The translations under genes were made by a program, and so were the position numbers. From Stackebrandtia nassauensis DSM 44728 (GTDB lineage Bacteria; Actinomycetota; Actinomycetes; Mycobacteriales; Micromonosporaceae), in NCBI RefSeq assembly GCF_000024545.1, contig NC_013947.1, positions 62,001 to 126,000 of the forward strand: a stretch of DNA of 64,000 nucleotides, given 5' to 3'. Under the pieces are notes generated by a model. That model was not told the DNA's origin. It worked only from the letters and a program-made list of their open reading frames with translations, and ran no database searches. Shown piece by piece: positions 1-64,000 of the stretch (the stretch's first letter is position 1; the number at the start of each line of letters is the position of its first letter).

Positions 1-539
1 GGCTGCGCTGGCCAGGCTTGAGCGTGTTGGTCGTGCTGTACCTGGCGGCGGCCGCGCTGATCATGGTCGGCGAGGACAGTGGCGGCGCCTCGTCCGGTCA
101 GTTGGTCGGGGCGCTGGCCGTCACCGCCGCGCTGGCGCTGTTCGCGTTCACGCTGGGCCGTCGTCGGCGGGACCGGCGCGATCGCAGGGTGCCCGCCCCG
201 CTGCTGGTCTTCGCGGTCGCGGCGCCGGTGTCGTTCGGGTTCAACATGCTCGGCTACTCGATCTCGGACACCGTGATCGTGGTCGGCCTTCTGGTCGCGG
301 TGGCGGCGGCCGTGACCTACCTGTCGGGCTCCCGCGCCTGGACCGGCCGCCACGTCGCGGCGCTGGCCAGCGGCACGCTGCTCGGCCGGGTCGGCATCGG
401 TTTCCTGACCGACCCGCTCGGCGATGTCTCGGCGGTGGCCCACGCCGGGCACAGTGTCTTCTTCCTGCTGATGGCGCTGGGCCTGTGGCTGTTGGCTGAC
501 CGCCGCAGCCGAGCCACGCCCGCGACTGACGTGGCGTGA
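1..539 (+). CDS. Polytopic membrane protein, 5' end outside window
   Basis: The reading frame is open to the window edge, so the first residues are missing; an in-frame TTG at 18 is only a default start. The visible part (about 175 residues) is almost entirely hydrophobic, with roughly five to six membrane segments (near VLVVLYLAAAALIMVG, ALAVTAALALFAFTL, LLVFAVAAPVSFGF, a valine-rich segment and SVFFLLMALGLWLLA). One basic loop (RRRRDRRDRR) follows the second helix and probably lies in the cytoplasm. I recognise no family signature. It ends with TGA at 537-539, and the next gene is convergent. Confidence 0.6.
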   Translation, partial: LRWPGLSVLVVLYLAAAALIMVGEDSGGASSGQLVGALAVTAALALFAFTLGRRRRDRRDRRVPAPLLVFAVAAPVSFGFNMLGYSISDTVIVVGLLVAVAAAVTYLSGSRAWTGRHVAALASGTLLGRVGIGFLTDPLGDVSAVAHAGHSVFFLLMALGLWLLADRRSRATPATDVA

Positions 540-601
540 CGGGCTGGCGGGCGGTGGCCAGTGGCCTCGCCCGCCGCCGCACCGGCTCGCGATGGCCGGT
601 G

Positions 602-683
602 CGGTTACCAGGAAGCCCGCTCGCCGGGCCGCTCCGGCCCGGTGCTGATCGAGCCGATGGCTCGGCTACCAGGAAGCCCGCTC
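602..683. repeat. Direct repeat copying the 3' end of the adjacent gene
   Basis: Positions 602-622 and 663-683 match at 20 of 21 bases. The second copy is the 3' end of the MDMPI gene ending at 666 (minus strand; final residues ERASW and stop). The first copy, 61 bp further downstream, again encodes ERASW and a stop (TAA at 605-607). It looks like a local duplication, or the last trace of a deleted paralogue. Confidence 0.7.
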
Positions 684-1208
684 AGCGCGGAACGTCGCCG
701 ACGGTTCCGGCAGCTCGATGTCCGCGAACTGCTTCGGCCAGTCGGCGGCCCGATACTCCAGGCCCAGGTCCACATGGTGCAGTTCGACCTCGGCCAACCG
801 CCGCGACACGGTCTGCTCGGCCGGGAACAGCTCGCTGTTCAGCACCCTCACCTGGGCACCCCACGCGTCGTCGGACGTCTCGGCGACCTTGGCGAGGAAC
901 CGCTCGGCGGACGCCCGCAGGTCGGCCACGAGCTCGTCGGCGCTTCGCCCCGAACCCGCCTCGATGTCGGCGGCGCGCGACTCCTGGCTCGCGTACGCCG
1001 GGGTCTCGACCCCCGTACTGGCCCAGGTCAGCAGGTTGCACATCGCGTCGGCCTGCCGCGCGACATGCGTCAGGACGTGGCCCCGGCTCCAGCCGGGCAG
1101 CAGCGAGTCGGCCCGCAGCTGCGCGTCGCTGAGACCTCGGACGGTGTCGATTAGCCGATCGGTTGCGGGACCTAGCAAGGCCAGTGCCTCGGTTCGTTGT
1201 GCGCTCAT
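666..1208 (-). CDS. MDMPI/DinB-fold protein (maleylpyruvate isomerase family)
   Basis: A 180-residue protein of the mycothiol-dependent maleylpyruvate isomerase N-terminal family, a DinB-like four-helix bundle. The family uses three histidines to hold a metal and act on mycothiol adducts. Visible markers are the PGWSRGHVLTHVARQADAM segment (about residues 39-57) with the first metal histidine, and the late ELHHVDLGLEY segment (about 142-152) with further histidines. Most such actinobacterial paralogues have no known substrate, so isomerase activity should not be assumed. It is the first of three family members within 3 kb, with 26 bp between it and the next gene upstream on the same strand. 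Confidence 0.8.
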   Translation of the reverse strand: MSAQRTEALALLGPATDRLIDTVRGLSDAQLRADSLLPGWSRGHVLTHVARQADAMCNLLTWASTGVETPAYASQESRAADIEAGSGRSADELVADLRASAERFLAKVAETSDDAWGAQVRVLNSELFPAEQTVSRRLAEVELHHVDLGLEYRAADWPKQFADIELPEPSATFRAERASW

Positions 1209-1234
1209 CGGCGAACTCTAACCGCGCCAGCCCG

Positions 1235-1921
1235 CTAGGCCAGCACCACCAGCCGCCGTCGCAGTCGCTCCGGCAGCCGGTCCTCGTCGAGCCGACCCGA
1301 GGTCGCCTCGACCAGGTCCGCCGTGGACAGTCGCGCCTTCTCGTCGCCGAAAGACACCTCGTAGCCGTCACCCGAGGGCTCCACCGTCACGCCCTTGCCG
1401 TACTCGGCCAGCGCGTCGCGGGCGAACTCCAGCCGCCAGGCCAGCCGGTCGTCCCGCTCCGCCTCGGTCACCGGCACCGCGATGTCGTCCGCGTGGATCG
1501 CGTACTCGCACGCGAAGAACCAGGTCTGCCGCCCCAGCGGGTACTCCCCGGCCTGGGTGTCGATGACGGCGTCGACGCCGCGTTCCCGCAGTCGCGGATG
1601 CGACTCGGCGACCTGCTCCCGCCACCGCCGCAACAGTTCGTCGGTCGGGGTCTCGGCGTGCCGCCGGATCAGGAACTCGTTGAGCTGTTCGTAGCCGACG
1701 CCCTGGCCGGCCTGGTTCGCGTACGCGTCGACGGTGCCGTCCAGCCCGGCGCGGATGTAGTCCTCGATGCCGCTCAGGTGAGCCAGCATCGCCTTGCGGT
1801 CCCAGCCGGGGCAGCGGCTCTCGACCCGCCACTCGTCCGGGCTCAGTCCGCTGAGGAACGCGTCCACCCGCCGGGTTTCGGCGTCGAGCCTGTCGAAAGG
1901 ATTGTCGGTCACGGCCGTCAC
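1235..1921 (-). CDS. MDMPI/DinB-fold protein (maleylpyruvate isomerase family)
   Basis: A 228-residue mycothiol-dependent isomerase-type protein. The frame stays open far upstream but the plausible starts are GTG at 1921 or GTG at 1912 (VTAVTDNPFDRLD). The N-terminal helix bundle carries SRCPGWDRKAMLAHLSGIE with the first metal histidine. The second conserved region is ACEYAIHADDIAVPV. A C-terminal extension of about 60 residues (EYGKGVTVEPSGDGYEVSFG) resembles the small alpha/beta domain that often follows the bundle. Together with its two neighbours it makes a paralogous cluster, probably for thiol-adduct chemistry or detoxification; the substrate is unknown. Confidence 0.78.
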   Translation of the reverse strand: MTAVTDNPFDRLDAETRRVDAFLSGLSPDEWRVESRCPGWDRKAMLAHLSGIEDYIRAGLDGTVDAYANQAGQGVGYEQLNEFLIRRHAETPTDELLRRWREQVAESHPRLRERGVDAVIDTQAGEYPLGRQTWFFACEYAIHADDIAVPVTEAERDDRLAWRLEFARDALAEYGKGVTVEPSGDGYEVSFGDEKARLSTADLVEATSGRLDEDRLPERLRRRLVVLA

Positions 1922-1971
1922 TCTACGTCCGCACCACCGTTCCAGGCCAGGACTCGGCGATGCCTGTTGGA

Positions 1972-2622
1972 TCACTCGCCGAACAGCTCGCGCACCGCCG
2001 CCTCGGTGCCGACCCGGGTCAACAGGTCCCGCACGGCTTCGCGGGCGTGGCCGAGCACCTTGCGGCTGTCGTGCAGCTGCCGGTGCATGTTGGCGTGCCG
2101 GATAAGCGCGTCCAGTTCGAAGACCAGCCGCTCCGCGACGACGTCGGGGCGCAGCTGTCCGGCTTCGCGGGCGGCGACCGCCTGTTGCTCCAGCAGGTTG
2201 CTCCACCGGTTGTGGATCTTGGCGAGGGCGTCGTGGATGCGGCCCGGTCGGGAGTTGAACTCGGCGCCGACGGTGGAGAAGAAGCAGCCGCCGGGGAAGG
2301 TCTCGATCTCGATGTGGTGCAACCAGCCGTCGGTCAGGTACCACAGCCGGGGCAGGCCCACGGGCTGTTCGGCGGCGGGGGCGATGACGGCCCGGCCGAA
2401 GCGTTCGGCGGCGTGCGTGATCACGTCCAGCTGGAGCTCCAACTTCGATCCGAAGTGGAGCAGGGCGCCGCTCTTGCTGATGCCGAGTTCGGCGGCGAGT
2501 TTGCCGATGGACAGGCCGTCGAGTCCGGAGATCGAGGCCAGATCGACGGCACGGTCGAGGATCGCCCGCCGTTTGGCGTTGCCTCGTTCCAGTCGACCGT
2601 CGGTCCGCGACTCGCACTCCAT
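1972..2622 (-). CDS. TetR-family transcriptional regulator
   Basis: A 216-residue TetR-type repressor. The DNA-binding domain occupies about residues 15-65, with AKRRAILDRAVDLASISG leading into the helix-turn-helix LSIGKLAAELGISKSGALLHF. The ligand-binding C-terminal half resembles the TetR_C group that contains WYLTDGWLHHIEIETFPGGC. It is divergent from the MDMPI-fold gene at 2712, and a palindromic operator lies between them, so it most likely represses that gene and itself. An inducer cannot be read from the sequence. Confidence 0.88.
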   Translation of the reverse strand: MECESRTDGRLERGNAKRRAILDRAVDLASISGLDGLSIGKLAAELGISKSGALLHFGSKLELQLDVITHAAERFGRAVIAPAAEQPVGLPRLWYLTDGWLHHIEIETFPGGCFFSTVGAEFNSRPGRIHDALAKIHNRWSNLLEQQAVAAREAGQLRPDVVAERLVFELDALIRHANMHRQLHDSRKVLGHAREAVRDLLTRVGTEAAVRELFGE

Positions 2623-2672
2623 GGCATTCAGTCTGACCCACCCCGCTGAGGTTCGGTAATCCTTCCCACTAA

Positions 2673-2694
2673 AGTATATGAACGACCGTTCGTT
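2673..2694. promoter_or_regulatory. Candidate TetR operator with overlapping tetR -10
   Basis: AACGACCGTTCGTT at 2681-2694 is an inverted repeat pairing at 6 of 7 positions, a usual TetR operator layout. On the minus strand TATACT (2673-2678) makes a good -10 for the regulator, directly beside the palindrome. The plus-strand gene starts at 2712 behind AAAGGAG (2698-2704), so binding here could block both directions. Confidence 0.55.
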
Positions 2695-2711
2695 TATAAA
2701 GGAGAAGTGCC

Positions 2712-3290
2712 ATGGATCATCGCCAGCAATACCGGCAGGCGCAGCTCGACCTCGTCGACATCGTCAGGAACCTGAAGGACGAAGACCTGGACGCGCCGAC
2801 GACCTGCAGTGGCTGGACGGTTCGCGACATCCTCAAACACGTCACCCAGAACGCGTACTCGACGGCGGCGAAGCTGCGCGACGAGGAATACGACCCCGAG
2901 ACCGACGAACGACTCGGCAACGACCTCCGGGAGGAGTTCCCGCTCGCCTCCGACGCGGCGTGGGAGTACAACAAGCAGGACAAGGTGTTGGAGCAGAAGA
3001 TCCAGTTCGCCGGCACCGAACAACCGGGCTGGGTGGCGCTGGCGTTCCAGTTCGCCGACATCCTCGTCCACCAGTGGGACATCAGCCACTCGCTGTCGCG
3101 GCCGATCACGCTGCGGCCCGACGCGGTCGCCGACGCCACCACGATCGCCGGGATGATCCCCGACGGCGACGAGTTCCGCGGCCCGGGCAAGCCCTTCGGC
3201 CGCATCGTCGCCACCGACTCCGACGACCCGCAGGACAAGCTGCTGGCCATCACCGGCCGCGACCCGCGCTGGACCCCCGCCGCGGCCTGA
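2712..3290 (+). CDS. MDMPI/DinB-fold protein (TIGR03086-like)
   Basis: A 192-residue DinB-superfamily protein of the actinobacterial TIGR03086-like group. Key segments are TTCSGWTVRDILKHVTQNA (about residues 29-47, first metal histidine) and the later FADILVHQWDISHSL (about 115-129, second histidine). It has a strong ribosome binding site and lies just past the operator shared with the divergent TetR gene, which suggests inducible expression against a toxic compound. Metal-dependent thiol transfer is the family expectation; the reaction is unknown. A hairpin terminator follows the stop. Confidence 0.82.
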   Translation: MDHRQQYRQAQLDLVDIVRNLKDEDLDAPTTCSGWTVRDILKHVTQNAYSTAAKLRDEEYDPETDERLGNDLREEFPLASDAAWEYNKQDKVLEQKIQFAGTEQPGWVALAFQFADILVHQWDISHSLSRPITLRPDAVADATTIAGMIPDGDEFRGPGKPFGRIVATDSDDPQDKLLAITGRDPRWTPAAA

Positions 3291-3303
3291 CCCCGTGACG
3301 AGA

Positions 3304-3340
3304 ACCGGCCCGCGTCGCTGTTCGGCGCGGGCCGGTCTTT
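3304..3340 (+). terminator. Intrinsic terminator
   Basis: ACCGGCCCGCG (3304-3314) pairs perfectly with CGCGGGCCGGT (3326-3336), followed by CTTT. It separates convergent genes ending at 3290 and 3346. Confidence 0.8.
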
Positions 3341-3345
3341 CGTCG

Positions 3346-3903
3346 CTACCCTCCGGCTTCGGCGCGCTTCTTCAGCGCCTTGTTCATGGCCTTGAACTGC
3401 GGCAGGGTGTCGCCGTCGAGCCAGCTCTGCATCGGCGGCACCAGCGCTCCGGTGAAGTCCTCGCTTTGGATGAGCCTGGTTCCGCTGCCGCGCTTGATGA
3501 GCCGGAACGAGTGCTCGCCGTCGAACAGCAGACCCGGGCTGAGCTTGCCGATCCAGCGCAGCTCCTTGCCCGGTTCGACGACCAGGACGGTGGGGGTGAA
3601 CTCGGTTTCGGTGCCGTCGGCACCGCGCATCAGGTTGGTGATGGTCCCGCCTTCCTTCAGACCTCCCTTGGAGGACACCAGGAACGGGTTCCAGTCGGGG
3701 TAGGACTCGCGGTCGACGAGCACCTCCCAGACCTTGTCGGGCGGGGCGTCGATGTCGATGCTCGCGGTCAGGGTGTAGACGTGCAGGTTCGCCCAGGCGG
3801 TGTATCCGGCGAGCAGGACGACCAGCACGGACAGTCCAATGAGAATCCGGTTACGCAGCTTCCTGGGCTTGGGCGGGGGGTCGGGCGGATCGGAGGGGGG
3901 CAT
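3346..3903 (-). CDS. Membrane-anchored SRPBCC-family protein
   Basis: A 185-residue protein. A proline-rich cytoplasmic start and basic residues precede one membrane helix (ILIGLSVLVVLLAGYTAW, about 20-37). The rest is a START/SRPBCC (polyketide cyclase/dehydrase) domain: VYTLTASIDIDAPPDKVWEVL, then YPDWNPFLV and late strands with FDGEHSFRLI. The fold binds hydrophobic ligands, here probably outside the membrane. The start is supported by TAAGGAG six bases upstream. The substrate is unknown. Confidence 0.75.
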   Translation of the reverse strand: MPPSDPPDPPPKPRKLRNRILIGLSVLVVLLAGYTAWANLHVYTLTASIDIDAPPDKVWEVLVDRESYPDWNPFLVSSKGGLKEGGTITNLMRGADGTETEFTPTVLVVEPGKELRWIGKLSPGLLFDGEHSFRLIKRGSGTRLIQSEDFTGALVPPMQSWLDGDTLPQFKAMNKALKKRAEAGG

Positions 3904-4004
3904 GTTTCTCCTTAGGGGTCAACAGAATCGTACGGCTGTATACCGGATATCGCTGACCCTCCACTGTCAAGAACAATTGCGGGATTTCGACAGTCCTTAA
4001 GAGA

Positions 4005-4045
4005 TTTTCCACAGGGCGGAACTTATCCACAGGCTCTGTGGATAA
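4005..4045. other. DnaA-box cluster with inverted perfect boxes
   Basis: Two perfect TTATCCACA boxes face each other at 4023-4031 and 4037-4045, forming an inverted repeat with 10-base arms (TTATCCACAG / CTGTGGATAA) and a 3-base spacer. A third box with one mismatch, TTTTCCACA, is at 4005-4013. The surrounding 60 bp are AT-richer than the neighbourhood. The flanking genes are not replication genes, so this is more likely a DnaA titration or control site than oriC. Confidence 0.6.
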
Positions 4046-4057
4046 CCCTGTGTATTT

Positions 4058-4840
4058 CTATCCCGCCAGCAGACGATTGACTTCCCGCACAATCACTTCG
4101 GGACGGTCTATATGCATCATGTGCTTGGCACCCCGCACGACTTCGTGGCGCCCGTTCGGAAACAGGGCCGCCAGCCGCCGGTGCGCGGCGATCCAGTGCC
4201 TGCTGTCCCGGCTCTTCGGGTCGGTGCCCACGGCGGTCAGCACGACGACGGGCACCTCGGGCGCGTGGCTGGTAGCGCGCGACTTCGCCAGGGCCGCCGC
4301 GAAATCCCGGAACGCCAACTCCTCAGCGGCGGCGGCCACCAGCGTCTCGCCGCGCCGGTACACCGACCGGGTAGCCGCGACCACCCCGGCGCCGGGCCGC
4401 CGCAACGCCACCGCCCGCAGCGAAAGGCTCCACAGCGCGGGCCCGAGGTGGCGGGCGAGCCCGGTGACGTCGAGCGCCTTCCCGAGGGCCCCGGCCCCGT
4501 GGAACGCCGCCCGGACCAGCCCCGCCTCGATCGCCCCGCGCCCCGTGGCGTCGGGGTCCCAGGACGGATCCACCAACACCAGCCCCGCCACCGGATACCG
4601 CCGCGCGTAAGCCTCGGCGATGAGCGCCCCAAACGAATGAGCGACCACCACGGGCGGCCCCAACCGATGCCCCACAACAAGATCCCGCACCCGCACGATC
4701 TCGTCGGCGAGCGTGGGAAACGTCTGGTGCCGAGTCCGATCGGCGATGAGCACGGTCCCCGCGTCCGCCAACGCGGTCTCGACCGGCCGCCAGGTCCAAC
4801 GGCTGTCGGCCAGCCCGGTGAGGATCACGACATCGCTCAT
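4058..4840 (-). CDS. Alpha/beta hydrolase
   Basis: A 260-residue alpha/beta-hydrolase fold protein. The nucleophile elbow is AHSFG (about residues 67-71). An early loop ILTGLADSRWTWRPV takes the oxyanion-hole position, and a late GAKHMMHIDRPE supplies the catalytic histidine. Esterase, lactonase and haloperoxidase-like roles are all possible. Its ATG overlaps the stop of the small repeat ORF upstream (ATGA, 4837-4840), which indicates translational coupling in the lysX chain. The DnaA-box cluster lies just past its 3' end. Confidence 0.82.
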   Translation of the reverse strand: MSDVVILTGLADSRWTWRPVETALADAGTVLIADRTRHQTFPTLADEIVRVRDLVVGHRLGPPVVVAHSFGALIAEAYARRYPVAGLVLVDPSWDPDATGRGAIEAGLVRAAFHGAGALGKALDVTGLARHLGPALWSLSLRAVALRRPGAGVVAATRSVYRRGETLVAAAAEELAFRDFAAALAKSRATSHAPEVPVVVLTAVGTDPKSRDSRHWIAAHRRLAALFPNGRHEVVRGAKHMMHIDRPEVIVREVNRLLAG

Positions 4841-5070
4841 GCCCGGCTCCCCGCCGCGTGGGTCGTCGGTCGCTCATGGACGGCGATCGCGGCCATGCCC
4901 GGCTCCCGCGCGTTGGTCAGCTGTTGGCTGTGGGCGGCGCTGGGGTTGATGACGCAGTCTTCCGTCTTGCCGCGTCGGTGGCTGATCGGTCGTGGTTGCC
5001 GACGGGGTTCACGAGGCTGGCTCCCGGCCGCGTCGGTTGTCGGCCGGTCGTGGACGGCGATGTGGGTCAT
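4837..5070 (-). CDS. Small repeat protein of the lysX operon (77 aa)
   Basis: Previously easy to miss because a longer frame covers it. ATG at 5070 overlaps the stop of the DUF998-like gene by ATGA, and its own stop overlaps the hydrolase ATG by ATGA. The 77-residue product starts and ends with copies of one unit: MTHIAVHDRPTTDAAGS and, 58 residues later, MAAIAVHERPTTHAAGS. The linker is basic and proline-rich with one cysteine. At DNA level the copies are about 174 bp apart. I know no homologue. It could be a real coupled peptide or a decayed duplicated segment; the two intact ATGA junctions favour translation. Confidence 0.5.
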   Translation of the reverse strand: MTHIAVHDRPTTDAAGSQPREPRRQPRPISHRRGKTEDCVINPSAAHSQQLTNAREPGMAAIAVHERPTTHAAGSRA

Positions 5071-6188
5071 GGTCGCGCCCCGTTCGTGTCGACGGCCGTT
5101 GGCTGCTCGCTGGGGGCGAGGTTGGCCGTCGCTGTCCGTGCGGCGGTGGGGTCGCTGCTGGTTGCGCGCCAGGTTCGCAGCGCCAGCCACACCAGCCAGG
5201 CCGACACGATGAGGAGCTGAAGCCTTTGGGCCACACCGACGAGGTGATCCGTCGCGACGGCGAGCATCGTCGCGGCTGTCGCCGCGACCATGAGCCCGCT
5301 CAGGACCCACGCGGTCACGGTGCGCCAGGCCCACGCGAACGCGATCAGCCCCACGAACGGAGCCGCCGCCGCCAAGCTGCTCGACAGCGTGTGGATCTGG
5401 TGCCGCAGCGGTACCTTCCCGGCGACCTCGGCGGTGGCGCAGGTCGGGTCCAGCGAGGGTGCGCAGGACATGTTGAACAGTCCCGCGTCCAGCATGGTGA
5501 ACACGCCGAAGGCGACCACGCAGGCCCAGCCCAGCCACGGCCGCCGCCGCAGCGCCCACAACCCCGCGACGCAAGCCGCCGCACCCGCGACCAGGTCACC
5601 GATCCGAAACGCCAGCGACCCGGGCTGATCGGAGGCGGCCAGCTCGCTGGCGTAGGACACGACGGGGCCCAGTCCCGGGTTGACCCAGCCGCCCAGCAAC
5701 CAGCTCGCGTACACGACTCCCGAGGCAAGCAACGCGATGGCCACGACCCGAGTCCCAACGCTCGACCCGTGTGGCTCGTCGGCCTGGAGTGGGCCGGCCG
5801 CCGCGGGGCGGCTTGCCCCAGACGGGGGGTGGCCGTCCGCGCTCTGACGGCTCGCGTCGGCTTGCCGCGGGGCGACTGGCTCGGGGTGGGCGGCTGTGCC
5901 TGGCCCCGGCCCAGAGCCAGAGCCAGAGTCAGAGCCGGGCCCAAGCTCGGGGTGGGTGGCTGTGCCTTGCCCAGGGCCAGCGTCGGCGCCAAGCTCAAGC
6001 CCAGGCTCCGAGCCAAGGCCAGCGTCAGGCTCAAGGCCAAGCTCAGAGCCGGAGCCGGGCCCAAGCTCAGGCTCCGAGCCAGGACCAGCGTCGAAGCCAA
6101 GCTCAGGGCCGGGGCCAGCGTCGGAGGCAGGCTCGCGCCCGAGCTCGGGGTCGGGGGCGCGCGGGTCGGGTGGTGGGGTGGCGGTCAT
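5067..6188 (-). CDS. DUF998-like membrane protein with repetitive N-terminus
   Basis: A 373-residue protein in two parts. The first 150 residues are low-complexity repeats of Gly, Pro, Glu, Asp, Ser and Leu (such as DAGPGPELGF and GLGSEPGLELG). The second part has about six membrane helices with VGTRVVAIALLASGVVYASW, LAFRIGDLVAGAAACVAG and LIVSAWLVWLALRTW, resembling DUF998 proteins. The ATG at 6188 was chosen because ATGA overlaps the lysX stop; the frame is open further upstream only as a shadow of lysX. Coupling to lysX suggests a role in the same membrane-lipid modification, which is inference. Confidence 0.72.
   Translation of the reverse strand: MTATPPPDPRAPDPELGREPASDAGPGPELGFDAGPGSEPELGPGSGSELGLEPDAGLGSEPGLELGADAGPGQGTATHPELGPGSDSGSGSGPGPGTAAHPEPVAPRQADASRQSADGHPPSGASRPAAAGPLQADEPHGSSVGTRVVAIALLASGVVYASWLLGGWVNPGLGPVVSYASELAASDQPGSLAFRIGDLVAGAAACVAGLWALRRRPWLGWACVVAFGVFTMLDAGLFNMSCAPSLDPTCATAEVAGKVPLRHQIHTLSSSLAAAAPFVGLIAFAWAWRTVTAWVLSGLMVAATAATMLAVATDHLVGVAQRLQLLIVSAWLVWLALRTWRATSSDPTAARTATANLAPSEQPTAVDTNGARP
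5890..6165. repeat. Low-complexity tandem repeat inside the DUF998-like gene
   Basis: Imperfect repeats built from the words GAGCC, AAGCTC, GGGCC and GCCAGCGTC, with larger units of roughly 39-57 bp. The repeat removes stop codons from several frames on both strands, so long spurious open frames cross it. The encoded peptide is acidic and Gly/Pro/Leu-rich. Confidence 0.7.
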
Positions 6189-9100
6189 GGCTGGTCCACT
6201 GTGGGTTTCACCAGCGGGAAGGGCAGCGTTTGTCGGATGCCGTTGCCGGTCAGCAGCATGACGAGCCGGTCGACGCCGATGCCGAGGCCGCCCGTGGGGG
6301 GCATCGCGTATTCGAGCGCGGCCAGGAAGTCCTCGTCGAGCTCCATTGCCTCCGGGTCGCCGCCCGCTGCCAGTAGCGACTGTTCGGTGAGGCGGCGGCG
6401 CTGCTCGACGGGGTCGATCAGTTCGGAGTAGGCCGTGCCGATCTCGGTGCCGAACGCGACCAGGTCCCAGCGTTCCGCCAGGCGCGGGTCGGTGCGGTGT
6501 TGGCGGGTGAGCGGGGAGACCGAGGTGGGGAAGTCGCTGTAGAACGTTGGGGCGGTGGTGGCGTGTTCTACCAGGCGCTCGTACATCTCGAGGACGATGG
6601 CGCCCTCGTCCCATTGTGGATCTAGGGGGATGTCGGCCGCCTCGCACAGCTGACGGAGCTTGTCGCGGGGTGTGCCCGGGTCGATGTGCTCGCCGAGGGC
6701 GGTGGAGATGGCTTGGTGGATCGGGATGACGGGCCAGTCGGCGGCCAGGTCGATCTCGTGGTCGTCGCGGGTGATGACCGTGGTATCGAAGGCCGCGACG
6801 GCGGCTTGGCGGACCAGTCGCATCGTGAGCTCGCGCATCGTGTTGTAGTCCGCGTAGGACTGGTACGCCTCCAGCATCGTGAACTCGGGGTTGTGCTTGA
6901 ACGAGACGCCCTCGTTGCGGAACGTCCGGCCGAGTTCGAAGACCTTCTCGACGCCGCCGACGCACAGTCGCTTGAGGTACAACTCGGGCGCGATGCGCAG
7001 GTACAGCCGCATGTCGTACGCGTTGATGTGGGTGACGAACGGACGGGCGTTGGCCCCGCCGTGGATCGCCTGCAGGATCGGGGTCTCGACCTCCAGGTAC
7101 CCGTCGTCGTGCAGGCCGGTCCGCAGTGAGTGGATGACGGCGCCGCGGGCTCGCAGGTCGGTGCGGGCCTGGGGGCTGACGATGAGGTCGAGGTGACGCT
7201 GCCGCACCTTGGCCTCCGGGTCGGCCAGGCCGAGGTGCTTGTCCGGCAACGGGTGCAGGCACTTGGCGGTCAGGGTCCACTTCTTCGACAGCACCGACAG
7301 TTCGCCGCGTTTGGAGGTGACGACCTCGCCTTCGACGCCCAGGTGGTCGCCGATGTCGACGGTGTGGCGGAAGTCAGAGTCGCCGACGACCATGACCTGG
7401 AGGTCGCCGGTCCAGTCCCTTATGGTCGCGAAGGACAGTTTCCCGTGGTGGCGCAGCAGCATCACCCGTCCGGCGACCGCGACGAAGCGTCCGGTGTTGG
7501 CGTCGGGCGGCAGGTCCGGGAAGTCGCGGGCGACCTGGCCGCAGGCCAGGGTCCGTTCGAAGCCCACCGGGTACGGTTCGACCCCGGCGTCGCGCAGTCG
7601 GTCCAGTTTGTCCAGCCGGACCCGCATCTGTTCGGGCAGGCGGGTTCTGGGGTCGACGGTCGGGGTGGTGGCTGCTTCGGCGAGTGCCTCGGCCAGGCCG
7701 GGCAGCGGTTTGGCGCGGGCCGCCCGTCCGATGGAGACCCGGGAGATGTCGGCCGACAGGAAGCCCTCGGCGACCGCGGCGGCCAGCCCGACCCGGCCCA
7801 GTGCCCGGCGTTCGCCGTAACACAGGTAGCGGGGTGCCCAATGGGGACGGTATTTGACGTTGGAGCGGTACAGCGACTCCAGTTGCCACCAGCGGGAGAA
7901 GAAGGTCAACAGACGCCGCCACCAGCGCAGGATCGGTCCGGCGCCGATGCGGGCGCCCTCCTCGAAGACGGCGCGGAACATGGCGAAGTTGAGCGAGATC
8001 CGGTCCACGCCCAGGCGTCCGGCCTCGCGGCACAGCGAGGTGACCATGAACTCCATCAGGCCGTTGTCGGCGTCGCGTTCCCGGCGCATCAGGTCCAGCG
8101 ACAGGCCCCGGCGGCCCCAGGGCACGAAGGACAGCATGGCCCGCACCTTGCCGATCCCGTCGATGGCCTCGACCAGCACGTTGTCGGCGTCGTCGGCGTC
8201 GCCGAACCGGGACAGCGCCATCGAGAAGCCGCGTTCGGTCTTGGTGTCGCGCCAGTCGTCGGCGCGTTTGATCGCCGCGGCCATCTCCGATGCGGACAGT
8301 TCGCCGTGGCGGCGGATCCGGGCGGTGTAGCCCGCCCGTTCGATGCGCGCCACCGCCTGCCGGACCGGGCGCATCTCGCGTCCGTCTAGTGTGTACTCGC
8401 GGGGCAGCAGGATCGCCTCGTCGCCGATCTCGCGCACCCGCAGGCCCGCCTGCCGGTACGCGGTGGCGCCCGCCTCGCTGGCGCCCAGCACCGCGGGCAC
8501 CCAGCCGTGGCCGCGCGCCTGCCGCAGCCAGGCATCGATGGCCTTCGGCCAGTCGGCGGGGTCGCCGATCGGGTCGCCTGAGGCCAGACAGACGCCGGTG
8601 ACGGTGCGGTAGGTGACCGCCGCGGTCTCGCCGGGCGCGTAGATCACCGCCTTGTCGCGCCGGGTCGCGAAGTAGCCCAGCGAGTCGTCCTCGCCGTGTG
8701 CGGCCAGCAGCACCCGCAGCCGCACCTCGTCCCAGGCGTTCATGGCGGCGGCCAGCCGCTGCGACTTGAACAGCGTGAACAGCGCCGCCAGCAGCGCCAC
8801 CGCGCCGAACGCGCCCAGCAGCAGGTCGATCCAGCCGGGTGCCACGCCGCTGCGGGTCATCTCGAACCGCAGCGCCCCACCGACGACCTTGTCGAAGGTG
8901 TACTGGAACCGGTCGCCGTGTGTGACCGTGCCGGGGAACATCGACACCAGGCCCCAGCCGATGAGCACGAACATCGCCATCAGCGCGGCCAGCACCCCGA
9001 TCGCCTTCCACAGGCTGCCGCGCCCCACCCGGGCCGGGAACTGCGAGCGGCCCACCAGCAGCAGCACCAGCAAGACGATCGCGATGAACGTGGCCAGCAC

Positions 9101-9511
9101 CAGCCGGGGCACCACGTAACCGGGGGTGTCCTCAACGGAAGCGGGGTCGGCGAACACGAACGCGGGTGCCAGGATCACGATCGTGTTCAGCAGCGCCAGC
9201 AGCACCAGCGTGAGCGAGAAGTAGCCGACCAGGATCCACCAGGCCAGCCGTTTGCGGCGGGCGACAGCGGCGGCGAAGATCGCCAGGAAGGCCGCATAGG
9301 CGAGGTTCGGTGGCGCCGGGATCAGCACCATCTCGACGAACTCGCGCACCTTGACGGTGCGGTCGCGGAACGCGCTGGCGACCGCGGCCAGCGCCACGAT
9401 CAGGGTCAACAGCGCCATCAGCGTGGCCAGCACCGTGGGTATGCGGGCGCGCCAACCACCCGGCGCGGACTTGTTCACCGTCGTCATCGTCCTGCCCCCG
9501 GGCCCGCTCAT
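6185..9511 (-). CDS. lysX: LysX: lysyl-phosphatidylglycerol synthase fused to lysyl-tRNA synthetase
   Basis: A two-function protein of about 1108 residues, close to the mycobacterial LysX length. The N-terminal third has six to seven membrane helices, then an MprF-like DUF2156 domain that moves lysine from Lys-tRNA to phosphatidylglycerol. The C-terminal half is a complete class II lysyl-tRNA synthetase: OB-fold (VAVAGRVMLLRHHGKLSFATI), motif 2 (FRNEGVSFKHNPEFTMLEAY) and motif 3 (GLGIGVDRLVMLL). Lysinylation lowers membrane negative charge and gives resistance to cationic peptides. The ATG at 9511 (or 9487) was chosen because residues before it look non-coding. Three downstream genes follow by ATGA overlaps. 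Confidence 0.92.
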   Translation of the reverse strand: MSGPGGRTMTTVNKSAPGGWRARIPTVLATLMALLTLIVALAAVASAFRDRTVKVREFVEMVLIPAPPNLAYAAFLAIFAAAVARRKRLAWWILVGYFSLTLVLLALLNTIVILAPAFVFADPASVEDTPGYVVPRLVLATFIAIVLLVLLLVGRSQFPARVGRGSLWKAIGVLAALMAMFVLIGWGLVSMFPGTVTHGDRFQYTFDKVVGGALRFEMTRSGVAPGWIDLLLGAFGAVALLAALFTLFKSQRLAAAMNAWDEVRLRVLLAAHGEDDSLGYFATRRDKAVIYAPGETAAVTYRTVTGVCLASGDPIGDPADWPKAIDAWLRQARGHGWVPAVLGASEAGATAYRQAGLRVREIGDEAILLPREYTLDGREMRPVRQAVARIERAGYTARIRRHGELSASEMAAAIKRADDWRDTKTERGFSMALSRFGDADDADNVLVEAIDGIGKVRAMLSFVPWGRRGLSLDLMRRERDADNGLMEFMVTSLCREAGRLGVDRISLNFAMFRAVFEEGARIGAGPILRWWRRLLTFFSRWWQLESLYRSNVKYRPHWAPRYLCYGERRALGRVGLAAAVAEGFLSADISRVSIGRAARAKPLPGLAEALAEAATTPTVDPRTRLPEQMRVRLDKLDRLRDAGVEPYPVGFERTLACGQVARDFPDLPPDANTGRFVAVAGRVMLLRHHGKLSFATIRDWTGDLQVMVVGDSDFRHTVDIGDHLGVEGEVVTSKRGELSVLSKKWTLTAKCLHPLPDKHLGLADPEAKVRQRHLDLIVSPQARTDLRARGAVIHSLRTGLHDDGYLEVETPILQAIHGGANARPFVTHINAYDMRLYLRIAPELYLKRLCVGGVEKVFELGRTFRNEGVSFKHNPEFTMLEAYQSYADYNTMRELTMRLVRQAAVAAFDTTVITRDDHEIDLAADWPVIPIHQAISTALGEHIDPGTPRDKLRQLCEAADIPLDPQWDEGAIVLEMYERLVEHATTAPTFYSDFPTSVSPLTRQHRTDPRLAERWDLVAFGTEIGTAYSELIDPVEQRRRLTEQSLLAAGGDPEAMELDEDFLAALEYAMPPTGGLGIGVDRLVMLLTGNGIRQTLPFPLVKPTVDQP

Positions 9512-9639
9512 GCTGCCATCTTCTATGCCCCTCACCGCTAGAACGGTATATATGGCGACATCTCGATCGCCACTGCCCATCGGCCAGTCGCCCCCGTCGA
9601 CCGGCCAATCCCGGTTGGAGCCGTGGCCGGGAGCGCTGG

Positions 9640-12444
9640 TCAGTACCGTATCGCCTTCGGACGATCCGGTTCGGGAACGGAGATGATGTGGTCGCGTTCG
9701 CCCGCGTCGATCAACTTCAGGTCGAACAGGAGCTTCGCCGCGCGGTCCCACCGCTCACGGGTGAGTTCGGTTTCGCCGAGCGCGTGCCCGGCGTCGGCCA
9801 GCCCCCACAGCGCCTCGGCCTCGTACCGGGTACCCGCCAGCCCGGTCTCGTCGAGCATCGCGGTCGCACGCTCGTAGCAGTCGCGTGCCTCGGTGGGCCG
9901 GTCGGCCAGCTGGTACACGCGGCCGAGCGAGATCATGCCCTCCACCCGGCCTCGTGGCCGTCCCGAGTCCTGCGCGAACGCCAGGACCTTGCGCATCGCC
10001 TCGATGGCGGCGTCGTGCCGACCCGACTCCGCGTGCACATGGCCGAGATGTGAGGTGGCCGAGCCCTCCAGCGCGCGGTCGCCGGTCTCGGCGGCGATGG
10101 CCACCGCGCGGTCGAGATGGTCGGTGGCCTGGTCGAGTTCGCCCATCCACCAGTACATCGTGCCCACACCGACCAGGATCCAGCCTTCCCGTACCCGCCA
10201 GCCCTGCTCGCGTGAGATCGACATGGCGACCTCGAGGTGTCGCAGCGCCTCGTCGTGCTTGCCGGCGACCCGCATCAGCTCGGCGGCGCCGGTGGAGATG
10301 AAGAAGCGCAGATCCGGTTTGGTGACCCATTTCCTGGCCTTGATCCCGAGCTCATGGAGGTCGGCCATGGGCCCGGCGGAACCGCGGATCACCAGTACCG
10401 GGCCCAGAACCGTCACCGTGGTCGCGGTGAAGTCCGGGTCGTCGGTGGCGCCGCCGCCGATGGCCGCCCGGCAGATGGCCAGCAGGTTCGCCGTGTCCGC
10501 CATCGCCCACGCGTAAGCCGACTTGGCGTCCTCGAATCGGACGCCGTGCCGGACGAACTCCTCGGGCACCAGCCCGAGGCGATTGCGCATGCCCGGCTCG
10601 CACACCCCCAGCATGTTCCGTACGGTCCCCAGATAGAACCGGCGTTCCCGTTCGACGCTCGCTCGTCGTTCCGCCGCCGACTCCTCGGCGGTGACCCGCT
10701 CCCGCGCGAACAACCGCATCAGGTCATGCGTGCGGTAGCGACCCGGACCGGCGGGCTCGACCAGGTGCGTGGCGGTCAGTTCGGCCAGTGATCGCTCGGC
10801 GTCCGGTTCGTCCAGCTCGGCCAGTGCCGCGACGTGCCGGGTGGTGAAGTCCGGACCGTCGTGCAGACCCAGCAGCCGGAACACCCGCGCGGCGGATGCG
10901 GAGTCCTCGCACAGCTGCCGGTAGCCCACCGCGAAGCTGGAGCGGATCGCCAGGTCGTCGACCTCCAGTTCGGACAGCCGACGGGTCTCGTCGGCCAGTT
11001 CGTCGGCCAGCGACGCGACCGACCACCGGGGACGCGCCACCAGTCGGGCCGCGCAGATCCGAAGCGCCAGCGGCATTCCGCCGCACCAGCCGAGCAGCCG
11101 TCGCACCGCCTCGGGTTCGGCGGCCACCCGGTCCGTCCCCACCAGGCGTTCCAGCAGCGTGACCGCGTCGGCGTCCGACAGTCCGTCCAGGGCCCGGTTC
11201 ACCGATCCATCCAGTGTGGATAGCGTTCGTCTGCTGGTGATCAGCACCGCGCACCGCGGTTCCGAGGGCAGCAGCGGACGCACCTGGCCGCTGTCGCGGG
11301 CATCGTCCAAGAGGAACAGCATCCGTTTGCCGTTGGTGGCGGTGCGCAGCCGGTTCGCCAGTTCCGCGACCTCGCTGATCCCGTCGTCGCCGCCGACTCC
11401 GAGTGAGCGCAGGAACCGTCGCAGCACTTCGGCCGGTTCCAGCGGTTCCGCGTTCGGGGTGGCGCCCTGCAGGTTCACGTAGAGCTGTCCGTCGGGGAAC
11501 CGTTCGCGCACCAGGTGTCCCAGGTGGATCGCCAGTGCCGACTTGCCGACTCCGCCGCCGCCGTTGATGGACGAGATCACCAGCGGCGTCATCGAATCGG
11601 TGACCAGCAGCTCGGTCAGTTCGGAGACCTCGGCCTCGCGTCCGGTGAAGGTGGCGATGTCGCGGGGCAGCTCGGCGGGACCGGACCGGGTGGCCGACGG
11701 CGGGTCGAGGGCCGGATCGGAGTTGAGGATGGCCTTCTCCAGCTCCCGCAGTCTCGGGGCCGGATCCAGGCCGAGCTGTTCGGCGAACAGCTCGCGTCCA
11801 GCGCGGAACATCTCCAGTGCCTCGGACCGCCGTCCGCAGCGGTACAGCGCCACCATCAGGTGGGCGCGCAGGTTCTCGCGCAACGGGTACCGCTCCACCA
11901 GCTCGGTCAGTTCGGCCAGCACCTCTTCGTGGTTGCCGAGGTCGAGTTCGACGCCGTGGCGCTGCTCGGTGGCGTCCAGGTACAGCTGGTCGAGGCGGGC
12001 GGCCTCGTCGCGCAGGATTCCACAGTCGACCAGATCGCCGAACGCCGGCCCGCGCCACAGTTTCAGCGCCTCGGTGAAACAGCGGGCCGCGATCACGGGG
12101 TCGCGGGAACGCTGGGCCGCGAAGCCGTCGGCGCACAACCGCTCGAACCCGAAGCTGTCTACTTCGGACGGATCGGCGCGCAGCCGGTATCCGCCGTCGT
12201 CGTAGGTGATGCGGTTCGCGTCCCCGAGCAGCCTCCGGAGCTGATGGATGTGCCAGCGCAGCGTCTTGATCGCGGTGTCGGGCACCTTGTCGTCCCAGAT
12301 CGCCCGCGCCAGCACGTCGATGGGCACCGCATCGCCGGCCCGGCTCACCAGGACCGCCAGCAGTACCCGTGCCTTCCTGCCGCGCAGCGGGAGCACGCCC
12401 GATTCGTCGGAGACGCGCAGCGGCCCCAGAGTCTCGAATCTCAC
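9640..12444 (-). CDS. SARP/AfsR-family transcriptional regulator with NB-ARC and TPR
   Basis: A 934-residue regulator starting at GTG. Residues 1-95 form an OmpR-like winged helix (IKTLRWHIHQLRRLLGD). Residues 95-245 form the bacterial transcriptional activator (BTAD) domain. An NB-ARC ATPase follows, with Walker A GGGGVGKSALA (about 295) and Walker B MLFLLDDARD. The C-terminal third contains TPR-like helices (HLDRAVAIAAETGDRALEGSATSHLGHVH). This is the AfsR-type layout of regulators that activate secondary metabolism or envelope genes. lysX lies 128 bp downstream on the same strand, and a divergent type VII-like cluster starts upstream; either may be a target. Confidence 0.9.
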   Translation of the reverse strand: MRFETLGPLRVSDESGVLPLRGRKARVLLAVLVSRAGDAVPIDVLARAIWDDKVPDTAIKTLRWHIHQLRRLLGDANRITYDDGGYRLRADPSEVDSFGFERLCADGFAAQRSRDPVIAARCFTEALKLWRGPAFGDLVDCGILRDEAARLDQLYLDATEQRHGVELDLGNHEEVLAELTELVERYPLRENLRAHLMVALYRCGRRSEALEMFRAGRELFAEQLGLDPAPRLRELEKAILNSDPALDPPSATRSGPAELPRDIATFTGREAEVSELTELLVTDSMTPLVISSINGGGGVGKSALAIHLGHLVRERFPDGQLYVNLQGATPNAEPLEPAEVLRRFLRSLGVGGDDGISEVAELANRLRTATNGKRMLFLLDDARDSGQVRPLLPSEPRCAVLITSRRTLSTLDGSVNRALDGLSDADAVTLLERLVGTDRVAAEPEAVRRLLGWCGGMPLALRICAARLVARPRWSVASLADELADETRRLSELEVDDLAIRSSFAVGYRQLCEDSASAARVFRLLGLHDGPDFTTRHVAALAELDEPDAERSLAELTATHLVEPAGPGRYRTHDLMRLFARERVTAEESAAERRASVERERRFYLGTVRNMLGVCEPGMRNRLGLVPEEFVRHGVRFEDAKSAYAWAMADTANLLAICRAAIGGGATDDPDFTATTVTVLGPVLVIRGSAGPMADLHELGIKARKWVTKPDLRFFISTGAAELMRVAGKHDEALRHLEVAMSISREQGWRVREGWILVGVGTMYWWMGELDQATDHLDRAVAIAAETGDRALEGSATSHLGHVHAESGRHDAAIEAMRKVLAFAQDSGRPRGRVEGMISLGRVYQLADRPTEARDCYERATAMLDETGLAGTRYEAEALWGLADAGHALGETELTRERWDRAAKLLFDLKLIDAGERDHIISVPEPDRPKAIRY

Positions 12445-12468
12445 CGCGGTGCCTCGCCTTCGATCTCA

Positions 12469-12487
12469 CCCCGCCGTATCGGCGGGG
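12469..12487. promoter_or_regulatory. Palindrome between SARP regulator and type VII-like cluster
   Basis: CCCCGCCG (12469-12476) and CGGCGGGG (12480-12487) are perfect arms around TAT. It lies in the divergent promoter region, 25 bp upstream of the regulator start. A second short palindrome, CGGCA-AGTA-TGCCG, follows about 15 bp away. Either may be an operator; no matching factor is known. Confidence 0.35.
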
Positions 12488-12596
12488 CGACATATGTGCG
12501 GCAAGTATGCCGGACGCCGAGCGTCACCAAATCACTACCAAATCGGATCCGGAGAGCATGGGCCACCTCATCAACCATCGAGAAACGGACGAGGCG

Positions 12597-12989
12597 ATGT
12601 CCCTACCAGACGGATCGAAGGGTCCGGTCGACATGCGGACCGACAACGTGTTCGCGTTGGCCGAGGCGTTGCGTGCCGACGCGGAGCGTTTCCGCACCGA
12701 CGCCAACCGGATCATGCGGGAGATCCAGGGCGAGGAGGGCGGAAGTCGTTACTACGGCGCCGATCCCCGTAACGTACCCGCCGCGCAGACCATGAACCGG
12801 CACGACGAGGTCCGCAGGGCGGCCGAGAAGCTGGTGGCCGACGTGGCCGCCGGGTTCACGGGCATGAGCCGCTCCACCCGCGCGGTGATCCACGCGTTCA
12901 GGAACCAGGACGGCCTGAACGCCGCGAAGGTCCGGCGGGTGCGCGACGTGCTGCGGCTGCCCCGTGAACACGGCGAAGGCCCGGTCTAG
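12597..12989 (+). CDS. Small helical protein, first gene of type VII-like cluster
   Basis: About 130 residues, mostly charged helix (NVFALAEALRADAERFRTDANRIMREIQGEE, quoted in part: ALAEALRADAERF). I recognise no domain. ATG 12597 follows GAGG; ATG 12558 behind GGAGAG is an alternative that adds 13 residues. It leads a run of five plus-strand genes resembling ESX substrates and helpers, ending 8 bp before the next ATG. By position it may be a partner or chaperone of the proline-rich protein that follows. Function unknown. Confidence 0.6.
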   Translation: MSLPDGSKGPVDMRTDNVFALAEALRADAERFRTDANRIMREIQGEEGGSRYYGADPRNVPAAQTMNRHDEVRRAAEKLVADVAAGFTGMSRSTRAVIHAFRNQDGLNAAKVRRVRDVLRLPREHGEGPV

Positions 12990-12997
12990 GAGGCGTC

Positions 12998-14455
12998 ATG
13001 GGTGAATTCGACGCGTACGACATCGACGAGCTCGCCGAGATGGTGAGTAGGGACCGTCCCGGCGGGCTCTTCGATCAGGCCGCCGGATGGCGGAAGCTGC
13101 ACCGGTTGCTGGACGGGTACGCGACCCGGCTGAGCGAGCGGCTGGACCAGGCCCGGCCGTCCTGGGCGGGTGCCGCCGCCGATGTCTACTTCGCCGAGTT
13201 GAGGGCGCGGCACGACGAACTGCGGTGGGCGTCCGACACGGCCGACTTCAACGCCAGCGCCTGGGACCGGATCGCGAGCAACGCCGCCAGGTCGCAGGGC
13301 GAGGTCCTGCGGATCCAGCAGGAGTGGCGCGACGTGGATGGCTCCGAGCCCACCGACGGCACGGAGTCCCGGCTTCGGGAGGAGCGGCGCCGGTCCTACG
13401 ACGAGGCGGCGCGTGCCGTCATGGACGAGGTGTCCGGCGACAACGACCTGAGCCGCGCGGCCATGGCGGACCATCACCAGTTCACGCCGATGCCGGGCGT
13501 CGACCTGCCCGAGGACCACCCCGTCGAGCCCAGGGACCCCGGCGAGCCCCGGGGCCCGGTGAACCCGCGGGACCCGCGGGACCCGGTGAACCCGCCGTCT
13601 GGACGCGGACCCGAGCTACAGGGCCCCGGCGGCGCGCCACCCGCGCCCCAGCCAGCTTCGGTGCTGCCACCCGATCCGGGCCCGGCACCCGGCCCTCGGC
13701 CGGTCCCGGTTCCCACACCGACCCCGGTGCCGGGACCTCGACCCACACCCGTTCCCCGTCCGGGGCCGGGTTCTGGTCCGGGCCCGAAGCCGACGCCCGC
13801 GCCCCGGCCCGGCCTCGGGCCGCGTCCGACGCCGACCCCGGCACCCCGACCGGGTGTGACGCCCCGACCGGTACCGGGCACCCGGCCGACCCCTCGGCCG
13901 CCGGGCCCCACGGTGCGTCCGGTGATCGGCTCCCGCCCCGGCACCAACGTTCCCGGACCGGGCACCCGGGTCCCGGGTTCGCTGACCCGTCCGGTGATCG
14001 GCTCCCGCCCGGCCGTGGGCGGCACCGAAGCCCCCAAGGCCCTGATCGGCAAGGACGGCGTGGCCGGTCGCCGCGGCACCGGCGCCACCCCCGGCGTCCG
14101 TTCGTCCACATCGCACTTCGGCGGCGGCGGACTCAACCGTCCGGTCGTGGGCTCCTCGCGAGCCAAGCCCGCCAGCGGCGCCGCGCCGGGCCCCGGTGGC
14201 CGCGTCGGACGGCGGCGCGGCGATGACGAGACGAACCACGGTGACGGACCGCTGGGCGAGTTCTGGACTCCCGGACGCACGGTGCCGTCGGTGATCACCA
14301 GCCGCCCGACCGTCGAGCACGATCCGGGGCCGGTCTCACAACTGGGCCGCCGCAGGCCCCGGGCCGAGACGACGCCCGACGAGGAGACGCTGTGGAGCCC
14401 ACCGATGTCCCACCAGGAAGGTTTATCCAGAAAGGACGCAGAACGATGGATCTGA
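12998..14455 (+). CDS. WXG/PPE-like protein with long proline-rich C-terminus
   Basis: A 485-residue protein behind an ideal AGGAGG site. The N-terminal 170 residues are helical and carry ARPSWAGAAADVYFAEL, a W-x-G turn between helices as in ESX/PPE substrates. A later RRSYDEAARAVMDE contains a tyrosine followed by acidic residues like the YxxxD/E export signal. Residues from about 170 are proline/arginine/glycine repeats (PVPTPTPVPGPRPTPVPRPG type), including three copies of RPVIGSRP-like text. The repeats may span the cell wall or be intrinsically disordered. It overlaps the next gene by 10 bp. Export through a type VII system elsewhere in the genome is inferred. Confidence 0.7.
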   Translation: MGEFDAYDIDELAEMVSRDRPGGLFDQAAGWRKLHRLLDGYATRLSERLDQARPSWAGAAADVYFAELRARHDELRWASDTADFNASAWDRIASNAARSQGEVLRIQQEWRDVDGSEPTDGTESRLREERRRSYDEAARAVMDEVSGDNDLSRAAMADHHQFTPMPGVDLPEDHPVEPRDPGEPRGPVNPRDPRDPVNPPSGRGPELQGPGGAPPAPQPASVLPPDPGPAPGPRPVPVPTPTPVPGPRPTPVPRPGPGSGPGPKPTPAPRPGLGPRPTPTPAPRPGVTPRPVPGTRPTPRPPGPTVRPVIGSRPGTNVPGPGTRVPGSLTRPVIGSRPAVGGTEAPKALIGKDGVAGRRGTGATPGVRSSTSHFGGGGLNRPVVGSSRAKPASGAAPGPGGRVGRRRGDDETNHGDGPLGEFWTPGRTVPSVITSRPTVEHDPGPVSQLGRRRPRAETTPDEETLWSPPMSHQEGLSRKDAERWI

Positions 14456-14973
14456 CATTGGAGCGGCTGAACGTCATGGCGACGTCTCCCGACAAATCCG
14501 TCCAGGCGCGGATGTCGAACGCCGCGGGTCTTCAGGTCAAGCTGGAGCCCGGCACCGTCGACAGGCACACCGAACGTTCGCTGGGCACCCAGCTCACCGC
14601 CGCCGTCAACGGAGCGATCACCGGTTACCGGAAGGGAGCGGCCAAGGCGTTCGGCGTGTTGCGCGCGCAGTGGGGCATGCCGAGCCGGTCGGACGCCGAC
14701 CCCGAACTCCAGGACGAACCCCAGACCGTGACGACATCCGGCGCCGGGAACGTCTCGGTGCGCATGCGCGGGGAGACCGTGACCGCGGTCGGCCTGCACC
14801 CCGGCACGCTGCGGCGGATCTCCGAACCCGAGCTCCTCGACGAGTTGCGGGACGCGTTGTTGTCCGCCATGACCCGTCACGCCGAGCTGATCACGGCCAA
14901 GTCCCGAACCACCGCAACAGCGACCCCCCGTCCACTGGAAAGGACAGCCTCATGGCGGACGACATCGAAGTAG
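14446..14973 (+). CDS. YbaB/EbfC-like protein
   Basis: A 175-residue protein starting inside the 3' end of the previous gene, behind AAAGGA nine bases upstream. The core GAGNVSVRMRGETVTAVGL and ISEPELLDELRDALLSAM matches the YbaB/EbfC fold (beta-hairpin plus helix), which binds nucleic acid in its founding members. YbaB-like genes recur in actinobacterial ESX loci (EspL type). The start MDLTLERLNVM is preferred over an upstream frame extension. It overlaps the next gene by 22 bp, so the cluster is tightly coupled. Confidence 0.65.
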   Translation: MDLTLERLNVMATSPDKSVQARMSNAAGLQVKLEPGTVDRHTERSLGTQLTAAVNGAITGYRKGAAKAFGVLRAQWGMPSRSDADPELQDEPQTVTTSGAGNVSVRMRGETVTAVGLHPGTLRRISEPELLDELRDALLSAMTRHAELITAKSRTTATATPRPLERTASWRTTSK

Positions 14974-15281
14974 TGCTCACGAACCTGAACCGCATCGCCC
15001 GCAACGAGCTGCCCCCGATAATCACGAACACCTCCACCGCGTCCCAGGAGATCAAGTCCGGTCTCGAGGGCATCGAGCCCGCGTTCGACGGAGACGTCTT
15101 CGGGCCCACCCTCGAAGCGTTCCAGTCCACGGTGACCAGCGTCTGCGCTGAGCTGGACAAGGCGAACGAACGTGTCAAGGACACCGTTCACGCGGTGATC
15201 GAGGTGCTGGGCGCCTACCGCGCCGTCGATGGAGCGAACGCGCGAAGCATCACGGCGACCACTTCCCCTGTCGGCGAATAA
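14952..15281 (+). CDS. Small helical protein of type VII-like cluster
   Basis: A 109-residue acidic protein, MADDIEVVLTNLNRIARNE at the start, predicted as two to three long helices without a clear W-x-G. Its size and position suggest an ESX-associated (EspC/DUF2580-like) protein, but I cannot assign a family. The ATG at 14952 has AAAGGA upstream and lies inside the preceding gene. The next gene starts 18 bp downstream. Confidence 0.6.
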   Translation: MADDIEVVLTNLNRIARNELPPIITNTSTASQEIKSGLEGIEPAFDGDVFGPTLEAFQSTVTSVCAELDKANERVKDTVHAVIEVLGAYRAVDGANARSITATTSPVGE

Positions 15282-15298
15282 CCATCACGGAGACCACC

Positions 15299-16162
15299 AT
15301 GACCAATATGACCGGCGCCATTCACGAGGCCGTCGACGCGATCGGCACCGCCATCATCTATGCCGAGAGCAGGAAGGGCAGCTGGGTCTTCGAACAGCAG
15401 GAGTGGCTCGACTTCGTGCGCGAACTCTCGCCACTCATGCACCACCAGTATGGGCGCCTGGCGAACTGCGACCCGAGTCCGGCCAAGGCCGCCTCGAAAC
15501 GCATCGAGTCGGGGAAGACCAGCCTGGCGAAAAACGCGAACCCGAACGGCAGCCTGGAGTCGCAGACCAAACGCATCAAGAAGTTGTGCGAGACCTGGAG
15601 GAGCGACGGTGGCTACGCGTTCCACAGCCACATCGGGAAGATGGAATTCGCGTTGCTGCACCAACAGGAGATGGCGGCGGTGCTGTCCAGCCTGATGGAG
15701 CTTCACTCGTCGCACGTCCTGGCGACCCAGGAAGACCTGCTCAACATCGCGAACCTGACCATCGACAGTCTGGAGAGGCACGGATACGACATCCAGCAGA
15801 AGGAGCGGCAGAAGCTGGGCGCGATCCTGGACACGCTGGTCTCCGTCGCCAGTGGCGGAATAGTGGGCAGTCTGGGTAGTGGAGCGGCCAAGGCCGTGGG
15901 CGAGGCCGTGTCGGGAATCAAGGGCTCCTCCGCGGTCAGCGCGGCGATGCAGCTGCCGACCGACGACACCATGCTGATCATCAAAACGATGAAGCGAAAG
16001 GTGGACCAGTTGATCGAGCAGACCACCGCTCAGCAGAGCCAGATTCGCGTCGCACTCACCTCGGTCTTCGAAGCCTATGTGGACAAACCCATCATGCTGC
16101 CGCCGGAGGTCGCCACCGGAACGCTCAGTGATCAGGACTGGAGGTACGCGACCCGTCGTTAG
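15299..16162 (+). CDS. Hypothetical helical protein, last gene of type VII-like cluster
   Basis: A 287-residue soluble protein with long amphipathic helices. A glycine/alanine-rich stretch in the middle (LVSVASGGIVGSLGSGAAKAVGEAVSG, quoted in part: GGIVGSLGSGAAKAVGEA) could be a membrane-interacting hairpin like those in pore-forming or type VII-secreted toxins. Its base composition is slightly less GC-rich than its neighbours, which hints at transfer. ATG 15299 has GGAG upstream; ATG 15308 is an alternative. Function unknown. Confidence 0.6.
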   Translation: MTNMTGAIHEAVDAIGTAIIYAESRKGSWVFEQQEWLDFVRELSPLMHHQYGRLANCDPSPAKAASKRIESGKTSLAKNANPNGSLESQTKRIKKLCETWRSDGGYAFHSHIGKMEFALLHQQEMAAVLSSLMELHSSHVLATQEDLLNIANLTIDSLERHGYDIQQKERQKLGAILDTLVSVASGGIVGSLGSGAAKAVGEAVSGIKGSSAVSAAMQLPTDDTMLIIKTMKRKVDQLIEQTTAQQSQIRVALTSVFEAYVDKPIMLPPEVATGTLSDQDWRYATRR

Positions 16163-16288
16163 CGACGGGTTCGTACAGCGGTCCGGGGCGCCGGGGCATT
16201 CCTGAGCCGTATGGTGTAGCCACATGGCCGGTGGGCGACTATGCTACTGGCCGGTAACATGTGCGGCCTAGGTGAAGGAGCCAAAGCC

Positions 16289-18472
16289 ATGGGCGTCGTT
16301 CAGATCGTCGCGACCCTGATCGCCGCGGTGGTGACCATCGTGGCCATCACCGTCTTCGCACGCACCGGCATGAGCATGGTCCGGATCATCAAGCTCGGCG
16401 CGCCCGACCCGACCCGTCGCAACAAGGGCGCGGTACGGCTGAAGACCATGCTGCGCGAGACCGTCGGCCACACCCGCATGCTGAAGTGGACACTGGTCGG
16501 CGCGGCGCACTGGTTCGTCTTCGTCGCCTTCATCACGCTGTTCCCGGTCCTGGTCGAGGCGTACCTCAAGGTCATCAATCCGACGTGGACACTGCCCTTC
16601 GTCGGACACTGGTCGCTGTGGCTGCTGTACACCGAGACCATCGGCGCCCTCGGCATCGCGGGCATCGTCGCGCTGTTCGTCGTGCGGATGCTGAACCAGC
16701 CCCGGAACAACCCGGCTCCCGAACGGCCCGAGGGCACCGAACTGTCCGAGGCGCACACCCGCACCTCCACCTCCCGGTTCGAGCGGTCCCGGCAGTGGCA
16801 GGGCTTCTACATCGAGGCCACGATCTTCGGCATCATCGCCAGCCACTTCATCACCCGGTCGCTGAAGGTCGCCGCCGGTGAACTGGACGTCCCCGCCTGG
16901 GCGGCACCGATCTCGAACGCGATCGGCGGCGCGATGTCGGGCCTCGGCGAGGCCGCGCTGACCCCCATCACCATCGTGGCGCTGGTCGAGATCATCATCT
17001 CCTGGCTGTTCTTCTACATCCTGGGCCGCAACATCACGATGGGCCTGGGCTGGCACCGGATCACGGCCTTCTTCAACATCTACTTCAAGCGCAACGCCGA
17101 CGGCCCGGTCTCGCTGGGCGCGGCCAAACCGCTCATGGTGCGCGGCGAACCCATCGACTTCGAGAACGCCGACCCCGAGACCGACCCCTTCGGCGTCGGG
17201 CAGGTCGAACAGTTCACCTGGAAGGGCCTGCTCGACTTCACCACCTGCACCGAGTGCGGACGCTGCCAGTCGCAGTGCCCGGCCTGGAACACCGACAAAC
17301 CGCTGTCGCCCAAGCTGCTCATCACCGACCTGCGCGAGCACCTGTACGCCAAGGCCCCGTACCTGCTGGCCGGAGGCGGCAAGGACGCGCTCGGCGAGGA
17401 GACCGGCACCGCCGAACAGCTCAAGGACGTGCCCGCCGACGCGCTGGCCGAGGCCGAGAAGTCGCTGGTCGGCGACGTCATCGACCCCGACGTGCTGTGG
17501 TCGTGCACCACGTGTGGCGCCTGCGTGGAGCAGTGCCCGGTCGACATCGAGCACGTCGACCACATCGTCGACATGCGCCGCCACCAGGTGATGATCGAAT
17601 CGGCGTTCCCGTCCGAGGCGCAGACCCTGATGCGCAACCTCGAGAACAAGGGCAACCCGTGGGGCGCGGCCCCCAACACCCGCGAGGACTGGACCAAGGG
17701 CCTGGACTTCGAGGTGCCGCGGGTGGACTCGGCCAGCCCCGACTTCGAGTACCTGTTCTGGGTCGGCTGCGCCGGTGCCTTCGACGACAAGGCCGTCAAG
17801 ACCACCCAGGCGGTGGCGACACTGCTGTACGAGGCCGAGGTCAAGTACGCCATCCTCGGCAACGGCGAGACCTGCACCGGCGACCCGGCCCGCCGCAGCG
17901 GCAACGAGTTCCTGTTCTCGATGCTGGCCGAGCAGAACGTCGAGACCCTCAACGAGGCCAAGGTCACCAAGATCGTCGCCACCTGCCCGCACTGCCTCAA
18001 CACGCTCGGCAACGAGTACGGCCAACTGGGCGGCAACTACGAGGTCATCCACCACACCGAACTGCTGTCCAACCTGATCGCGGAACGGCGGCTCAAGCCG
18101 GTCACCAAGCTGGAGAACGGAGTCACGTACCACGACCCCTGCTACCTGGGCCGCCACAACCGGGTGTTCAGCCCGCCGCGTGAGCTGCTGGGCGAGGTCT
18201 CGGCCACCGGCCTGACCGAGATGCCCCGCAACTCCGAGAAGTCCTTCTGCTGCGGTGCCGGTGGGGCCCGCATGTGGATGGAGGAGAAGATCGGTACACG
18301 TATTAACATCAATCGAAGTACCGAAGCGGTGGAGACCGGCGCCAAAACCGTAGCGGTCGCCTGTCCATTCTGTTCCACGATGATCAATGACGGTGTGAAC
18401 GCGGTAGGTGCCGGAGACGACGTGGAAGTCGTCGATGTGGCACAGATCCTACTGCGAAACACTCGCGAGTAA
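16289..18472 (+). CDS. Membrane-bound Fe-S oxidoreductase (HdrD/GlpC-like)
   Basis: A 727-residue protein with about five N-terminal membrane helices of the nitrate-reductase-gamma type, then two 4Fe-4S motifs (CTECGRCQSQCPAW and CTTCGACVEQCPVD). Two C-terminal CCG cysteine domains include CPHCLNTLG and FCCGAGGARMW, CPFCSTM. Similar proteins occur in mycobacteria and are annotated as heterodisulfide-reductase-like, linking cytoplasmic electron donors to quinones; the partner is unknown. ATG 16289 was chosen because AAGGAG lies eight bases upstream; longer frames begin with atypical sequence. It appears to be a single-gene unit. Confidence 0.85.
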   Translation: MGVVQIVATLIAAVVTIVAITVFARTGMSMVRIIKLGAPDPTRRNKGAVRLKTMLRETVGHTRMLKWTLVGAAHWFVFVAFITLFPVLVEAYLKVINPTWTLPFVGHWSLWLLYTETIGALGIAGIVALFVVRMLNQPRNNPAPERPEGTELSEAHTRTSTSRFERSRQWQGFYIEATIFGIIASHFITRSLKVAAGELDVPAWAAPISNAIGGAMSGLGEAALTPITIVALVEIIISWLFFYILGRNITMGLGWHRITAFFNIYFKRNADGPVSLGAAKPLMVRGEPIDFENADPETDPFGVGQVEQFTWKGLLDFTTCTECGRCQSQCPAWNTDKPLSPKLLITDLREHLYAKAPYLLAGGGKDALGEETGTAEQLKDVPADALAEAEKSLVGDVIDPDVLWSCTTCGACVEQCPVDIEHVDHIVDMRRHQVMIESAFPSEAQTLMRNLENKGNPWGAAPNTREDWTKGLDFEVPRVDSASPDFEYLFWVGCAGAFDDKAVKTTQAVATLLYEAEVKYAILGNGETCTGDPARRSGNEFLFSMLAEQNVETLNEAKVTKIVATCPHCLNTLGNEYGQLGGNYEVIHHTELLSNLIAERRLKPVTKLENGVTYHDPCYLGRHNRVFSPPRELLGEVSATGLTEMPRNSEKSFCCGAGGARMWMEEKIGTRININRSTEAVETGAKTVAVACPFCSTMINDGVNAVGAGDDVEVVDVAQILLRNTRE

Positions 18473-18611
18473 CCCTTACGTCACGCCAAGTACCAGCACA
18501 AACACTTAGTCCTGACTGGATCACAGCCCCGACTCCGAAACGACGGGGCGCGATCTTTCCTGCTATGTTGCGGTGCTGTCCGGCGGGACGCAGGAAGGAC
18601 CCCCACCCCTC

Positions 18612-20501
18612 ATGTCAAAGCCCACTTTCCGCCAGCGTGCGCGCTATTGGTTCGACAACACCATGTCCAAGGGCACCAAAGCCCTGATCAGCTGGCTGAC
18701 CATCATCACCCTGGTCGTCGTGGCCATCGGTGCCGGTCTCGCCGTGCTGGCCTCGCTGATCGACCCCAAGGCCGAAGACGAAGGGTTCGCCGCCAACCTG
18801 TGGACGGCGTTCATCCACGTCATCGACCCGGGAACCATCACCGGTGACACCTCTACTCCGCTGTTCATCGGCATGATGCTGGTGATCACCATCGGCGGTC
18901 TGGTCATCATCTCGTCCCTTGTGGGTATTCTGACCACCGGTCTGGACGCCAAGCTGGAGGAACTGCGCAAGGGCCGCTCACTGGTCGTCGAGAGCGGCCA
19001 CACCGTCGTCCTGGGCTGGTCGGACCAGGTCTTCACCGTCATCTCCGAACTGGTGGAGGCCAACGAGAGCGAGAAACGCGCCTGCATCGCCATCCTGGCC
19101 GACCGCGACAAGGTCGAGATGGAGGACGAGATCCGGGCCAAACTCTCCGACCTGAAGACCACGAAGGTCGTGTGCCGCACCGGCGACCCGGCCGACCCCG
19201 ACGACATCGCCATCGTCAACCCCGAGCAGGCCAAGGGCATCGTCCTGCTCACCTCCAACGAGGAGGACCCGGACGCCCAGCTGGTGCGCAGCCTGCTCGC
19301 CGTCACCGAGGGCGGGCAGAAGACCGACGGACCGCACGTGGTGGGAGCGGTCACCGACAGTCGCAACCTGCCCGCGGCCCGGCTGGCCGGTGGGCCCCGC
19401 GCCCAGGTCGTCGACGGCGACGACATCATGGCGCGGCTGATGGTGCAGACCTGTCGGCAGTCGGGACTGTCGGTCGTCTACACCGACCTGCTGGACTTCG
19501 GCGGCGACGAGATGTACATGGTCGAGGAGCCGCGGCTGGTGGGCTGCACGGTGCAGCAGGTGGTGCACGCGTACCGCGTCTCAAGCTTCATGGGCATCTA
19601 CAACCCCAACACCGGCAGCCGCATCAACCCGCCGTCCTCGACCGTCGTCAACCCGGGCGACCGGCTCATCATGCTGTCCGAGGACGACAGCACCATCGTG
19701 CTGGACGGCGCGCAGCCGTACATCGAGGAGAAGGCCATCGTGGCGCGCGGCGAGCACGGCTCCCGTCCCGAACGCACCCTCATCCTCGGCTGGAACGCCC
19801 GCACCCCAACGGTTCTGGAACAGCTCGACGCCTACGTGTCCCGAGGCTCCACCACCGACGTCGTCTCCGACCACGGCGACATGTCCACCCAGCTGCGTCG
19901 CCTCGGGCCGCAGATGAAGGTGCAGTCGGTGAACTTCAAGGAGGACGACACCACCAGCCGCGCGCTGCTGGAGTCGCTCAACGTCGCCAGCTACGACCAC
20001 GTCATCGTGTTGTGCCGCGACGACGTACCGGCGCAGTTGGCCGACTCCAAGACCCTCGTGACGCTGCTTCACCTGCGCGACATGGCCGAGAAGTCCGGCC
20101 AGCGCTACAAGGTGGTCAGCGAGATGGCCGACGACCGCAACCGGGGCCTGGCCCAGGTGACCCAGGCCGACGACTTCATCGTCAGCGAGAAGCTGATCAG
20201 CCTGATGCTGACCCAGACCGCCGAGAACCCGCACCTGTCGCAGGTCTTCAACGACCTGTTCGACCCGGACGGCAGCGAGATCTACCTGAAGCCGTGCGAG
20301 TACTACGTCCGGCCGGGCATGCCGCTCAACTTCTACACGGTGGCCGAGAGCGCCAGGCGTCGCGGCGAGACGGCCATCGGCTACCGGCAGGCGGCACTGT
20401 CCAGCCAGGCGCCCACCTTCGGTGTCGTCCTCAACCCGGACAAGGCGGCCGGTTTCACGATGCAGGCCGGCGACAAGGTGATCGTGCTGGCCGAGGACTG
20501 A
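18612..20501 (+). CDS. CASTOR/POLLUX-like ion channel
   Basis: A 629-residue protein. Two hydrophobic segments near the N-terminus (ALISWLTIITLVVVAIGAGLAV and LFIGMMLVITIGGLVIISSLVG, quoted from longer spans) flank a short pore-like loop. They are followed by two tandem RCK/TrkA-N-like Rossmann domains, the first starting TVVLGWSDQVFTVISEL and the second TLILGWNARTPTVLEQL. This matches bacterial relatives of plant CASTOR/POLLUX channels, which carry cations and are gated by ligand binding to the RCK part. ATG 18612 is used; GGAAGGA lies 13 bases upstream. Ion and ligand are not readable from sequence. Confidence 0.82.
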   Translation: MSKPTFRQRARYWFDNTMSKGTKALISWLTIITLVVVAIGAGLAVLASLIDPKAEDEGFAANLWTAFIHVIDPGTITGDTSTPLFIGMMLVITIGGLVIISSLVGILTTGLDAKLEELRKGRSLVVESGHTVVLGWSDQVFTVISELVEANESEKRACIAILADRDKVEMEDEIRAKLSDLKTTKVVCRTGDPADPDDIAIVNPEQAKGIVLLTSNEEDPDAQLVRSLLAVTEGGQKTDGPHVVGAVTDSRNLPAARLAGGPRAQVVDGDDIMARLMVQTCRQSGLSVVYTDLLDFGGDEMYMVEEPRLVGCTVQQVVHAYRVSSFMGIYNPNTGSRINPPSSTVVNPGDRLIMLSEDDSTIVLDGAQPYIEEKAIVARGEHGSRPERTLILGWNARTPTVLEQLDAYVSRGSTTDVVSDHGDMSTQLRRLGPQMKVQSVNFKEDDTTSRALLESLNVASYDHVIVLCRDDVPAQLADSKTLVTLLHLRDMAEKSGQRYKVVSEMADDRNRGLAQVTQADDFIVSEKLISLMLTQTAENPHLSQVFNDLFDPDGSEIYLKPCEYYVRPGMPLNFYTVAESARRRGETAIGYRQAALSSQAPTFGVVLNPDKAAGFTMQAGDKVIVLAED

Positions 20502-20523
20502 TCCCCGGCCAGCCCGGACTCGG

Positions 20524-20979
20524 TCAGCTGGTGCGGGTGAAGTCGGCGACCCAGTTGGTCTCCCAGGTCTCGCCGCCGTCGCGCGAGAACGCCTGCTCCC
20601 AGCGGGCGGTGGTCGCGGTGATGTTGGACCAGATGAAGACCACCTTGATCTTCTCGCCGTTGAAGACGTCGTCGGCGTAGAACTCGCCCCGGCCGTCGAC
20701 GAACCTGCCGACCTGCGGCGGCAGCGCCATCGGCGACCGGCTGGACGCCCAGTACAGCGACCATTCGTCGGTCTTGGCGTCGTAGAGGCGCACCGTCACG
20801 CCCGAGTAGCCCTGGTCGGGGAAGGTCACCTCGTCGATGTTCCCGGCGCCGTCCCAGATGCTCCAGCACTTGAGGTCGCCGGTGAACTCGTACCACTCGT
20901 CGCAGCCGTTGAGGATCTCGCGCAGCCGACGCTGTTTGGAGGTCCAGGTACCGACGAGGAAATCGAAATTATTGTCCAT
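20524..20979 (-). CDS. Hypothetical protein, lipocalin/DUF1579-like
   Basis: A 151-residue protein opening with FLVGTWTSKQRRLREIL, then alternating strands rich in Trp and Tyr (DEWYEFTGDLKCWSIWDG, DEWSLYWASSRSPM). The G-x-W near the start and the all-beta pattern resemble small lipocalin-like families. There is no signal peptide. Similar proteins are often encoded beside oxidoreductases, but the function is unknown. It is convergent with the channel gene and 37 bp downstream of the ECF41 sigma gene's 3' end, so it may be read with it. Confidence 0.65.
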   Translation of the reverse strand: MDNNFDFLVGTWTSKQRRLREILNGCDEWYEFTGDLKCWSIWDGAGNIDEVTFPDQGYSGVTVRLYDAKTDEWSLYWASSRSPMALPPQVGRFVDGRGEFYADDVFNGEKIKVVFIWSNITATTARWEQAFSRDGGETWETNWVADFTRTS

Positions 20980-21016
20980 GCGCGGGACGATATGGCCGCT
21001 TCACTGACATCTAGTG

Positions 21017-21901
21017 TCAGCGAACCCGGGAAAGTTTCTCAGGATTGCGGACGTAGTACAGGCCCGAGACCAGACCGTCGTCGAGCCGCAGTGTCAGGAC
21101 GCCGTCGAGTTTCCCGCAGACCCGCATCAACAGTGCCGGGAAACCGTTGACCCGCACCGGTTCCAGCGTCGCGCCCCGCAGGAAGGTGTCGAGCGAGGCG
21201 GCGAACAGCCGCAGCACCTTGTCGGCGCCGACGATCGGGTTGGGCAGGGCCGTGACGATGCCGCCGCCGTCGCTGAGCATGACCATGTCCGGGGCCAGGA
21301 TGTCGACCAGGCCCTGGAGGTCGCCGGTGGCCACGGCGCTGCGGAACGCCTCCAGCGCCGCCCGGGACTGGGCGGGCGACACCTCGCCCCGGGGGCGGCG
21401 GGCGGCGACGTGGGAGCGGGCGCGGTGGGCGACCTTGCGGACCGCCGCGGGGGTCTTGTCGACGGCCTCGGCGATCTCGTCGTAGTCGAGGGCGAACACG
21501 TCCCGCAGCACGAAGACCGCCCTCTCGGTGGGGGTGAGGGTTTCCAGGACCAGCAGCATCGCCGTCGAGAGGCTGTCGGCCAGTTCGACGTCCTCGGCGA
21601 CGTCCGGTGTCGTCAGCAGCGGCTCGGGCAGCCACGGCCCGACGTAGGACTCCTTGCGGCGGCTGAGGGTGCGCAGCCGGTTGAGGGCCTGGCGGGTGGC
21701 GATGCGGACCAGGTAGGCGCGGTGGTCGCGCACGGTGTCGAGGTCGACGTCCGCCCACCGCAGCCAGGTCTCCTGGAGCACGTCCTCGGCGTCGACGGCG
21801 GAGCCCAGCAGCTCGTAGGCCACCGTGAACAGCAGGTTCCGGTGCGCCACGAACGCATCGGTGGCGGCGTCGGGACCGGTCTCCGCGCGGCCTGCGGTCA
21901 T
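21017..21901 (-). CDS. ECF41-type RNA polymerase sigma factor (SigJ-like)
   Basis: A 294-residue sigma factor. Sigma region 2 spans VAYELLGSAVDAEDVLQETWLRW, quoted in part (AEDVLQETWLRW). Region 4 has LTPTERAVFVLRDVF with YDEIAEAVDKTPAAVRKVAHRAR. A fused SnoaL-like C-terminal domain of about 110 residues is the hallmark of the ECF41 group and regulates the sigma factor instead of an anti-sigma protein. ATG 21901 has AGGAG seven bases upstream. A TGTCACA-N16-TGTC promoter precedes it, suggesting autoregulation. It is divergent from an FAD oxidoreductase, the expected partner type for ECF41. Confidence 0.9.
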   Translation of the reverse strand: MTAGRAETGPDAATDAFVAHRNLLFTVAYELLGSAVDAEDVLQETWLRWADVDLDTVRDHRAYLVRIATRQALNRLRTLSRRKESYVGPWLPEPLLTTPDVAEDVELADSLSTAMLLVLETLTPTERAVFVLRDVFALDYDEIAEAVDKTPAAVRKVAHRARSHVAARRPRGEVSPAQSRAALEAFRSAVATGDLQGLVDILAPDMVMLSDGGGIVTALPNPIVGADKVLRLFAASLDTFLRGATLEPVRVNGFPALLMRVCGKLDGVLTLRLDDGLVSGLYYVRNPEKLSRVR

Positions 21902-21943
21902 CGGTGGCTCCTGTCTGTGGGCTGTCGAGGGTGCCACCCACAA

Positions 21944-21970
21944 GACACCGGCGGCCAGCCATCTGTGACA
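21944..21970 (-). promoter_or_regulatory. ECF41-type promoter of the sigma gene
   Basis: Minus strand: -35 TGTCACA (21970-21964), 16-base spacer, -10 TGTC (21947-21944) followed by TTGTG. The reported ECF41 consensus, as I recall it, is TGTCACA-N16-CGTC. The start codon is 43 bases downstream. Confidence 0.75.
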
Positions 21971-22005
21971 TCCCGTCGCCGGTGGCCGAGCTCACGGCGC
22001 GAAGT

Positions 22006-22032
22006 TGTCGCAAGGAGCGGTCGGCCGGTGTC
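22006..22032 (+). promoter_or_regulatory. ECF41-type promoter of the FAD oxidoreductase
   Basis: Plus strand: -35 TGTCGCA (22006-22012), 16-base spacer, -10 TGTC (22029-22032) followed by TTGTG. It is the same element as in the divergent sigma promoter, with one base changed in the -35. ATG is at 22067. Confidence 0.75.
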
Positions 22033-22066
22033 TTGTGTGCGAACAGTTTTCCGATGGGAGGCCGCA

Positions 22067-23125
22067 ATGAAGGTAGTGGTGGTCGGCGCCGGGTACGCGG
22101 GCATGATGGCCGCGAACAAACTGGCCCGCAAGGCGAGGAACGCCGAGATAACGGTGATCAATCCGCGTCCGCAGTTCGTGGAACGGGTGCGGCTGCACCA
22201 GCGGATCGCCGCGACGACGAGGGCCGCGCGGCCGTTCAGTGCGATGCTGCGCAAGGGAATCCGGTCCCGCGTCGGCACGGTCGACAAGATCGGCGACGGC
22301 ACCGTCGTGCTCGACGACGGCGCCCGGTTCGACTTCGACCACGCGATCCTGGCCGTCGGCAGCACGGTGCGGCCGATGCCCGGCACCGTGCCGGTCGGGT
22401 CGTGGGACGGCGCCGAAGCGGCCCGCAGGAGCCTGGCCGCGCTGGGTGAGGGTGCGACCGTCACGGTCATCGGCGCCGGTCCCACCGGCATCGAGACCGC
22501 GTCCGAGATCGCTTCCACCCGACCGGAACTGCGGGTGCGGCTCATCGGCGCCGCGATCGCGCACAGCTATTCGCTGGGGGCGCGGGAACGGGTGCTGACC
22601 GAACTGGAACGGATGAACGTCGACCTCGTCGAGGACAGCGTCACCGAGGTGACCGACGGCGTCGTGCGTCTGGAATCCGGTGACCGGTTCCGATCCGACC
22701 TGTCACTGTGGGCGGTCATCAGCGGCGTCCCACAACTGGCCTCGCGCAGCGGTCTCGCCGTCAACGAGGACGGTCAGGTCATCGTGGACGCGTACCTGCG
22801 CAGCGTCTCCGACGACCGGATCTTCGCGGTCGGCGACTGCGCGGCGGTGCCGGGCGCCCGGTTCTCCTGCCAGTGCGCGATACCGCAGGGCGGCTACGTG
22901 GGCGGCGCCTGCGCCCGACTGCTCCGGGGCCGCGAGCTGGAACCCTTCGTCATGCGGTTCCGGGGCCGGGGCGTGAGTCTGGGCCGCCGGGACGCGGTCG
23001 TGCAGTTCACCGACGCCGACGACAACCCCAAGGAGTCCTTCGCGGCCGGGGCCACCGGGGTCGCGCTCAAGGAGCTCGCGACCCGGGGCGCGAAGTTCGG
23101 CGCCGGCACCGGTTGGGGAGCCTGA
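22067..23125 (+). CDS. FAD-dependent pyridine nucleotide-disulfide-type oxidoreductase
   Basis: A 352-residue flavoprotein. The N-terminal FAD-binding motif is VVVVGAGYAGMMAANKLA, the NAD(P)-binding motif is TVIGAGPTGIETASEIA (about 140), and the FAD-contacting RIFAVGDCAAVPG lies near 270. It resembles NDH-2/AIF-like enzymes without a second membrane anchor. The ATG has GGGAGG upstream. An ECF41-type promoter and the divergent ECF41 sigma gene indicate co-regulation. Substrate unknown. Confidence 0.88.
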   Translation: MKVVVVGAGYAGMMAANKLARKARNAEITVINPRPQFVERVRLHQRIAATTRAARPFSAMLRKGIRSRVGTVDKIGDGTVVLDDGARFDFDHAILAVGSTVRPMPGTVPVGSWDGAEAARRSLAALGEGATVTVIGAGPTGIETASEIASTRPELRVRLIGAAIAHSYSLGARERVLTELERMNVDLVEDSVTEVTDGVVRLESGDRFRSDLSLWAVISGVPQLASRSGLAVNEDGQVIVDAYLRSVSDDRIFAVGDCAAVPGARFSCQCAIPQGGYVGGACARLLRGRELEPFVMRFRGRGVSLGRRDAVVQFTDADDNPKESFAAGATGVALKELATRGAKFGAGTGWGA

Positions 23126-23183
23126 ACCAGTGGTGTGACGCGTGTCATACAGTGTCGCGGCTCGTCGGCCGCGTCTGCTGGAC

Positions 23184-23999
23184 ATGAATGCTGTGAACCA
23201 GCCCCGGCCGTCGGCGCTGGCGACCCTCGCGAGGTCGACGGCCGCACCGGCGCGCACCGCCCCGGCCGTCGTCGACCAGTCGGTGATCATCCCGGTCTAC
23301 AACGAGAGCGACCGGCTGGCCGCGACCCTCGCCGAGGTCCGCGCCCACCTGAACGGCGCGGGCGGCGCCTGGGAGCTCATCGTCGTGGACGACGGTTCGC
23401 GCGACGACTCGGCGGCCATCGCCGCGCGGTTCGCGGCCGGTGAACCCCGGATCCGGTTGCTGCGCACCCCGCGCAACCGGGGCAAGGGCCACGCCGTGCG
23501 GCACGGCGTGCTGGCCTCGCGCGGGCGCCGGGTGCTGTACTGCGACGCCGACCTGGCCACCCCCATCGGGGAGCTGGATCGCCTGCACGCGAAGCTGGAC
23601 GCGGGATTCGCCGGGGCGATCGGCTCCCGGGTCGGCCCGCACGCCGACATCCGGCAACGGCAGCCGCTGCCCCGGGTCCTGTTGGGCCGGTTGGGGAACC
23701 GGCTGATCCGGCTGGCCGCCGTCCCCGGAGTCGGCGACACCCAGTGCGGATTCAAGCTCTTCGACGGCGACAAGGCCCGCCGCGCGTTCACACTGACCCG
23801 TGTGGACGGATGGGCTTTCGACGTCGAGGTGCTGTACCTGTTCGCGCGCGGCGACTGGCCGGTCGCCGAAGTCCCGGTGCGCTGGTCGCACCGCGCGGGC
23901 TCGAAGGTCCGGATGCGCGACTACCCGGCGACCCTCGCCGAACTGCTGCGGATGCGGTGGCGGCACCGGGGCGCGCCGCCACGGGTGCGGCAACAGTGA
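23184..23999 (+). CDS. Family 2 glycosyltransferase, dolichyl-phosphate-glucose synthase-like
   Basis: A 271-residue GT2 enzyme. The opening strand is SVIIPVYNESDRLAATL, then VVDDGSRDDS, and the metal-binding DXD is YCDADLATP. Late signatures DTQCGFKLFDGD and EVPVRWSHRAGSKV match the DPG/DPM synthase branch, which loads a sugar on a polyprenyl phosphate at the membrane. There are no membrane helices. The start could be 23184 (ATG) or a GTG at 23142. Its stop overlaps the next gene (GTGA), tying it to a large membrane protein, the probable sugar acceptor or transferase. Confidence 0.85.
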   Translation: MNAVNQPRPSALATLARSTAAPARTAPAVVDQSVIIPVYNESDRLAATLAEVRAHLNGAGGAWELIVVDDGSRDDSAAIAARFAAGEPRIRLLRTPRNRGKGHAVRHGVLASRGRRVLYCDADLATPIGELDRLHAKLDAGFAGAIGSRVGPHADIRQRQPLPRVLLGRLGNRLIRLAAVPGVGDTQCGFKLFDGDKARRAFTLTRVDGWAFDVEVLYLFARGDWPVAEVPVRWSHRAGSKVRMRDYPATLAELLRMRWRHRGAPPRVRQQ

Positions 24000-25753
24000 C
24001 CGCGACCGCCGTGCTGGCCGCCGCCGAGACCCGAAGCCGGTCCCGCTGGCGGCCCTGGCACGCCAGGGCCTGGGTGCCCGCGACCTACCTCGTCGCGTCC
24101 GTCGCGCTCTACCTGGGACTGTGGGCCTCACCCAGCGGCCGCTATCTGATCGACAGTGGACAGGACCAGAACCAGTGGGAGTGGTTCTTCGCCGTCACCG
24201 CCCGCTCGGTGACCGAACTGGACAATCCACTGTTCACCACCCTCCAGAACCATCCCGAGGGTGTCAACCTGATGGCCAACACCACCATGCTCGGGGTGTC
24301 GGTGCCGCTGACACCGGTGACGCTGCTGCTGGGCCCCGGTGTCACCTGGGCGCTGGTGCTGACCGGCAGCCTCGCCGCGACCGCCACCGCCTGGTACTGG
24401 CTGCTGCACCGGCGCCTGGGCCACTCCCGGTTGGCGGCGGCGCTGGGCGGCGGCTTCTGCGGTTTCGCGCCGCCGGTGATCACCCACGCCCACGCCCACC
24501 CCAACTTCGTGGCCCTGTTCGTGCTGCCGTTCGTGGTCGCGCTGCTGCTGCGGCTGTGGGACGGCGAACGGCCACTGCGCGACGGCGCGATCCTCGGGCT
24601 GCTGCTGGCGTACCAGATCTTCCTCGGCGAGGAGGTGCTGCTGCTGTTCGCCACCGGCATGACGATCTTCGCGATCGCCTACGCCGCGACCCGTCCGGCG
24701 CGGGCGCGCGCCGCGTTGCGGCCGTTGGGAACCGGTCTGGGCGTCGCCGCCGCGGTCTCGCTGAGCCTGGTGGCGTTCCCGCTGTACTGGCAGTTCCTCG
24801 GCCCGCAAAGCTACAGTGGACTATTGCACGGCAACGCCGGGAACGACCTGCTCGCGTTCGTCACCTTCGCCTCCCGGTCGCTGGGCGGCGACGACCGGAC
24901 CGCGGGCGCGCTGGCCTGGTCCACCGAACAGAACTCCTTCTTCGGCTGGCCGCTGGTCATCATGGTCGTCACCCTCGCCGCGGTCCTGTGGCGGGTGCCG
25001 CGAGCCCGGGCACTGTCCATAACGGTCGCCGTCGCCGCGCTGCTGTCGCTGGGCTCCTCGGTGAAGTTCGACGGCGAGGACACCCTGATCCCGGGGCCGT
25101 GGCTGCTGCTGTCCTGGCTGCCGCTGTACGAGTCCGTGCTGGACTCCCGGCTCGCGATGGTCTGCGTCCCCGCCATCGCGGTGCTGCTGGCGATGGCCGT
25201 CGACCGGGTGCGGCTGCTGTTCGGTCTGCCCCACTGGCAGCGCACGCCGAGACTACTGTGGACCGGAGTGCTGCTGGCGGTGCTGGCGCCGATCGCCCCG
25301 ACCCCGTTCACCGTGGTGGACCGGGCGCCCACCCCGACGTTCTTCACCTCGGGCATGTGGCGCGAATACGTCCCCGACGGCGGCACCGTCGTCCCGGTCC
25401 CGATACCCAGCCCCGGCGACACCACCGCGCTGCAATGGCAACTCGACAGCGACCTCGACTTCCGGCTCCCGGAGGGGTACTTCATCGGTCCCGGACAACC
25501 GGATCGGCGCGGCATCTACGGCGCGATGCGCCGACCCACGTCGGTGCTGCTGCGCGAGGTCCGCGACTCCGGTGAGGGCCGCGACGTCACCGAGGAGCAG
25601 CGCGAGCAGGCGGCCGAGGACCTGCGCCACTGGGACGCCGAACTGGTCGTCCTGGGCCCGCATCCCGCCGAGGACGCGCTGCGGTACACCGTCGAGGACC
25701 TGCTGGGTCCCGGCCACCGGGCCGGTGGCGTGTGGGTGTGGAAGGTGCGGTAG
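23996..25753 (+). CDS. Polytopic membrane protein, GT-C glycosyltransferase-like
   Basis: A 585-residue protein with about ten membrane helices and a C-terminal extracytoplasmic domain of about 150 residues (WREYVPDGGTVVPVPIPSP). An acidic segment in the first loop (DSGQDQNQWEWFFAV) sits where GT-C enzymes carry catalytic acidic residues, and HAHAHPNFVALFVLPF starts another helix. I suggest a polyprenyl-phosphate sugar-dependent transferase because the gene is coupled by GTGA to a polyprenyl-phosphate glycosyltransferase. The GTG at 23996 is the start that gives this overlap. Confidence 0.72.
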   Translation: MTATAVLAAAETRSRSRWRPWHARAWVPATYLVASVALYLGLWASPSGRYLIDSGQDQNQWEWFFAVTARSVTELDNPLFTTLQNHPEGVNLMANTTMLGVSVPLTPVTLLLGPGVTWALVLTGSLAATATAWYWLLHRRLGHSRLAAALGGGFCGFAPPVITHAHAHPNFVALFVLPFVVALLLRLWDGERPLRDGAILGLLLAYQIFLGEEVLLLFATGMTIFAIAYAATRPARARAALRPLGTGLGVAAAVSLSLVAFPLYWQFLGPQSYSGLLHGNAGNDLLAFVTFASRSLGGDDRTAGALAWSTEQNSFFGWPLVIMVVTLAAVLWRVPRARALSITVAVAALLSLGSSVKFDGEDTLIPGPWLLLSWLPLYESVLDSRLAMVCVPAIAVLLAMAVDRVRLLFGLPHWQRTPRLLWTGVLLAVLAPIAPTPFTVVDRAPTPTFFTSGMWREYVPDGGTVVPVPIPSPGDTTALQWQLDSDLDFRLPEGYFIGPGQPDRRGIYGAMRRPTSVLLREVRDSGEGRDVTEEQREQAAEDLRHWDAELVVLGPHPAEDALRYTVEDLLGPGHRAGGVWVWKVR

Positions 25754-25755
25754 TC

Positions 25756-26367
25756 ATGACGTCGAGCGTCACCGGCCAGCTGACCACCCCGTGGACTGTC
25801 CGGGAACGCGCCCCGGACACGCCGAGGAGGGCCGTGCACGCCGACCTGGAGCGGGAATACGTCGAATACGTGACGGTTCACCTGCCCGCCCTTCACCGTG
25901 TCGCCCGGCTGCTGTGCCGGGACCGGCACCGTGCCGACGACATCGTGCAGACCACCATCACGAAGCTGTACATCCACTGGAAGCGCGCCAAAGCCGCCTC
26001 CAACCTCGACGCCTACGTCCGCACCATGCTGGTGCGGGCCTTCCTGAGCGAACAGCGGCTGTCCTGGGCGAAGGTGCGGCTGTTCGGTTCCGCGCAGGAG
26101 ATCCCGGGTACTCCCTCGGTCCACTCGCCGGACGTGGAGACCCGCGACCTGGTGCACACCGCGCTGTCGCGGGTCGCTCCCAAACAGCGGGCGGTGCTGG
26201 TGCTGCGGTTCCTGTGCGACCTCCCGGTCACCGAGGTGGCCCAGATCCTCGGGTGTTCGCCCGGTAACGTCACGAGCCTGACCACGCACGGCCTCAAACG
26301 ACTGCGGGCCCTGCTGGGAGACCGGGCCGTCGCCGCACTGGAAGGAGGTGGCCGGGATGAACGATGA
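25756..26367 (+). CDS. ECF sigma factor (SigE family)
   Basis: A 203-residue sigma factor. Region 2 contains ALHRVARLLCRDRHRADDIVQ and TTITKLYIHW. Region 4 contains APKQRAVLVLRFLCDLPVTE and VAQILGCSPGNVTSLTTHGL. ATG 25756 lies 2 bp after the preceding stop. The downstream gene overlaps by 11 bp and encodes a membrane protein with a cytoplasmic N-terminus, the usual place of the anti-sigma factor. Being in one operon with envelope glycosylation genes suggests control of surface polysaccharide. Confidence 0.86.
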   Translation: MTSSVTGQLTTPWTVRERAPDTPRRAVHADLEREYVEYVTVHLPALHRVARLLCRDRHRADDIVQTTITKLYIHWKRAKAASNLDAYVRTMLVRAFLSEQRLSWAKVRLFGSAQEIPGTPSVHSPDVETRDLVHTALSRVAPKQRAVLVLRFLCDLPVTEVAQILGCSPGNVTSLTTHGLKRLRALLGDRAVAALEGGGRDER

Positions 26368-27412
26368 CGAACGCGAAGCCGCCCGACTGCTGGAACCCCT
26401 GCGGCAACCCGAACCCCCGGCCACGTCGGCCGTCGACGTCGACCGGGCGATGCGAACCGGCCGCCGCACCATCCGGGTCCGCCAGGTCGCCGGAACCCTC
26501 GCGTGCGTCGTGGCCGTGCTGGGCATCGCCTTCACCGTGACCGTCCCGTACTACCACTCGCCCCCGGCCGAGGAGACCACGTCCGAGTTCGGGGTCACCA
26601 CCCAGGAGTTCGCGATCGGTTCGGCCGGCGGCTTCACCCCGCTGACCTACGAGACCGGCCGGTCCCGCCAGCGGGCCACCCTGACCACGCAGGACGGCGC
26701 CACCGACGCCGTGGTCACCCTGTACCCCAAGGGAAGGGTGCCCCGCGTCGACGGCGAGACCTGGAAGCCCACCGGCGGGACCGCACCCGACGTCAAGGGC
26801 GGCGCCGCGGTGTGGCCGTCGGAGCCGGTGTTCGGTGACGACGCCGTCGAACTGGCCTGGCAGTGGCGCCCCGACGCCTGGGCCTTCGTGTCGGTGACCG
26901 GACCCGAGGCCGACCAGGACCGGGCCCACAAGGTCGCGCTCAGCGTCGAACCCGGGGCCGACATCGACGTGGCCGTCCCGGCGACCTATCCCACCCCGCA
27001 TCCCGGCACGGTCCAGGAGTCCGCGGTGATCAGCACGCTGCGCTCCATCGGCGACCACGAACGCGCCGAACGGATCTACCAGGTGCGTTACCGCGCCTCG
27101 GGCGACGACTCCGACTGGATCACGGTCGGCGTGCGCGAACCCGCACCCGACACCGACGAGTCGACAACGGTCGACGACCGTCCCGCCCTCGTCGAGAAGA
27201 ACAAGGTCACGTTCCTGGACGGCACCGGTCTGTTCGTGGAGGTCAGCGACGAGTCGGTGCTCGACGAACCGCTCACCGACTTCGCGGCGCGGGTCGAGCT
27301 GAAATCCGACCTCGAATGGTCACCGCCGCCGCTGTCGCCGTCCGACATGCCCACGTCCTCGTCGGAGACGCCGACGGACTCGTCCACCGAGACCGCGAGC
27401 CCGACGCCATAA
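26357..27412 (+). CDS. Putative membrane anti-sigma factor
   Basis: A 351-residue single-pass protein. The cytoplasmic part (1-45) has acidic and basic helices, a membrane helix follows (VAGTLACVVAVLGIAFTVTV), and about 280 residues are outside. The outer part is beta-rich and ends in a Ser/Thr/Pro tail (TSSSETPTDSSTETASPTP). It lacks a visible zinc-binding HxxxCxxC motif, so assignment rests on topology and on the 11-bp overlap with the sigma gene. ATG 26357 is nine bases after AAGGAGG, better placed than the GTG at 26348. A strong hairpin follows. Confidence 0.65.
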   Translation: MNDDEREAARLLEPLRQPEPPATSAVDVDRAMRTGRRTIRVRQVAGTLACVVAVLGIAFTVTVPYYHSPPAEETTSEFGVTTQEFAIGSAGGFTPLTYETGRSRQRATLTTQDGATDAVVTLYPKGRVPRVDGETWKPTGGTAPDVKGGAAVWPSEPVFGDDAVELAWQWRPDAWAFVSVTGPEADQDRAHKVALSVEPGADIDVAVPATYPTPHPGTVQESAVISTLRSIGDHERAERIYQVRYRASGDDSDWITVGVREPAPDTDESTTVDDRPALVEKNKVTFLDGTGLFVEVSDESVLDEPLTDFAARVELKSDLEWSPPPLSPSDMPTSSSETPTDSSTETASPTP

Positions 27413-27415
27413 CGA

Positions 27416-27453
27416 CAGCGCCGACCCGGGCGAACCCGGGTCGGCGCTGTTTA
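27416..27453. terminator. Intrinsic terminator
   Basis: A perfect 15-bp stem (arms 27416-27430 and 27435-27449) with loop CGAA, followed by TTTAT. It closes the sigma operon and lies between it and the convergent tRNA-Ser. Confidence 0.88.
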
Positions 27454-27460
27454 TCCGTGG

Positions 27461-27547
27461 CGGTGACGGTGGGATTTGAACCCACGGATGGCGTAAACCA
27501 TCAAACGCTTTCGAGGCGTTCTCCTTCGGCCGCTCGGACACGTCACC
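27461..27547 (-). tRNA. tRNA-Ser (anticodon CGA)
   Basis: An 87-base cloverleaf on the minus strand. The acceptor arm GGTGACG pairs with CGTCACC, and the anticodon stem AACGC/GCGTT encloses loop CTCGAAA with CGA at 27513-27511. A long variable arm and the T-arm GGTTCAAATCC are present. The 3' CCA is encoded (TGG on the plus strand at 27458-27460). It reads UCG codons. Confidence 0.95.
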
Positions 27548-27654
27548 GCGGAAGAGCGTACCCGAGCAGCATGCGAGCACGCATCTGGGTATGCGTGGAT
27601 TCGGCCACGGCCGAAAGGATGGCCGCGACCGCCACGGCCGCATAGCTTCGCGGC

Positions 27655-28515
27655 ATGACGGCGATGCGAACCCTGCGCGGCCTGGCGGTACTGGCGTTGC
27701 TGGCCGTTGCCGTCGGCTGCGGTGGCCCCGGCGAGGCCGGGTCACAGGACAAGGCCGACGACAAGACCGAGACGAAGGCCGACCCCGGCGAGCCCGGCCT
27801 CCACAAGAAGGTCAAGGTCGACGGCGGCAAGACCTACGACGTCTACGTGCCCAAGGGCCGCTCGCTCGACGAGCCGGTACCGGCGGTGCTGGTGCTGCAC
27901 GGCATGCCCGGCGACGCCGCCGAAGCCCGGGAACAGTCGGGGCTGGACGCGCTCGCCGACGAGGAGGGCTTCCTGGCCGTCTACCCCGACAACCCGAACG
28001 GCAGCTGGACCCCGAACCCCGACGACGAGGGCGACAGCGACTTCGTCCGCGACATCATCACCGACCTGACCGGTACCTGGAACGCCGACCCGAAGCGGAT
28101 CTTCGTGTCCGGCACCTCCAACGGCGGCGACATGGCGCTGACCATCGGCGCGAAGCTGCCGGATCTGGTCGCGGGGATCGCGGCGGTCGTTCCGGCGGGC
28201 ACCGAGGAGGTCGCGAAGGTGATGGACGCCGTCGAGACACCGGTGCCGTTGATCGCCTTCTTCGGCGGCAACGACCCGCGCGAGGGTCTCGGCCTGGACC
28301 TGGTGGCCACCTGGCGGGACCGCGTCGAGTGCGGCAAGGCCAAGACCGACAAGGGAAAGCAGGTCACGGTCCGCGAATACGCGTGCGCCGACGACACCGC
28401 GGTGGTGACGCAGGAGGTGCACGAGGGCTTCCACGAGTGGTTCGGCACCGCCGCCGAACCCGAACCGGTGTGGGCTTCGGCGGCGATGTGGGAGTTCTTC
28501 ACCCGGAAGTCGTGA
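27655..28515 (+). CDS. Lipoprotein esterase, LpqC/feruloyl-esterase-like
   Basis: A 286-residue exported protein. The signal peptide ends in lipobox AVGC (about residues 19-22), so it is lipid-anchored at cysteine 22. The mature part is an alpha/beta hydrolase of the PHB depolymerase/feruloyl esterase type: oxyanion segment LVLHGMPGD, nucleophile elbow VSGTSNGGDMA and late HEGFHEWF histidine. Mycobacterial LpqC has the same plan. Possible starts are 27655 and 27664. The natural ester is unknown. Confidence 0.85.
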   Translation: MTAMRTLRGLAVLALLAVAVGCGGPGEAGSQDKADDKTETKADPGEPGLHKKVKVDGGKTYDVYVPKGRSLDEPVPAVLVLHGMPGDAAEAREQSGLDALADEEGFLAVYPDNPNGSWTPNPDDEGDSDFVRDIITDLTGTWNADPKRIFVSGTSNGGDMALTIGAKLPDLVAGIAAVVPAGTEEVAKVMDAVETPVPLIAFFGGNDPREGLGLDLVATWRDRVECGKAKTDKGKQVTVREYACADDTAVVTQEVHEGFHEWFGTAAEPEPVWASAAMWEFFTRKS

Positions 28516-28522
28516 CCGGTGG

Positions 28523-29290
28523 CTACTGCGGCGCGTTGCGTTCGTAGATCATCCGCAGCCCGATCAACGTCAGCATCGGCTCGTAGTTCGTGATCGTCGC
28601 GCACTCCTCGATCACCACCGGCGCCAGGCCGCCGGTCGCGATGACCGCCGACACCCCGGTGCCCAGTTGTTTGATGATCCGGGTGACCAGGCCGTCGATC
28701 TGGCCCGCGAAACCGTAGATGATGCCCGACTGCAGACACTCGACGGTGTTCTTGCCGATCACCGAACGCGGCTTGACCGGCTCGACCTTCTGCAACTGCG
28801 CGGCCCGCGACGCCAGCGCGTCGATCGAGATCTCGATGCCGGGCGCGAACGCCCCGCCCAGGAACTCGCCCTTCTCGGAGATCACGTCGATGTTCGTCGA
28901 GGTGCCGAAGTCCACGATGATGGACGGCCCGCCGTACATGTTGTACGCCGCGTGGGTGTTGACGATGCGGTCGGCGCCCACCTCGCGCGGGTTGTCGATG
29001 GCCAGCTGAACCCCGGTGCGAACCCCGGGTGCCACCAGCACCGTCGGTTTGGCCGCGTAGTAGCGCGACAGCATGACCCGCAGTTCCCGCAGCGCCTGCG
29101 GAACCGTTGAGCTGACGCAGATCGCGCTCACCTCGACGTTGTCGCCCGCGAGCAGTCCCCGGAAGGTGAGGGCCATCTCGTCGGCGGTGGCGCGCGGGTC
29201 GGTCTTGATGCGCCAGGAGTGGACGAGCGTCTCACCCTCGAATGTGGCGAGCACGGTGTTGGTGTTTCCGATGTCGACGCACAACAGCAC
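28523..29290 (-). CDS. coaX: Type III pantothenate kinase
   Basis: A 255-residue ASKHA-fold kinase that phosphorylates pantothenate, the first step of coenzyme A synthesis. The phosphate-binding start LLCVDIGNTNTVLATF, the pantothenate-site segment NPREVGADRIVNTHAAY and the adenosine/metal motif IIVDFGTSTNIDVI are intact, as is IATGGLAPVV. The start is GTG. The gene follows nadC with 3 bp between, at the end of a cofactor block that also contains panC and panD. Confidence 0.95.
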   Translation of the reverse strand: MLLCVDIGNTNTVLATFEGETLVHSWRIKTDPRATADEMALTFRGLLAGDNVEVSAICVSSTVPQALRELRVMLSRYYAAKPTVLVAPGVRTGVQLAIDNPREVGADRIVNTHAAYNMYGGPSIIVDFGTSTNIDVISEKGEFLGGAFAPGIEISIDALASRAAQLQKVEPVKPRSVIGKNTVECLQSGIIYGFAGQIDGLVTRIIKQLGTGVSAVIATGGLAPVVIEECATITNYEPMLTLIGLRMIYERNAPQ

Positions 29291-29293
29291 GGC

Positions 29294-30169
29294 CTACTCC
29301 TGTCTGATGTCGAGTGCGATGTCGAGTATGGGCGATGAGTGCGTCAGGGCGCCGGACGAGATGTAGTCGACGCCGGTGTCGGCGTACTTCTCGGCGATGG
29401 TGAGGGTGATGTTGCCGGTGGCCTCCAGCTGCACGTCGGGGCCGACGGCCGCGACGACCTCGCGCAGCTGCGCCGGGGACATGTTGTCGCACAACAGGAA
29501 CGTCGCTCCCGCCGCGACGGCCTCCCGGGCCTCGTCGAGGGTGTCGACCTCGACCTGGATGGCGATGTCGGGACGGGCGGCGCGCACCGCCTCGAAGGCG
29601 GCCGTCACCGATCCGGCGGCGAACTTGTGGTTGTCCTTGATCATGGCCACGTCGTACAGGCCCATGCGTTTGTTACCGCCGCCGGCGGCCCGCACCGCGT
29701 ACTTGTCCAGGGTCCGCAGGCCCGGCGTGGTCTTGCGGGTGTCCAGCACGGTCACCTTGGTGCCGTCGAGCACCCGGGTCCACTCCCGAGTGTGGGTGGC
29801 GATGCCGGACATGCGGCACAACAGGTTCAGCACGGTGCGCTCGGCCATCAGCAGGTACCGGACCGGTCCGGCCACCGTCGCCAGCCGGTCCCCGGCGTAG
29901 ACGCGGGCGCCGTCGTCGACCAGGTGCGTGAACGCGACGTTAGGGTCGAAGTGCTTGAACACCGCCTCGGCCACGGCCAGTCCCGCCACCACCCCGGACT
30001 CCCGGGCCACCAGGTCGGCGGTGCCGGTGACCGTCAGCGGGAAGATCGCCTCGCTGGTGGGGTCGCTGCGGTTAGGGCCCAGGTCCTCGGCCAGCGCCCG
30101 GTCGATGATGGCGTTGACCTCGTCGGGGTCCAGTCCCTGGGCGGTGAGTCGTTCGTCCACGGTAGTCAT
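29294..30169 (-). CDS. nadC: Nicotinate-nucleotide pyrophosphorylase (quinolinate phosphoribosyltransferase)
   Basis: A 291-residue enzyme converting quinolinate and PRPP to nicotinate mononucleotide. Conserved segments include LMAERTVLNLLCRMSGIAT, VLDTRKTTPGLRTLDKYAV, the GGGNKRMGLYDVAMIKDNH segment (quoted in part) and IQVEVDTLDEA. ATG 30169 with GGAGA upstream is chosen; a longer frame is not protein-like. It is separated from nadB by an accessory island of about 2 kb, whereas the two are adjacent in many actinomycetes. Confidence 0.95.
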   Translation of the reverse strand: MTTVDERLTAQGLDPDEVNAIIDRALAEDLGPNRSDPTSEAIFPLTVTGTADLVARESGVVAGLAVAEAVFKHFDPNVAFTHLVDDGARVYAGDRLATVAGPVRYLLMAERTVLNLLCRMSGIATHTREWTRVLDGTKVTVLDTRKTTPGLRTLDKYAVRAAGGGNKRMGLYDVAMIKDNHKFAAGSVTAAFEAVRAARPDIAIQVEVDTLDEAREAVAAGATFLLCDNMSPAQLREVVAAVGPDVQLEATGNITLTIAEKYADTGVDYISSGALTHSSPILDIALDIRQE

Positions 30170-30317
30170 CTTGTCTCCATCCACACGCCCGACATTCTCC
30201 ACAGCACCGCTTCGTTGCGTGCGACACCCCGACCCGAAGACGCGAGAATGGCCCTCTGCGCCTGCCCGCGCGGGGGGCCATTGGAAGTCCATGGGGTGCG
30301 TTTATGCGTCGCTTTTT

Positions 30318-30557
30318 TCAGATGGTGAATGCGCCGGTCTTTATCTGGTGGAGGAGGCCACGGAAGGTCGCCTCGTCCAGGGTCAGGAGCGGACTGTCGT
30401 CGCCGAGTTTGCCGTCGCGCACCTGGGGCAGGACGGAAACCCGTGCCTCGACACAGTTTCCGCCGCTGTTGTCGCTGTAACTGCTCTTGCGCCAGGGGAC
30501 GGCTCGCGCGGCGCCGCGAGTGTCTCCCCGGCGACAACTGGATGTTCGCCTAGTCAT
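30318..30557 (-). CDS. DUF397 protein
   Basis: A 79-residue protein with the DUF397 core VPWRKSSYSDNSGGNCVEA and LTLDEATFRGLL. DUF397 proteins are encoded beside XRE/DUF5753 regulators (WhiJ/AbaA-type pairs of Streptomyces) and probably modulate them. ATG 30557 overlaps the regulator stop by ATGA, so both are coupled. The basic, Ser/Arg-rich first 20 residues (RRTSSCRRGDTRGAARA) are not typical of the family, so a later start is possible. Confidence 0.88.
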   Translation of the reverse strand: MTRRTSSCRRGDTRGAARAVPWRKSSYSDNSGGNCVEARVSVLPQVRDGKLGDDSPLLTLDEATFRGLLHQIKTGAFTI

Positions 30558-31387
30558 TTCAGGAACTCCTTGATCGGTATGGCCATGCTGTAAATGGTCC
30601 GAAACGTCCCGACGAACCGTGATACTACGTCCGGGTCCTCCAGATACCTACACGCGTCGAGTGCGTCGACATAGACGAAACTCAACTCGTCGTCCGGATC
30701 GGTGGGGCTGAGAATCGTGAACGCCCCGGACATCGCGGGGTGGAATCCGCCCAGCACCCGGATGTCTACGCCCGGCAGTTTCGCGACCTCCAGCAGCCGC
30801 GCGATCTGCGCGTCCTTGACGTCGGGCAGTCCGTCCATGACGTGCAGCGCCCCCTCGCCGATGACGAACTCCATCCTCGGCAGCGGATCCCGACCGAACA
30901 CGACCTCCTGCCGTTTGAACCGGAAGTTCTTCGTGGCAGGTTCGTCGGGGGCCTCCTGCGGCGGCCGGGTCTGGCGTTGCGCGTCGTAGTACTCGGGAAC
31001 CTGAAGCAGCCCCGGCATGTTGAGGTGTTCCCAGGTCATGATGTAGCCGTACTCGACCTCAGCCGACGCGAACCACCGGATGCCGGGCTTCATACCGGGT
31101 TCGTGCTTCTCGTACAGGCCCCGCTGTTTGCCCTTCACGACCAGCCCGGTCAGGTACGACATCACCTCCGGTGGCGCGTCGTAAACCTCGGGGCTGCACA
31201 GATTTTTCACTATGTAGGACTTTGTCCCCTGCTTTCCCTTTTCGATTGCTGCGATGGTGTTCCTGTGTAGTTCGACTGCCGCTCCGGCCTCGGCGTGGGT
31301 CATCCCGGCCGCTTCACGGAGTTTGCGCAGTTCGGCTCCCAGTTGCCTCCTCGCGAGGGTGGGACGAGCCGAAGGGTCGTTGGTCAT
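30554..31387 (-). CDS. XRE-family regulator with DUF5753 domain
   Basis: A 277-residue protein. The helix-turn-helix is near residues 15-70 (LREAAGMTHAEAGAAVELHRNTIAAIEKG, quoted in part: AGMTHAEAGAAVELH). The DUF5753 part follows, with YIMTWEHLNMPGLLQVPEYYDA and FVIGEGALHVMDG. These actinobacterial regulators act with DUF397 partners in development or antibiotic control. ATG 31387 was chosen (GGAAGAAG upstream); the frame extends further without coding character. The pair sits between nadB and nadC. Confidence 0.9.
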   Translation of the reverse strand: MTNDPSARPTLARRQLGAELRKLREAAGMTHAEAGAAVELHRNTIAAIEKGKQGTKSYIVKNLCSPEVYDAPPEVMSYLTGLVVKGKQRGLYEKHEPGMKPGIRWFASAEVEYGYIMTWEHLNMPGLLQVPEYYDAQRQTRPPQEAPDEPATKNFRFKRQEVVFGRDPLPRMEFVIGEGALHVMDGLPDVKDAQIARLLEVAKLPGVDIRVLGGFHPAMSGAFTILSPTDPDDELSFVYVDALDACRYLEDPDVVSRFVGTFRTIYSMAIPIKEFLK

Positions 31388-31451
31388 GGTGAGCACTTCT
31401 TCCCGGGAGTCAGGGGGGCCGCACATGATGCGCACGACCCTACCGAAGATG

Positions 31452-31526
31452 TGATGCACGGTTTTCGGCCGTAAATAACAGTGCGCAACGTTTCCGGCAG
31501 CCCTGAAACGTGCATCATGTTTCGGC
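31452..31526. promoter_or_regulatory. Inverted repeats upstream of the XRE regulator
   Basis: TGATGCACG (31452-31460) and CGTGCATCA (31509-31517) are perfect inverted repeats with a 48-bp spacer. The second lies inside GAAAC-N9-GTTTC, another perfect inverted repeat. The interval separates the divergent XRE gene and the small plus-strand gene at 31624, so it is a good candidate for regulator binding with looping. Confidence 0.45.
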
Positions 31527-31623
31527 TTCCCTGTAACCGTTTCAGCGCATAGCGTGGTCACGGGTGGGTCGCTCGTTTCCTTGAGTCGCATCACGAAGTC
31601 AGCGATGAGAGGAGCTGAGAACG

Positions 31624-31803
31624 ATGATCACCTCATACCGACCGCCCCGGACCCTGGCTGAAGTCGAGGTGACGATTCCCTGCCGAGCCTGTCGTGAGCA
31701 GGGAGTGCGGGCCGTACAGACCCCGGACGGACTGCGCGCGCAACGATGCGCCGACTGCGACGGCACCCGCAGGAAGCGGATCATCCGGGAGTGCGAGGGA
31801 TGA
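31624..31803 (+). CDS. 59-residue four-cysteine zinc-ribbon-like protein
   Basis: A short gene behind AGAGGAG nine bases upstream of ATG. The product has two CxxC pairs, IPCRACREQG and QRCADCDGT, spaced by 19 residues like a treble-clef/zinc-ribbon knuckle, then a basic tail (RRKRIIRECEG). I know no named family. It is divergent from the XRE/DUF397 pair and 16 bp upstream of another unknown gene, making a four-gene island. A nucleic-acid or protein adaptor is plausible. Confidence 0.65.
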   Translation: MITSYRPPRTLAEVEVTIPCRACREQGVRAVQTPDGLRAQRCADCDGTRRKRIIRECEG

Positions 31804-31819
31804 CGGCGGGAGCACCGCG

Positions 31820-32308
31820 ATGAGGGGCCACGAGCTCTTCCTGTGCTACCGCTGGAGCGGTCACCGCAACCTTTTGTCCAACGTGGAGGAACGCTGCCGA
31901 CCGTCAGCGGACCTGCCCCCGGTGAGTGTGCGCGATTGGACGCTCAAACCCGACCACATGTGCCAGGCCGTCTATCAGGACAAGGTCGAGGCACTGGTGT
32001 GGATGTGGTCGCGGATGAACGAGGTCGGCGACTACTTCCTGCGGCACTATCCCGCGCTGGCGCCCGACATCCTGCGCCAGTACGCCCGGGCCGTGTCGAT
32101 GCTCGACAACGCCGACATGGCCAGCCAGTGGAGCACCGAACTGCCGGACGGCTCGGTCGAGTTCGTCGCGGTGGTGGCGGTGTGGGACGACGGCAGGCCA
32201 CTACCCCGGATACCCCGGCCACAGCCGGGTTCGGCCGCCAGCGTGGACTTCGGTGAACCAGCGCCGAGGCACCCCGGGCACCGGGATTTAAGCGCCCCGG
32301 TCGTGGGA
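31820..32308 (+). CDS. Unknown protein of the XRE/DUF397 island, 3' end unresolved
   Basis: The start (ATG 31820, GGGAG upstream) and first 135 residues look like a real soluble helical protein (KPDHMCQAVYQDKVEALVW, HYPALAPDILRQYARAVSM). The frame has no stop before 34036 and would run for 1.7 kb antisense to nadB, which is very unlikely to be coding. A one-base shift would end it at TAA 32289-32291, just before the nadB stop. I infer a frameshift or sequence error near 32200-32280, or a natural run-on. I end the feature at the nadB boundary. Function unknown. Confidence 0.4.
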
Positions 32309-33958
32309 TCAGGCCGCTTCCCACCTCTGGGTCAGGACGCCGTCGGCGCCGATGCCGGCCAGCAGATGGCCGCGCCAGGTGTCGACGGCGTCCGGGAAGT
32401 CCTCCCGCCAGTGGCAGCCGCGGGTCTCGGTGCGGGCGTGGGCGGCGGCGGTGAGGGTCGCGGCGATGGTGACCAGGTTGGTCGCCTCCCAGGTCGCGGT
32501 GCGTGGACGTCCACTGTGCTCGTTGCCGAGGGTGGTGAGGACGGCGGCGGTCTCGGCGAGACTGTCGGCGCTGCGCAGCACCCCGGCCCCGGCGGTCATG
32601 GCGCGTTGCAGGCTCTGGCGGGAGGTGGTGGACACCGCCCACGACGCCGCGTCGGCGTCGGTGTGCGGATCGGACTGGGCCGGGAGCTCTCGGGCCAGGT
32701 CGTCGGCGATGCGGCGCGCGAAGACCAGGCCCTCCAGCAGCGAGTTGGAGGCCAGCCGGTTGGCGCCGTGCACGCCGGTGCAGGCGACCTCGCCGCAGGC
32801 GTACAGGCCGTCCACACTGGTGCGTCCATGGAGGTCGGTCCGGACGCCGCCGGAGGCGAAGTGCGCGGCCGGGGCCACCGGGATCAGGTCGACCACCGGG
32901 TCGATGCCCGCGGCCCGGCAGGACGCCAGGATGGTCGGGAACCGGGATTCCAGGTGCTCGGCGCCCAGGTGCCGGGCGTCCAGCCAGACATGGTCGACGT
33001 CGTCGCGGCGCATGATCCTGGTGGCGCCCTTGGCGACCACGTCGCGCGGCGCCAGTTCGGCCAGCTCGTGGGCGCCGACCATGAACCGCACACCCTCGCC
33101 GTCGACGAGATGCGCGCCCTCGCCCCGCAGCGCCTCCGAGATCAGCGGCTGCTGGTCCCGGCTGCCCGGCAAGAACAGCGAGGTCGGGTGGAACTGGACG
33201 AACTCGATGTCGGTGACCGCGGCACCGGCGCGCAGCGCCGCCGCCACACCGTCCCCTGTCGACACCGACGGGTTCGTGGTGGACGCGAAGATCTGGCCCA
33301 TGCCGCCGGTGGCCAGCACCACCGCGCGCGCCAGCACCCCGCCGACGCCGTCCTCGGAGCCCTCGCCCAGGACGTGCAGGCTCACCCCGCAGGCCCGGCC
33401 CGACTTGTCCCGCAACAGGTCCAGCACCAGCGCGTGGTCGATGATGCGGATCCACGGGTCGGCGTGCACCGCCGCGTGCAGCGCCCGCTGCACCTCGGCA
33501 CCGGTGGCGTCACCACCGGCGTGCACGATGCGTTTGGCGCGGTGGCCGCCCTCGCGGGTCAGCATGAGCGAGCCGTCGGCGTACCGGTCGAAGTTGGCGC
33601 CGGTGTGGATGAGCTCCCGGACCCGGTCGGGGCCCTCCTTCACCAGGACGTCCACCGCCGCCGGGTCGCACAGCCCGACCCCGGCGATCCGGGTGTCCTC
33701 GGCGTGCGCGGCCGGGGTGTCCAGCGGATCCAGCACGGCGGCGATACCGCCCTGCGCCCAGCGGGTGGAGCCGTCGTCGATGTTGACCTTCGTGACGACC
33801 GTGACATGCAGGCCCGCCTCGCGCAGGTACAGCGCCGTGGTCAGGCCCGCGATGCCGGAACCGATGACGCACACGTCGGTGGTCTCGGTCCAGGACGGAT
33901 CGGCGGCCCGCAACCGCCGCGGCACCGGCGGCAGGGCGGGAATGTCCATCGTGGTCAT
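32309..33958 (-). CDS. nadB: L-aspartate oxidase
   Basis: A 549-residue flavoprotein that oxidises aspartate to iminoaspartate, the first step of de novo NAD synthesis. The FAD motif is DVCVIGSGIAGLTTALYLREA. Active-site markers of the succinate dehydrogenase/aspartate oxidase family are STRWAQGGIAAVLD, EFVQFHPTSLF, LISEALRGEGAHLVD and CGEVACTGVHGANRLASNS. ATG 33958 overlaps the upstream stop by one base (TGATG); GTG 33961 is an alternative. No nadA is visible in the window. Confidence 0.95.
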   Translation of the reverse strand: MTTMDIPALPPVPRRLRAADPSWTETTDVCVIGSGIAGLTTALYLREAGLHVTVVTKVNIDDGSTRWAQGGIAAVLDPLDTPAAHAEDTRIAGVGLCDPAAVDVLVKEGPDRVRELIHTGANFDRYADGSLMLTREGGHRAKRIVHAGGDATGAEVQRALHAAVHADPWIRIIDHALVLDLLRDKSGRACGVSLHVLGEGSEDGVGGVLARAVVLATGGMGQIFASTTNPSVSTGDGVAAALRAGAAVTDIEFVQFHPTSLFLPGSRDQQPLISEALRGEGAHLVDGEGVRFMVGAHELAELAPRDVVAKGATRIMRRDDVDHVWLDARHLGAEHLESRFPTILASCRAAGIDPVVDLIPVAPAAHFASGGVRTDLHGRTSVDGLYACGEVACTGVHGANRLASNSLLEGLVFARRIADDLARELPAQSDPHTDADAASWAVSTTSRQSLQRAMTAGAGVLRSADSLAETAAVLTTLGNEHSGRPRTATWEATNLVTIAATLTAAAHARTETRGCHWREDFPDAVDTWRGHLLAGIGADGVLTQRWEAA

Positions 33959-35421
33959 CACTCGCCACCGACGACGAACGCCGCCAGATCCCGCGACTGC
34001 CGCAGCCGCGACTCCTCGTGCAGGTACATCATGTGACCCGCCTCGTAGTAACGGAACTCGACGTTGTCGCGCAGCTCGGCGGGGATGGCCAGCCGCGCCA
34101 TCGTGTACTCACCGGCGAAGTGCGGGGTCGCGCCGTCGTGGTAACCGCAGGCGACGTGCACCCGCAGGTGCGGGTTGGCCCGCATCGCGGCGGCGAGTTT
34201 GTCGGCCACCGACAGGTTCTTGGCCTCGAACTCCTTATAGGACCACGGGTGGACCTTGCGGGAGATCACCTCGTAGGGCAGGTCGTTCTCGTACTCCAGC
34301 TCGGCCCGGACGTAGTGGTTCAGGGCGGCGGTGAACGGACCGATGATCGCACTCATGGACGGGTCGGCGCTGAAGTGCTCGCGACCGTAGTCGGCGTCGT
34401 AACCGGTGAAACGCCCGTCCAGACGACCGACGACCTTTCGCTTATGACGCAACACCTCCGTGAAGAACCGGATGTGCTCGATCCGCAGGTCCACGGCGTC
34501 GACGTAGTCGCTCGACAGACCCGTCAGCCGGGCGATCGTCGCCACGGCGGCGTCGCGTTCGGCCCGCGGCAACCGGGAACCACGCGCCAGCACCCTCGGA
34601 TACTCGGCGGCGGCGAACTCCTCGGCCTCGTCCAGGACCTCGCGCAGACTCCGGTCGCCGTGCAGACCGTGGTAGTGGGCGATCGCCGCGTAGGTCGGCA
34701 GGTACATCGCGAACGGCAGGTCATTGTGGTCGGAGAACTCCAGCGTCCCGATGTCCAGCACCGGCGAGATCAGCATGAGTCCGTTGAGGTACATGCCGTA
34801 GCGGTTCTGCAGGAAGTCCGACAGCGCGGCGGCGCGCAGCGTCCCGTACGACTCACCGGCCAGGTACTTGGGTGACAGCCAGCGGTTGTTGCGGGTGGTC
34901 CACAGGCGGATCACCTCGCCCACCGACTCGATGTCGCCGGTGTAGCCGTGGAACGGTTTGGCCTTCTCGCCGTTGACGGCCCGGGAGTAGCCGGTGGACA
35001 CCGGGTCGATGAACACCAGGTCCGAGTGCCGCAGCAGCGACTCGTGGTTGTCGACCAGCCGGTACGGCGGCGGCTTCATGGCCCCGGCGTCACCGGCGTC
35101 GACACGGCGCGGTCCCAGGATCCCCAGGTGCAGCCACACACTGGACGAACCCGGGCCGCCGTTGAACGCGAAGGTCACCGGACGGTCGGCGTGGTCGGCG
35201 TCGTCCAGGGTGTACGACGTGATGGACAGCTCGGCCTTCGGCTTGTGCCCGGTGAACTTGTCGTCCTCGGTGACCTCCTCGCGCAACACGATCCGGCCGG
35301 TGGTCGCGGTGTAACGCAACTCGCCCAGCGAATGCGTGGTCGTCACCAGGTCGTCGGCGGGTTCGGCGGGCTTGCCGTCCTTGGCGTCGGTGGCCGCCTC
35401 CGGCTGCTTCTCGTCGTTCAT
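33958..35421 (-). CDS. S10 serine carboxypeptidase-like peptidase
   Basis: A 487-residue alpha/beta-hydrolase of peptidase family S10. The oxyanion motif is FAFNGGPGSSSVWLHLG, the catalytic serine lies in AGESYGTLRAAAL, and the histidine in YYEAGHMMYLH. There is no signal peptide, so it may act in the cytoplasm on peptides or esters. It is coupled to nadB (TGATG) and 11 bp after panD, an unusual place between pantothenate and NAD genes. S10 relatives also include acyltransferases, so peptidase activity is only the family default. Confidence 0.85.
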   Translation of the reverse strand: MNDEKQPEAATDAKDGKPAEPADDLVTTTHSLGELRYTATTGRIVLREEVTEDDKFTGHKPKAELSITSYTLDDADHADRPVTFAFNGGPGSSSVWLHLGILGPRRVDAGDAGAMKPPPYRLVDNHESLLRHSDLVFIDPVSTGYSRAVNGEKAKPFHGYTGDIESVGEVIRLWTTRNNRWLSPKYLAGESYGTLRAAALSDFLQNRYGMYLNGLMLISPVLDIGTLEFSDHNDLPFAMYLPTYAAIAHYHGLHGDRSLREVLDEAEEFAAAEYPRVLARGSRLPRAERDAAVATIARLTGLSSDYVDAVDLRIEHIRFFTEVLRHKRKVVGRLDGRFTGYDADYGREHFSADPSMSAIIGPFTAALNHYVRAELEYENDLPYEVISRKVHPWSYKEFEAKNLSVADKLAAAMRANPHLRVHVACGYHDGATPHFAGEYTMARLAIPAELRDNVEFRYYEAGHMMYLHEESRLRQSRDLAAFVVGGE

Positions 35422-35432
35422 GACGCCAGAGC

Positions 35433-35885
35433 CTATGCCACCGGCGCGGTACCTCTCACCGAGTTTCGCGCCACGTTCGGGCTCGTGACCGGGTCGCCGG
35501 CGGTGCCGGGCGCCGCGGCGGTGGCGTCGTTCCCCAGCGCCACAATGCGGTTGCCCGAGTCGACGTGCACGATCTTCGGCTCGAACTCGCGCGCCTCCCG
35601 GTCGTCCATGGCGGCGTACGAGATGAGGATCACCAGATCGCCGGGGTGCACCAGGTGCGCGGCGGCGCCGTTGATGCCCAGCACGCCGGTGCCGCGTTCA
35701 CCGGGGATCACGTAGGTCTCCAGCCGGGAACCGTTGGTGATGTCCACGATCGACACCTGTTCGCCGGGCAGGATGTCCGCCGCCTCCAGCAGGTCCTCGT
35801 CCACCGTGCAGGAACCCACGTAGTGCAGGTCCGCCTCGGTGACCGTGGCACGGTGGATCTTGGACTTGAGCATGGTCCGCAACAT
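35433..35885 (-). CDS. panD: Aspartate 1-decarboxylase
   Basis: A 150-residue proenzyme that cleaves itself at a Gly-Ser bond to make a pyruvoyl group and forms beta-alanine from aspartate. The cleavage motif is YVGSCTVD (Ser at about residue 25), with [16 protein letters not shown] before it and [16 protein letters not shown] after it. The C-terminus is about 20 residues longer than usual ([19 protein letters not shown]). ATG 35885 overlaps the panC stop by one base. Beta-alanine is then used by PanC encoded immediately upstream. Confidence 0.95.
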
Positions 35886-36706
35886 CACTTGACTCCAATA
35901 TGTACGGGGGTGTTGTCGATGAGACGAGTCGTGCCGACTTTGGCGGCGATGAGCAGTCGTGCGGCACCGGTCTCAGGTGCCGGGCCGAGCGCCGGATCGG
36001 TGAGCGCCAGATAGTCCAGCGCTATTCCCGGCGCCGCGTCCAGGACCTCGCGGGCGGCGGCCAGCGGGTCGGGGCTGTCGGCGGCGGCTTTGAGCGCTCG
36101 TGAGATCGCCAGCGACACCGCGCGCTGTTCGGTGTCCAGGTAGACGTTGCGGCTGGAGCGGGCCAGCCCGTCGGACTCGCGCACCGTCGGCACCGGCACG
36201 ATCTCCAACGGAAAGTCCAGGTCGGACACCAGTCGCCGCACCAGGGTCAGCTGCTGGTAGTCCTTCTCACCGAAGCACGCGAAGTCCGGGCGCACCAGGT
36301 GGAACAGCTTCGACACCACGGTCAGCACGCCCCGGAAGAACCCCGGACGGCTCGCGCCCTCCAGGATCTCGCCCAGCGGACCCGGATCGACGGTGACCGA
36401 GACCTCGTGCGGGTAGACGACCTCCCGGTTCGGGGCGAACACCAGGTCGACGCCCTCGGCGGCGCACAGTTCCAGGTCGGCCGACAGCGGCCGGGGGTAC
36501 TTCTCGAAGTCCTCGTTCGGGCCGAACTGCAACGGGTTGACGAAGATCGACACCACCACCGTGTCGGCGCGTGCCTTGGCGGCGCGGATGTTCGCGACGT
36601 GGCCGTCGTGCAGGGCACCCATGGTGGGCACCAGCGCGACCGTCCCGGACAGTTCGGCGCGGGCCTTGGCCAGCTCCTCCCGGGTGGCGACGACTCGTAC
36701 GGTCAT
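35885..36706 (-). CDS. panC: Pantothenate synthetase (pantoate-beta-alanine ligase)
   Basis: A 273-residue ligase that joins pantoate and beta-alanine with ATP. Conserved elements are [18 protein letters not shown] (HxGH-like), [27 protein letters not shown] and [19 protein letters not shown] 36706 has GGAGG upstream and overlaps the DUF2520 gene by ATGA. It is immediately followed by panD. Confidence 0.96.
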
Positions 36707-37629
36707 TTGCGGCCTCCTTCGCCGTCGGGACCCGACAGCACGTCCAGCAGCGGCTCGGCGGCCGCCACCGACAGGCGTTTGTGAGAGATGGCGCGGTCGG
36801 CGGTGCGCCTGGCCATCGCCCGGTACGCGGCCACCGAGTCCGGCAGCGCCCGCGACAGCGCGTCCAGGTGCGAGGCGACGGTCCCGGTGTCGCCGCGCAC
36901 GATCGGACCGGTCAAAGCGTTGTCCCCCAACCGGAGTGTGTTGTCCAGCGAGGCCGACAGCAGCGGGCCCAACATCCGTTCGGGGTGCATGACCCCGCAT
37001 TCGCGCAGGATGTCGACGGCCTCGTTGATGAGGGTGGTCATGTGGTTGGCGCCGTGGCACAGCCCCGCGTGGTACAGGGCGCGCAGCTGCTCGGGGATGA
37101 ACTCGGGTTCGCCGCCCATCTCCACGACCAGCGCCTCACCCACCATCCGCATGGTCTCGTCGGCGGTGACCCCGAAACTGACGCCGTCGAGCCGGTCCAG
37201 GTCCTCGGGCCGTCCGGTGAAGGTCATGACCGGGTGCAGCGCCAACGGCAGCGCGCCCGCCGAGACGGCCGGACGCAGCACCTCGATGCCGTGCGCGCCG
37301 GAGACGTGCGCGACCAGCTGCCCCGGCTGGAAGTGCCCGGCCGTGGCCAGCCCGGAGACGACCTGGGCCAGCTCGTCGTCGGGGACGGCCAGCAGCAACA
37401 GCCCGGCACGTTCGGCGACCTCGTCGGGCGACAACACCGCGGCGTCGGGAAGCAACCGCCGGGCGCGGTCGCGGGAAGCGTCGGACACGGCACTGGTGGC
37501 GACGATGTGATGTCCCGCCCGGGCCAGGGCGGCGCCGAGAACCGAACCGACCCGTCCGGCCGAGATGATCCCGACGTCCAGGCGGCTCTCCTGGTGCGGG
37601 CCCGAGGCCCCGGTTGGCGACATTGCCAT
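36703..37629 (-). CDS. Rossmann-like DUF2520 protein
   Basis: A 308-residue protein with an NAD(P)-binding start [21 protein letters not shown], and [19 protein letters not shown] followed by the helical DUF2520 domain ([21 protein letters not shown]). Members resemble 6-phosphogluconate dehydrogenase-fold enzymes. The gene commonly precedes panC in actinobacteria, so a pantoate-forming ketopantoate reductase role has been considered; this is inference. It overlaps panC by ATGA. Confidence 0.88.
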
Positions 37630-37781
37630 GATTGTGCCGATCCAGTCCTGTAGTCAGCGGGTACCGGTCGCATCAAACACTAGATCCGTGGCGCTTGTGC
37701 CTCAACGCGGGATTGCTCACACCGCGAAACCGTCACATCCGCGGCGGAATAGCTGCGCGGATCGCGGGGATTGACCCGGGT

Positions 37782-38633
37782 ATGTGGAACAGCGAGCAAC
37801 TCGACCTCGACGCCTACCTCACCCGCGTCGGCCACGACGGCGACCGGACGCCGACACTGGCGACGCTGCGGGCCCTGCAACGCGCGCACGTGCTGAACCT
37901 GCGCTGGGACACCATCGACAGTTTCCTTTACCGCGAGGTCCGCCTCGACCTCGCGGCGATCCAGGACAAGCTGCTGCGCCGGGGCCGGGGCGGCTACTGC
38001 TACGAGCACACCGTGCTGTTCGCCGCCGTGCTGGAGAAACTCGGGTTCCGCTTCACCGCCGTGTCCGCGCGGGTGCAGCTGGGCGCCGACTCCACCACGC
38101 CCCGCCCGGCCACCCACGCGATGCTGATCGTCGACCTGGACGGGAAACGCTGGCTGTCCGATGTCGGTTTCGGGTCCAGCCCGTTGGAGCCCATCGAGCT
38201 GGTCGACGGTGGCCGCGGCGACTCCGGCCCGTGGCCGTACCTGCTGCGCTGGCAGGACATCACCCACGGTTCGCCGGGCTGGGCCGTGCACCAGCGCGGC
38301 GACGGCCCCGAGGGACCGGAAGGCTGGACGGTGCGGCAGGTCTTCACCGAGACGCCGCAGTACCCGATCGACTACGTCCTCGGCAACCACTTCGTGGCCA
38401 GCAACGACCGCTCGCCGTTCGTTACCCGCCCGTACATCCAGCGGCTGCGCACCGACCGCTACGACACGCTCGACGCGCTCACCTGGACGACCGAGCGTCC
38501 GGGGCAGGACGCGGTGTCCGAGACCGTGCGGCCGCACGAGGTGCCGAAGCTGCTCGACGACGTCTTCGACATCCGCGTCGACGCCGCCGAGGCCCGGTTG
38601 CTCGTCGACAGGCTGACGGAACGGGAAGCCTGA
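37782..38633 (+). CDS. nat: Arylamine N-acetyltransferase
   Basis: A 283-residue NAT that moves acetyl from acetyl-CoA to arylamines or hydrazines. The catalytic triad is visible: Cys in GRGGYCYEHTVLF (about residue 70), His in PATHAMLIVDL and Asp in LSDVGFGSSPLEP. The start MWNSEQLDLDAYL at 37782 fits the family; upstream sequence is not coding. A second NAT follows after 44 bp. Confidence 0.93.
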   Translation: MWNSEQLDLDAYLTRVGHDGDRTPTLATLRALQRAHVLNLRWDTIDSFLYREVRLDLAAIQDKLLRRGRGGYCYEHTVLFAAVLEKLGFRFTAVSARVQLGADSTTPRPATHAMLIVDLDGKRWLSDVGFGSSPLEPIELVDGGRGDSGPWPYLLRWQDITHGSPGWAVHQRGDGPEGPEGWTVRQVFTETPQYPIDYVLGNHFVASNDRSPFVTRPYIQRLRTDRYDTLDALTWTTERPGQDAVSETVRPHEVPKLLDDVFDIRVDAAEARLLVDRLTEREA

Positions 38634-38677
38634 CAGCTCACGATCTTCACGACGACGGCGAACGGTAGCCTTCGGCA

Positions 38678-39448
38678 ATGTCAGTCGACGTAGACGCGTA
38701 CCTGAAGCGCATCGGCGTGACCACCCCGGTTTCCGTCACCGCCGAGAGCCTTCGCACCCTGCACCTCAATCACCTGCGCACCATTCCGTTCGAGAACCTG
38801 AGCATCCACCTGGGCGAGACGATCAGCCTCGACGAGGCGCCGCTGCTGGACAAGGTGGTGACCCGAAGCCGCGGCGGTTTCTGTTACGAACTCAACGGCG
38901 CCTTCGCCTGGCTGCTGCGGGAACTGGGCTACACGGTGACGCTGCTGTCGGCCCGGGTCTTCGCCGGCGACAACCCCGGCCCGCCCTTCGACCACCTGGC
39001 GCTCAAGGTCGACCTGGACGAGCCGTGGCTGGCCGATGTCGGTTTCGGCGCCTTCGCCAGCCATCCGCTGCGGCTCAACGATCGCGGCGACCAGACCGAC
39101 CCGGCGGGCACCTTCCGCATCGCCGACGCCGAACACGGCGACCTGATCGTGTACGAGAACGGCGAACCCCAGTACCGCTTCGAGGCGCACCCGCGCGAGT
39201 TGGCCGAGTTCGAGGCGATGTGCTGGTACCAGCAGAACTCGCCCAAGTCGCACTTCACGAAGTCGCCGGTGTGCTCGCGGCTGACCGACACCGGCCGCGT
39301 CACCCTCACCGGCCGGACCCTCAAACGGCTCGCGGACGGCGAGACCACCAAGACCACCCTGAAGGTCGAGGCCGAGATCCTGGCGACCTACCGTGACCTG
39401 TTCGGCGTCACCCTCGACCGGCTCCCCGACGATCCGCGCGAAGCGTGA
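38678..39448 (+). CDS. nat: Arylamine N-acetyltransferase (second paralogue)
   Basis: A 256-residue NAT with triad residues in SRGGFCYELNGAFAW (Cys), PPFDHLALKVDL (His) and LADVGFGAFASHPL (Asp). It is clearly diverged from the neighbouring paralogue, so this is an old tandem duplication or separate acquisition. In some actinomycetes NAT-like enzymes close amide bonds in antibiotic synthesis, but no such cluster is seen here. The methyltransferase gene starts 6 bp after its stop. Confidence 0.93.
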   Translation: MSVDVDAYLKRIGVTTPVSVTAESLRTLHLNHLRTIPFENLSIHLGETISLDEAPLLDKVVTRSRGGFCYELNGAFAWLLRELGYTVTLLSARVFAGDNPGPPFDHLALKVDLDEPWLADVGFGAFASHPLRLNDRGDQTDPAGTFRIADAEHGDLIVYENGEPQYRFEAHPRELAEFEAMCWYQQNSPKSHFTKSPVCSRLTDTGRVTLTGRTLKRLADGETTKTTLKVEAEILATYRDLFGVTLDRLPDDPREA

Positions 39449-39454
39449 GCGCCG

Positions 39455-40390
39455 GTGCTGCCCTGGTCACAGGCGATGCGCCGGGCCCTTTACGGGCCCG
39501 GCGGCTTCTACACGCTCAACAGCCCCAACCGGCACTTCCGCACCAGCGCGCAGTTCCCGCTGTTCGCGACGGCGATCGCCGAACTGGTGCGCCGCACCGA
39601 CTCCCGGCTCGACCACCCCGAGGTGTTCAACCTCGTCGACGTCGGAGCCGGCTCGGGTGAACTGCTGCGGCGGGTGCTGGACGAAGAGGACCTGAACGGC
39701 AGGCTGCGTCCGGTCGCGGTGGAGCTGCGTCCCGCGCCGCCCGGGCTGGACGAGCGGATCGAGTGGCGGACAAGCCTTCCCGGCGGCATCATCGGTCTGC
39801 TGATGGCGTGCGAGTACCTGGACAACATGCCGCTGGACATCGCCGTCGCCGACGCGGCGGGCGCGGTCCGCTACGAACTCGTCGACCCTGGCAGCGGCGA
39901 GACCCGGCCCGGCCAGCCGGTGTCGAGCGTGGACGCCGACTGGCTGCGGGCCTGGTGGCCGCTCGGGCAGGCCGGTCAGCGCGCCGAGATCGGCCGCTCG
40001 CGCGACCAGGAATGGGCCCGGTTGTGCGGCAATGTTTCACGTGGAACAGTCGTGGCAGTAGACTATGGACACACGAAGGACTGCCGGCCCCCGCTGGGAA
40101 CCGTCACCGGCTTCCTCGACGGCCACCAGGTCGCCCCGGTCCCCGACGGCACCCGCGACATCACCGCCCACGTCGCCATGGACTCGCTCGGCGACGGCGG
40201 ACTGTGGACACAACGCGACGCCTTGCGGGAACTGGGAATCAGCGGCAGCCGTCCGCCGCTGGAACTGTCCCGCACCAACCCGGCCGAGTACATCAGGGCG
40301 CTGAGCCGCGCCGGGGACGCGGCCGAACTGACCGACCCCGCGGGCCTGGGCGCCCACCACTGGCTGGTCCTCAACCTGACGCAACGCTGA
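39455..40390 (+). CDS. MidA/NDUFAF7-family SAM-dependent methyltransferase
   Basis: A 311-residue methyltransferase of the COG1565/DUF185 group. The SAM motif is [17 protein letters not shown], with preceding [21 protein letters not shown] typical of the group (usually YY..NP..F). Further signatures are [12 protein letters not shown] and [13 protein letters not shown]. Eukaryotic NDUFAF7 dimethylates an arginine of complex I subunit NDUFS2 and is needed for complex I assembly. The next gene here encodes the bacterial NDUFS2 homologue NuoD. GTG 39455 is the start; ATG 39476 is an alternative. Confidence 0.85.
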
Positions 40391-40443
40391 CCGGCACGCA
40401 CCGCGCCCGGCGGCGGCGCGGCGGTCGTGCCACGATAAACACC

Positions 40444-41580
40444 ATGACCGAGATGACGGTAGGTGTCGGCTCCGGCGTCGGCGAGTTCGCCGACATGGTG
40501 CTCAACATCGGTCCCCAGCACCCGTCCACTCACGGCGTCCTGCGGCTCAAGCTCACCCTCGACGGTGAGCGCGTCACCGGCTGCGAACCCGTCGTCGGCT
40601 ACATGCACCGCGGCGCCGAGAAACTGTTCGAGGTGCGCGACTACCGCCAGATCCTGATGCTCGCCAACCGGCACGACTGGCTGTCGGCCTTCTGCTCCGA
40701 ACTCGGCGTCGCACTGGCCGTGGAACGGCTCATGGGCATCGAGGTCCCCGAACGCGCCGTGTGGCTGCGCACCGCGCTGGCCGAACTCAACCGCGTCCTC
40801 AACCACCTGATGTTCCTGGGTTCCTACCCGCTGGAGATCGGGGCGATCACGCCGATGTTCTACGCGTTCCGGGAACGCGAGACGCTGCAGGCGGTGTTCG
40901 AGGAGGCCAGCGGCGGCCGGATGCACTACATGTTCAACCGGATCGGCGGGCTCAAGGAGGAGGTGCCCTCCGGCTGGACCTCGCGGGCCCGGCAGGCCAT
41001 CGGCGAGGTGCGCCGGGGAATGTCCGATGTCGACGACATCATCCGGACCAACGAGATCTTCGCCGCCCGCACCAAGGGCGTCGGTGTCCTGTCCGCCGAG
41101 ACCGCCGCCGCCTACGGCGTCTCCGGACCGGTGGCCCGCGCCTCCGGCCTCGACTTCGACCTGCGCCGCGACGAGCCCTACCTCGCCTATGGCGAGCTCG
41201 ACGTCCCCGTCGTCACCCGCACCGCCGGTGACTGTCACGCCCGCTTCGGCTGCCTGCTCGACCAGGTCTACGTCTCGCTCGACCTGGCCGAGAAGTGCCT
41301 CAACCGGGTGGACGCGATCGGCGGCCCCGTCAACGTCCGGCTGCCCAAAGTGGTCAAAGCCCCCGAGGGCGCGACCTACGCCTGGACCGAGAACCCGTTG
41401 GGCGTCAACGGTTACTACCTGGTCTCGCGCGGCGAGAAGACCCCGTGGCGGCTCAAGCTGCGCACCGCGTCCTACGCGAACGTGCAGGCGCTGTCGACGC
41501 TGCTGGTGGGCTGTCTGGTGCCCGACCTGGTGGCGATCCTGGGCTCGATGTTCTTCGTCGTGGGTGACATCGACAAATAG
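40444..41580 (+). CDS. nuoD: NADH-quinone oxidoreductase subunit D (stand-alone copy)
   Basis: A 378-residue 49-kDa-subunit homologue. Quinone-site and N2-neighbouring segments are present: [21 protein letters not shown] (quoted in part), [19 protein letters not shown] and [14 protein letters not shown]. The protein is shorter than typical operon-encoded actinobacterial NuoD (about 430-440), lacking an N-terminal extension. No other nuo genes are in the window, so this is an orphan copy as also known in some actinomycetes. It lies 53 bp after the MidA-type methyltransferase. Confidence 0.92.
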
Positions 41581-41585
41581 GACGG

Positions 41586-42146
41586 TCAGTCGCCCTTCGC
41601 CAGCGCCTTGCCGAGCACCGCGCGGATGTGGGCGGGATCGGCCTCGCGGTCGTCGAGCAGCAGTGCCGTGCACAGGCCGTCGGACAGCGCGACGAAGGTC
41701 TCGATCGCGTCCGGGTCGTCGGTCTGGGTGCGCGCCATTTCCGCGACGTTCTCGCGCCAGCGCCGGGCCGCCGGACGCAGCGCGGGCCGCCGGGCTGCCA
41801 GAGTGGACAGTTCCCGTTCGGCGAGCGCGCGTTCCCTTCCCGGTCCGGCGGAGTCGGCGATGAGCTGCGCCAGTCCGGCGATCTTGTCCGGCTCGGTGTC
41901 GATGATCTCGCGGATGCGCCGGGTGTAGCTGTCCGCGACGCTGGTCAGCGCCGCCACCAGCAGGGCGTCCAGGGTGTCGAAGTAGTACAGCGTCAGGCTG
42001 GTGGTGATCCCGGCTTCCTTGGCGACGGTGCGGTGCGTGACCCCGGCGGCGCCGTCGCGGTGCACGACGGTGAGCGTCGCCTCGATGATCTGGGCGCGGC
42101 GCAGGTGCCCGCGCAGTTTGCGCCCGTCGACTTGGTCACCGGCCAT
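41586..42146 (-). CDS. TetR-family regulator of the adjacent MFS exporter
   Basis: A 186-residue TetR protein with HTH VTHRTVAKEAGITTSLTLYYF (quoted in part: VAKEAGITTSLTLYYF) and a diverse C-terminal domain. Its ATG lies 11 bp inside the 3' end of the MFS gene, so it is read as the second gene of that operon. The likely operator is the perfect palindrome upstream of the MFS gene, giving negative feedback. Confidence 0.88.
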   Translation of the reverse strand: MAGDQVDGRKLRGHLRRAQIIEATLTVVHRDGAAGVTHRTVAKEAGITTSLTLYYFDTLDALLVAALTSVADSYTRRIREIIDTEPDKIAGLAQLIADSAGPGRERALAERELSTLAARRPALRPAARRWRENVAEMARTQTDDPDAIETFVALSDGLCTALLLDDREADPAHIRAVLGKALAKGD

Positions 42147-43686
42147 CGTCCCTCCCTGCCGCAGAGGCTATCGGTTCGGGGGCTTCGGACGCGGCGGCAC
42201 CCAGCCGGGGCAGTCGCCGCAACGCGAGGAGACACGCCAGCCCGGCCGCGGCGATCGCGACGCCCGCGACGAGCGCGGCGAGGTTGAGCCCGTCGGTGAA
42301 CGCGAGTTTCGCCTGCGCCAGTGCCCCGTCCGGAAGCTGGTCCGCGACGGCCACCGCCCCGGACAGGCTGTCGCCGTAGGCCGCTTCCGTGTCGCCGTCG
42401 AGACCGGGCGCGCGGTCGACCCCGGCCCGGTAGACGGCCGTGGTGAGACTGCCCAGTACCGCCACGCCCGCCGCGATGCCAAGCTCCTGAACGGTTTCCG
42501 ACAGCGACGCGGCCGAGCCGGCCTTGTGCGGCGGCGCCGCGCTGACGACGATGTCGGTGCCCAGCGCGGCGATGACGCCGAGCGCCAGGTAGACGAAGGC
42601 GAAGCCGCCGATCACCCCGACGCGGCTGTCGGTTCCGGCGAGGCCGAGCAGGACGTATCCCAGCAGCGACAACGCCAGCGTGGCGGCCATGAGGACGCCG
42701 GGCGACACCCGGCGGGCCAGCAGCGGCGCACCCACCGCGCCGAGCAGCATCGCGGCGGCGGGCGGCCCCATCCACAGCCCGGCCGTGGTCGGCGACAGTT
42801 CCTCGACGAGTTGCAGGTACTGGGTGACCAGGAACATCACGCCGCCGAAACCGATCAGCCCGACCAGCAGCACGACCAGGGCGACCCGGAAGGTCCGGTC
42901 GCGAAACAGCCGCAGCTCCAGAAGCGGTGTCCGCAACCGGTTCTGGCGCCGGACGAACCCGATCGACGCGACCGTCGTGAAGAGCGCGGCGAGGCCGACT
43001 TCGACGGTGAGACCGTCGGCGGCGGCGTGTTTGAGCGCGTAGAACGCGGGCAACAGCGCCGCCAGCGACAGCCCGACACTCGCCACGTCGAGCCGGTCGC
43101 CACCCCGCGTCCGGTGCTCCGGCAACAGGAACGGGGCCAAGACCAGCACCAGCACCGCGACCGGGACGGCGATCAGGAACACCGCGCCCCACCAGTACTC
43201 GGCGACCAGCGCGCCGCCGACGACCGGTCCGGCGGCCATGCCGACGGCGAACATGGTGGCCCACAGGCCGATCGCCAGCGCCCGCTGCCGAGCGTCGGTG
43301 AACATGTCGCTGATGAGCGACAGGGTCGAGGGCATCAACGTCGCCCCCGCGACACCGAGCAGCGCCCGGGCCGCGATCAACAGCCCGGCACTGGGGGCGA
43401 AGGCCGCCAGCACCGAGACAGCGCCGAAGCCGACCATCCCGATCAACAGCAGCCGCCGTCTCCCGATCCGGTCGCCCAGGGTGCCCATGGTGATGAGGAA
43501 TCCCGCGATGAGGAACCCGTAGGCGTCCATGATCCACAGTGTCTGGGTGGCGCTCGGCCGCAGATCGGCCGCGATGTCGGGCACGACAAGGTACAGCGCG
43601 GTCACGTCGAGCCCCAGCAGCATGGTCGGCAGGGCCAGCAGCCCCAGGCCGCACCACGGACGCCATCCGGCCGATTCGGTTTCCAC
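42136..43686 (-). CDS. MFS drug exporter, DHA2 (14-TM) type
   Basis: A 516-residue transporter with about 14 membrane helices. It begins GLGLLALPTMLLGLDVTALYLVVPDIAADL, quoted in part (LGLDVTALYLVVPDIAADL), and has the motif-A loop GTLGDRIGRRRLLL and motif C ALGVAGATLMPSTLSLI. This is the QacA/SmvA-like group exporting cationic drugs with protons. GTG 43686 behind GGGAGG is preferred over a TTG at 43698. It overlaps the downstream tetR and is preceded by the 45-bp palindrome. Confidence 0.9.
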   Translation of the reverse strand: METESAGWRPWCGLGLLALPTMLLGLDVTALYLVVPDIAADLRPSATQTLWIMDAYGFLIAGFLITMGTLGDRIGRRRLLLIGMVGFGAVSVLAAFAPSAGLLIAARALLGVAGATLMPSTLSLISDMFTDARQRALAIGLWATMFAVGMAAGPVVGGALVAEYWWGAVFLIAVPVAVLVLVLAPFLLPEHRTRGGDRLDVASVGLSLAALLPAFYALKHAAADGLTVEVGLAALFTTVASIGFVRRQNRLRTPLLELRLFRDRTFRVALVVLLVGLIGFGGVMFLVTQYLQLVEELSPTTAGLWMGPPAAAMLLGAVGAPLLARRVSPGVLMAATLALSLLGYVLLGLAGTDSRVGVIGGFAFVYLALGVIAALGTDIVVSAAPPHKAGSAASLSETVQELGIAAGVAVLGSLTTAVYRAGVDRAPGLDGDTEAAYGDSLSGAVAVADQLPDGALAQAKLAFTDGLNLAALVAGVAIAAAGLACLLALRRLPRLGAAASEAPEPIASAAGRDDGR

Positions 43687-43696
43687 GACGCCTCCC

Positions 43697-43741
43697 AAAT
43701 AGTTGAACTATCGTACTAGTAGTACGATAGTTCAACTATTT
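43697..43741. promoter_or_regulatory. Perfect 45-bp palindromic operator/promoter
   Basis: Two perfect 22-bp arms surround one G (43719). Each arm itself contains a smaller palindrome, TAGTTGAACTA or TAGTTCAACTA. TTGAAC-N17-GATAGT reads identically on both strands and can serve as -35/-10, so the operator covers a symmetrical promoter. The minus-strand promoter would drive the MFS-tetR operon. Confidence 0.85.
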
Positions 43742-43752
43742 GGATACGACAA

Positions 43753-43777
43753 ACCGAGCGGCCCGAAGCCGCTCGGT
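43753..43777 (-). terminator. Intrinsic terminator
   Basis: ACCGAGCGGC (43753-43762) and GCCGCTCGGT (43768-43777) form a perfect 10-bp stem with a 5-base loop. On the minus strand it is followed by TTTG, so it ends the gene at 43787-44788. Confidence 0.8.
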
Positions 43778-43786
43778 CAGAAGGGT

Positions 43787-44788
43787 TCAGCGACGGCTGT
43801 CGCCGTAATAGGTGTCCATGTAGGACCCGCCGCTTCGGCTGTCACCGCGCGAGCGTGACTCCCCGGACGCGTACTCGCGCCGCCGGGTCGAACCCGTGGT
43901 GTGCCGCGACGGGATCTCGCCGCTGTCATCGTCCTCGCGATAGTGCCGCGACGGGATCACGCCGTCGAGTTCGTCCGGTTCCCGGTAATGACGGCCCCTG
44001 CCACCGGCCGGATCCGAGCCGTTGGTCCGGGACGCCCGCGGCTGCGCACCCGAGTCGGCGTCGTTGCCGCGCGAGGCCCGTGGCTGCGAACCGGAGTTGT
44101 ACACCTCGTCGGACCAGCCGTTCTCCACCCCGCGTGCCCGGCGCGAGGTGCCACGACTCGGCGTCGTCGGCTCCGCCTCGGCCCGCCAGGCCTCGACCGC
44201 CTGGCCGCTGCCGTGACGGTTGGAACGCCGGTCCCGGCCCTCGTTCTCGTAGCCCGACACCGGATAGTCGTCCTCCCAACGCTGCCGGGGCACCGCGGTG
44301 GTCTCGGCGACGTAACCACTCGTCGGTTCCCGCTCCTCCCTGGCCCGCGAGTAGGGATCGGCCGAACCCTGCGCCACCGGGCGCGGTCGCCGATCGTCCT
44401 GCTGCTGCTCCTCGTACGCGGGCAGCTCGCGCGGCGGCCGGGGGGTGGCCGAGGCGACCGCCTTGACCGGCTCGTGGCCACCGAGCGCGGCGCGGCGCAC
44501 CTCGTTGCGCAGTTCGTTGATCGCGCGCCGGGTCTCGGCCTCCGCGTCGGCCATGTTGGCGTACAGGTCACGCTCCACAAGGGTCACGTCAGTGCGCAGC
44601 GCGACCGACAGCCCGATCAGGACCACGGAGCCCAGGCCCAGGATCAAGGCGAACTTGATCGTGAAGCCGGAGTCTCCGACCAACAGAATCAACGCCGCGA
44701 GGGGAGCGAAGCCGAACCCTGTCCAAAACAGCATCGACAGAGTCTTTGCCTGCCGCCACTTGGGGGCGCTGGTGCGGCTTACTGACAT
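43787..44788 (-). CDS. Membrane protein with long disordered C-terminus
   Basis: A 333-residue protein. Two membrane helices ([22 protein letters not shown] and [19 protein letters not shown], each quoted in part) are followed by a short coiled-coil-like helix ([19 protein letters not shown]) and about 220 disordered residues rich in Arg, Ser, Glu, Tyr. Short internal repeats are present: QPRASR twice and IPSRH twice. The design resembles actinobacterial cell-envelope or division accessory proteins, but no family is recognised. Its promoter region lies inside the unusually long 3' end of hutI. Confidence 0.7.
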
Positions 44789-45998
44789 ACCGCCACACCT
44801 TACTACCCATTCGGGCGACCGACGCCGCCCGAACGAAGGTTAACCGCCTGGTTAACGCCATGTCTACGATCTTTCCATCATGGACAACTGAGTGAACGAG
44901 CGGTACCCCAGGGCGATATGCCAGGTGGACGAAACTGGGAGCGTCGAGAATCACCAGGTCGGCGCGCTTCCCCACGGCCACAACGCCAAGATCATCTCGC
45001 CGCAGCGCCCGCGCCCCACCGGCCGTCGCCGCCCACAGCGCCTGCTCCACGGTCATCCCCATGTCCCGCACCGCGAACGCGATCATGAGCGGCATCGAGG
45101 ACGAATAACACGAACCCGGGTTGCAATCGCTGGCCAGAGCCACCGTCACCCCCGCGTCCAACAGCCGCTTGGCGTCCGGGAACGGTGATCTTGTGGAGAA
45201 TTCCACACCCGGAAGCAACGTGGCGACGGTGTCACCGTCGGCCAGCGCCTCGACGTCGGCGTCCGACAGAAAAGTGCAGTGGTCCACCGACGCGGCACCC
45301 AACTCGACGGCCAACCGCACCCCGGGCCCGTGCTGCAACTGGTTGCCGTGCACCCGCAACCCCAACCCGGCATCCCGGGCCGCGGTGAGGATCTCGCGCG
45401 CCTGCTCGACGTCGAAGGCACCCCGGTCGCAGAAGACGTCGGCCCAGCGCGCGTACGGCAGGCACGACATCAACATGTCCCCGGCCACCAGCGCCGTGTA
45501 CTCGTCGGCATCGGCCTCCGGCGGCACGATGTGCCCACCCAGGTACGTCGTCTCCGACGTGAACTCCGACGCGATCCGCAACGCCCGCGCCTCGTCGTCG
45601 ACGGTCAACCCGTACCCGCTCTTGATCTCCACCGTCGTGGTGCCCTGCCGCAACATCTCGGCGCGGTGCTTCCGGACGTTGGCGCGCAGGGTCTCGTCGT
45701 CGGCACCGCGCACCGCGGCCACCGTGGTCCTGATACCGCCCGCGGTGTACGGCCGCCCGGCCATCCGGGCGGCGAACTCCGCCGAACGATCCCCGGTGAA
45801 CACCAGATGTGAATGGCTGTCGACGAATCCGGGTATCACCGCCCTGCCCCCGGCGTCGACGCGTTCGTCGCAGGACGGCGCGTCGCCGCTGGGGCCGACC
45901 CAGGCGATCTCATACCCGTCGATCGCGACGGCCGCGTCCGACAGCGGTTCACCCACGCAGGTGGACAGCTCGCCGATGTTGTCGACGAGCAGGCTCAT
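44589..45998 (-). CDS. hutI: Imidazolonepropionase with abnormal 3' extension
   Basis: An amidohydrolase that opens 4-imidazolone-5-propionate in histidine breakdown. Metal-site motifs are [35 protein letters not shown] and [12 protein letters not shown]. The family usually ends soon after [17 protein letters not shown] (about residue 378 here). No in-frame stop follows until 44589, adding about 90 residues that cover the promoter and first 200 bp of the next gene. A stop in the next frame (TAG near 44867) suggests a recent frame change or read-through of an old end. ATG 45998 overlaps hutU by ATGA. Confidence 0.82.
44839..44856. promoter_or_regulatory. GTTAAC-type inverted repeat
   Basis: GTTAACC (44839-44845) and GGTTAAC (44850-44856) are perfect arms with spacer GCCT, 50 bp upstream of the minus-strand gene starting at 44788. 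It is a plausible operator for that gene. Confidence 0.45.
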
Positions 45999-47650
45999 GA
46001 CTCCCTCATCGGGACGCGGACGCCTCGCTCGTGCGCGACCTGTTCGGCGCGTTCGTATCCGGCGTCCACGTGCCGCATCACCCCGGAGCCGGGGTCGTTG
46101 GTCAGGACCCGGGCGATCTTCTCGGCCGCCAGCGGGGTGCCGTCGGCCACCGTCACCTGTCCGGAGTGGATGGAGCGGCCCATGCCGACCCCGCCGCCGT
46201 GGTGGATCGAGACCCAGGTGGCGCCGGAGGAGGTGTTGAGCATCGCGTTGAGCAGTGGCCAGTCCGCGATCGCGTCCGATCCGTCCTTCATGGACTCGGT
46301 TTCGCGGTACGGGGACGCGACGCTGCCGGTGTCCAGGTGGTCGCGGCCGATCGCGATCGGCGCCGAGATGGTGCCGTCGGCGACCAGCTCGTTGAACCGC
46401 TCCCCGGCCTTGTCCCGCTCGCCGTAGCCCAGCCAGCAGATCCGCGACGGCAGGCCCTGGAACGCCACCCGCTCCCCGGCCAGCCGGATCCAGCGGGCCA
46501 GCGATTCGTTCTCCGGGAACAACTCCAGGATCGCCTGGTCGGTGGCGGCGATGTCCTTCGGGTCGCCCGACAGCGCCGCCCACCGGAACGGGCCCTTGCC
46601 CTCGCAGAACAGCGGCCGGATGTAGGCGGGCACGAAACCGGGGAAGTCGAAGGCGCGGTCGTAGCCGCCCAGTTTCGCCTCACCGCGGATCGAGTTGCCG
46701 TAGTCGAACACGACCGCGCCGCCGTCCTGGAACTCCACCATGGCCTGCACGTGCTTGGCCATCGCGGCCCGCGCCCGGTCGGTGAACTCCTCCGGCTTCT
46801 TGGCCGCGTAGTCGGGGGCGTCGCCCAGGTCGATGCCGTCGGGCACATATGCGAGCGGGTCGTGGGCGGAGGTCTGGTCGGTGACGATGTCGACCGGCAC
46901 CCCCATGCGCAGGATCTGCGGCACCAGCAGCGCGGCGTTGCCCACCAGGCCCACCGACAGCGGCTTCTTTTCCTGTTTCGCCTCGGTGGCCAGCCGCACC
47001 GCCTCGTCCAGGTCGGCGGCGACCACGTCCAGGTACCGGGTCTCGACCCGGCGCCGCAGCCGGGTGGCGTCCACGTCGATGATCAGGCACACGCCGTCGT
47101 TCATGGTGACGGCCAGCGGCTGCGCGCCGCCCATGCCGCCGCACCCGGCGGTCAGGGTCAGGGTTCCGGCCAGGGTGCCGCCGAAGTGCTTGTTGGCCAC
47201 CGCCGCGAAGGTCTCGTAGGTGCCCTGCAGGATGCCCTGCGTTCCGATGTAGATCCACGACCCGGCCGTCATCTGGCCGTACATCGTCAGACCGAGCTGC
47301 TCCAGCTTGCGAAACTCCGGCCAGGTCGCCCAGTCGCCGACGAGGTTCGAGTTCGCGATCAGCACCCGCGGCGCCCACTCGTGGGTTTGGAAGACCCCGA
47401 CCGGCCTGCCGCTCTGCACCAGCATCGTCTCGTCGCCCCTGAGCGTGCGCATGGTGCGCAGCAGCGCGTCGAAGCTCTGCCAGTCCCGGGCGGCCTTACC
47501 GGTGCCGCCGTACACGACCAGGTCGTCGGGACGCTCGGCCACGTCGGGGTCCAGATTGTTCTGCAACATCCGGTACGGGGCCTCAATCTGCCAGTTCGCG
47601 CAGGTCAACTCGGTGCCGCGCGGGGCACGAACTTCTCTCGCTTCGCTCAT
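45995..47650 (-). CDS. hutU: Urocanate hydratase
   Basis: A 551-residue NAD-dependent enzyme converting urocanate to imidazolonepropionate. Conserved segments include [37 protein letters not shown] (quoted in part), the glycine-rich [17 protein letters not shown] and the late [19 protein letters not shown]. It is complete and of normal length. Coupled by ATGA to hutI, whose enzyme uses its product. No hutH or hut regulator is in the window. Confidence 0.96.
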
Positions 47651-47701
47651 GCCCCGAGAGTAACCGGGAGCCGATTCGCTGAATGGCGGCCTCGACCCGC
47701 C

Positions 47702-48703
47702 TCAACCCCGCCCGGCCGCGGCGGCGTCCAGGGCCGCGTCGACCATCCGCCGCACCCCGGCCCGGCCCTCCTCGCCGAGCCGCGACCCCAGCGCCCCGTC
47801 CAGCGCGGCGGCCAGGGTCTGGAAGGGGTCGTCGGGCGACAGGTCCGGCAGCGCGGCGGCCAGCTCGTCGACCGTCCACAATTCCTCCCCTTTGGACAGG
47901 TGCGGTCCCTTGGACCAGTTCCGGTTCACCAGCACCGTGCTGCCCCGCATCGACAGCACCTGGCCAGTCAGCCCACACTCCGCGGTGGCCAGGTACGCCA
48001 CCAGCGGCGCGGACGTGACCGGCGCCGTCGGATCGAAGCCCTCGGCCCGGGGCTGCGGCATCCCGGCGACGTTCTCGGTCAACCGGGTCCGCACCATCGA
48101 CGGCGACGAACAGTTCACCCGCACCCCGTACCGCCCCAGCTCCAGCGCGTGGATCAGCGTCATCGCCGCCACCCCCGCCTTGGCCGCCGCGTAGTTCGTC
48201 TGGGTCGGCAGCGGGTTCAGCAACCCCGACCCCGACGCGGTGTTGACCAGCGACCGATCCACCCGCTCACCCGCCTCGAACCGTTCGCGCCAGAACCGGG
48301 CCGCCCAGTGACTGACCGCGAACGTCCCCTTGAGACTCACCCCCACCACCGAGTCGAAGTCCGCCTCCGTCATGTCCACCAGCCCCAGGTTCCGCTCGGT
48401 GGCCGCGTTGTTCACGACCACGTGCAGGTCCCCGAACCCGTCCACGGCCGAGGCCACCGCCCGCCGCGCCCCGTCCCAGTCGGCGACGTCGTCGGTGTTG
48501 GCGATCGCCGCGCCGCCGTCCGCCCTGATGCTCGCGGCCACCGTCTCGGCCACCGAGGCGTCGGCCCCGGTCCCGTCGATGTCGACGCCCAGGTCATTGA
48601 CCACGACCCGAGCCCCCTCGGCGGCGAAGTACCGCGCCACGGCCTCCCCGATCCCACGCCCCGCGCCGGTGATGAGAGCGATACGTCCGTCCAGATGTCC
48701 CAT
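47702..48703 (-). CDS. Short-chain dehydrogenase/reductase
   Basis: A 333-residue SDR. The NAD(P) motif is ALITGAGRGIGEAVARYFA, VVVNNAATERNL follows, and the catalytic set is Ser in NTASGSGLL and YxxxK in NYAAAKAGVAAM. The C-terminal 70 residues are longer than in classical SDRs and resemble the multifunctional-enzyme-type subgroup. It is divergent from a TetR gene across a 26-bp palindrome, so it is probably TetR-controlled. Substrate unknown. Confidence 0.87.
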   Translation of the reverse strand: MGHLDGRIALITGAGRGIGEAVARYFAAEGARVVVNDLGVDIDGTGADASVAETVAASIRADGGAAIANTDDVADWDGARRAVASAVDGFGDLHVVVNNAATERNLGLVDMTEADFDSVVGVSLKGTFAVSHWAARFWRERFEAGERVDRSLVNTASGSGLLNPLPTQTNYAAAKAGVAAMTLIHALELGRYGVRVNCSSPSMVRTRLTENVAGMPQPRAEGFDPTAPVTSAPLVAYLATAECGLTGQVLSMRGSTVLVNRNWSKGPHLSKGEELWTVDELAAALPDLSPDDPFQTLAAALDGALGSRLGEEGRAGVRRMVDAALDAAAAGRG

Positions 48704-48716
48704 GACTCCTCCAATG

Positions 48717-48742
48717 CAGTTGATGAATTAATGCATCAACTG
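48717..48742. promoter_or_regulatory. TetR operator between SDR and tetR
   Basis: CAGTTGATG (48717-48725) and CATCAACTG (48734-48742) are perfect arms. The spacer contains ATTAAT, itself palindromic, leaving one mismatched pair in 26 bp. It lies between the divergent SDR and TetR genes and overlaps their likely promoters. Confidence 0.75.
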
Positions 48743-48774
48743 TAGCAATTCATTCGAAGTAGTAATCTGACCGC

Positions 48775-49353
48775 ATGGAACCGGGCCTTCGGGAACGCAA
48801 GAAACAACGCACTCGCGACGCACTAGTGGCCGCCGCCGTCGACCTCTTCCAACGCCAGGGCTACGAACACACGACGGTGGCCCAGATCGCCGAGGCCGCC
48901 GAGCTGTCCACCCGCACCTTCTTCCTCCACTTCCCCACCAAAGAGGACGTTCTGCTGGCCAACACCGACCGCCGCATCGCCGCCGGGGTCCAGGCGATCA
49001 CCACCCACCGGGCGAACACCCCGCTGGCCACCGTCCTGCTGACGGCGATGGAGCGCATGATCGACGACGCCGACCCCAGCGACCTCACCCAACTGCGGGC
49101 CCAGCTCCTCGTCCGAACCCCCGCCCTCCAGGCCCGCCTCTTCCAACGCCTCTTCTCCGGCCAAACCGCCCTCATCGACGCCCTCACCACCACCTTCGAC
49201 GTCGATCGCGTCGAAGCGGCGGCCCGCGTCGGCGCCATGATCGGCGCGGTCAACGCCGCCACCCTCGCCAGCCTCGACCAGGGCGACCCCCCGTCCCGCC
49301 AACGCGAAGCGATGACCCGAGCCGCCCGCCTCGCCGTCACCCCACCGGCGTGA
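48775..49353 (+). CDS. TetR-family transcriptional regulator
   Basis: A 192-residue TetR protein. The N-terminal part has RERKKQRTRDALVAAAVDLF and the HTH TTVAQIAEAAELSTRTFFLHF. The C-terminal half carries FQRLFSGQTALIDAL and a final helical bundle typical of the actinobacterial AcrR-like group. It is divergent from the SDR and shares the operator. The downstream ahpD-like gene starts 85 bp later under its own ECF41-type promoter. Confidence 0.9.
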   Translation: MEPGLRERKKQRTRDALVAAAVDLFQRQGYEHTTVAQIAEAAELSTRTFFLHFPTKEDVLLANTDRRIAAGVQAITTHRANTPLATVLLTAMERMIDDADPSDLTQLRAQLLVRTPALQARLFQRLFSGQTALIDALTTTFDVDRVEAAARVGAMIGAVNAATLASLDQGDPPSRQREAMTRAARLAVTPPA

Positions 49354-49372
49354 CTCACGTCATTCCGCGAGC

Positions 49373-49399
49373 TGTCACATTCGGCCGAGCTGGTTTGTC
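49373..49399 (+). promoter_or_regulatory. ECF41-type promoter of the AhpD-like gene
   Basis: TGTCACA (49373-49379), 16-base spacer, TGTC (49396-49399) followed by TCAAG. It matches the two promoters in the 21.9-22.0 kb region. ATG is at 49438, 39 bases downstream of the -10. Confidence 0.7.
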
Positions 49400-49437
49400 T
49401 CAAGGGTGTATCCACCACAACCGACAAGGAGCACCCC

Positions 49438-49911
49438 ATGAACGCTCGACTGAACGCCTTCGAGAACCCGGTCCTGGGCAAGGTCTTCAAGCACCTCATC
49501 GCGGCCAACAAATCGCTGGCCGACACCGGCCTGCCGCACACCACCCAGGAACTGGTCAAGATCCGCGCCAGCCAGATCAACAGCTGCGGCTTCTGCACCG
49601 ACATGCACACCAAGGACGCCCTGGCCGCCGGTGAGACCCAACAGCGCCTCAACCTGGTCGCGGCCTGGCGCGAGGCCACGGTCTTCACCGACGCCGAACG
49701 CGCCGCCCTCGAACTCGCCGAGGAGGGCACCCGCATCGCCGACGCGGCGGGCGGCGTCTCGGAAGACGTGTGGGCCAACGCGGCCAAGCACTACGACGAG
49801 AACCAACTGGGCGCCCTGGTTTCGCTGATCGCGCTCATCAACGCGTTCAACCGCGGCAACGTCATCATCCAGCAGCCCGCCGGCGACTACCAGCCCGGCA
49901 TGTTCGGGTAG
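49438..49911 (+). CDS. AhpD-like carboxymuconolactone decarboxylase-family protein
   Basis: A 157-residue all-helical protein with the redox motif INSCGFCTDMHTKDAL (CxxC plus a nearby histidine), as in AhpD-type alkylhydroperoxidases. It has AAGGAG before ATG. The CMD/AhpD family is one of the classic partner families of ECF41 sigma factors, and an ECF41-type promoter lies directly upstream. A peroxidase or thiol-oxidoreductase role is expected from the motif; the true substrate is unknown. Confidence 0.87.
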   Translation: MNARLNAFENPVLGKVFKHLIAANKSLADTGLPHTTQELVKIRASQINSCGFCTDMHTKDALAAGETQQRLNLVAAWREATVFTDAERAALELAEEGTRIADAAGGVSEDVWANAAKHYDENQLGALVSLIALINAFNRGNVIIQQPAGDYQPGMFG

Positions 49912-49930
49912 TCGCGGTTCGCCCGCCTTC

Positions 49931-49960
49931 GCCGTCCCGCCCCTTCGGGGGCCGGACGGC
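49931..49960 (+). terminator. Hairpin terminator without U-tract
   Basis: GCCGTCC (49931-49937) pairs with GGACGGC (49954-49960), and inside it CCCC-TTCG-GGGG forms a stable tetraloop stem. No T-run follows, as is common for actinobacterial hairpins. It lies 20 bp after the AhpD-like stop. Confidence 0.6.
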
Positions 49961-50035
49961 GCATTCGTGAACTGAGCGTCCACTTCGGTTTTCGGGGCGA
50001 TGCCGGGGTGGGCGGGGCCTGATACCGTCGCGGCC

Positions 50036-50914
50036 ATGTCCCGCGAGAGTCACCCGCTGCACCCGTCGTTCCGGTTGCCCGAGACGTTCACCGCGTTGGT
50101 CGAGTTCATCATGGACGGTCTGGATCCCGCGGACCCCGACGTGTGGCATTACGCGTCCTGGGCTGACAAGGGCGGCGACCTGTTCAGCGGTGACCTCAGC
50201 GCGGGCCTGCTGGGGAAGCCGGTCGGGGATGATCCGGCGGAGTTGTGTGGGGAGCTGCTGTACACGTTCCAGCCGTTGGAGATCCTGCCGTTCTGCTGGA
50301 ACGGCGGGGACGGGTTGCACTACGGGTGGGCGGTGCTGGCACCCGAGCTGGAGGGTGACGACCATCCCTGTGTGTCCTTCGCGCCCGTTGACGACCACGC
50401 GGTCTGGTTGGGCGACGATACGAAGCAGGCGCTGGAGAACCTGTTGGCCGGGTCGATGGCGAGCTGGCGGGAGCGGGGGCGTGAGCAGGGGCTGGACGCG
50501 CCGGACACCGATGAGCGGTGGGGTGCTGTGTGCCGGGCGCTGGATTTGCGGCCCGACCTGGATTCCGGGTTGATCAGCCCGGGGGCGCGGTCGAAGCGGG
50601 TGCTGGAGCCGCGGGTGCCCGAGGGGTGGCGGTATGAGGCGACGTCGGACGGGATCGGGGTGTTGGCACCGCAGTCGGCGTTCGCGCCCGAGACCGTTCA
50701 GGTGGATCAGCCGTGGGACTTCGAGCAGTGGCGGGTGGTCGCGCGGGTGTACCTCGATGAGGGGCGGCCCGGTTCGGCGTTGGCGGTGCTCAAGTCGCTG
50801 TCGTATTACGACCGGGGGACGGTGGAGCTGATGGGTGAGGCGTATCGGCGGTTGGGGCGGGAGACGCACGCTGAGCGGGCCGAACTGTGGCTTCGGTTGC
50901 ACGCGACCGACTGA
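50036..50914 (+). CDS. Hypothetical protein, possible SUKH-like fold
   Basis: A 292-residue soluble acidic protein. The pattern LPETFTALVEFIMDGLDPAD, LPFCWNGGDGLHYGWAV and SFAPVDDHAVWLGDDTKQAL recalls SMI1/KNR4 (SUKH) proteins, which include many toxin-immunity proteins; I am not certain. The last 60 residues (RVYLDEGRPGSALAVLKSLS) look like a single TPR-type helix pair. ATG 50036 is used. It precedes the ankyrin protein by 92 bp on the same strand. Codon bias is slightly lower than in neighbours (many GGG/TTG codons). Confidence 0.6.
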   Translation: MSRESHPLHPSFRLPETFTALVEFIMDGLDPADPDVWHYASWADKGGDLFSGDLSAGLLGKPVGDDPAELCGELLYTFQPLEILPFCWNGGDGLHYGWAVLAPELEGDDHPCVSFAPVDDHAVWLGDDTKQALENLLAGSMASWRERGREQGLDAPDTDERWGAVCRALDLRPDLDSGLISPGARSKRVLEPRVPEGWRYEATSDGIGVLAPQSAFAPETVQVDQPWDFEQWRVVARVYLDEGRPGSALAVLKSLSYYDRGTVELMGEAYRRLGRETHAERAELWLRLHATD

Positions 50915-51006
50915 GGATCGGGGCCGTTTTCTGGCCGGATTCCGAACTGTGGTCGAGAGTGAATCCTGAGTAAGTATGGGTTTCCGGGTTCTGGCAAGGT
51001 GTCATC

Positions 51007-52920
51007 GTGGAGGTTGACGAAATACTTGAATGCCTCGTCGCCTTGGAAACCGGCGCACGGCAACAGAAACCGGACGAATCCCGATACGTCCTGATCGAGA
51101 CCGAGTGGGACGGCGAGTCCTCCGGCACCTGGTCGGCATCCGACGATCCGGTGTCGCGGTCGCTTGTACTGGACGCGCTCGCGTCCAAAGTGTACGAATA
51201 TGGGGACCTGCTGGCGGAGCTCGACGACGACGAGCACCCGCTGCTGGCCAGCGTCTCCTCACCGGAACGAAAGGCCCTGGCCCAGGTGTTGCTGGGCCTG
51301 CAGGAGGCGTTCCAGCCGTTGAGTGATGTGCCCGTCGGCAACCCGTTCCTCGACGACGCCACCACCTCACAGGGTGCCGCGCGCCCCGTGGTGGTCGTGC
51401 GCGACGCGGAGTCGCAGGGACTCGACTTCACCTGGGCCGTCATGGAACTGGCTCCCCGGGCCGAGCCCGAGGGTGACGATCGTGCCCTGCTGGCCGCCAC
51501 CGCGCGCGGGGATGACGACGCCATCGCGGCGGCGCTGCGCTCGGGTGCCGACGCGAACGCGCTCGACGCCGAGGGCATGACGCCGCTGCACCACGCGGTC
51601 GCGCATCGCAGGCTTGAAGCGGTGGCGATGCTGCTCAAGGCGGGTGCCGATCCCAACGCGCAGGCCGATTTCCGCAACGCTCCCTGCTTCGCGAGTCTCG
51701 ACGGGCAGGGGCGGGTGCACCCCGGGGCGGCTCGTATCGATGACGACGAGCACTGGTGGATCATCGGCGAGCTGTTGGAGGGCGGTGCGGACGTCAACGC
51801 CCTCGACCCGCGCGGCAGCACCCTGGTCGACCTGGCGATCGCGACCGTGCCGTACCCGGACCAGGTCGTCGCCTACCTGCGGGACCGGGGTGGGCGGCAC
51901 GCGAGTCTCGCGCGCCGCGAGTTCACCGAGCACCTGAGTAGACTGTCCCCTGGGGATTGGGATCGGCAGGCGGTGAGCGTCAACGAGGTGCGGTACCTGT
52001 TGGAGAATGAGGGCCCCGTGGTCGTCACCGACGCGCTGCACCTGTTGCTGAAGCGGGAGTGGACCGAGGACGAGGTCTCGGCCGAGACCCTGTTCGAGCT
52101 GACGGATCTGCTGCTGAGTCACGGCGCGCGCGACAACGTCGCCACGGGTCAAAATCCGCTCGATCGGGCATACGAACTGTTCGGTAACGGGAAGCGTCCA
52201 CAGTATCAAGTGGTGACGTACCGGTTGCGGAAGGCCGGTTTCGCCCGGTCGATCCGGTCCATGTTGGAATGGCTTCCCGAGGGCGATGTCGCGGCACAGC
52301 GCGCGCATCTGGCCGAGCTGCGGGAGCGGCTGGAAGCCTCGGGACCGCAGCCGGAGGCGTTGTACTGGCTGCTGTCCCCGCGCGGGTGGTCCGAGCACGA
52401 GATCGGCGGCGAGTTCTTCGGCGAACTGATCGACGTGCTGCTGAGCCACGGTGGCCAGAACGTCGTGGTGAATGGACGCACTCCGCTTGGCTGGTCCCGG
52501 ATCTGGCTCGGCCGGGGCGGGCACCCGCAGTACCGGATCGTGGTGGACCGGTTGCTGGCGGCGGGGTTCACGTACTCCGCGCGCGACTACCTCGACCGGA
52601 TCCCGCTCGGTGACGTCGAGGAGCAGCGGGAGTTCCTCCCCGAGCTGCGGGAGCGGCTGGAAGCCGAAGGGCCGCAACCCGAGGCGATGCACTGGCTGCT
52701 GTCGCCCAACAGCAAGTGGTCGCCCGACGAGGTCTCGGGCGAGATCATGGGCGAGCTGACGGAGCTGTTGCTGGAGTACGGGGGCCGGGACACCGACGTG
52801 AACGGCACCCGGCCGTTGGATCGGGCGATCAACCGGGTCAAGCACGACGGGCTCGCGAACTACCAGCCGGTCGTGAACCGGTTGCGGGCCGCGGGATTCC
52901 GCCGAGGCGGCCAAACGTAG
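51007..52920 (+). CDS. Ankyrin-repeat protein with novel C-terminal repeats
   Basis: A 637-residue protein, GTG start. An N-terminal domain of about 150 residues is unassigned. Ankyrin repeats follow at about 155-300 (SGADANALDAEGMTPLHHAV, KAGADPNAQADFRNAPCFAS, GGADVNALDPRGSTLVDLAI). The last 300 residues hold three copies of a 108-109 residue unit I do not recognise, each with a W-[ST]-x-[DH]-E-[VI] and a late YQ/YR-x-V-x-x-RLxxAGF. Ankyrin proteins in such loci are often immunity or protein-interaction factors. It is followed by a bidirectional hairpin and the second type VII-like cluster. Confidence 0.75.
   Translation: MEVDEILECLVALETGARQQKPDESRYVLIETEWDGESSGTWSASDDPVSRSLVLDALASKVYEYGDLLAELDDDEHPLLASVSSPERKALAQVLLGLQEAFQPLSDVPVGNPFLDDATTSQGAARPVVVVRDAESQGLDFTWAVMELAPRAEPEGDDRALLAATARGDDDAIAAALRSGADANALDAEGMTPLHHAVAHRRLEAVAMLLKAGADPNAQADFRNAPCFASLDGQGRVHPGAARIDDDEHWWIIGELLEGGADVNALDPRGSTLVDLAIATVPYPDQVVAYLRDRGGRHASLARREFTEHLSRLSPGDWDRQAVSVNEVRYLLENEGPVVVTDALHLLLKREWTEDEVSAETLFELTDLLLSHGARDNVATGQNPLDRAYELFGNGKRPQYQVVTYRLRKAGFARSIRSMLEWLPEGDVAAQRAHLAELRERLEASGPQPEALYWLLSPRGWSEHEIGGEFFGELIDVLLSHGGQNVVVNGRTPLGWSRIWLGRGGHPQYRIVVDRLLAAGFTYSARDYLDRIPLGDVEEQREFLPELRERLEAEGPQPEAMHWLLSPNSKWSPDEVSGEIMGELTELLLEYGGRDTDVNGTRPLDRAINRVKHDGLANYQPVVNRLRAAGFRRGGQT
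52033..52911 (+). repeat. Three tandem 108-109 residue coding repeats
   Basis: Units begin near 52033 (ALHLLLKREWTEDEVS), 52357 (ALYWLLSPRGWSEHEIG) and 52684 (AMHWLLSPNSKWSPDEVSG), a spacing of 324 and 327 bp. Each continues with ELTDLLLSHGARD-like text, a loop, PQYQVVTYRLRKAGF-like text and, in the first two, a linker with AELRERLEASGPQPEA. Confidence 0.8.
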
Positions 52921-52921
52921 G

Positions 52922-52959
52922 GAAACGAGAAAGCCCGCCCCGGATGACACGGGGCGGGC
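52922..52959 (-). terminator. Intrinsic terminator
   Basis: GCCCGCCCC (52933-52941) and GGGGCGGGC (52951-52959) form a perfect 9-bp stem. On the minus strand it is followed by TTTCTCGTTT, so it terminates the cluster coming from 54988; it may also stop plus-strand reading. Confidence 0.72.
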
Positions 52960-53041
52960 CCCGCGCCGGGCCTCCCTCAAGTCCCGACGCTGGGTTGGCC
53001 GATGCCGTGCGACGAACCACTTCTCGCACGGAACCGGCAGT

Positions 53042-54061
53042 TCAGCCGCTCACCTGGACCAGCCCGTCCTTGAGCTTGCCCGGGTCGTCGCCGAAGGCCA
53101 CCATGGACAGATCCGGGACCTTCGGGGCCAGCAGCGACTGGTTCCCCATGCCGAACAACGCCGAGAACCCGTTCAGGCGGTCGAGTTTCTCGCCCCACAC
53201 GATCGAGGCGATGTCCGAGGTTCCCTTCTGCAGCACCTTGATCAGCTCGTCCTCCATGGTGGTGATCTGCTCCTTGAGCTTCTCCAGCGCGTTCTTGAAG
53301 TTCTCCTCCACCTTGTCGGGGTAGTCGGCGGCCAGCTCGCTCTCCTCGTCCTCGCCGACCTTGTCGGAGCCGACGGCGATACCGCCCGAGACCAGCGCGC
53401 TGGCGATGCCCGCTCCCGCCGCCGCGGCGGGCGCGAACGCGGACAGCACGGCGGTGCCTAGGCCGAAGGCGGCGCTGAGCACCGTCAGCAGCGTCTTCAG
53501 GTCGCTGGCGCTGATGCCGTCGGCCTGTTCGAAGGCGGTGACGGCCTTCTCGCCCAGGTCCTTCAGGTTCTCGCGGGCCTTGCCGTAGATGTCGCGCATC
53601 GCCTGGAGACCGTCGTGCGTCACCAGCGTGACCGCGCCCTGGTTGGCGGCGATGTGCGAACCGATCGGCTCCAGGTAGTCCATCTTGAACGAGTCGGCCA
53701 GCGCGCCCTTCCAGCCGCCCTCGCCCAAAAACTGCTTGGTGGTGTCGATGCGGCCCTGGACGATCCCGTTTTTGATCTCGGTCTCGCCGACCGCCTGGCC
53801 CAGGTCGGAGGCGATCTCGTCCAGGGCTTTGAGCATGTCGTCGAAGTCCCACGGCGACGGCTTCAGGAAGTCGTCGAACGCGGTTCCCAGCCACTCGGCC
53901 TGACTCCTGATCCCGTCGAGCTGGTCCAGGTAGTTGCCGTAGGTGTCGGGGTCGTAGGACTTCAGGATCTTGGTGTTCGCCCTGATGGCGGCACCCTTGA
54001 TCTTTCCGGCCAGCTTCTTGAGCTCCTCGTCGGACGGGAACTCGGAGTCGTTGCGTCCCAT
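53042..54061 (-). CDS. Type VII-like WXG protein
   Basis: A 339-residue protein. Residues 1-150 are helical with GEGGWKGALADSFKMDYLEP, containing the W-x-G turn of ESX substrates. A hydrophobic Ala/Gly segment (VLSAFAPAAAAGAGIASALVSGGIAVG, quoted in part: FAPAAAAGAGIASALVSG) follows at about 205-230, then a charged helix and a compact end. The plan resembles long WXG proteins whose C-terminal part is an effector or membrane-active domain. It follows the smaller gene by 13 bp. Export route is not encoded nearby. Confidence 0.68.
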   Translation of the reverse strand: MGRNDSEFPSDEELKKLAGKIKGAAIRANTKILKSYDPDTYGNYLDQLDGIRSQAEWLGTAFDDFLKPSPWDFDDMLKALDEIASDLGQAVGETEIKNGIVQGRIDTTKQFLGEGGWKGALADSFKMDYLEPIGSHIAANQGAVTLVTHDGLQAMRDIYGKARENLKDLGEKAVTAFEQADGISASDLKTLLTVLSAAFGLGTAVLSAFAPAAAAGAGIASALVSGGIAVGSDKVGEDEESELAADYPDKVEENFKNALEKLKEQITTMEDELIKVLQKGTSDIASIVWGEKLDRLNGFSALFGMGNQSLLAPKVPDLSMVAFGDDPGKLKDGLVQVSG

Positions 54062-54074
54062 GAATTCCAGCCCC

Positions 54075-54455
54075 CTACTTGTCGCCGTCTTGGTCGACGT
54101 GGTCCGGGTCGGAGATCCCCTCGTCCAGGTAGCCCTGGAACTCCTTGCCGGCCTCGGTCAGGCCCTTGGCGTTGTCGCCGTCGACGTATTTGAACTGGTC
54201 GATGGCGATGTCGAGCGCCTTCGACGCGCCGTCCAGGGATCCCTGGGTGCGGGACAGCAGGTACTCGGAGTGCTGCCGCAGTTCCTCCCAGGCCGCGAAG
54301 CACCGGCCGAAGGTCTTGTCGTCGCCACCGGCGACCTTGTTCTTGTGGGTCTCCAGCGCCTTGTTGTACACCTCTTCCACGGTGGGCAGTCCCTTGTGGG
54401 CCACCTCCCACAGCGCGTAGATGTCGCCGCCGGTGACGGGTTCGTTGGTCGCCAT
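54075..54455 (-). CDS. Small helical partner protein of type VII-like cluster
   Basis: A 126-residue acidic helical protein (ALWEVAHKGLPTVEEVYNKA, AFAAWEELRQHSEYLLSRTQ-like region). The size and the neighbouring WXG protein suggest an ESX-type partner that dimerises with it. The W in FAAWEELRQ is not followed by x-G, so it is not a canonical WXG100 protein. ATG 54455 lies 29 bp after the YbaB-like gene. Confidence 0.62.
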   Translation of the reverse strand: MATNEPVTGGDIYALWEVAHKGLPTVEEVYNKALETHKNKVAGGDDKTFGRCFAAWEELRQHSEYLLSRTQGSLDGASKALDIAIDQFKYVDGDNAKGLTEAGKEFQGYLDEGISDPDHVDQDGDK

Positions 54456-54484
54456 GTCGGTTCCTTCGGTCTGGGGGCTCGTGA

Positions 54485-54988
54485 TCAGCGGGGCAAGTGC
54501 TTGTCGCGCAACATCATCAGCTTGTGCCGGTGGTCGCGCATCGCGGCGGTGAAACCACTTTCGAGCTCGGCGGCGAACCCAAACTCATCCAAAGTAGACA
54601 ACGTGCCGTCGCGGACGACGACGTTCCAGTCCCGCAACCCGGTGTGCGACACGTGGACGCGGTGACCGGCGGACATGCCCTCGCAGCGGGTCCGGTCGCG
54701 TTCGGCCCGGTAGCGGCGGCCCGCGGTATCCCACGGCTGGTGCGGGACCGCCGGTTCGCCGGTGGCCTCGGCGACCGCCGCCTGCCGGGCCCGCCAGTAC
54801 CGGGCCCACGCCGAGGCGACGAGCGCGGCCAGCTGACGTTCCAGGCCGCGTTCGGTGTAGCCGCGGTAGCCGCCGTCGCGGAAGTGGACGCTCAGTGCGG
54901 AGGTCGGCCGGAACACGCCCGTGATCTGGCCGTCCGGTGACGACGTCTCGATGCTGAGGCTGTCGAGCCTCTCGGCCAGGATTCCCAT
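54485..54988 (-). CDS. YbaB-like protein of type VII-like cluster
   Basis: A 167-residue protein; ATG 54988 has GGAG eight bases upstream, and the longer open frame before it is non-coding. The beginning AERLDSLSIETSSPDGQITG and SALSVHFRDGGYRGYTE reads like a YbaB/EbfC-type beta-hairpin (compare DGxVxV...). The C-terminal half (RVHVSHTGLRDWNVVVRDG and AMRDHRHKLMMLRDKHL) is helical. It leads the second cluster as the YbaB-like gene sits within the first. A promoter is predicted upstream. Confidence 0.5.
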   Translation of the reverse strand: MGILAERLDSLSIETSSPDGQITGVFRPTSALSVHFRDGGYRGYTERGLERQLAALVASAWARYWRARQAAVAEATGEPAVPHQPWDTAGRRYRAERDRTRCEGMSAGHRVHVSHTGLRDWNVVVRDGTLSTLDEFGFAAELESGFTAAMRDHRHKLMMLRDKHLPR

Positions 54989-55051
54989 TGAATCGCTCCG
55001 TTTGAGCTTTGAATTCTTTGTTTTGGCGCCAGATCTGTCTGCTTTGCCACC

Positions 55052-55081
55052 ATTATTAGCCCGTCGCTGTGGGTTTGGCAA
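55052..55081 (-). promoter_or_regulatory. Predicted promoter of the second type VII-like cluster
   Basis: Minus strand: TTGCCA (55081-55076), 17-base spacer, TAATAAT (55058-55052), 64 bases upstream of ATG 54988. The region 54990-55110 is clearly AT-richer than its surroundings, and a short inverted repeat (GGTTTG / CAAACC) overlaps the -35. Confidence 0.5.
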
Positions 55082-55226
55082 CAGCAAACCAAAAAAACGG
55101 GCAAGAATCTCCCACAGTGTCGGCGCGGCTATGGAACGTGACCGGGTTCGGGCCGCCGACACACGTCGCCCCCGGCGGCAGCTGTCGAGCGGCTGCCGCC
55201 GGGGGCGGTCGAATCGGACGGGCTCG

Positions 55227-55844
55227 CTACAGGTACTGCCCCGGTCCACCCGAGTGCTCGTCGTCGTTGGCCATCATCTGCACGCCCGGCGGCAGCTGGC
55301 TACCGGCGGGCAGCGCGGCCATGCCACCGCGTCGCATCTGCTCCAGCTGCATCCGCGCGGCCATCTGCTGTGCCATCAGCGCGGCCTGGATGCCGTGGAA
55401 CAGCCCCTCCAGCCAGCCCACCAGCTGGGCCTGCGCGATCCGCAGCTCGGATTCCGAGGGCGTGGTGTCGTCGTCGAACGGCAGCGACAGCCGCTCCAGC
55501 TCCTCGCGCAGCTCCGGCGCGATGCCCTCCTCCAGCTCGGCGATCGAGCGGGCGTGGATCTCCTTGAGCCGCTTGCGTCCGGCCTCGTCGAGGGACGCGC
55601 TGCGCACCTCTTCCAGCAACTGCTTGACCATGCTGCCCACCCGCATCACCTTGGCGGGTTGTTCGACGAGCTTGGACGGGTCCTGCGGCTCGCCGGACTC
55701 CGGGTCAACGGTCATGGTGCCGACGGGCTTGCCGTCCGGACCCATCACCAGGACGGTCGCCTGTTCGGCCTCTTCGGCTTCCTCGGTGTCGGCGGTCTCT
55801 TCGGGCTCAACGACCTTGTCGGTGCCGGTGTTGTCGTCTGTCAT
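55227..55844 (-). CDS. bpa: Bacterial proteasome activator
   Basis: A 205-residue DUF2587 protein. Bpa forms a dodecameric ring that docks on the 20S proteasome and opens its gate without ATP. The central helical bundle (VMRVGSMVKQLLEEVRSASL, RKRLKEIHARSIAELEEGI) is followed by the second bundle with QAQLVGWLEGLFHGIQAAL and MAARMQLEQM. The extreme C-terminus is GPGQYL; the final GQYL is the docking tail known for the family. The first 50 residues are acidic. ATG 55844 is chosen. Proteasome genes are outside the window. Confidence 0.93.
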   Translation of the reverse strand: MTDDNTGTDKVVEPEETADTEEAEEAEQATVLVMGPDGKPVGTMTVDPESGEPQDPSKLVEQPAKVMRVGSMVKQLLEEVRSASLDEAGRKRLKEIHARSIAELEEGIAPELREELERLSLPFDDDTTPSESELRIAQAQLVGWLEGLFHGIQAALMAQQMAARMQLEQMRRGGMAALPAGSQLPPGVQMMANDDEHSGGPGQYL

Positions 55845-55909
55845 GGTTTGGCGGTCCCCAATGGTTGTGGTGTGCGTTGTCGAGCGTAACTCTGTGGCTT
55901 CCCGGGGTG

Positions 55910-56701
55910 TCAACGGCGGAAACGTGTGAAGTCGGGAGCACGTTTCTCGGCGAAGGCGGTGGCCCCCTCGGCGGCCTCTTCGGTGTCGCTGAACACGTCC
56001 AGCCCGTCGAAGGCCAGGTGTGACAACCCGGACAGGTGGTCGGTGTCGGCGTTGAAGGAGTGTTTCAGGAATCGCAGCGCCGTGGGCGACTTGGCGTTGA
56101 TCTTCGCGGCCCACTCCCGCGCGGTCGACAGCAGTTCGGCGGCCGGGGTGACCTCGTTGACCAGCCCCCACGACAGCGCCGTCGGCGCGTCGATCAGCTC
56201 GCACAGGTACCACAGCTGCCTGGCCCGTTTCTCGCCGATGACGCGGGCCAGGTACGCCGAGCCGAAACCGGCGTCGAAGCTGCCCACCTTCGGGCCCGAC
56301 TGCCCGAACCGGGCGTGCTCGGCGGCGATGCTCAGGTCGCACAGCACGTGCAGGACGTGGCCGCCGCCGACCGCGACCCCGTTGACGGCCGCGATGACCG
56401 GCTTGGGGACGTCGCGGATCATGCGGTGCAGCCGCTCGATCTCGAAGGTCCCCCACTCGGTGGGGCCGTAGGAGCCGGTCTCGGCGCGCTCCTTCACGTC
56501 GCCACCGGCGCAGAACGCCCGGTCCCCGGCGCCGGTGAGGATGATGACGCCGACGTCCTTGGACGCCCAGGCGGTCTTGAAGCAGTAGATGAGCTCGTCA
56601 ACGGTCTGGCCCCGGAAGGAGTTCATCCGATCAGGACGGTCAATGGTGATGACCGCGGTGCCGTCCGACACCTCGTAGGTCACGTCACTGAGTTCACGCA
56701 T
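55910..56701 (-). CDS. MenB/BadI-type enoyl-CoA hydratase family enzyme
   Basis: A 263-residue crotonase. The text ITIDRPDRMNSFRGQTVDEL, CAGGDVKERAETGSYG, GGGHVLHVLCDLSIAAEHA and FGQSGPKVGSFDAGFGSAYL, plus SPTALRFLKHSFNADTDHL, is characteristic of naphthoyl-CoA synthase (MenB) and its close relative BadI. No menaquinone genes are nearby, and actinobacterial MenB is usually longer, so a BadI-like ring-opening hydrolase is an equal option. ATG 56701 is 10 bp after the FGE stop. Confidence 0.82.
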   Translation of the reverse strand: MRELSDVTYEVSDGTAVITIDRPDRMNSFRGQTVDELIYCFKTAWASKDVGVIILTGAGDRAFCAGGDVKERAETGSYGPTEWGTFEIERLHRMIRDVPKPVIAAVNGVAVGGGHVLHVLCDLSIAAEHARFGQSGPKVGSFDAGFGSAYLARVIGEKRARQLWYLCELIDAPTALSWGLVNEVTPAAELLSTAREWAAKINAKSPTALRFLKHSFNADTDHLSGLSHLAFDGLDVFSDTEEAAEGATAFAEKRAPDFTRFRR

Positions 56702-56711
56702 GCGGCAAACG

Positions 56712-57671
56712 TTAGAACACGCATCTGAAGCCCATGTGCCCAGTCGACGAGTCGGGAGTGTTGTGGGTGCGGGCCGCCACTCGGTAGCGGTTGCAGTACG
56801 AGTCGTGGCACAGGTACGAGCCACCCCGGATCACTTTGGACGTACCGGTGGCCGGGCCGGTCGGGTCACTGTCGCCGTCGCGCGCCGTGGTCCACCAGTC
56901 GGCGCACCACTCCCACACGTTGCCCGCCATCTGGTAGAGGCCATAACCGTTGGGGCGGAACGTCTTGACCGGCGCCGTGCCCAGATGCCCGTCCTCGGCG
57001 GTGTTGTGGCGCGGGAACGAGCCCTGCCAGATGTTGCAGCGGTGGGCGCCGCGCACCAGCAGTTCGTCGCCCCACGGGTACCGAGCTCCCGACAGGCCGC
57101 CGCGCGCCGCCGCCTCCCACTGCGCCTCGGTGGGAAGTCGCTTGCCCGCCCAGGCCGCGTAGGCCGCCGCGTCGCGCCACGACACGTGCGTCACCGGATG
57201 GTTCTGCACCGATGACATCGACGAACCGGGGCCGTGGGGCGCTCGCCAGCTGGCCCCACGCACCGCCAGCCACCACGGGGCACCGGGGACCGAGGCGTCC
57301 ATGACGTGGCCGCGCGCCGTCGGCGCCACCAGCAAATGAAACACATAGGACCATCCTTCGCGCTCGGCGTCGGTGACGAAACCGGTTTCCCTCACGAACC
57401 GGGCGTACTCTACGTTCGTCACGCACACCGTGTCGATGTGGAAGGGGCTCAACCGAACCGGACGCGGCGGACCCTCGCCGTCGGTGGGGTTGGCGTCGAC
57501 ATCCTCTCCGCCCATGTCGAACTCGCCGACGTCGACGCGCACCATGCCGCGCCGCACCTTCGCGGGCTCCCGCTTCGGCACCGCGAAACCCCAGGCGTCC
57601 GCACCGTCCCCGGCCGCCGGATCCGGATTTTCCGGATCGCGAGCGGGTGCACAACACGAGTCCATGGCCAT
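56712..57671 (-). CDS. Formylglycine-generating enzyme
   Basis: A 319-residue FGE of the SUMF1 fold. It oxidises a cysteine in sulfatases to formylglycine, using copper and oxygen. The catalytic cysteine pair is in IRGGSYLCHDSYCNRYRVAA. Other core segments are FHIDTVCVTNVEYARFVRET, THVSWRDAAAYAAWAGKRLP (each quoted in part) and MAGNVWEWCADWW. The start MAMDSCCAPA carries a cysteine pair of unknown role. No sulfatase is encoded in the window. A divergent hydrolase gene starts 12 bp away. Confidence 0.93.
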   Translation of the reverse strand: MAMDSCCAPARDPENPDPAAGDGADAWGFAVPKREPAKVRRGMVRVDVGEFDMGGEDVDANPTDGEGPPRPVRLSPFHIDTVCVTNVEYARFVRETGFVTDAEREGWSYVFHLLVAPTARGHVMDASVPGAPWWLAVRGASWRAPHGPGSSMSSVQNHPVTHVSWRDAAAYAAWAGKRLPTEAQWEAAARGGLSGARYPWGDELLVRGAHRCNIWQGSFPRHNTAEDGHLGTAPVKTFRPNGYGLYQMAGNVWEWCADWWTTARDGDSDPTGPATGTSKVIRGGSYLCHDSYCNRYRVAARTHNTPDSSTGHMGFRCVF

Positions 57672-57682
57672 ATTCTGTCGGC

Positions 57683-58495
57683 ATGGCCGACCCCCGCGAA
57701 GTACTGACCCGCCCCGCCGAGCCGGGCATCACGATCGCCTACGGCGACGAACCCGACCAGGTCGTCGAACTGTTCCAGCCCAAGGGCGAGCCGAAGGCGA
57801 CCGTGGTCGCCATCCACGGCGGCTTCTGGCGCGAGGCCTTCGACCGCACCCATCTGCGCCCGTTCTGCCACGGCCTGACCGCGGCCGGGTTCGCCGTCGT
57901 GTCACTGGAATACCGCCGCAGCGGCGGCGCGGGCGGCTGGCCGCAGACCTTCGAGGACATCGAGGCCGCCCTCGAACTGCTCGACGACGAACTCACCGAA
58001 CACGACGTCGACCCCGACAACGTGATCCTCACCGGCCACTCCGCCGGCGGCCACCTGGCGCTCTTGGCGGCCGACCTGCCGTGGGCCGAACCGGACCTGA
58101 CGTTCACGCCGCTGCTCCAGCCCGGCGGCGTCATGGTGGAGCGGGGCCAAAGCCGCCTGCGCGGCGTCGTCGCGCTGGCGCCGGTGTCCGACCTGCCGCG
58201 CTGCTACGTCGAACACCTGGGCGACGGTGCCGCGGCGGCCCTGATGGGCGGCGGTCCCGCCGACTTCCCGGCCGAGTACGCCGAGGCCGATCCGATGCGG
58301 CGGGAGCTGGGCGTTCCGGTGATGGTCGTGCATGGCGAGGCCGACGATCGGGTACCCGTACAGATGTCACGCGACTACGTCGTCCGCAGGAAGGCCGAAC
58401 TTCGCGAACTCCCGGGAATCGGACACTTCGAGGTGATAGATCCACAATCGACTATTTGGCCAGAGGTGCTGGACGCCTTGAATTCACTCGTCTGA
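57683..58495 (+). CDS. Alpha/beta hydrolase (kynurenine-formamidase-like)
   Basis: A 270-residue hydrolase. HGGFWREAFDR provides the oxyanion hole typical of the hormone-sensitive-lipase/formamidase group, TGHSAGGHLALLA holds the catalytic serine (about 129), GEADDRVPV the acid and GIGHFEVIDP the histidine. ATG 57683 is used; an in-frame upstream frame overlaps FGE and is unlikely. Substrate unknown. Confidence 0.85.
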   Translation: MADPREVLTRPAEPGITIAYGDEPDQVVELFQPKGEPKATVVAIHGGFWREAFDRTHLRPFCHGLTAAGFAVVSLEYRRSGGAGGWPQTFEDIEAALELLDDELTEHDVDPDNVILTGHSAGGHLALLAADLPWAEPDLTFTPLLQPGGVMVERGQSRLRGVVALAPVSDLPRCYVEHLGDGAAAALMGGGPADFPAEYAEADPMRRELGVPVMVVHGEADDRVPVQMSRDYVVRRKAELRELPGIGHFEVIDPQSTIWPEVLDALNSLV

Positions 58496-58572
58496 CACCG
58501 CTTGCCGCGCGGCTGGGTGTAGGCTGGCTTGCGGTCCAGACAGCTAGAGACGGAAAGGTGGTGACCGTTGCC

Positions 58573-58641
58573 ATGACCAACAAACGCAACGAGCCTCCGA
58601 GTACCTCGCCGCTGGACCGCCTTCGCCCCGGCGAGAAGTAA
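58573..58641 (+). CDS. Possible leader peptide upstream of corA (22 aa)
   Basis: A short frame, MTNKRNEPPSTSPLDRLRP and three more residues, ends 3 bp before the corA ATG. It is rich in proline, like the proline-containing leader of Salmonella mgtA (mgtL). In-frame GTG codons at 58558 and 58561 are alternative starts beside GGAAAGG. I cannot exclude that it is only a chance frame. Confidence 0.35.
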   Translation: MTNKRNEPPSTSPLDRLRPGEK

Positions 58642-58644
58642 GCC

Positions 58645-59859
58645 ATGGGTATGGACGGTGACCAGCGGGATTCCGACCCGAAGCAGCCACCTCAGCCACC
58701 GTCCGGCGAAGGAACCGTCCCCATGTCTGATTTCCGTGGCCTCGCCAAGCGAGCCCTGCGCAAGACCACCGGCCGCCGTGCCCACCACGAGCCCAAGCCC
58801 CCCGAGGCCGCCGCCGTCGAGCGCGCCCCGGTGCCCGGCTCCAGCCTCATCGACGCCGCCGTCTACCGCGACGGCCGCCGCGTCTCCACCCCGTCCTCGC
58901 TGGCCGAGACCTACCGCGAGGCGCGCTCTGACCCCGAGACCATGGCCTGGATCGGCCTCTACCGGCCTACCCCCGGCGAGCTGAAGTCGCTGGCCATCGA
59001 GTTCGACCTGCATCCGCTCGCCCTGGAAGACGCCCTGGAGGCCCACCAGCGCTCCAAGCTGGAGCGTTACGGGGACACCCTGTTCGTGGTACTGCGCGCC
59101 GCCCGCTACCTCGACGACGACGAGTCGGTCGACTTCGGCGAACTGCACATCTTCGTCGGGCCCGGCTTCGTCATCACGGTCCGGCACGGCGCCGCCCCCG
59201 ACCTGGCGGTGGTGCGCAAGCGCATGGAGGCCGAACCCGAACTGCTGGCCCGGGGCCACGAGGCGGTGCTCTACGCGATCTTCGACGCCGTCGTCGACGG
59301 CTACGTCCCGGTCGTGGCCGGGCTGCAGAACGACATCGACGAGATCGAGACCGAGGTCTTCGGCGGCGACCCGCAGGTGTCGCGACGCATCTACGAACTG
59401 TCCCGCGAGGTGGTGCAGTTCCAGCGCGCCGTCCGCCCGCTGTCGGGGATGCTGCGCGGCCTCATCAGCGGCTTCGAGAAGTACGGCATCGACGAGGAGC
59501 TGCGCCGCTACCTGCGCGACGTCGCCGACCACGCGGTGTCGGTGATGGAACAGGTCGACAGCTTCCGGCAGGCGCTGGCCGACATCCTCACCGTCAACGC
59601 CACCCTGGTCGCGCAGCAGCAGAACGCGAAGATGCAGGAGATGACGGAGACGAGCCTGGCGCAGAACGACGAGATCAAGAAGATCTCGTCCTGGGCGGCG
59701 ATCCTGTTCGCACCGACCCTCATCGGCACCGTCTACGGCATGAACTTCGACTACATGCCCGAGACGCACTGGAAGGTCGGCTACCCGATGGCGATCGTGG
59801 CGATGGCCGCGACCTGTGTGACCCTGTACCTGATCTTCAAGCGCCGCAACTGGCTCTGA
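58645..59859 (+). CDS. corA: CorA-family magnesium/cobalt transporter
   Basis: A 404-residue pentameric channel subunit. The N-terminal alpha/beta and stalk-helix domain is cytoplasmic, then two membrane helices: the first ends with the signature YGMNFDYMPE, and the last (IVAMAATCVTLYLIF) is followed by KRRNWL. ATG 58645 gives the longest product. ATG 58723 (MSDFRGLAKRALR) has a better site, GAAGGAA, and would remove 26 disordered residues. The upstream short frame may control expression by translation. Confidence 0.92.
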   Translation: MGMDGDQRDSDPKQPPQPPSGEGTVPMSDFRGLAKRALRKTTGRRAHHEPKPPEAAAVERAPVPGSSLIDAAVYRDGRRVSTPSSLAETYREARSDPETMAWIGLYRPTPGELKSLAIEFDLHPLALEDALEAHQRSKLERYGDTLFVVLRAARYLDDDESVDFGELHIFVGPGFVITVRHGAAPDLAVVRKRMEAEPELLARGHEAVLYAIFDAVVDGYVPVVAGLQNDIDEIETEVFGGDPQVSRRIYELSREVVQFQRAVRPLSGMLRGLISGFEKYGIDEELRRYLRDVADHAVSVMEQVDSFRQALADILTVNATLVAQQQNAKMQEMTETSLAQNDEIKKISSWAAILFAPTLIGTVYGMNFDYMPETHWKVGYPMAIVAMAATCVTLYLIFKRRNWL

Positions 59860-60022
59860 GGGCCTGGGCGGGGATCCCGTTTCCTGCTGCGCGCCCACCA
59901 GGCGGCGCCTGTCTGCGTTGTCGGCACTCCGACATCCAACACCGGGATGCCGGAGCACCTCCGCCTTGCCATGCATCCACCTGGAGGCCGCTCGCGACGG
60001 AAGAGGACCCCCGCCCAGGCCC
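59860..60022. other. Structured intergenic element bounded by 14-bp inverted repeats
   Basis: GGGCCTGGGCGGGG (59860-59873) and its exact complement (60009-60022) enclose 135 bp. Inside are CAGGCG-G-CGCCTG and TGTCGG-CAC-TCCGACA hairpins. It fills the whole space between the convergent corA and Nudix genes. It may be a bidirectional terminator, a structured RNA or a small inverted-repeat element. Confidence 0.5.
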
Positions 60023-60669
60023 TAGAACTCCGGGTCGCCGGGCAGCGCCAGCCGCACGGTGCCGTTGTCGATCACCGCGCGGGGCGTGATCGGCGTCAGG
60101 TCGCGGTCCTCGGCGACGGTCAGGACGCTGTCGACCGAGTTGAAGCCGGACAGCTCCGTCAGCGTCACCGCCGTCGGCGGCAGCATCTGGTCATTGTGGT
60201 CGGCCAGCGCCCGTTTGGGCGGCAGCCAGCCCGCCCAGTCGGCCTCGCCGCTGATGTCCAGCGGCTGGGCGCCCTCGGGCAGCCGGGCCACGTAGAACCA
60301 GGTGTCGTAGCGGCGCGGCTCGAACTCCGGTGTCACCCAACGGCTCCAGGCGTGCAGTTCGGTCAGCCGCAGCCCGGTCTCCTCGCGCACCTCGCGCACC
60401 GCCGCCGACAGTACGTCTATGTCGGACGGATCCACGCGCCCGCCCGGGAACGCGTACATGCCGCCCGCGAACACCATGCTGGCCGCGCGCCGCAACATGT
60501 AGACCTCGACGCCGCCGGGCGCCCCGGCGGTGTAGGGCAGGTCGCGCAGGATCAACACGGTCGCCGCCCGGCGCGGTTCCACCGGGGTGCCGCCGCTGTT
60601 GTAGAAGTGCCTGGCGTGGGCGGCCAGCGCGTTGGGAAGCGTCCGAACGATCCCATCGTCCTCAGTCAA
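60022..60669 (-). CDS. Nudix hydrolase
   Basis: A 215-residue Nudix protein. The Nudix box is GGRVDPSDIDVLSAAVREVREETGL, quoted as ending AAVREVREETGL, preceded by MVFAGGMYAFPGG. It matches the Nudt7/CoA-diphosphatase-like group that often has this extended box; a coenzyme A or NUDT19-like substrate is possible. No ATG or early GTG is available, so TTG 60669, overlapping the thiolase stop by 8 bp, is the most likely start. That overlap suggests co-translation with the thiolase. Confidence 0.8.
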   Translation of the reverse strand: MTEDDGIVRTLPNALAAHARHFYNSGGTPVEPRRAATVLILRDLPYTAGAPGGVEVYMLRRAASMVFAGGMYAFPGGRVDPSDIDVLSAAVREVREETGLRLTELHAWSRWVTPEFEPRRYDTWFYVARLPEGAQPLDISGEADWAGWLPPKRALADHNDQMLPPTAVTLTELSGFNSVDSVLTVAEDRDLTPITPRAVIDNGTVRLALPGDPEF

Positions 60670-61816
60670 CGTGAACCACCACCGCCATGCCCTGGCCGAC
60701 ACCGATGCAGGCCGCCGCGACACCGTAGCCGCCGCCGCGTCGGCGCAACTGATCACACAGGTCCATGATGACTCGTGGTGCCGACGCTCCCAAGGGATGA
60801 CCGTACGCGATCGCGCCGCCGTTCGGGTTGACCCGGTTGACGTCCACCTCCGGCAGCAGGTGCAGGCAGGACAGCACCATCGCCGAGAACGCCTCGTTCA
60901 GCTCCCACACCGCGATGTCGCGGAAGTGCAGGCCCGCCTTGAACAGCGCCTTGTTGATCGCGTCCACCGGCGCCACCGCGAACCGCTCCGGCGACACCCC
61001 GACCGTCGCCGAGGACACCAGCCGCGCCATCGGGTTCTCGCCGGGGTCGCGCGACACCAGCACCGCCGCGGCCCCGTCGGAGATCGGCGAGGAGTTCCCG
61101 GCGGTCACGGTCCCGTCCACGGTGAACGCGGGCTTCAGGCCCGCCAGCTTCTCCCGGTTGGTGTCGGCGCGGACGCACTCGTCGCGCGGCACACCGTCCA
61201 CATGCATCACCCGTTGCGCGTGCAGTCCCTTGTCCCACGCGTCCTGCGCTCGCAGGTGGCTGCGCAGCGCCCAGGTGTCCTGGGCCTCGCGGCCGATCCC
61301 GTACTCGGCGGCGAGGTTCTGCGCGCACTCGCCCAGCGAGTCCACCCATGCCCGCGCGAACTTCGGGTTCGGCAGCCGCCACCCCACCTGGGTCGGCACC
61401 AGCGACAGGTTGCGCGGAAACGCGGTGTCCGGGCGGGGCAGCACGAACGGCGCCCGCGACATCGACTCCACCCCACCGGCGACGACCCGCTCGGCGTCGC
61501 CGCTGGCGACCTGCCGGGCGGCCAGCACGATCGCCTCGGCACCCGAGGCGCACAGCCGGTTGACGGTCACGCCCGGCACCGTCACCGGCAGGTCGGCTAG
61601 CAGCGCGGCCATCCGGGCCACGTTGCGGTTGTCCTCCCCGGCCTGGTTGGTGTCGCCGAGGATCACGTCGTCGATCGACGCCGGATCGACGTCCGGATTG
61701 CGGCGCAACAGTTCCGCGATCGGCATCGCCGCCAGGTCGTCGGTACGGATGTGCGACAGGCCCCCGGCGTGTCTGCCGAAGGGCGTGCGAACCGCGTCAA
61801 TGAGGTAAGCCTCCAC
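60662..61816 (-). CDS. Acetyl-CoA acetyltransferase (thiolase)
   Basis: A 384-residue thiolase. The nucleophilic cysteine is in VNRLCASGAEAIVLA, the histidine in NPNGGAIAYGHPLGASAP, and the second cysteine in AACIGVGQGMAV (usually CIGGGQG, so one substitution). GTG 61816 (VEAYLIDAVRTPFGRH) is chosen, since earlier residues are not family-like. Degradative or biosynthetic role is not resolved. The Nudix gene is coupled downstream. Confidence 0.92.
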   Translation of the reverse strand: MEAYLIDAVRTPFGRHAGGLSHIRTDDLAAMPIAELLRRNPDVDPASIDDVILGDTNQAGEDNRNVARMAALLADLPVTVPGVTVNRLCASGAEAIVLAARQVASGDAERVVAGGVESMSRAPFVLPRPDTAFPRNLSLVPTQVGWRLPNPKFARAWVDSLGECAQNLAAEYGIGREAQDTWALRSHLRAQDAWDKGLHAQRVMHVDGVPRDECVRADTNREKLAGLKPAFTVDGTVTAGNSSPISDGAAAVLVSRDPGENPMARLVSSATVGVSPERFAVAPVDAINKALFKAGLHFRDIAVWELNEAFSAMVLSCLHLLPEVDVNRVNPNGGAIAYGHPLGASAPRVIMDLCDQLRRRGGGYGVAAACIGVGQGMAVVVHVD

Positions 61817-62004
61817 CTCCGGAACCCTACCGGCATCCGGCCGGACATTGATCGTCCGCGAGGCCGAACGCTGAAAAACCCGACGTATGCGTCGGATGTG
61901 CGCTGCGGTGTGCGGCCGGGACACTAGCCTTCGCCGCGCCAGGCCATCGATGCTCATCGAAGCCAAACGCGGGGTGCCTCACCCTGTGGGGGCGTGAGGG
62001 TAAG

Positions 62005-62037
62005 CGTGGGGGCGGGACCGCCGGTTCCGCCCCCACG
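62005..62037. terminator. Hairpin in the 61.8-62.2 kb gap
   Basis: CGTGGGGGCGG (62005-62015) and CCGCCCCCACG (62027-62037) are perfect 11-bp arms. No T-run follows on either strand. It lies directly after the EF-hand remnant and could end reading from the SGNH hydrolase gene. Confidence 0.55.
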
Positions 62038-62040
62038 TGG

Positions 62041-62123
62041 TCTCTGATGCGGCCGTCGTGCTCGGTGTCGTATGTGGAGAATCTGCGGGACAGTTTGCGG
62101 TCGAGGAATGTGGAGATCTGCAC
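62041..62123 (-). pseudogene. Remnant of an EF-hand protein gene
   Basis: The 416-bp space between the thiolase and the SGNH hydrolase holds no complete gene. It does hold a start region: GTG 62123 behind GGAAAGG, encoding STFLDRKLSRRFSTYDTEHD and then GRI. This matches the start of actinobacterial EF-hand proteins (xxLDRKLxRRFxTxDTxxDGxI, loop residues D-x-E-x-D-G-x-I). After about 27 codons the similarity ends at the hairpin at 62005-62037; the frame then runs on as Pro/Arg/His-rich text to 61827. I read it as a truncated calcium-binding gene. Confidence 0.5.
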
Positions 62124-62232
62124 GGCGGAAACCTTTCCGTCCTGACACAGGGTGCCGGGGTGGTGACGACGGACTCAGGCTAGCAACCGTGACGCTCGCG
62201 GGCGCCCTGGCGAGCGGGGCGCCCGCGGCGGT

Positions 62233-63096
62233 TCAGCGCAGTTCGGCGGCGACGGCCTCGCCGATACCGGTCATGCCGATCCGGTTGGGGTGCAACGGTG
62301 TCGCCGGGGAGGTCGGGATCAGCGACTCGTACCAGCGGGTTCCGGTGGGGGCGCACAGGTTGCGGCCCTTCGTGGCCTCGCGGATGTCGATGAACTCGAC
62401 GCCGTGTTCGGCCGACTGACGGGCCATCATGTCGTCGAGCCTGCCGATGGTGTCCTGGAGGTAGTCCGCGTCGCGGCTCCACACCGGCGTCTCGGGATAG
62501 CAGCCGCCGGGCTGGATGTAGGTGCCGTAACCCACCACGACGACGCGGGCGTTGGGGGCGTGTTCGCGGATGCCGTCCAGCATCTCGCCGAAGGCCGGTT
62601 CGAAGGCGTCGATCTTGGCGGCGAGCTGGTCGACGCCACCCGAGGTCAGTCGGTCCTTACAGGACTGTCCGGCGGGTTCGGGCAGCAGGTTCACGCATTT
62701 CAGGGCCTCGCCGACCAGCCCGACGTCGTTGCCGCCGATGGTGGTGGTCACCAGGTCGGTGGTGTCGGACAGCGCGTCGAACTGCGGCGGCGCGCTGCCG
62801 CCCAGCGGCAGTGACTGCGGATTGGCCATGTGTTCGGCGGTGGCCGCCGAGCAGCTGACGTCGGTCAGGTTCGCGACGCCGAGTTCGTCGGCGACTTCGA
62901 CGGCCCAGTTGTTCGTGGAGCGGAGGCAACCGGGTTCACCGGTGTCCCAGTCGGGGATGAGGGGACCGGCGACGGACGAGTCGCCGAGGGCGACGTACTC
63001 GTCGATGGGGGCGGAGTGGGCGAAGGCGGGGGCGGGGGCGGATACCGCCAGGACGGCCAGGCACGCGGCGGCCGTCAGCGGAGTGCGTCGGCGCAT
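62233..63096 (-). CDS. Secreted SGNH/GDSL hydrolase (lipase-like)
   Basis: A 287-residue exported enzyme. The signal peptide MRRRTPLTAAACLAVLAVSA ends near APAFAHS, with cleavage after AFA. SGNH blocks: YVALGDSSVAGPLIPDW (Ser), TTTIGGNDVGLVG (Gly/Asn) and HPNRIGMTGIG (His). Six cysteines (GCLRS, VSCSA, KCVN, SCKD, GCYP, LCAP) allow three disulfides, as in Streptomyces SGNH lipases. ATG 63096 is chosen over a much longer frame. Confidence 0.92.
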   Translation of the reverse strand: MRRRTPLTAAACLAVLAVSAPAPAFAHSAPIDEYVALGDSSVAGPLIPDWDTGEPGCLRSTNNWAVEVADELGVANLTDVSCSAATAEHMANPQSLPLGGSAPPQFDALSDTTDLVTTTIGGNDVGLVGEALKCVNLLPEPAGQSCKDRLTSGGVDQLAAKIDAFEPAFGEMLDGIREHAPNARVVVVGYGTYIQPGGCYPETPVWSRDADYLQDTIGRLDDMMARQSAEHGVEFIDIREATKGRNLCAPTGTRWYESLIPTSPATPLHPNRIGMTGIGEAVAAELR

Positions 63097-63159
63097 GTGA
63101 ATGTCTCTCTGTTGCCGGGGGCTATTGTCTTGGGCAACATGATCTGAGACACAGGCCGT

Positions 63160-63176
63160 CGTGTCTACTGGACACG
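63160..63176. promoter_or_regulatory. Palindrome in the lipase/PucR divergent region
   Basis: CGTGTC (63160-63165) and GACACG (63171-63176) are perfect arms around TACTG. It lies between the SGNH hydrolase and the regulator at 63202 and may be the regulator's operator. Confidence 0.35.
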
Positions 63177-63201
63177 CTCGTAGTTCTGCATTGGAAAAAC
63201 T

Positions 63202-64000
63202 GTGAACACTCACAAAGAGGAGCCATTGCGGCTGGGAGGACAGGCCGTCGACGACTGGCTGGCGCGACGCTACGAGCGACTGGCGGCCGAACTGGTCGAC
63301 GGTTTCGCCGCCACCATCCCGATCTACGGCCGGTTTCCGCCCGATCTGCGCCGGGACATCCTGTGGATAACCCGGCACAACCTGGACATGTTCATCGGGA
63401 TGCTGCGGCAGCGGCAGGCCCCGTCGGCGGAGGACCTGGCGCCGCTGGCCGAGTCGGCCTCGCGGCGGGCCGAGGAGGGCGTGCCGCTGGCGGACGTGCT
63501 GACCGCCTACCACCAGGGGATCCGGGTGACGTGGACCCAGTGCGCGTCACTGGCCACACCGGACGATCACGACGACCTGGTCTCGGTGTCGACCCTCGTC
63601 TTCGAGTACCAGCAGATCGTGACCTCCGTGGTCGCGACCGCCTACGCCGAGGAACGGCAGAACATCCTGGGCCACGAACGCGAGGCCCGGCGGGCGCTGG
63701 TGACGGCGCTCCTGGACGGACAACCCGCCGAGGAGCTGGCCGAACGGGCCGGGGTGCACCTGGCGCCGGGCTATCTGGTGCTGTGCCTGAGCTTCGGTTC
63801 CGCCGAGGACAGCGACGGCCGCCGGGCGGCGATCAGCGACCGGCGCCGGGTCCGCGCGGTGGCGTCGGTGCTGGAGGTGTGGCCGCACGGGCAGGTGCTG
63901 ACGATCCTCGACCCGCACGGCGGTACCGCGCTGCTGCCGATCAAGGCCACCGAACCGGGACGCACCGACGCCATCTCGCCCGCCGAACGCGCCTCGCTGC
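63202..64000 (+). CDS. PucR-type regulator with RsbRD-like N-terminus, truncated by window end
   Basis: The frame is open to the window edge (266 residues seen). Residues 15-160 (LARRYERLAAELVDGFAATI, SRRAEEGVPLADVLTAYHQG) match the RsbRD N-terminal helical domain of actinobacterial PucR/CdaR-like regulators. A GGDEF-like central domain begins near 185 (AERAGVHLAPGYLVLCLSF). The HTH is expected beyond the window. Start GTG 63202 is tentative; TTG 63226 has AGAGGAG just upstream. It is divergent from the SGNH hydrolase. Confidence 0.75.
   Translation, partial: MNTHKEEPLRLGGQAVDDWLARRYERLAAELVDGFAATIPIYGRFPPDLRRDILWITRHNLDMFIGMLRQRQAPSAEDLAPLAESASRRAEEGVPLADVLTAYHQGIRVTWTQCASLATPDDHDDLVSVSTLVFEYQQIVTSVVATAYAEERQNILGHEREARRALVTALLDGQPAEELAERAGVHLAPGYLVLCLSFGSAEDSDGRRAAISDRRRVRAVASVLEVWPHGQVLTILDPHGGTALLPIKATEPGRTDAISPAERASL

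Follow-up and report, generated by a model that had tools for sequence, protein, structure and literature searches.

The gene at positions 39455-40390 of the window (the whole stretch of 64,000 nucleotides analysed here, bases 62001-126000 of one contig, 6,841,557 bases long) would encode a methyltransferase dedicated to Arg56 of NuoD2, the product of the next gene, and would serve as an assembly factor of a second, 11-subunit complex I. From the analyses below, we give this reading a probability of about 0.78. The adjacency of the two genes is not its best support: stronger are the order of the genes in distantly related lineages, the joint occurrence of enzyme and NuoD2, and an Arg/Thr switch present within one genome.

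Results

A MidA-type methyltransferase gene next to nuoD2

The gene is on the forward strand, has a GTG start and encodes 311 residues. By sequence and fold its product is a member of the MidA/NDUFAF7 family (PF02636, COG1565) of SAM-dependent methyltransferases, as an earlier note on this DNA had proposed. PF02636 was the sole Pfam match (53.5 bits, for a cut-off of 23.3), and no NCBIfam model matched. The AlphaFold model of the protein has a mean pLDDT of 94.9. When it was compared with the PDB, the top six matches were all MidA-family entries (4g67, 4f3n, chains A and B of 1zkd, and 5ztz and 5zu0, which are Dictyostelium MidA), with E values from 2×10−20 to 4×10−18, against 5×10−5 for the next match. 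TM scores with the solved MidA structures ranged from 0.76 to 0.81 over the query, for 14-23% identity, meaning that the relation is remote. In a 20-row alignment, V61-D62, A65-G66, G68, L70-L71, E120, D123, P126, D203-Y204, H206, D235 and T237-V240 were invariant, as were all letters named in the motifs VDxxAGxGxLL, ExLDxxP, DYxH and DxTAHV. We take these to be the SAM-binding motif and the other core motifs, presumably with a catalytic role.

A gap of 53 bp (40391-40443) separates the stop codon of the methyltransferase from the start of a NuoD gene on the same strand (40444-41580, ATG start, 378 residues, 100% match to P0002), a neighbour already seen in the earlier note. The protein matched Pfam PF00346 with 242 bits (cut-off 24) and NCBIfam PRK06075 with 377 (cut-off 360), and fell below the cut-offs of two NuoD models, TIGR01962 (388 versus 459) and PRK12322 (392 versus 522). 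Passing the first NCBIfam model and missing the two others, it is a divergent NuoD, which we call NuoD2.

NuoD2 does keep the 11-residue segment ([11 protein letters not shown]) to which the note had drawn attention. Its Arg56 (codon CGC, 40609-40611), in an HRG motif, aligned with the Arg in LLHRGTEK of the 49-kDa subunits. This position is that of Arg85 of mature NDUFS2, because the peptide given in PMC3829151 comprises residues 75-85, and Arg56 is thus the candidate methylation site. Arg56, His30 and Trp79 correspond to Thr64, His38 and Tyr87 of Thermus Nqo4 (numbers of PMC5552823), shifted by 8. The quinone-site His is therefore retained as His30, and the quinone-binding Tyr is replaced by Trp79 (codon TGG, 40678-40680). 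Judged on these residues, NuoD2 is to be classed as a homologue of NuoD whose quinone site is altered, and not as an ordinary NuoD.

The second complex I is encoded in four places

NuoD2 had been described as an orphan copy. This turned out to be incorrect, as the genome holds another NuoD (NuoD1) in a full main nuo operon at 1.35 Mb, and ten further subunits of a second complex elsewhere in the chromosome. The proposal that this copy belongs to an alternative complex was, on the other hand, borne out. A nuoA2-nuoB2-DUF2252-nuoC2-nuoH2 cluster is present at 6.326-6.330 Mb, nuoI2-nuoJ2 at 6.310-6.311 Mb, and nuoK2-L2-M2-N2 at 0.991-0.996 Mb. Together with nuoD2, all 11 subunits of the Q and P modules (A2, B2, C2, D2, H2, I2, J2, K2, L2, M2 and N2) are encoded at four chromosomal places, all of them as open stretches, and with the ten other subunits encoded in the genome we rejected the idea that NuoD2 is a lone relic. 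A2, B2, C2, H2, K2, L2 and N2 were called by Pfam, J2 by PF00499, M2 by PF00361 together with a tblastn search using NuoM1, and I2 by tblastn with NuoI1 (33% identity, 74 bits) and its 4Fe-4S domains. No nuoE, nuoF or nuoG was found in the stretches that hold the second-complex genes (L072, L073, L081, L164 and the window).

Two side observations concern this gene set. The DUF2252 gene (PF10009, 366 bits) lies between nuoB2 and nuoC2, at 8981-10291 of L072. One member of the family, G006, has a NuoB2 (L275), and neither NuoD2 nor the methyltransferase was found in its assembly of 810 contigs, which may reflect a gap or a joint loss.

Both states of the arginine switch are present in one genome

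In Thermus, the Arg near cluster N2 is carried by Nqo6 (Arg83), and Nqo4 has Thr64; in mitochondria, it is the NuoD homologue that has the Arg and the NuoB homologue that has the Thr. Both side chains occupy the same space (PMC8042128, PMC5552823). In the genome studied here, the main complex is of the Thermus type, with HTG in NuoD1 and AGRVSQK in NuoB1, and the second complex is of the mitochondrial type, with HRG in NuoD2 and SGTVTDK in NuoB2. Only NuoD2, of the two NuoD proteins, carries the candidate target Arg. This means that both states of the switch are encoded in the same cell, and that the methyltransferase goes with the Arg-on-NuoD state.

The pattern extends beyond this genome. 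The Arg of NuoD2 was found in 28/28 relatives, in 68/68 of the named loci (from the best 80 of 509) and in 55/55 genomes of a phylum sample, three overlapping sets, and the Trp at the place of the quinone Tyr gave the same counts in the same sets. In the NuoD of the main operon, Tyr occupies the quinone position, and Thr replaced the Arg in all 23 relatives read. The NuoB proteins were the mirror image, with Thr in 27/27 NuoB2 and Arg in 23/23 NuoB1. Eight nuo2 sets of distant genomes had Thr on NuoB too (L203 gave no NuoB motif match).

The methyltransferase-NuoD2 neighbourhood in close relatives

We then considered 41 genomes, 40 relatives and the genome of the window. Enzyme and NuoD2 were both present in 27 and both missing in 11; one had NuoD2 alone (G032, on a contig of 3.3 kb), while two had only a weak or partial match to the enzyme (G008, 69% complete, and G029, at a contig end). 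The two genes were at most 300 bp apart in 18 of the 27 genomes having both, as counted from coordinates. Among the named methyltransferase loci (the best 80 of 509), NuoD2 was within 10 kb in 68, and within 300 bp in 42 of these. The adjacency is therefore found outside this genome. Of these 42 close pairs, 20 were on the same strand and 22 convergent, so that the latter are not co-transcribed. Of the 12 loci among the 80 with no NuoD2 nearby, 3 have less than 3 kb of downstream sequence and 7 are from Glycomyces. In G014, NuoD2 lies 46 kb from the methyltransferase.

As a control, the other neighbours, assigned to families by Pfam, were counted within 10 kb in those 66 loci (from the same best 80 of 509) whose flanks were complete. 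PanC was found in 61, DUF2520 in 62 and NuoD2 in 58. Proximity in close relatives thus reflects a conserved block, and we rejected it as decisive evidence; in this respect the adjacency is weaker than the earlier note had taken it to be, panC and DUF2520 being equally frequent near the methyltransferase.

The control also covered two successive N-acetyltransferase genes (PF00797, 158 and 227 bits) located immediately upstream of the methyltransferase in the window (37632-39448, forward strand). Each of them was near the methyltransferase in only 1 of the 66 loci, so this pair looks like a local insertion.

Gene order and co-occurrence in distant Actinomycetota

The phylum sample consisted of 149 genomes, from which 14 loci were picked, either because of their layout or because they were unusual. 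Six of these loci, L194 and L196-L200, showed the order nuoA2-B2-C2-D2-H2-I2-J2-K2-L2-M2-N2-midA, all on one strand. The match ends of nuoN2 and midA were 55 to 331 bp apart there, and the nuo2 sets contained no nuoE, nuoF or nuoG. The distance from nuoN2 was 111 bp in G138. In total, midA directly follows nuoN2 in seven genomes belonging to three families (f35, f41 and f56). Other arrangements were also found: midA was 6.7 kb (G083) and 12 kb (G149) away on the same strand, 43 bp from NuoD2 between match ends and convergent (G120), or 787 bp from it and divergent (G061).

The enzyme was detected by the A1 profile in 40 of the 149 genomes, and scanning 25 selected genomes with PF02636 added 3, giving 43. 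The A1 profile could thus not be kept as a complete detector, since PF02636 found the enzyme in three (G169, G046 and G174) of 19 NuoD2-bearing genomes that were negative with A1. The residues were read in 98 genomes, of which 55 have a Trp-type NuoD2 and 28 a NuoD of the Arg type but not of the Trp type; in the other 15 the NuoD read is of the Thr type, and none of these has a Trp-type copy. The remaining 51 were unread at the site (18 lacked any NuoD match) and were counted as not Trp-type; A1 found the enzyme in none of them.

The enzyme was present in 39 of the 55 genomes with a Trp-type NuoD2, versus at least 4 of the 94 others, a lower bound, with G128 the sole genome of this group retested by PF02636 (Fisher's p about 2×10−18, not to be taken literally, as the genomes are related). 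In the 28 Arg-type genomes, where the quinone position is Tyr in 27 and unread in G081, three had the enzyme (G058, G069 and G073), and the 25 others gave no match to the A1 profile. In the Thr-type group the enzyme was present in 1 of 15 (G128). We conclude from 39/55, 3/28 and 1/15 that the enzyme tracks the Trp-type NuoD2, and not the Arg as such. The 16 Trp-type genomes negative for the enzyme by both A1 and PF02636 all keep the Arg, as do the 25 other enzyme-negative genomes. The Arg therefore does not require the enzyme, and we rejected the view that it depends on it.

G128 (L207, L208 and L215) is a case apart, with two PF02636 proteins, NuoD of the Thr type only and NuoB of the Arg type. 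The family probably has another substrate in this genome.

Outside the phylum, PF02636 was searched in a control set of 14 genomes. One match each was found in Caulobacter, Synechococcus and Haloferax, and none in E. coli. Cyanobacteria and haloarchaea have been described with forms of complex I that lack the N module (PMC12361115), so that the enzyme may accompany such complexes more widely.

The quinone site, and a Phe two residues after the Arg

The Arg has been proposed to stabilise the quinone-binding Tyr, which is Tyr87 in Thermus and Tyr108 in cattle (PMC5552823). In every NuoD2 read this Tyr is Trp. NuoB2 differs at a further place: the Arg of the FRASPRQ segment is missing in 27/27 NuoB2 (L282 being poorly aligned there) and retained in 21/23 NuoB1. 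By position this residue appears to be Arg77 of bovine PSST, which is hydroxylated (PMC3750175). The Tyr to Trp change in NuoD2 and the loss of this Arg in NuoB2 suggest that the second complex probably handles its acceptor differently.

Among the Trp-type NuoD2, residue 58, two after the Arg (40615-40617 in the window), was Phe in 15 of the 16 enzyme-free genomes versus 1 of the 39 enzyme-bearing ones. On a tree of 59 sequences (without G149, with five Tyr-type rows and with the column of the trait retained), Phe changed three times, and comparison of three independent pairs placed the absence of the enzyme with Phe in 2.9 of the 3, as a mean over 200 pairings. We do not regard the correlation as established, since a p of 0.05 is out of reach with three independent pairs and the tree included the column of the trait itself. 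Of 21 further Arg-type NuoD with no enzyme match, 8 had Phe, 9 Gln and 4 other residues at that place, so that Phe is no general substitute. These 21 sequences (L306-L325 and L327) mostly read HRC or HRS instead of HRG. A speculative proposal, which we regard as rather doubtful, is that in the second complex the Arg works without the quinone Tyr, which is Trp throughout, that its methylation serves the NuoD-NuoB joint and N2 and has no part in quinone chemistry, and that the enzyme-free Trp lineages swapped the methyl groups for a Phe (HR[GAS]FEK). We rate it slightly lower because Gln or another residue is frequent at that place in enzyme-free Arg-type NuoD of the Tyr kind.

Discussion

The substrate of the methyltransferase would most likely be Arg56 of the NuoD2 encoded beside it. 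NuoD2 is the subunit of the N2 cluster and quinone site in an 11-subunit complex, which, in the stretches examined, comes with no second NADH module. By analogy with NDUFAF7 and NDUFS2, Arg56 would be dimethylated, probably in the symmetric form, before or while NuoD2 meets NuoB2, early in assembly, and the modification may help to keep these two subunits joined and to shape the environment of cluster N2. The analogy is drawn from NDUFAF7, whose knockdown lowers the methylation of NDUFS2 Arg85 and is accompanied by the disappearance of an early intermediate containing NDUFS2 (PMC3829151, PMC8042128). Assembly is affected both when the enzyme is missing and when the Arg is mutated, and Arg mutants lose cluster N2 (PMC8042128). 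The main complex I would need no such enzyme, since there the Arg belongs to NuoB and NuoD carries Thr. What the sequences and the predicted structure show are the protein families, the fold, the residues, the sets of genes and the co-occurrence; the methylation, its symmetric dimethyl form, its timing and its effect are proposed on that basis.

The enzyme might act on another substrate, its place next to nuoD2 being merely part of a conserved panC-DUF2520-midA-nuoD2 block. The neighbour counts in close relatives (61, 62 and 58 of the 66 loci) are what this would predict, and G128, with its two PF02636 proteins and no Arg-type NuoD, shows that such a case may exist. We nevertheless find this unlikely for the gene of the window, given that three other families include seven genomes in which it comes directly after the nuoN2 of a second nuo set, that enzyme and NuoD2 co-occur, and that the known substrate of NDUFAF7 is the same Arg (PMC3829151). 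Another alternative is an assembly chaperone of NuoD2 that has lost methylation. Arg-type NuoD occurs with no enzyme in 16/55 Trp-type genomes, the Arg is unmodified in E. coli complex I (PMC3750175), and complex I of the Yarrowia R121M/K mutants is still partly assembled (PMC8042128). Yet the SAM-binding motif and the other core motifs, superfluous for a pure chaperone, are conserved in all 20 rows of the alignment, which makes this option quite improbable.

It is, to us, very hard to believe that this genome carries NuoD2 and the other dispersed subunits of its complex as mere remnants undergoing decay. Genes split over four places, with the DUF2252 gene between nuoB2 and nuoC2, could be the mark of such a decay, but all 11 subunits are open, NuoD2 is 74-91% identical, over almost all of its length, in those other members of the family which possess it, and NuoB2 84-92% identical. 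Moreover, a Streptomyces study interprets its data as nuo2 being expressed in one operon (PMC3765725). The reading that we retain is thus that of a NuoD2 Arg56 methyltransferase and assembly factor.

With human NDUFAF7 and the MidA of Dictyostelium and proteobacteria, the protein shares PF02636, the fold, and a NuoD partner with the Arg of an HRG motif. Unlike in those systems, its gene stands beside that of the likely substrate and goes, in the stretches examined, with a complex devoid of NADH module, and just one of the two NuoD proteins of the genome has the Arg. Streptomyces has a second nuo set with nuoA2, nuoB2 and nuoH2-N2, and with nuoD2 located away from them (PMC3765725, PMC8388888); one such cluster is described without N module. 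Like it, the set found here is an extra one, shows no N module in the stretches examined and has its nuoD2 apart. It differs in being further split, over four places, and in including NuoC2, and the excerpts consulted on Streptomyces nuo2 do not mention the methyltransferase. The 11-subunit complex I-like enzymes of Desulfitobacterium and others also combine Q and P modules without NADH module, and their electron donor is not settled (PMC11238625); here, in contrast, the genome also holds a complete operon for 14 subunits, Trp takes the place of the quinone Tyr, and a methyltransferase gene goes with the set. Finally, the placement of Arg on NuoB and Thr on NuoD, or the reverse, is that of the Thermus/mitochondria switch, which is described between organisms, whereas both states are found here in one genome, with the methyltransferase going with one of them.

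A bacterial MidA has reportedly been described already (Cell Reports, 2018). The nuo2 sets and the arginine switch are also known, and so is the methylation of bacterial NuoD: the earlier note had suggested it from the gene pair, and it is not new, as NuoD of Paracoccus denitrificans is methylated at the same residue (PMC3750175). In the literature searched, no paper linked MidA to nuo2 or to actinobacteria, no assembly factor was named for the nuo2 complex, and a term search of a survey that compared complex I variants across genomes (PMC12361115) gave no mention of MidA or NDUFAF7. As far as this literature goes, the actinobacterial MidA-NuoD2 pairing and the presence of both switch states in one genome are new.

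An organism with two complexes, one with the Arg on NuoD and the other with the swapped Thr/Arg pair, would permit the role of Arg dimethylation at the N2 site to be studied by deletion of the enzyme, the main complex being the internal control. In addition, the nuo2 complex of Streptomyces and its relatives, which has received little study, gains a candidate assembly factor.
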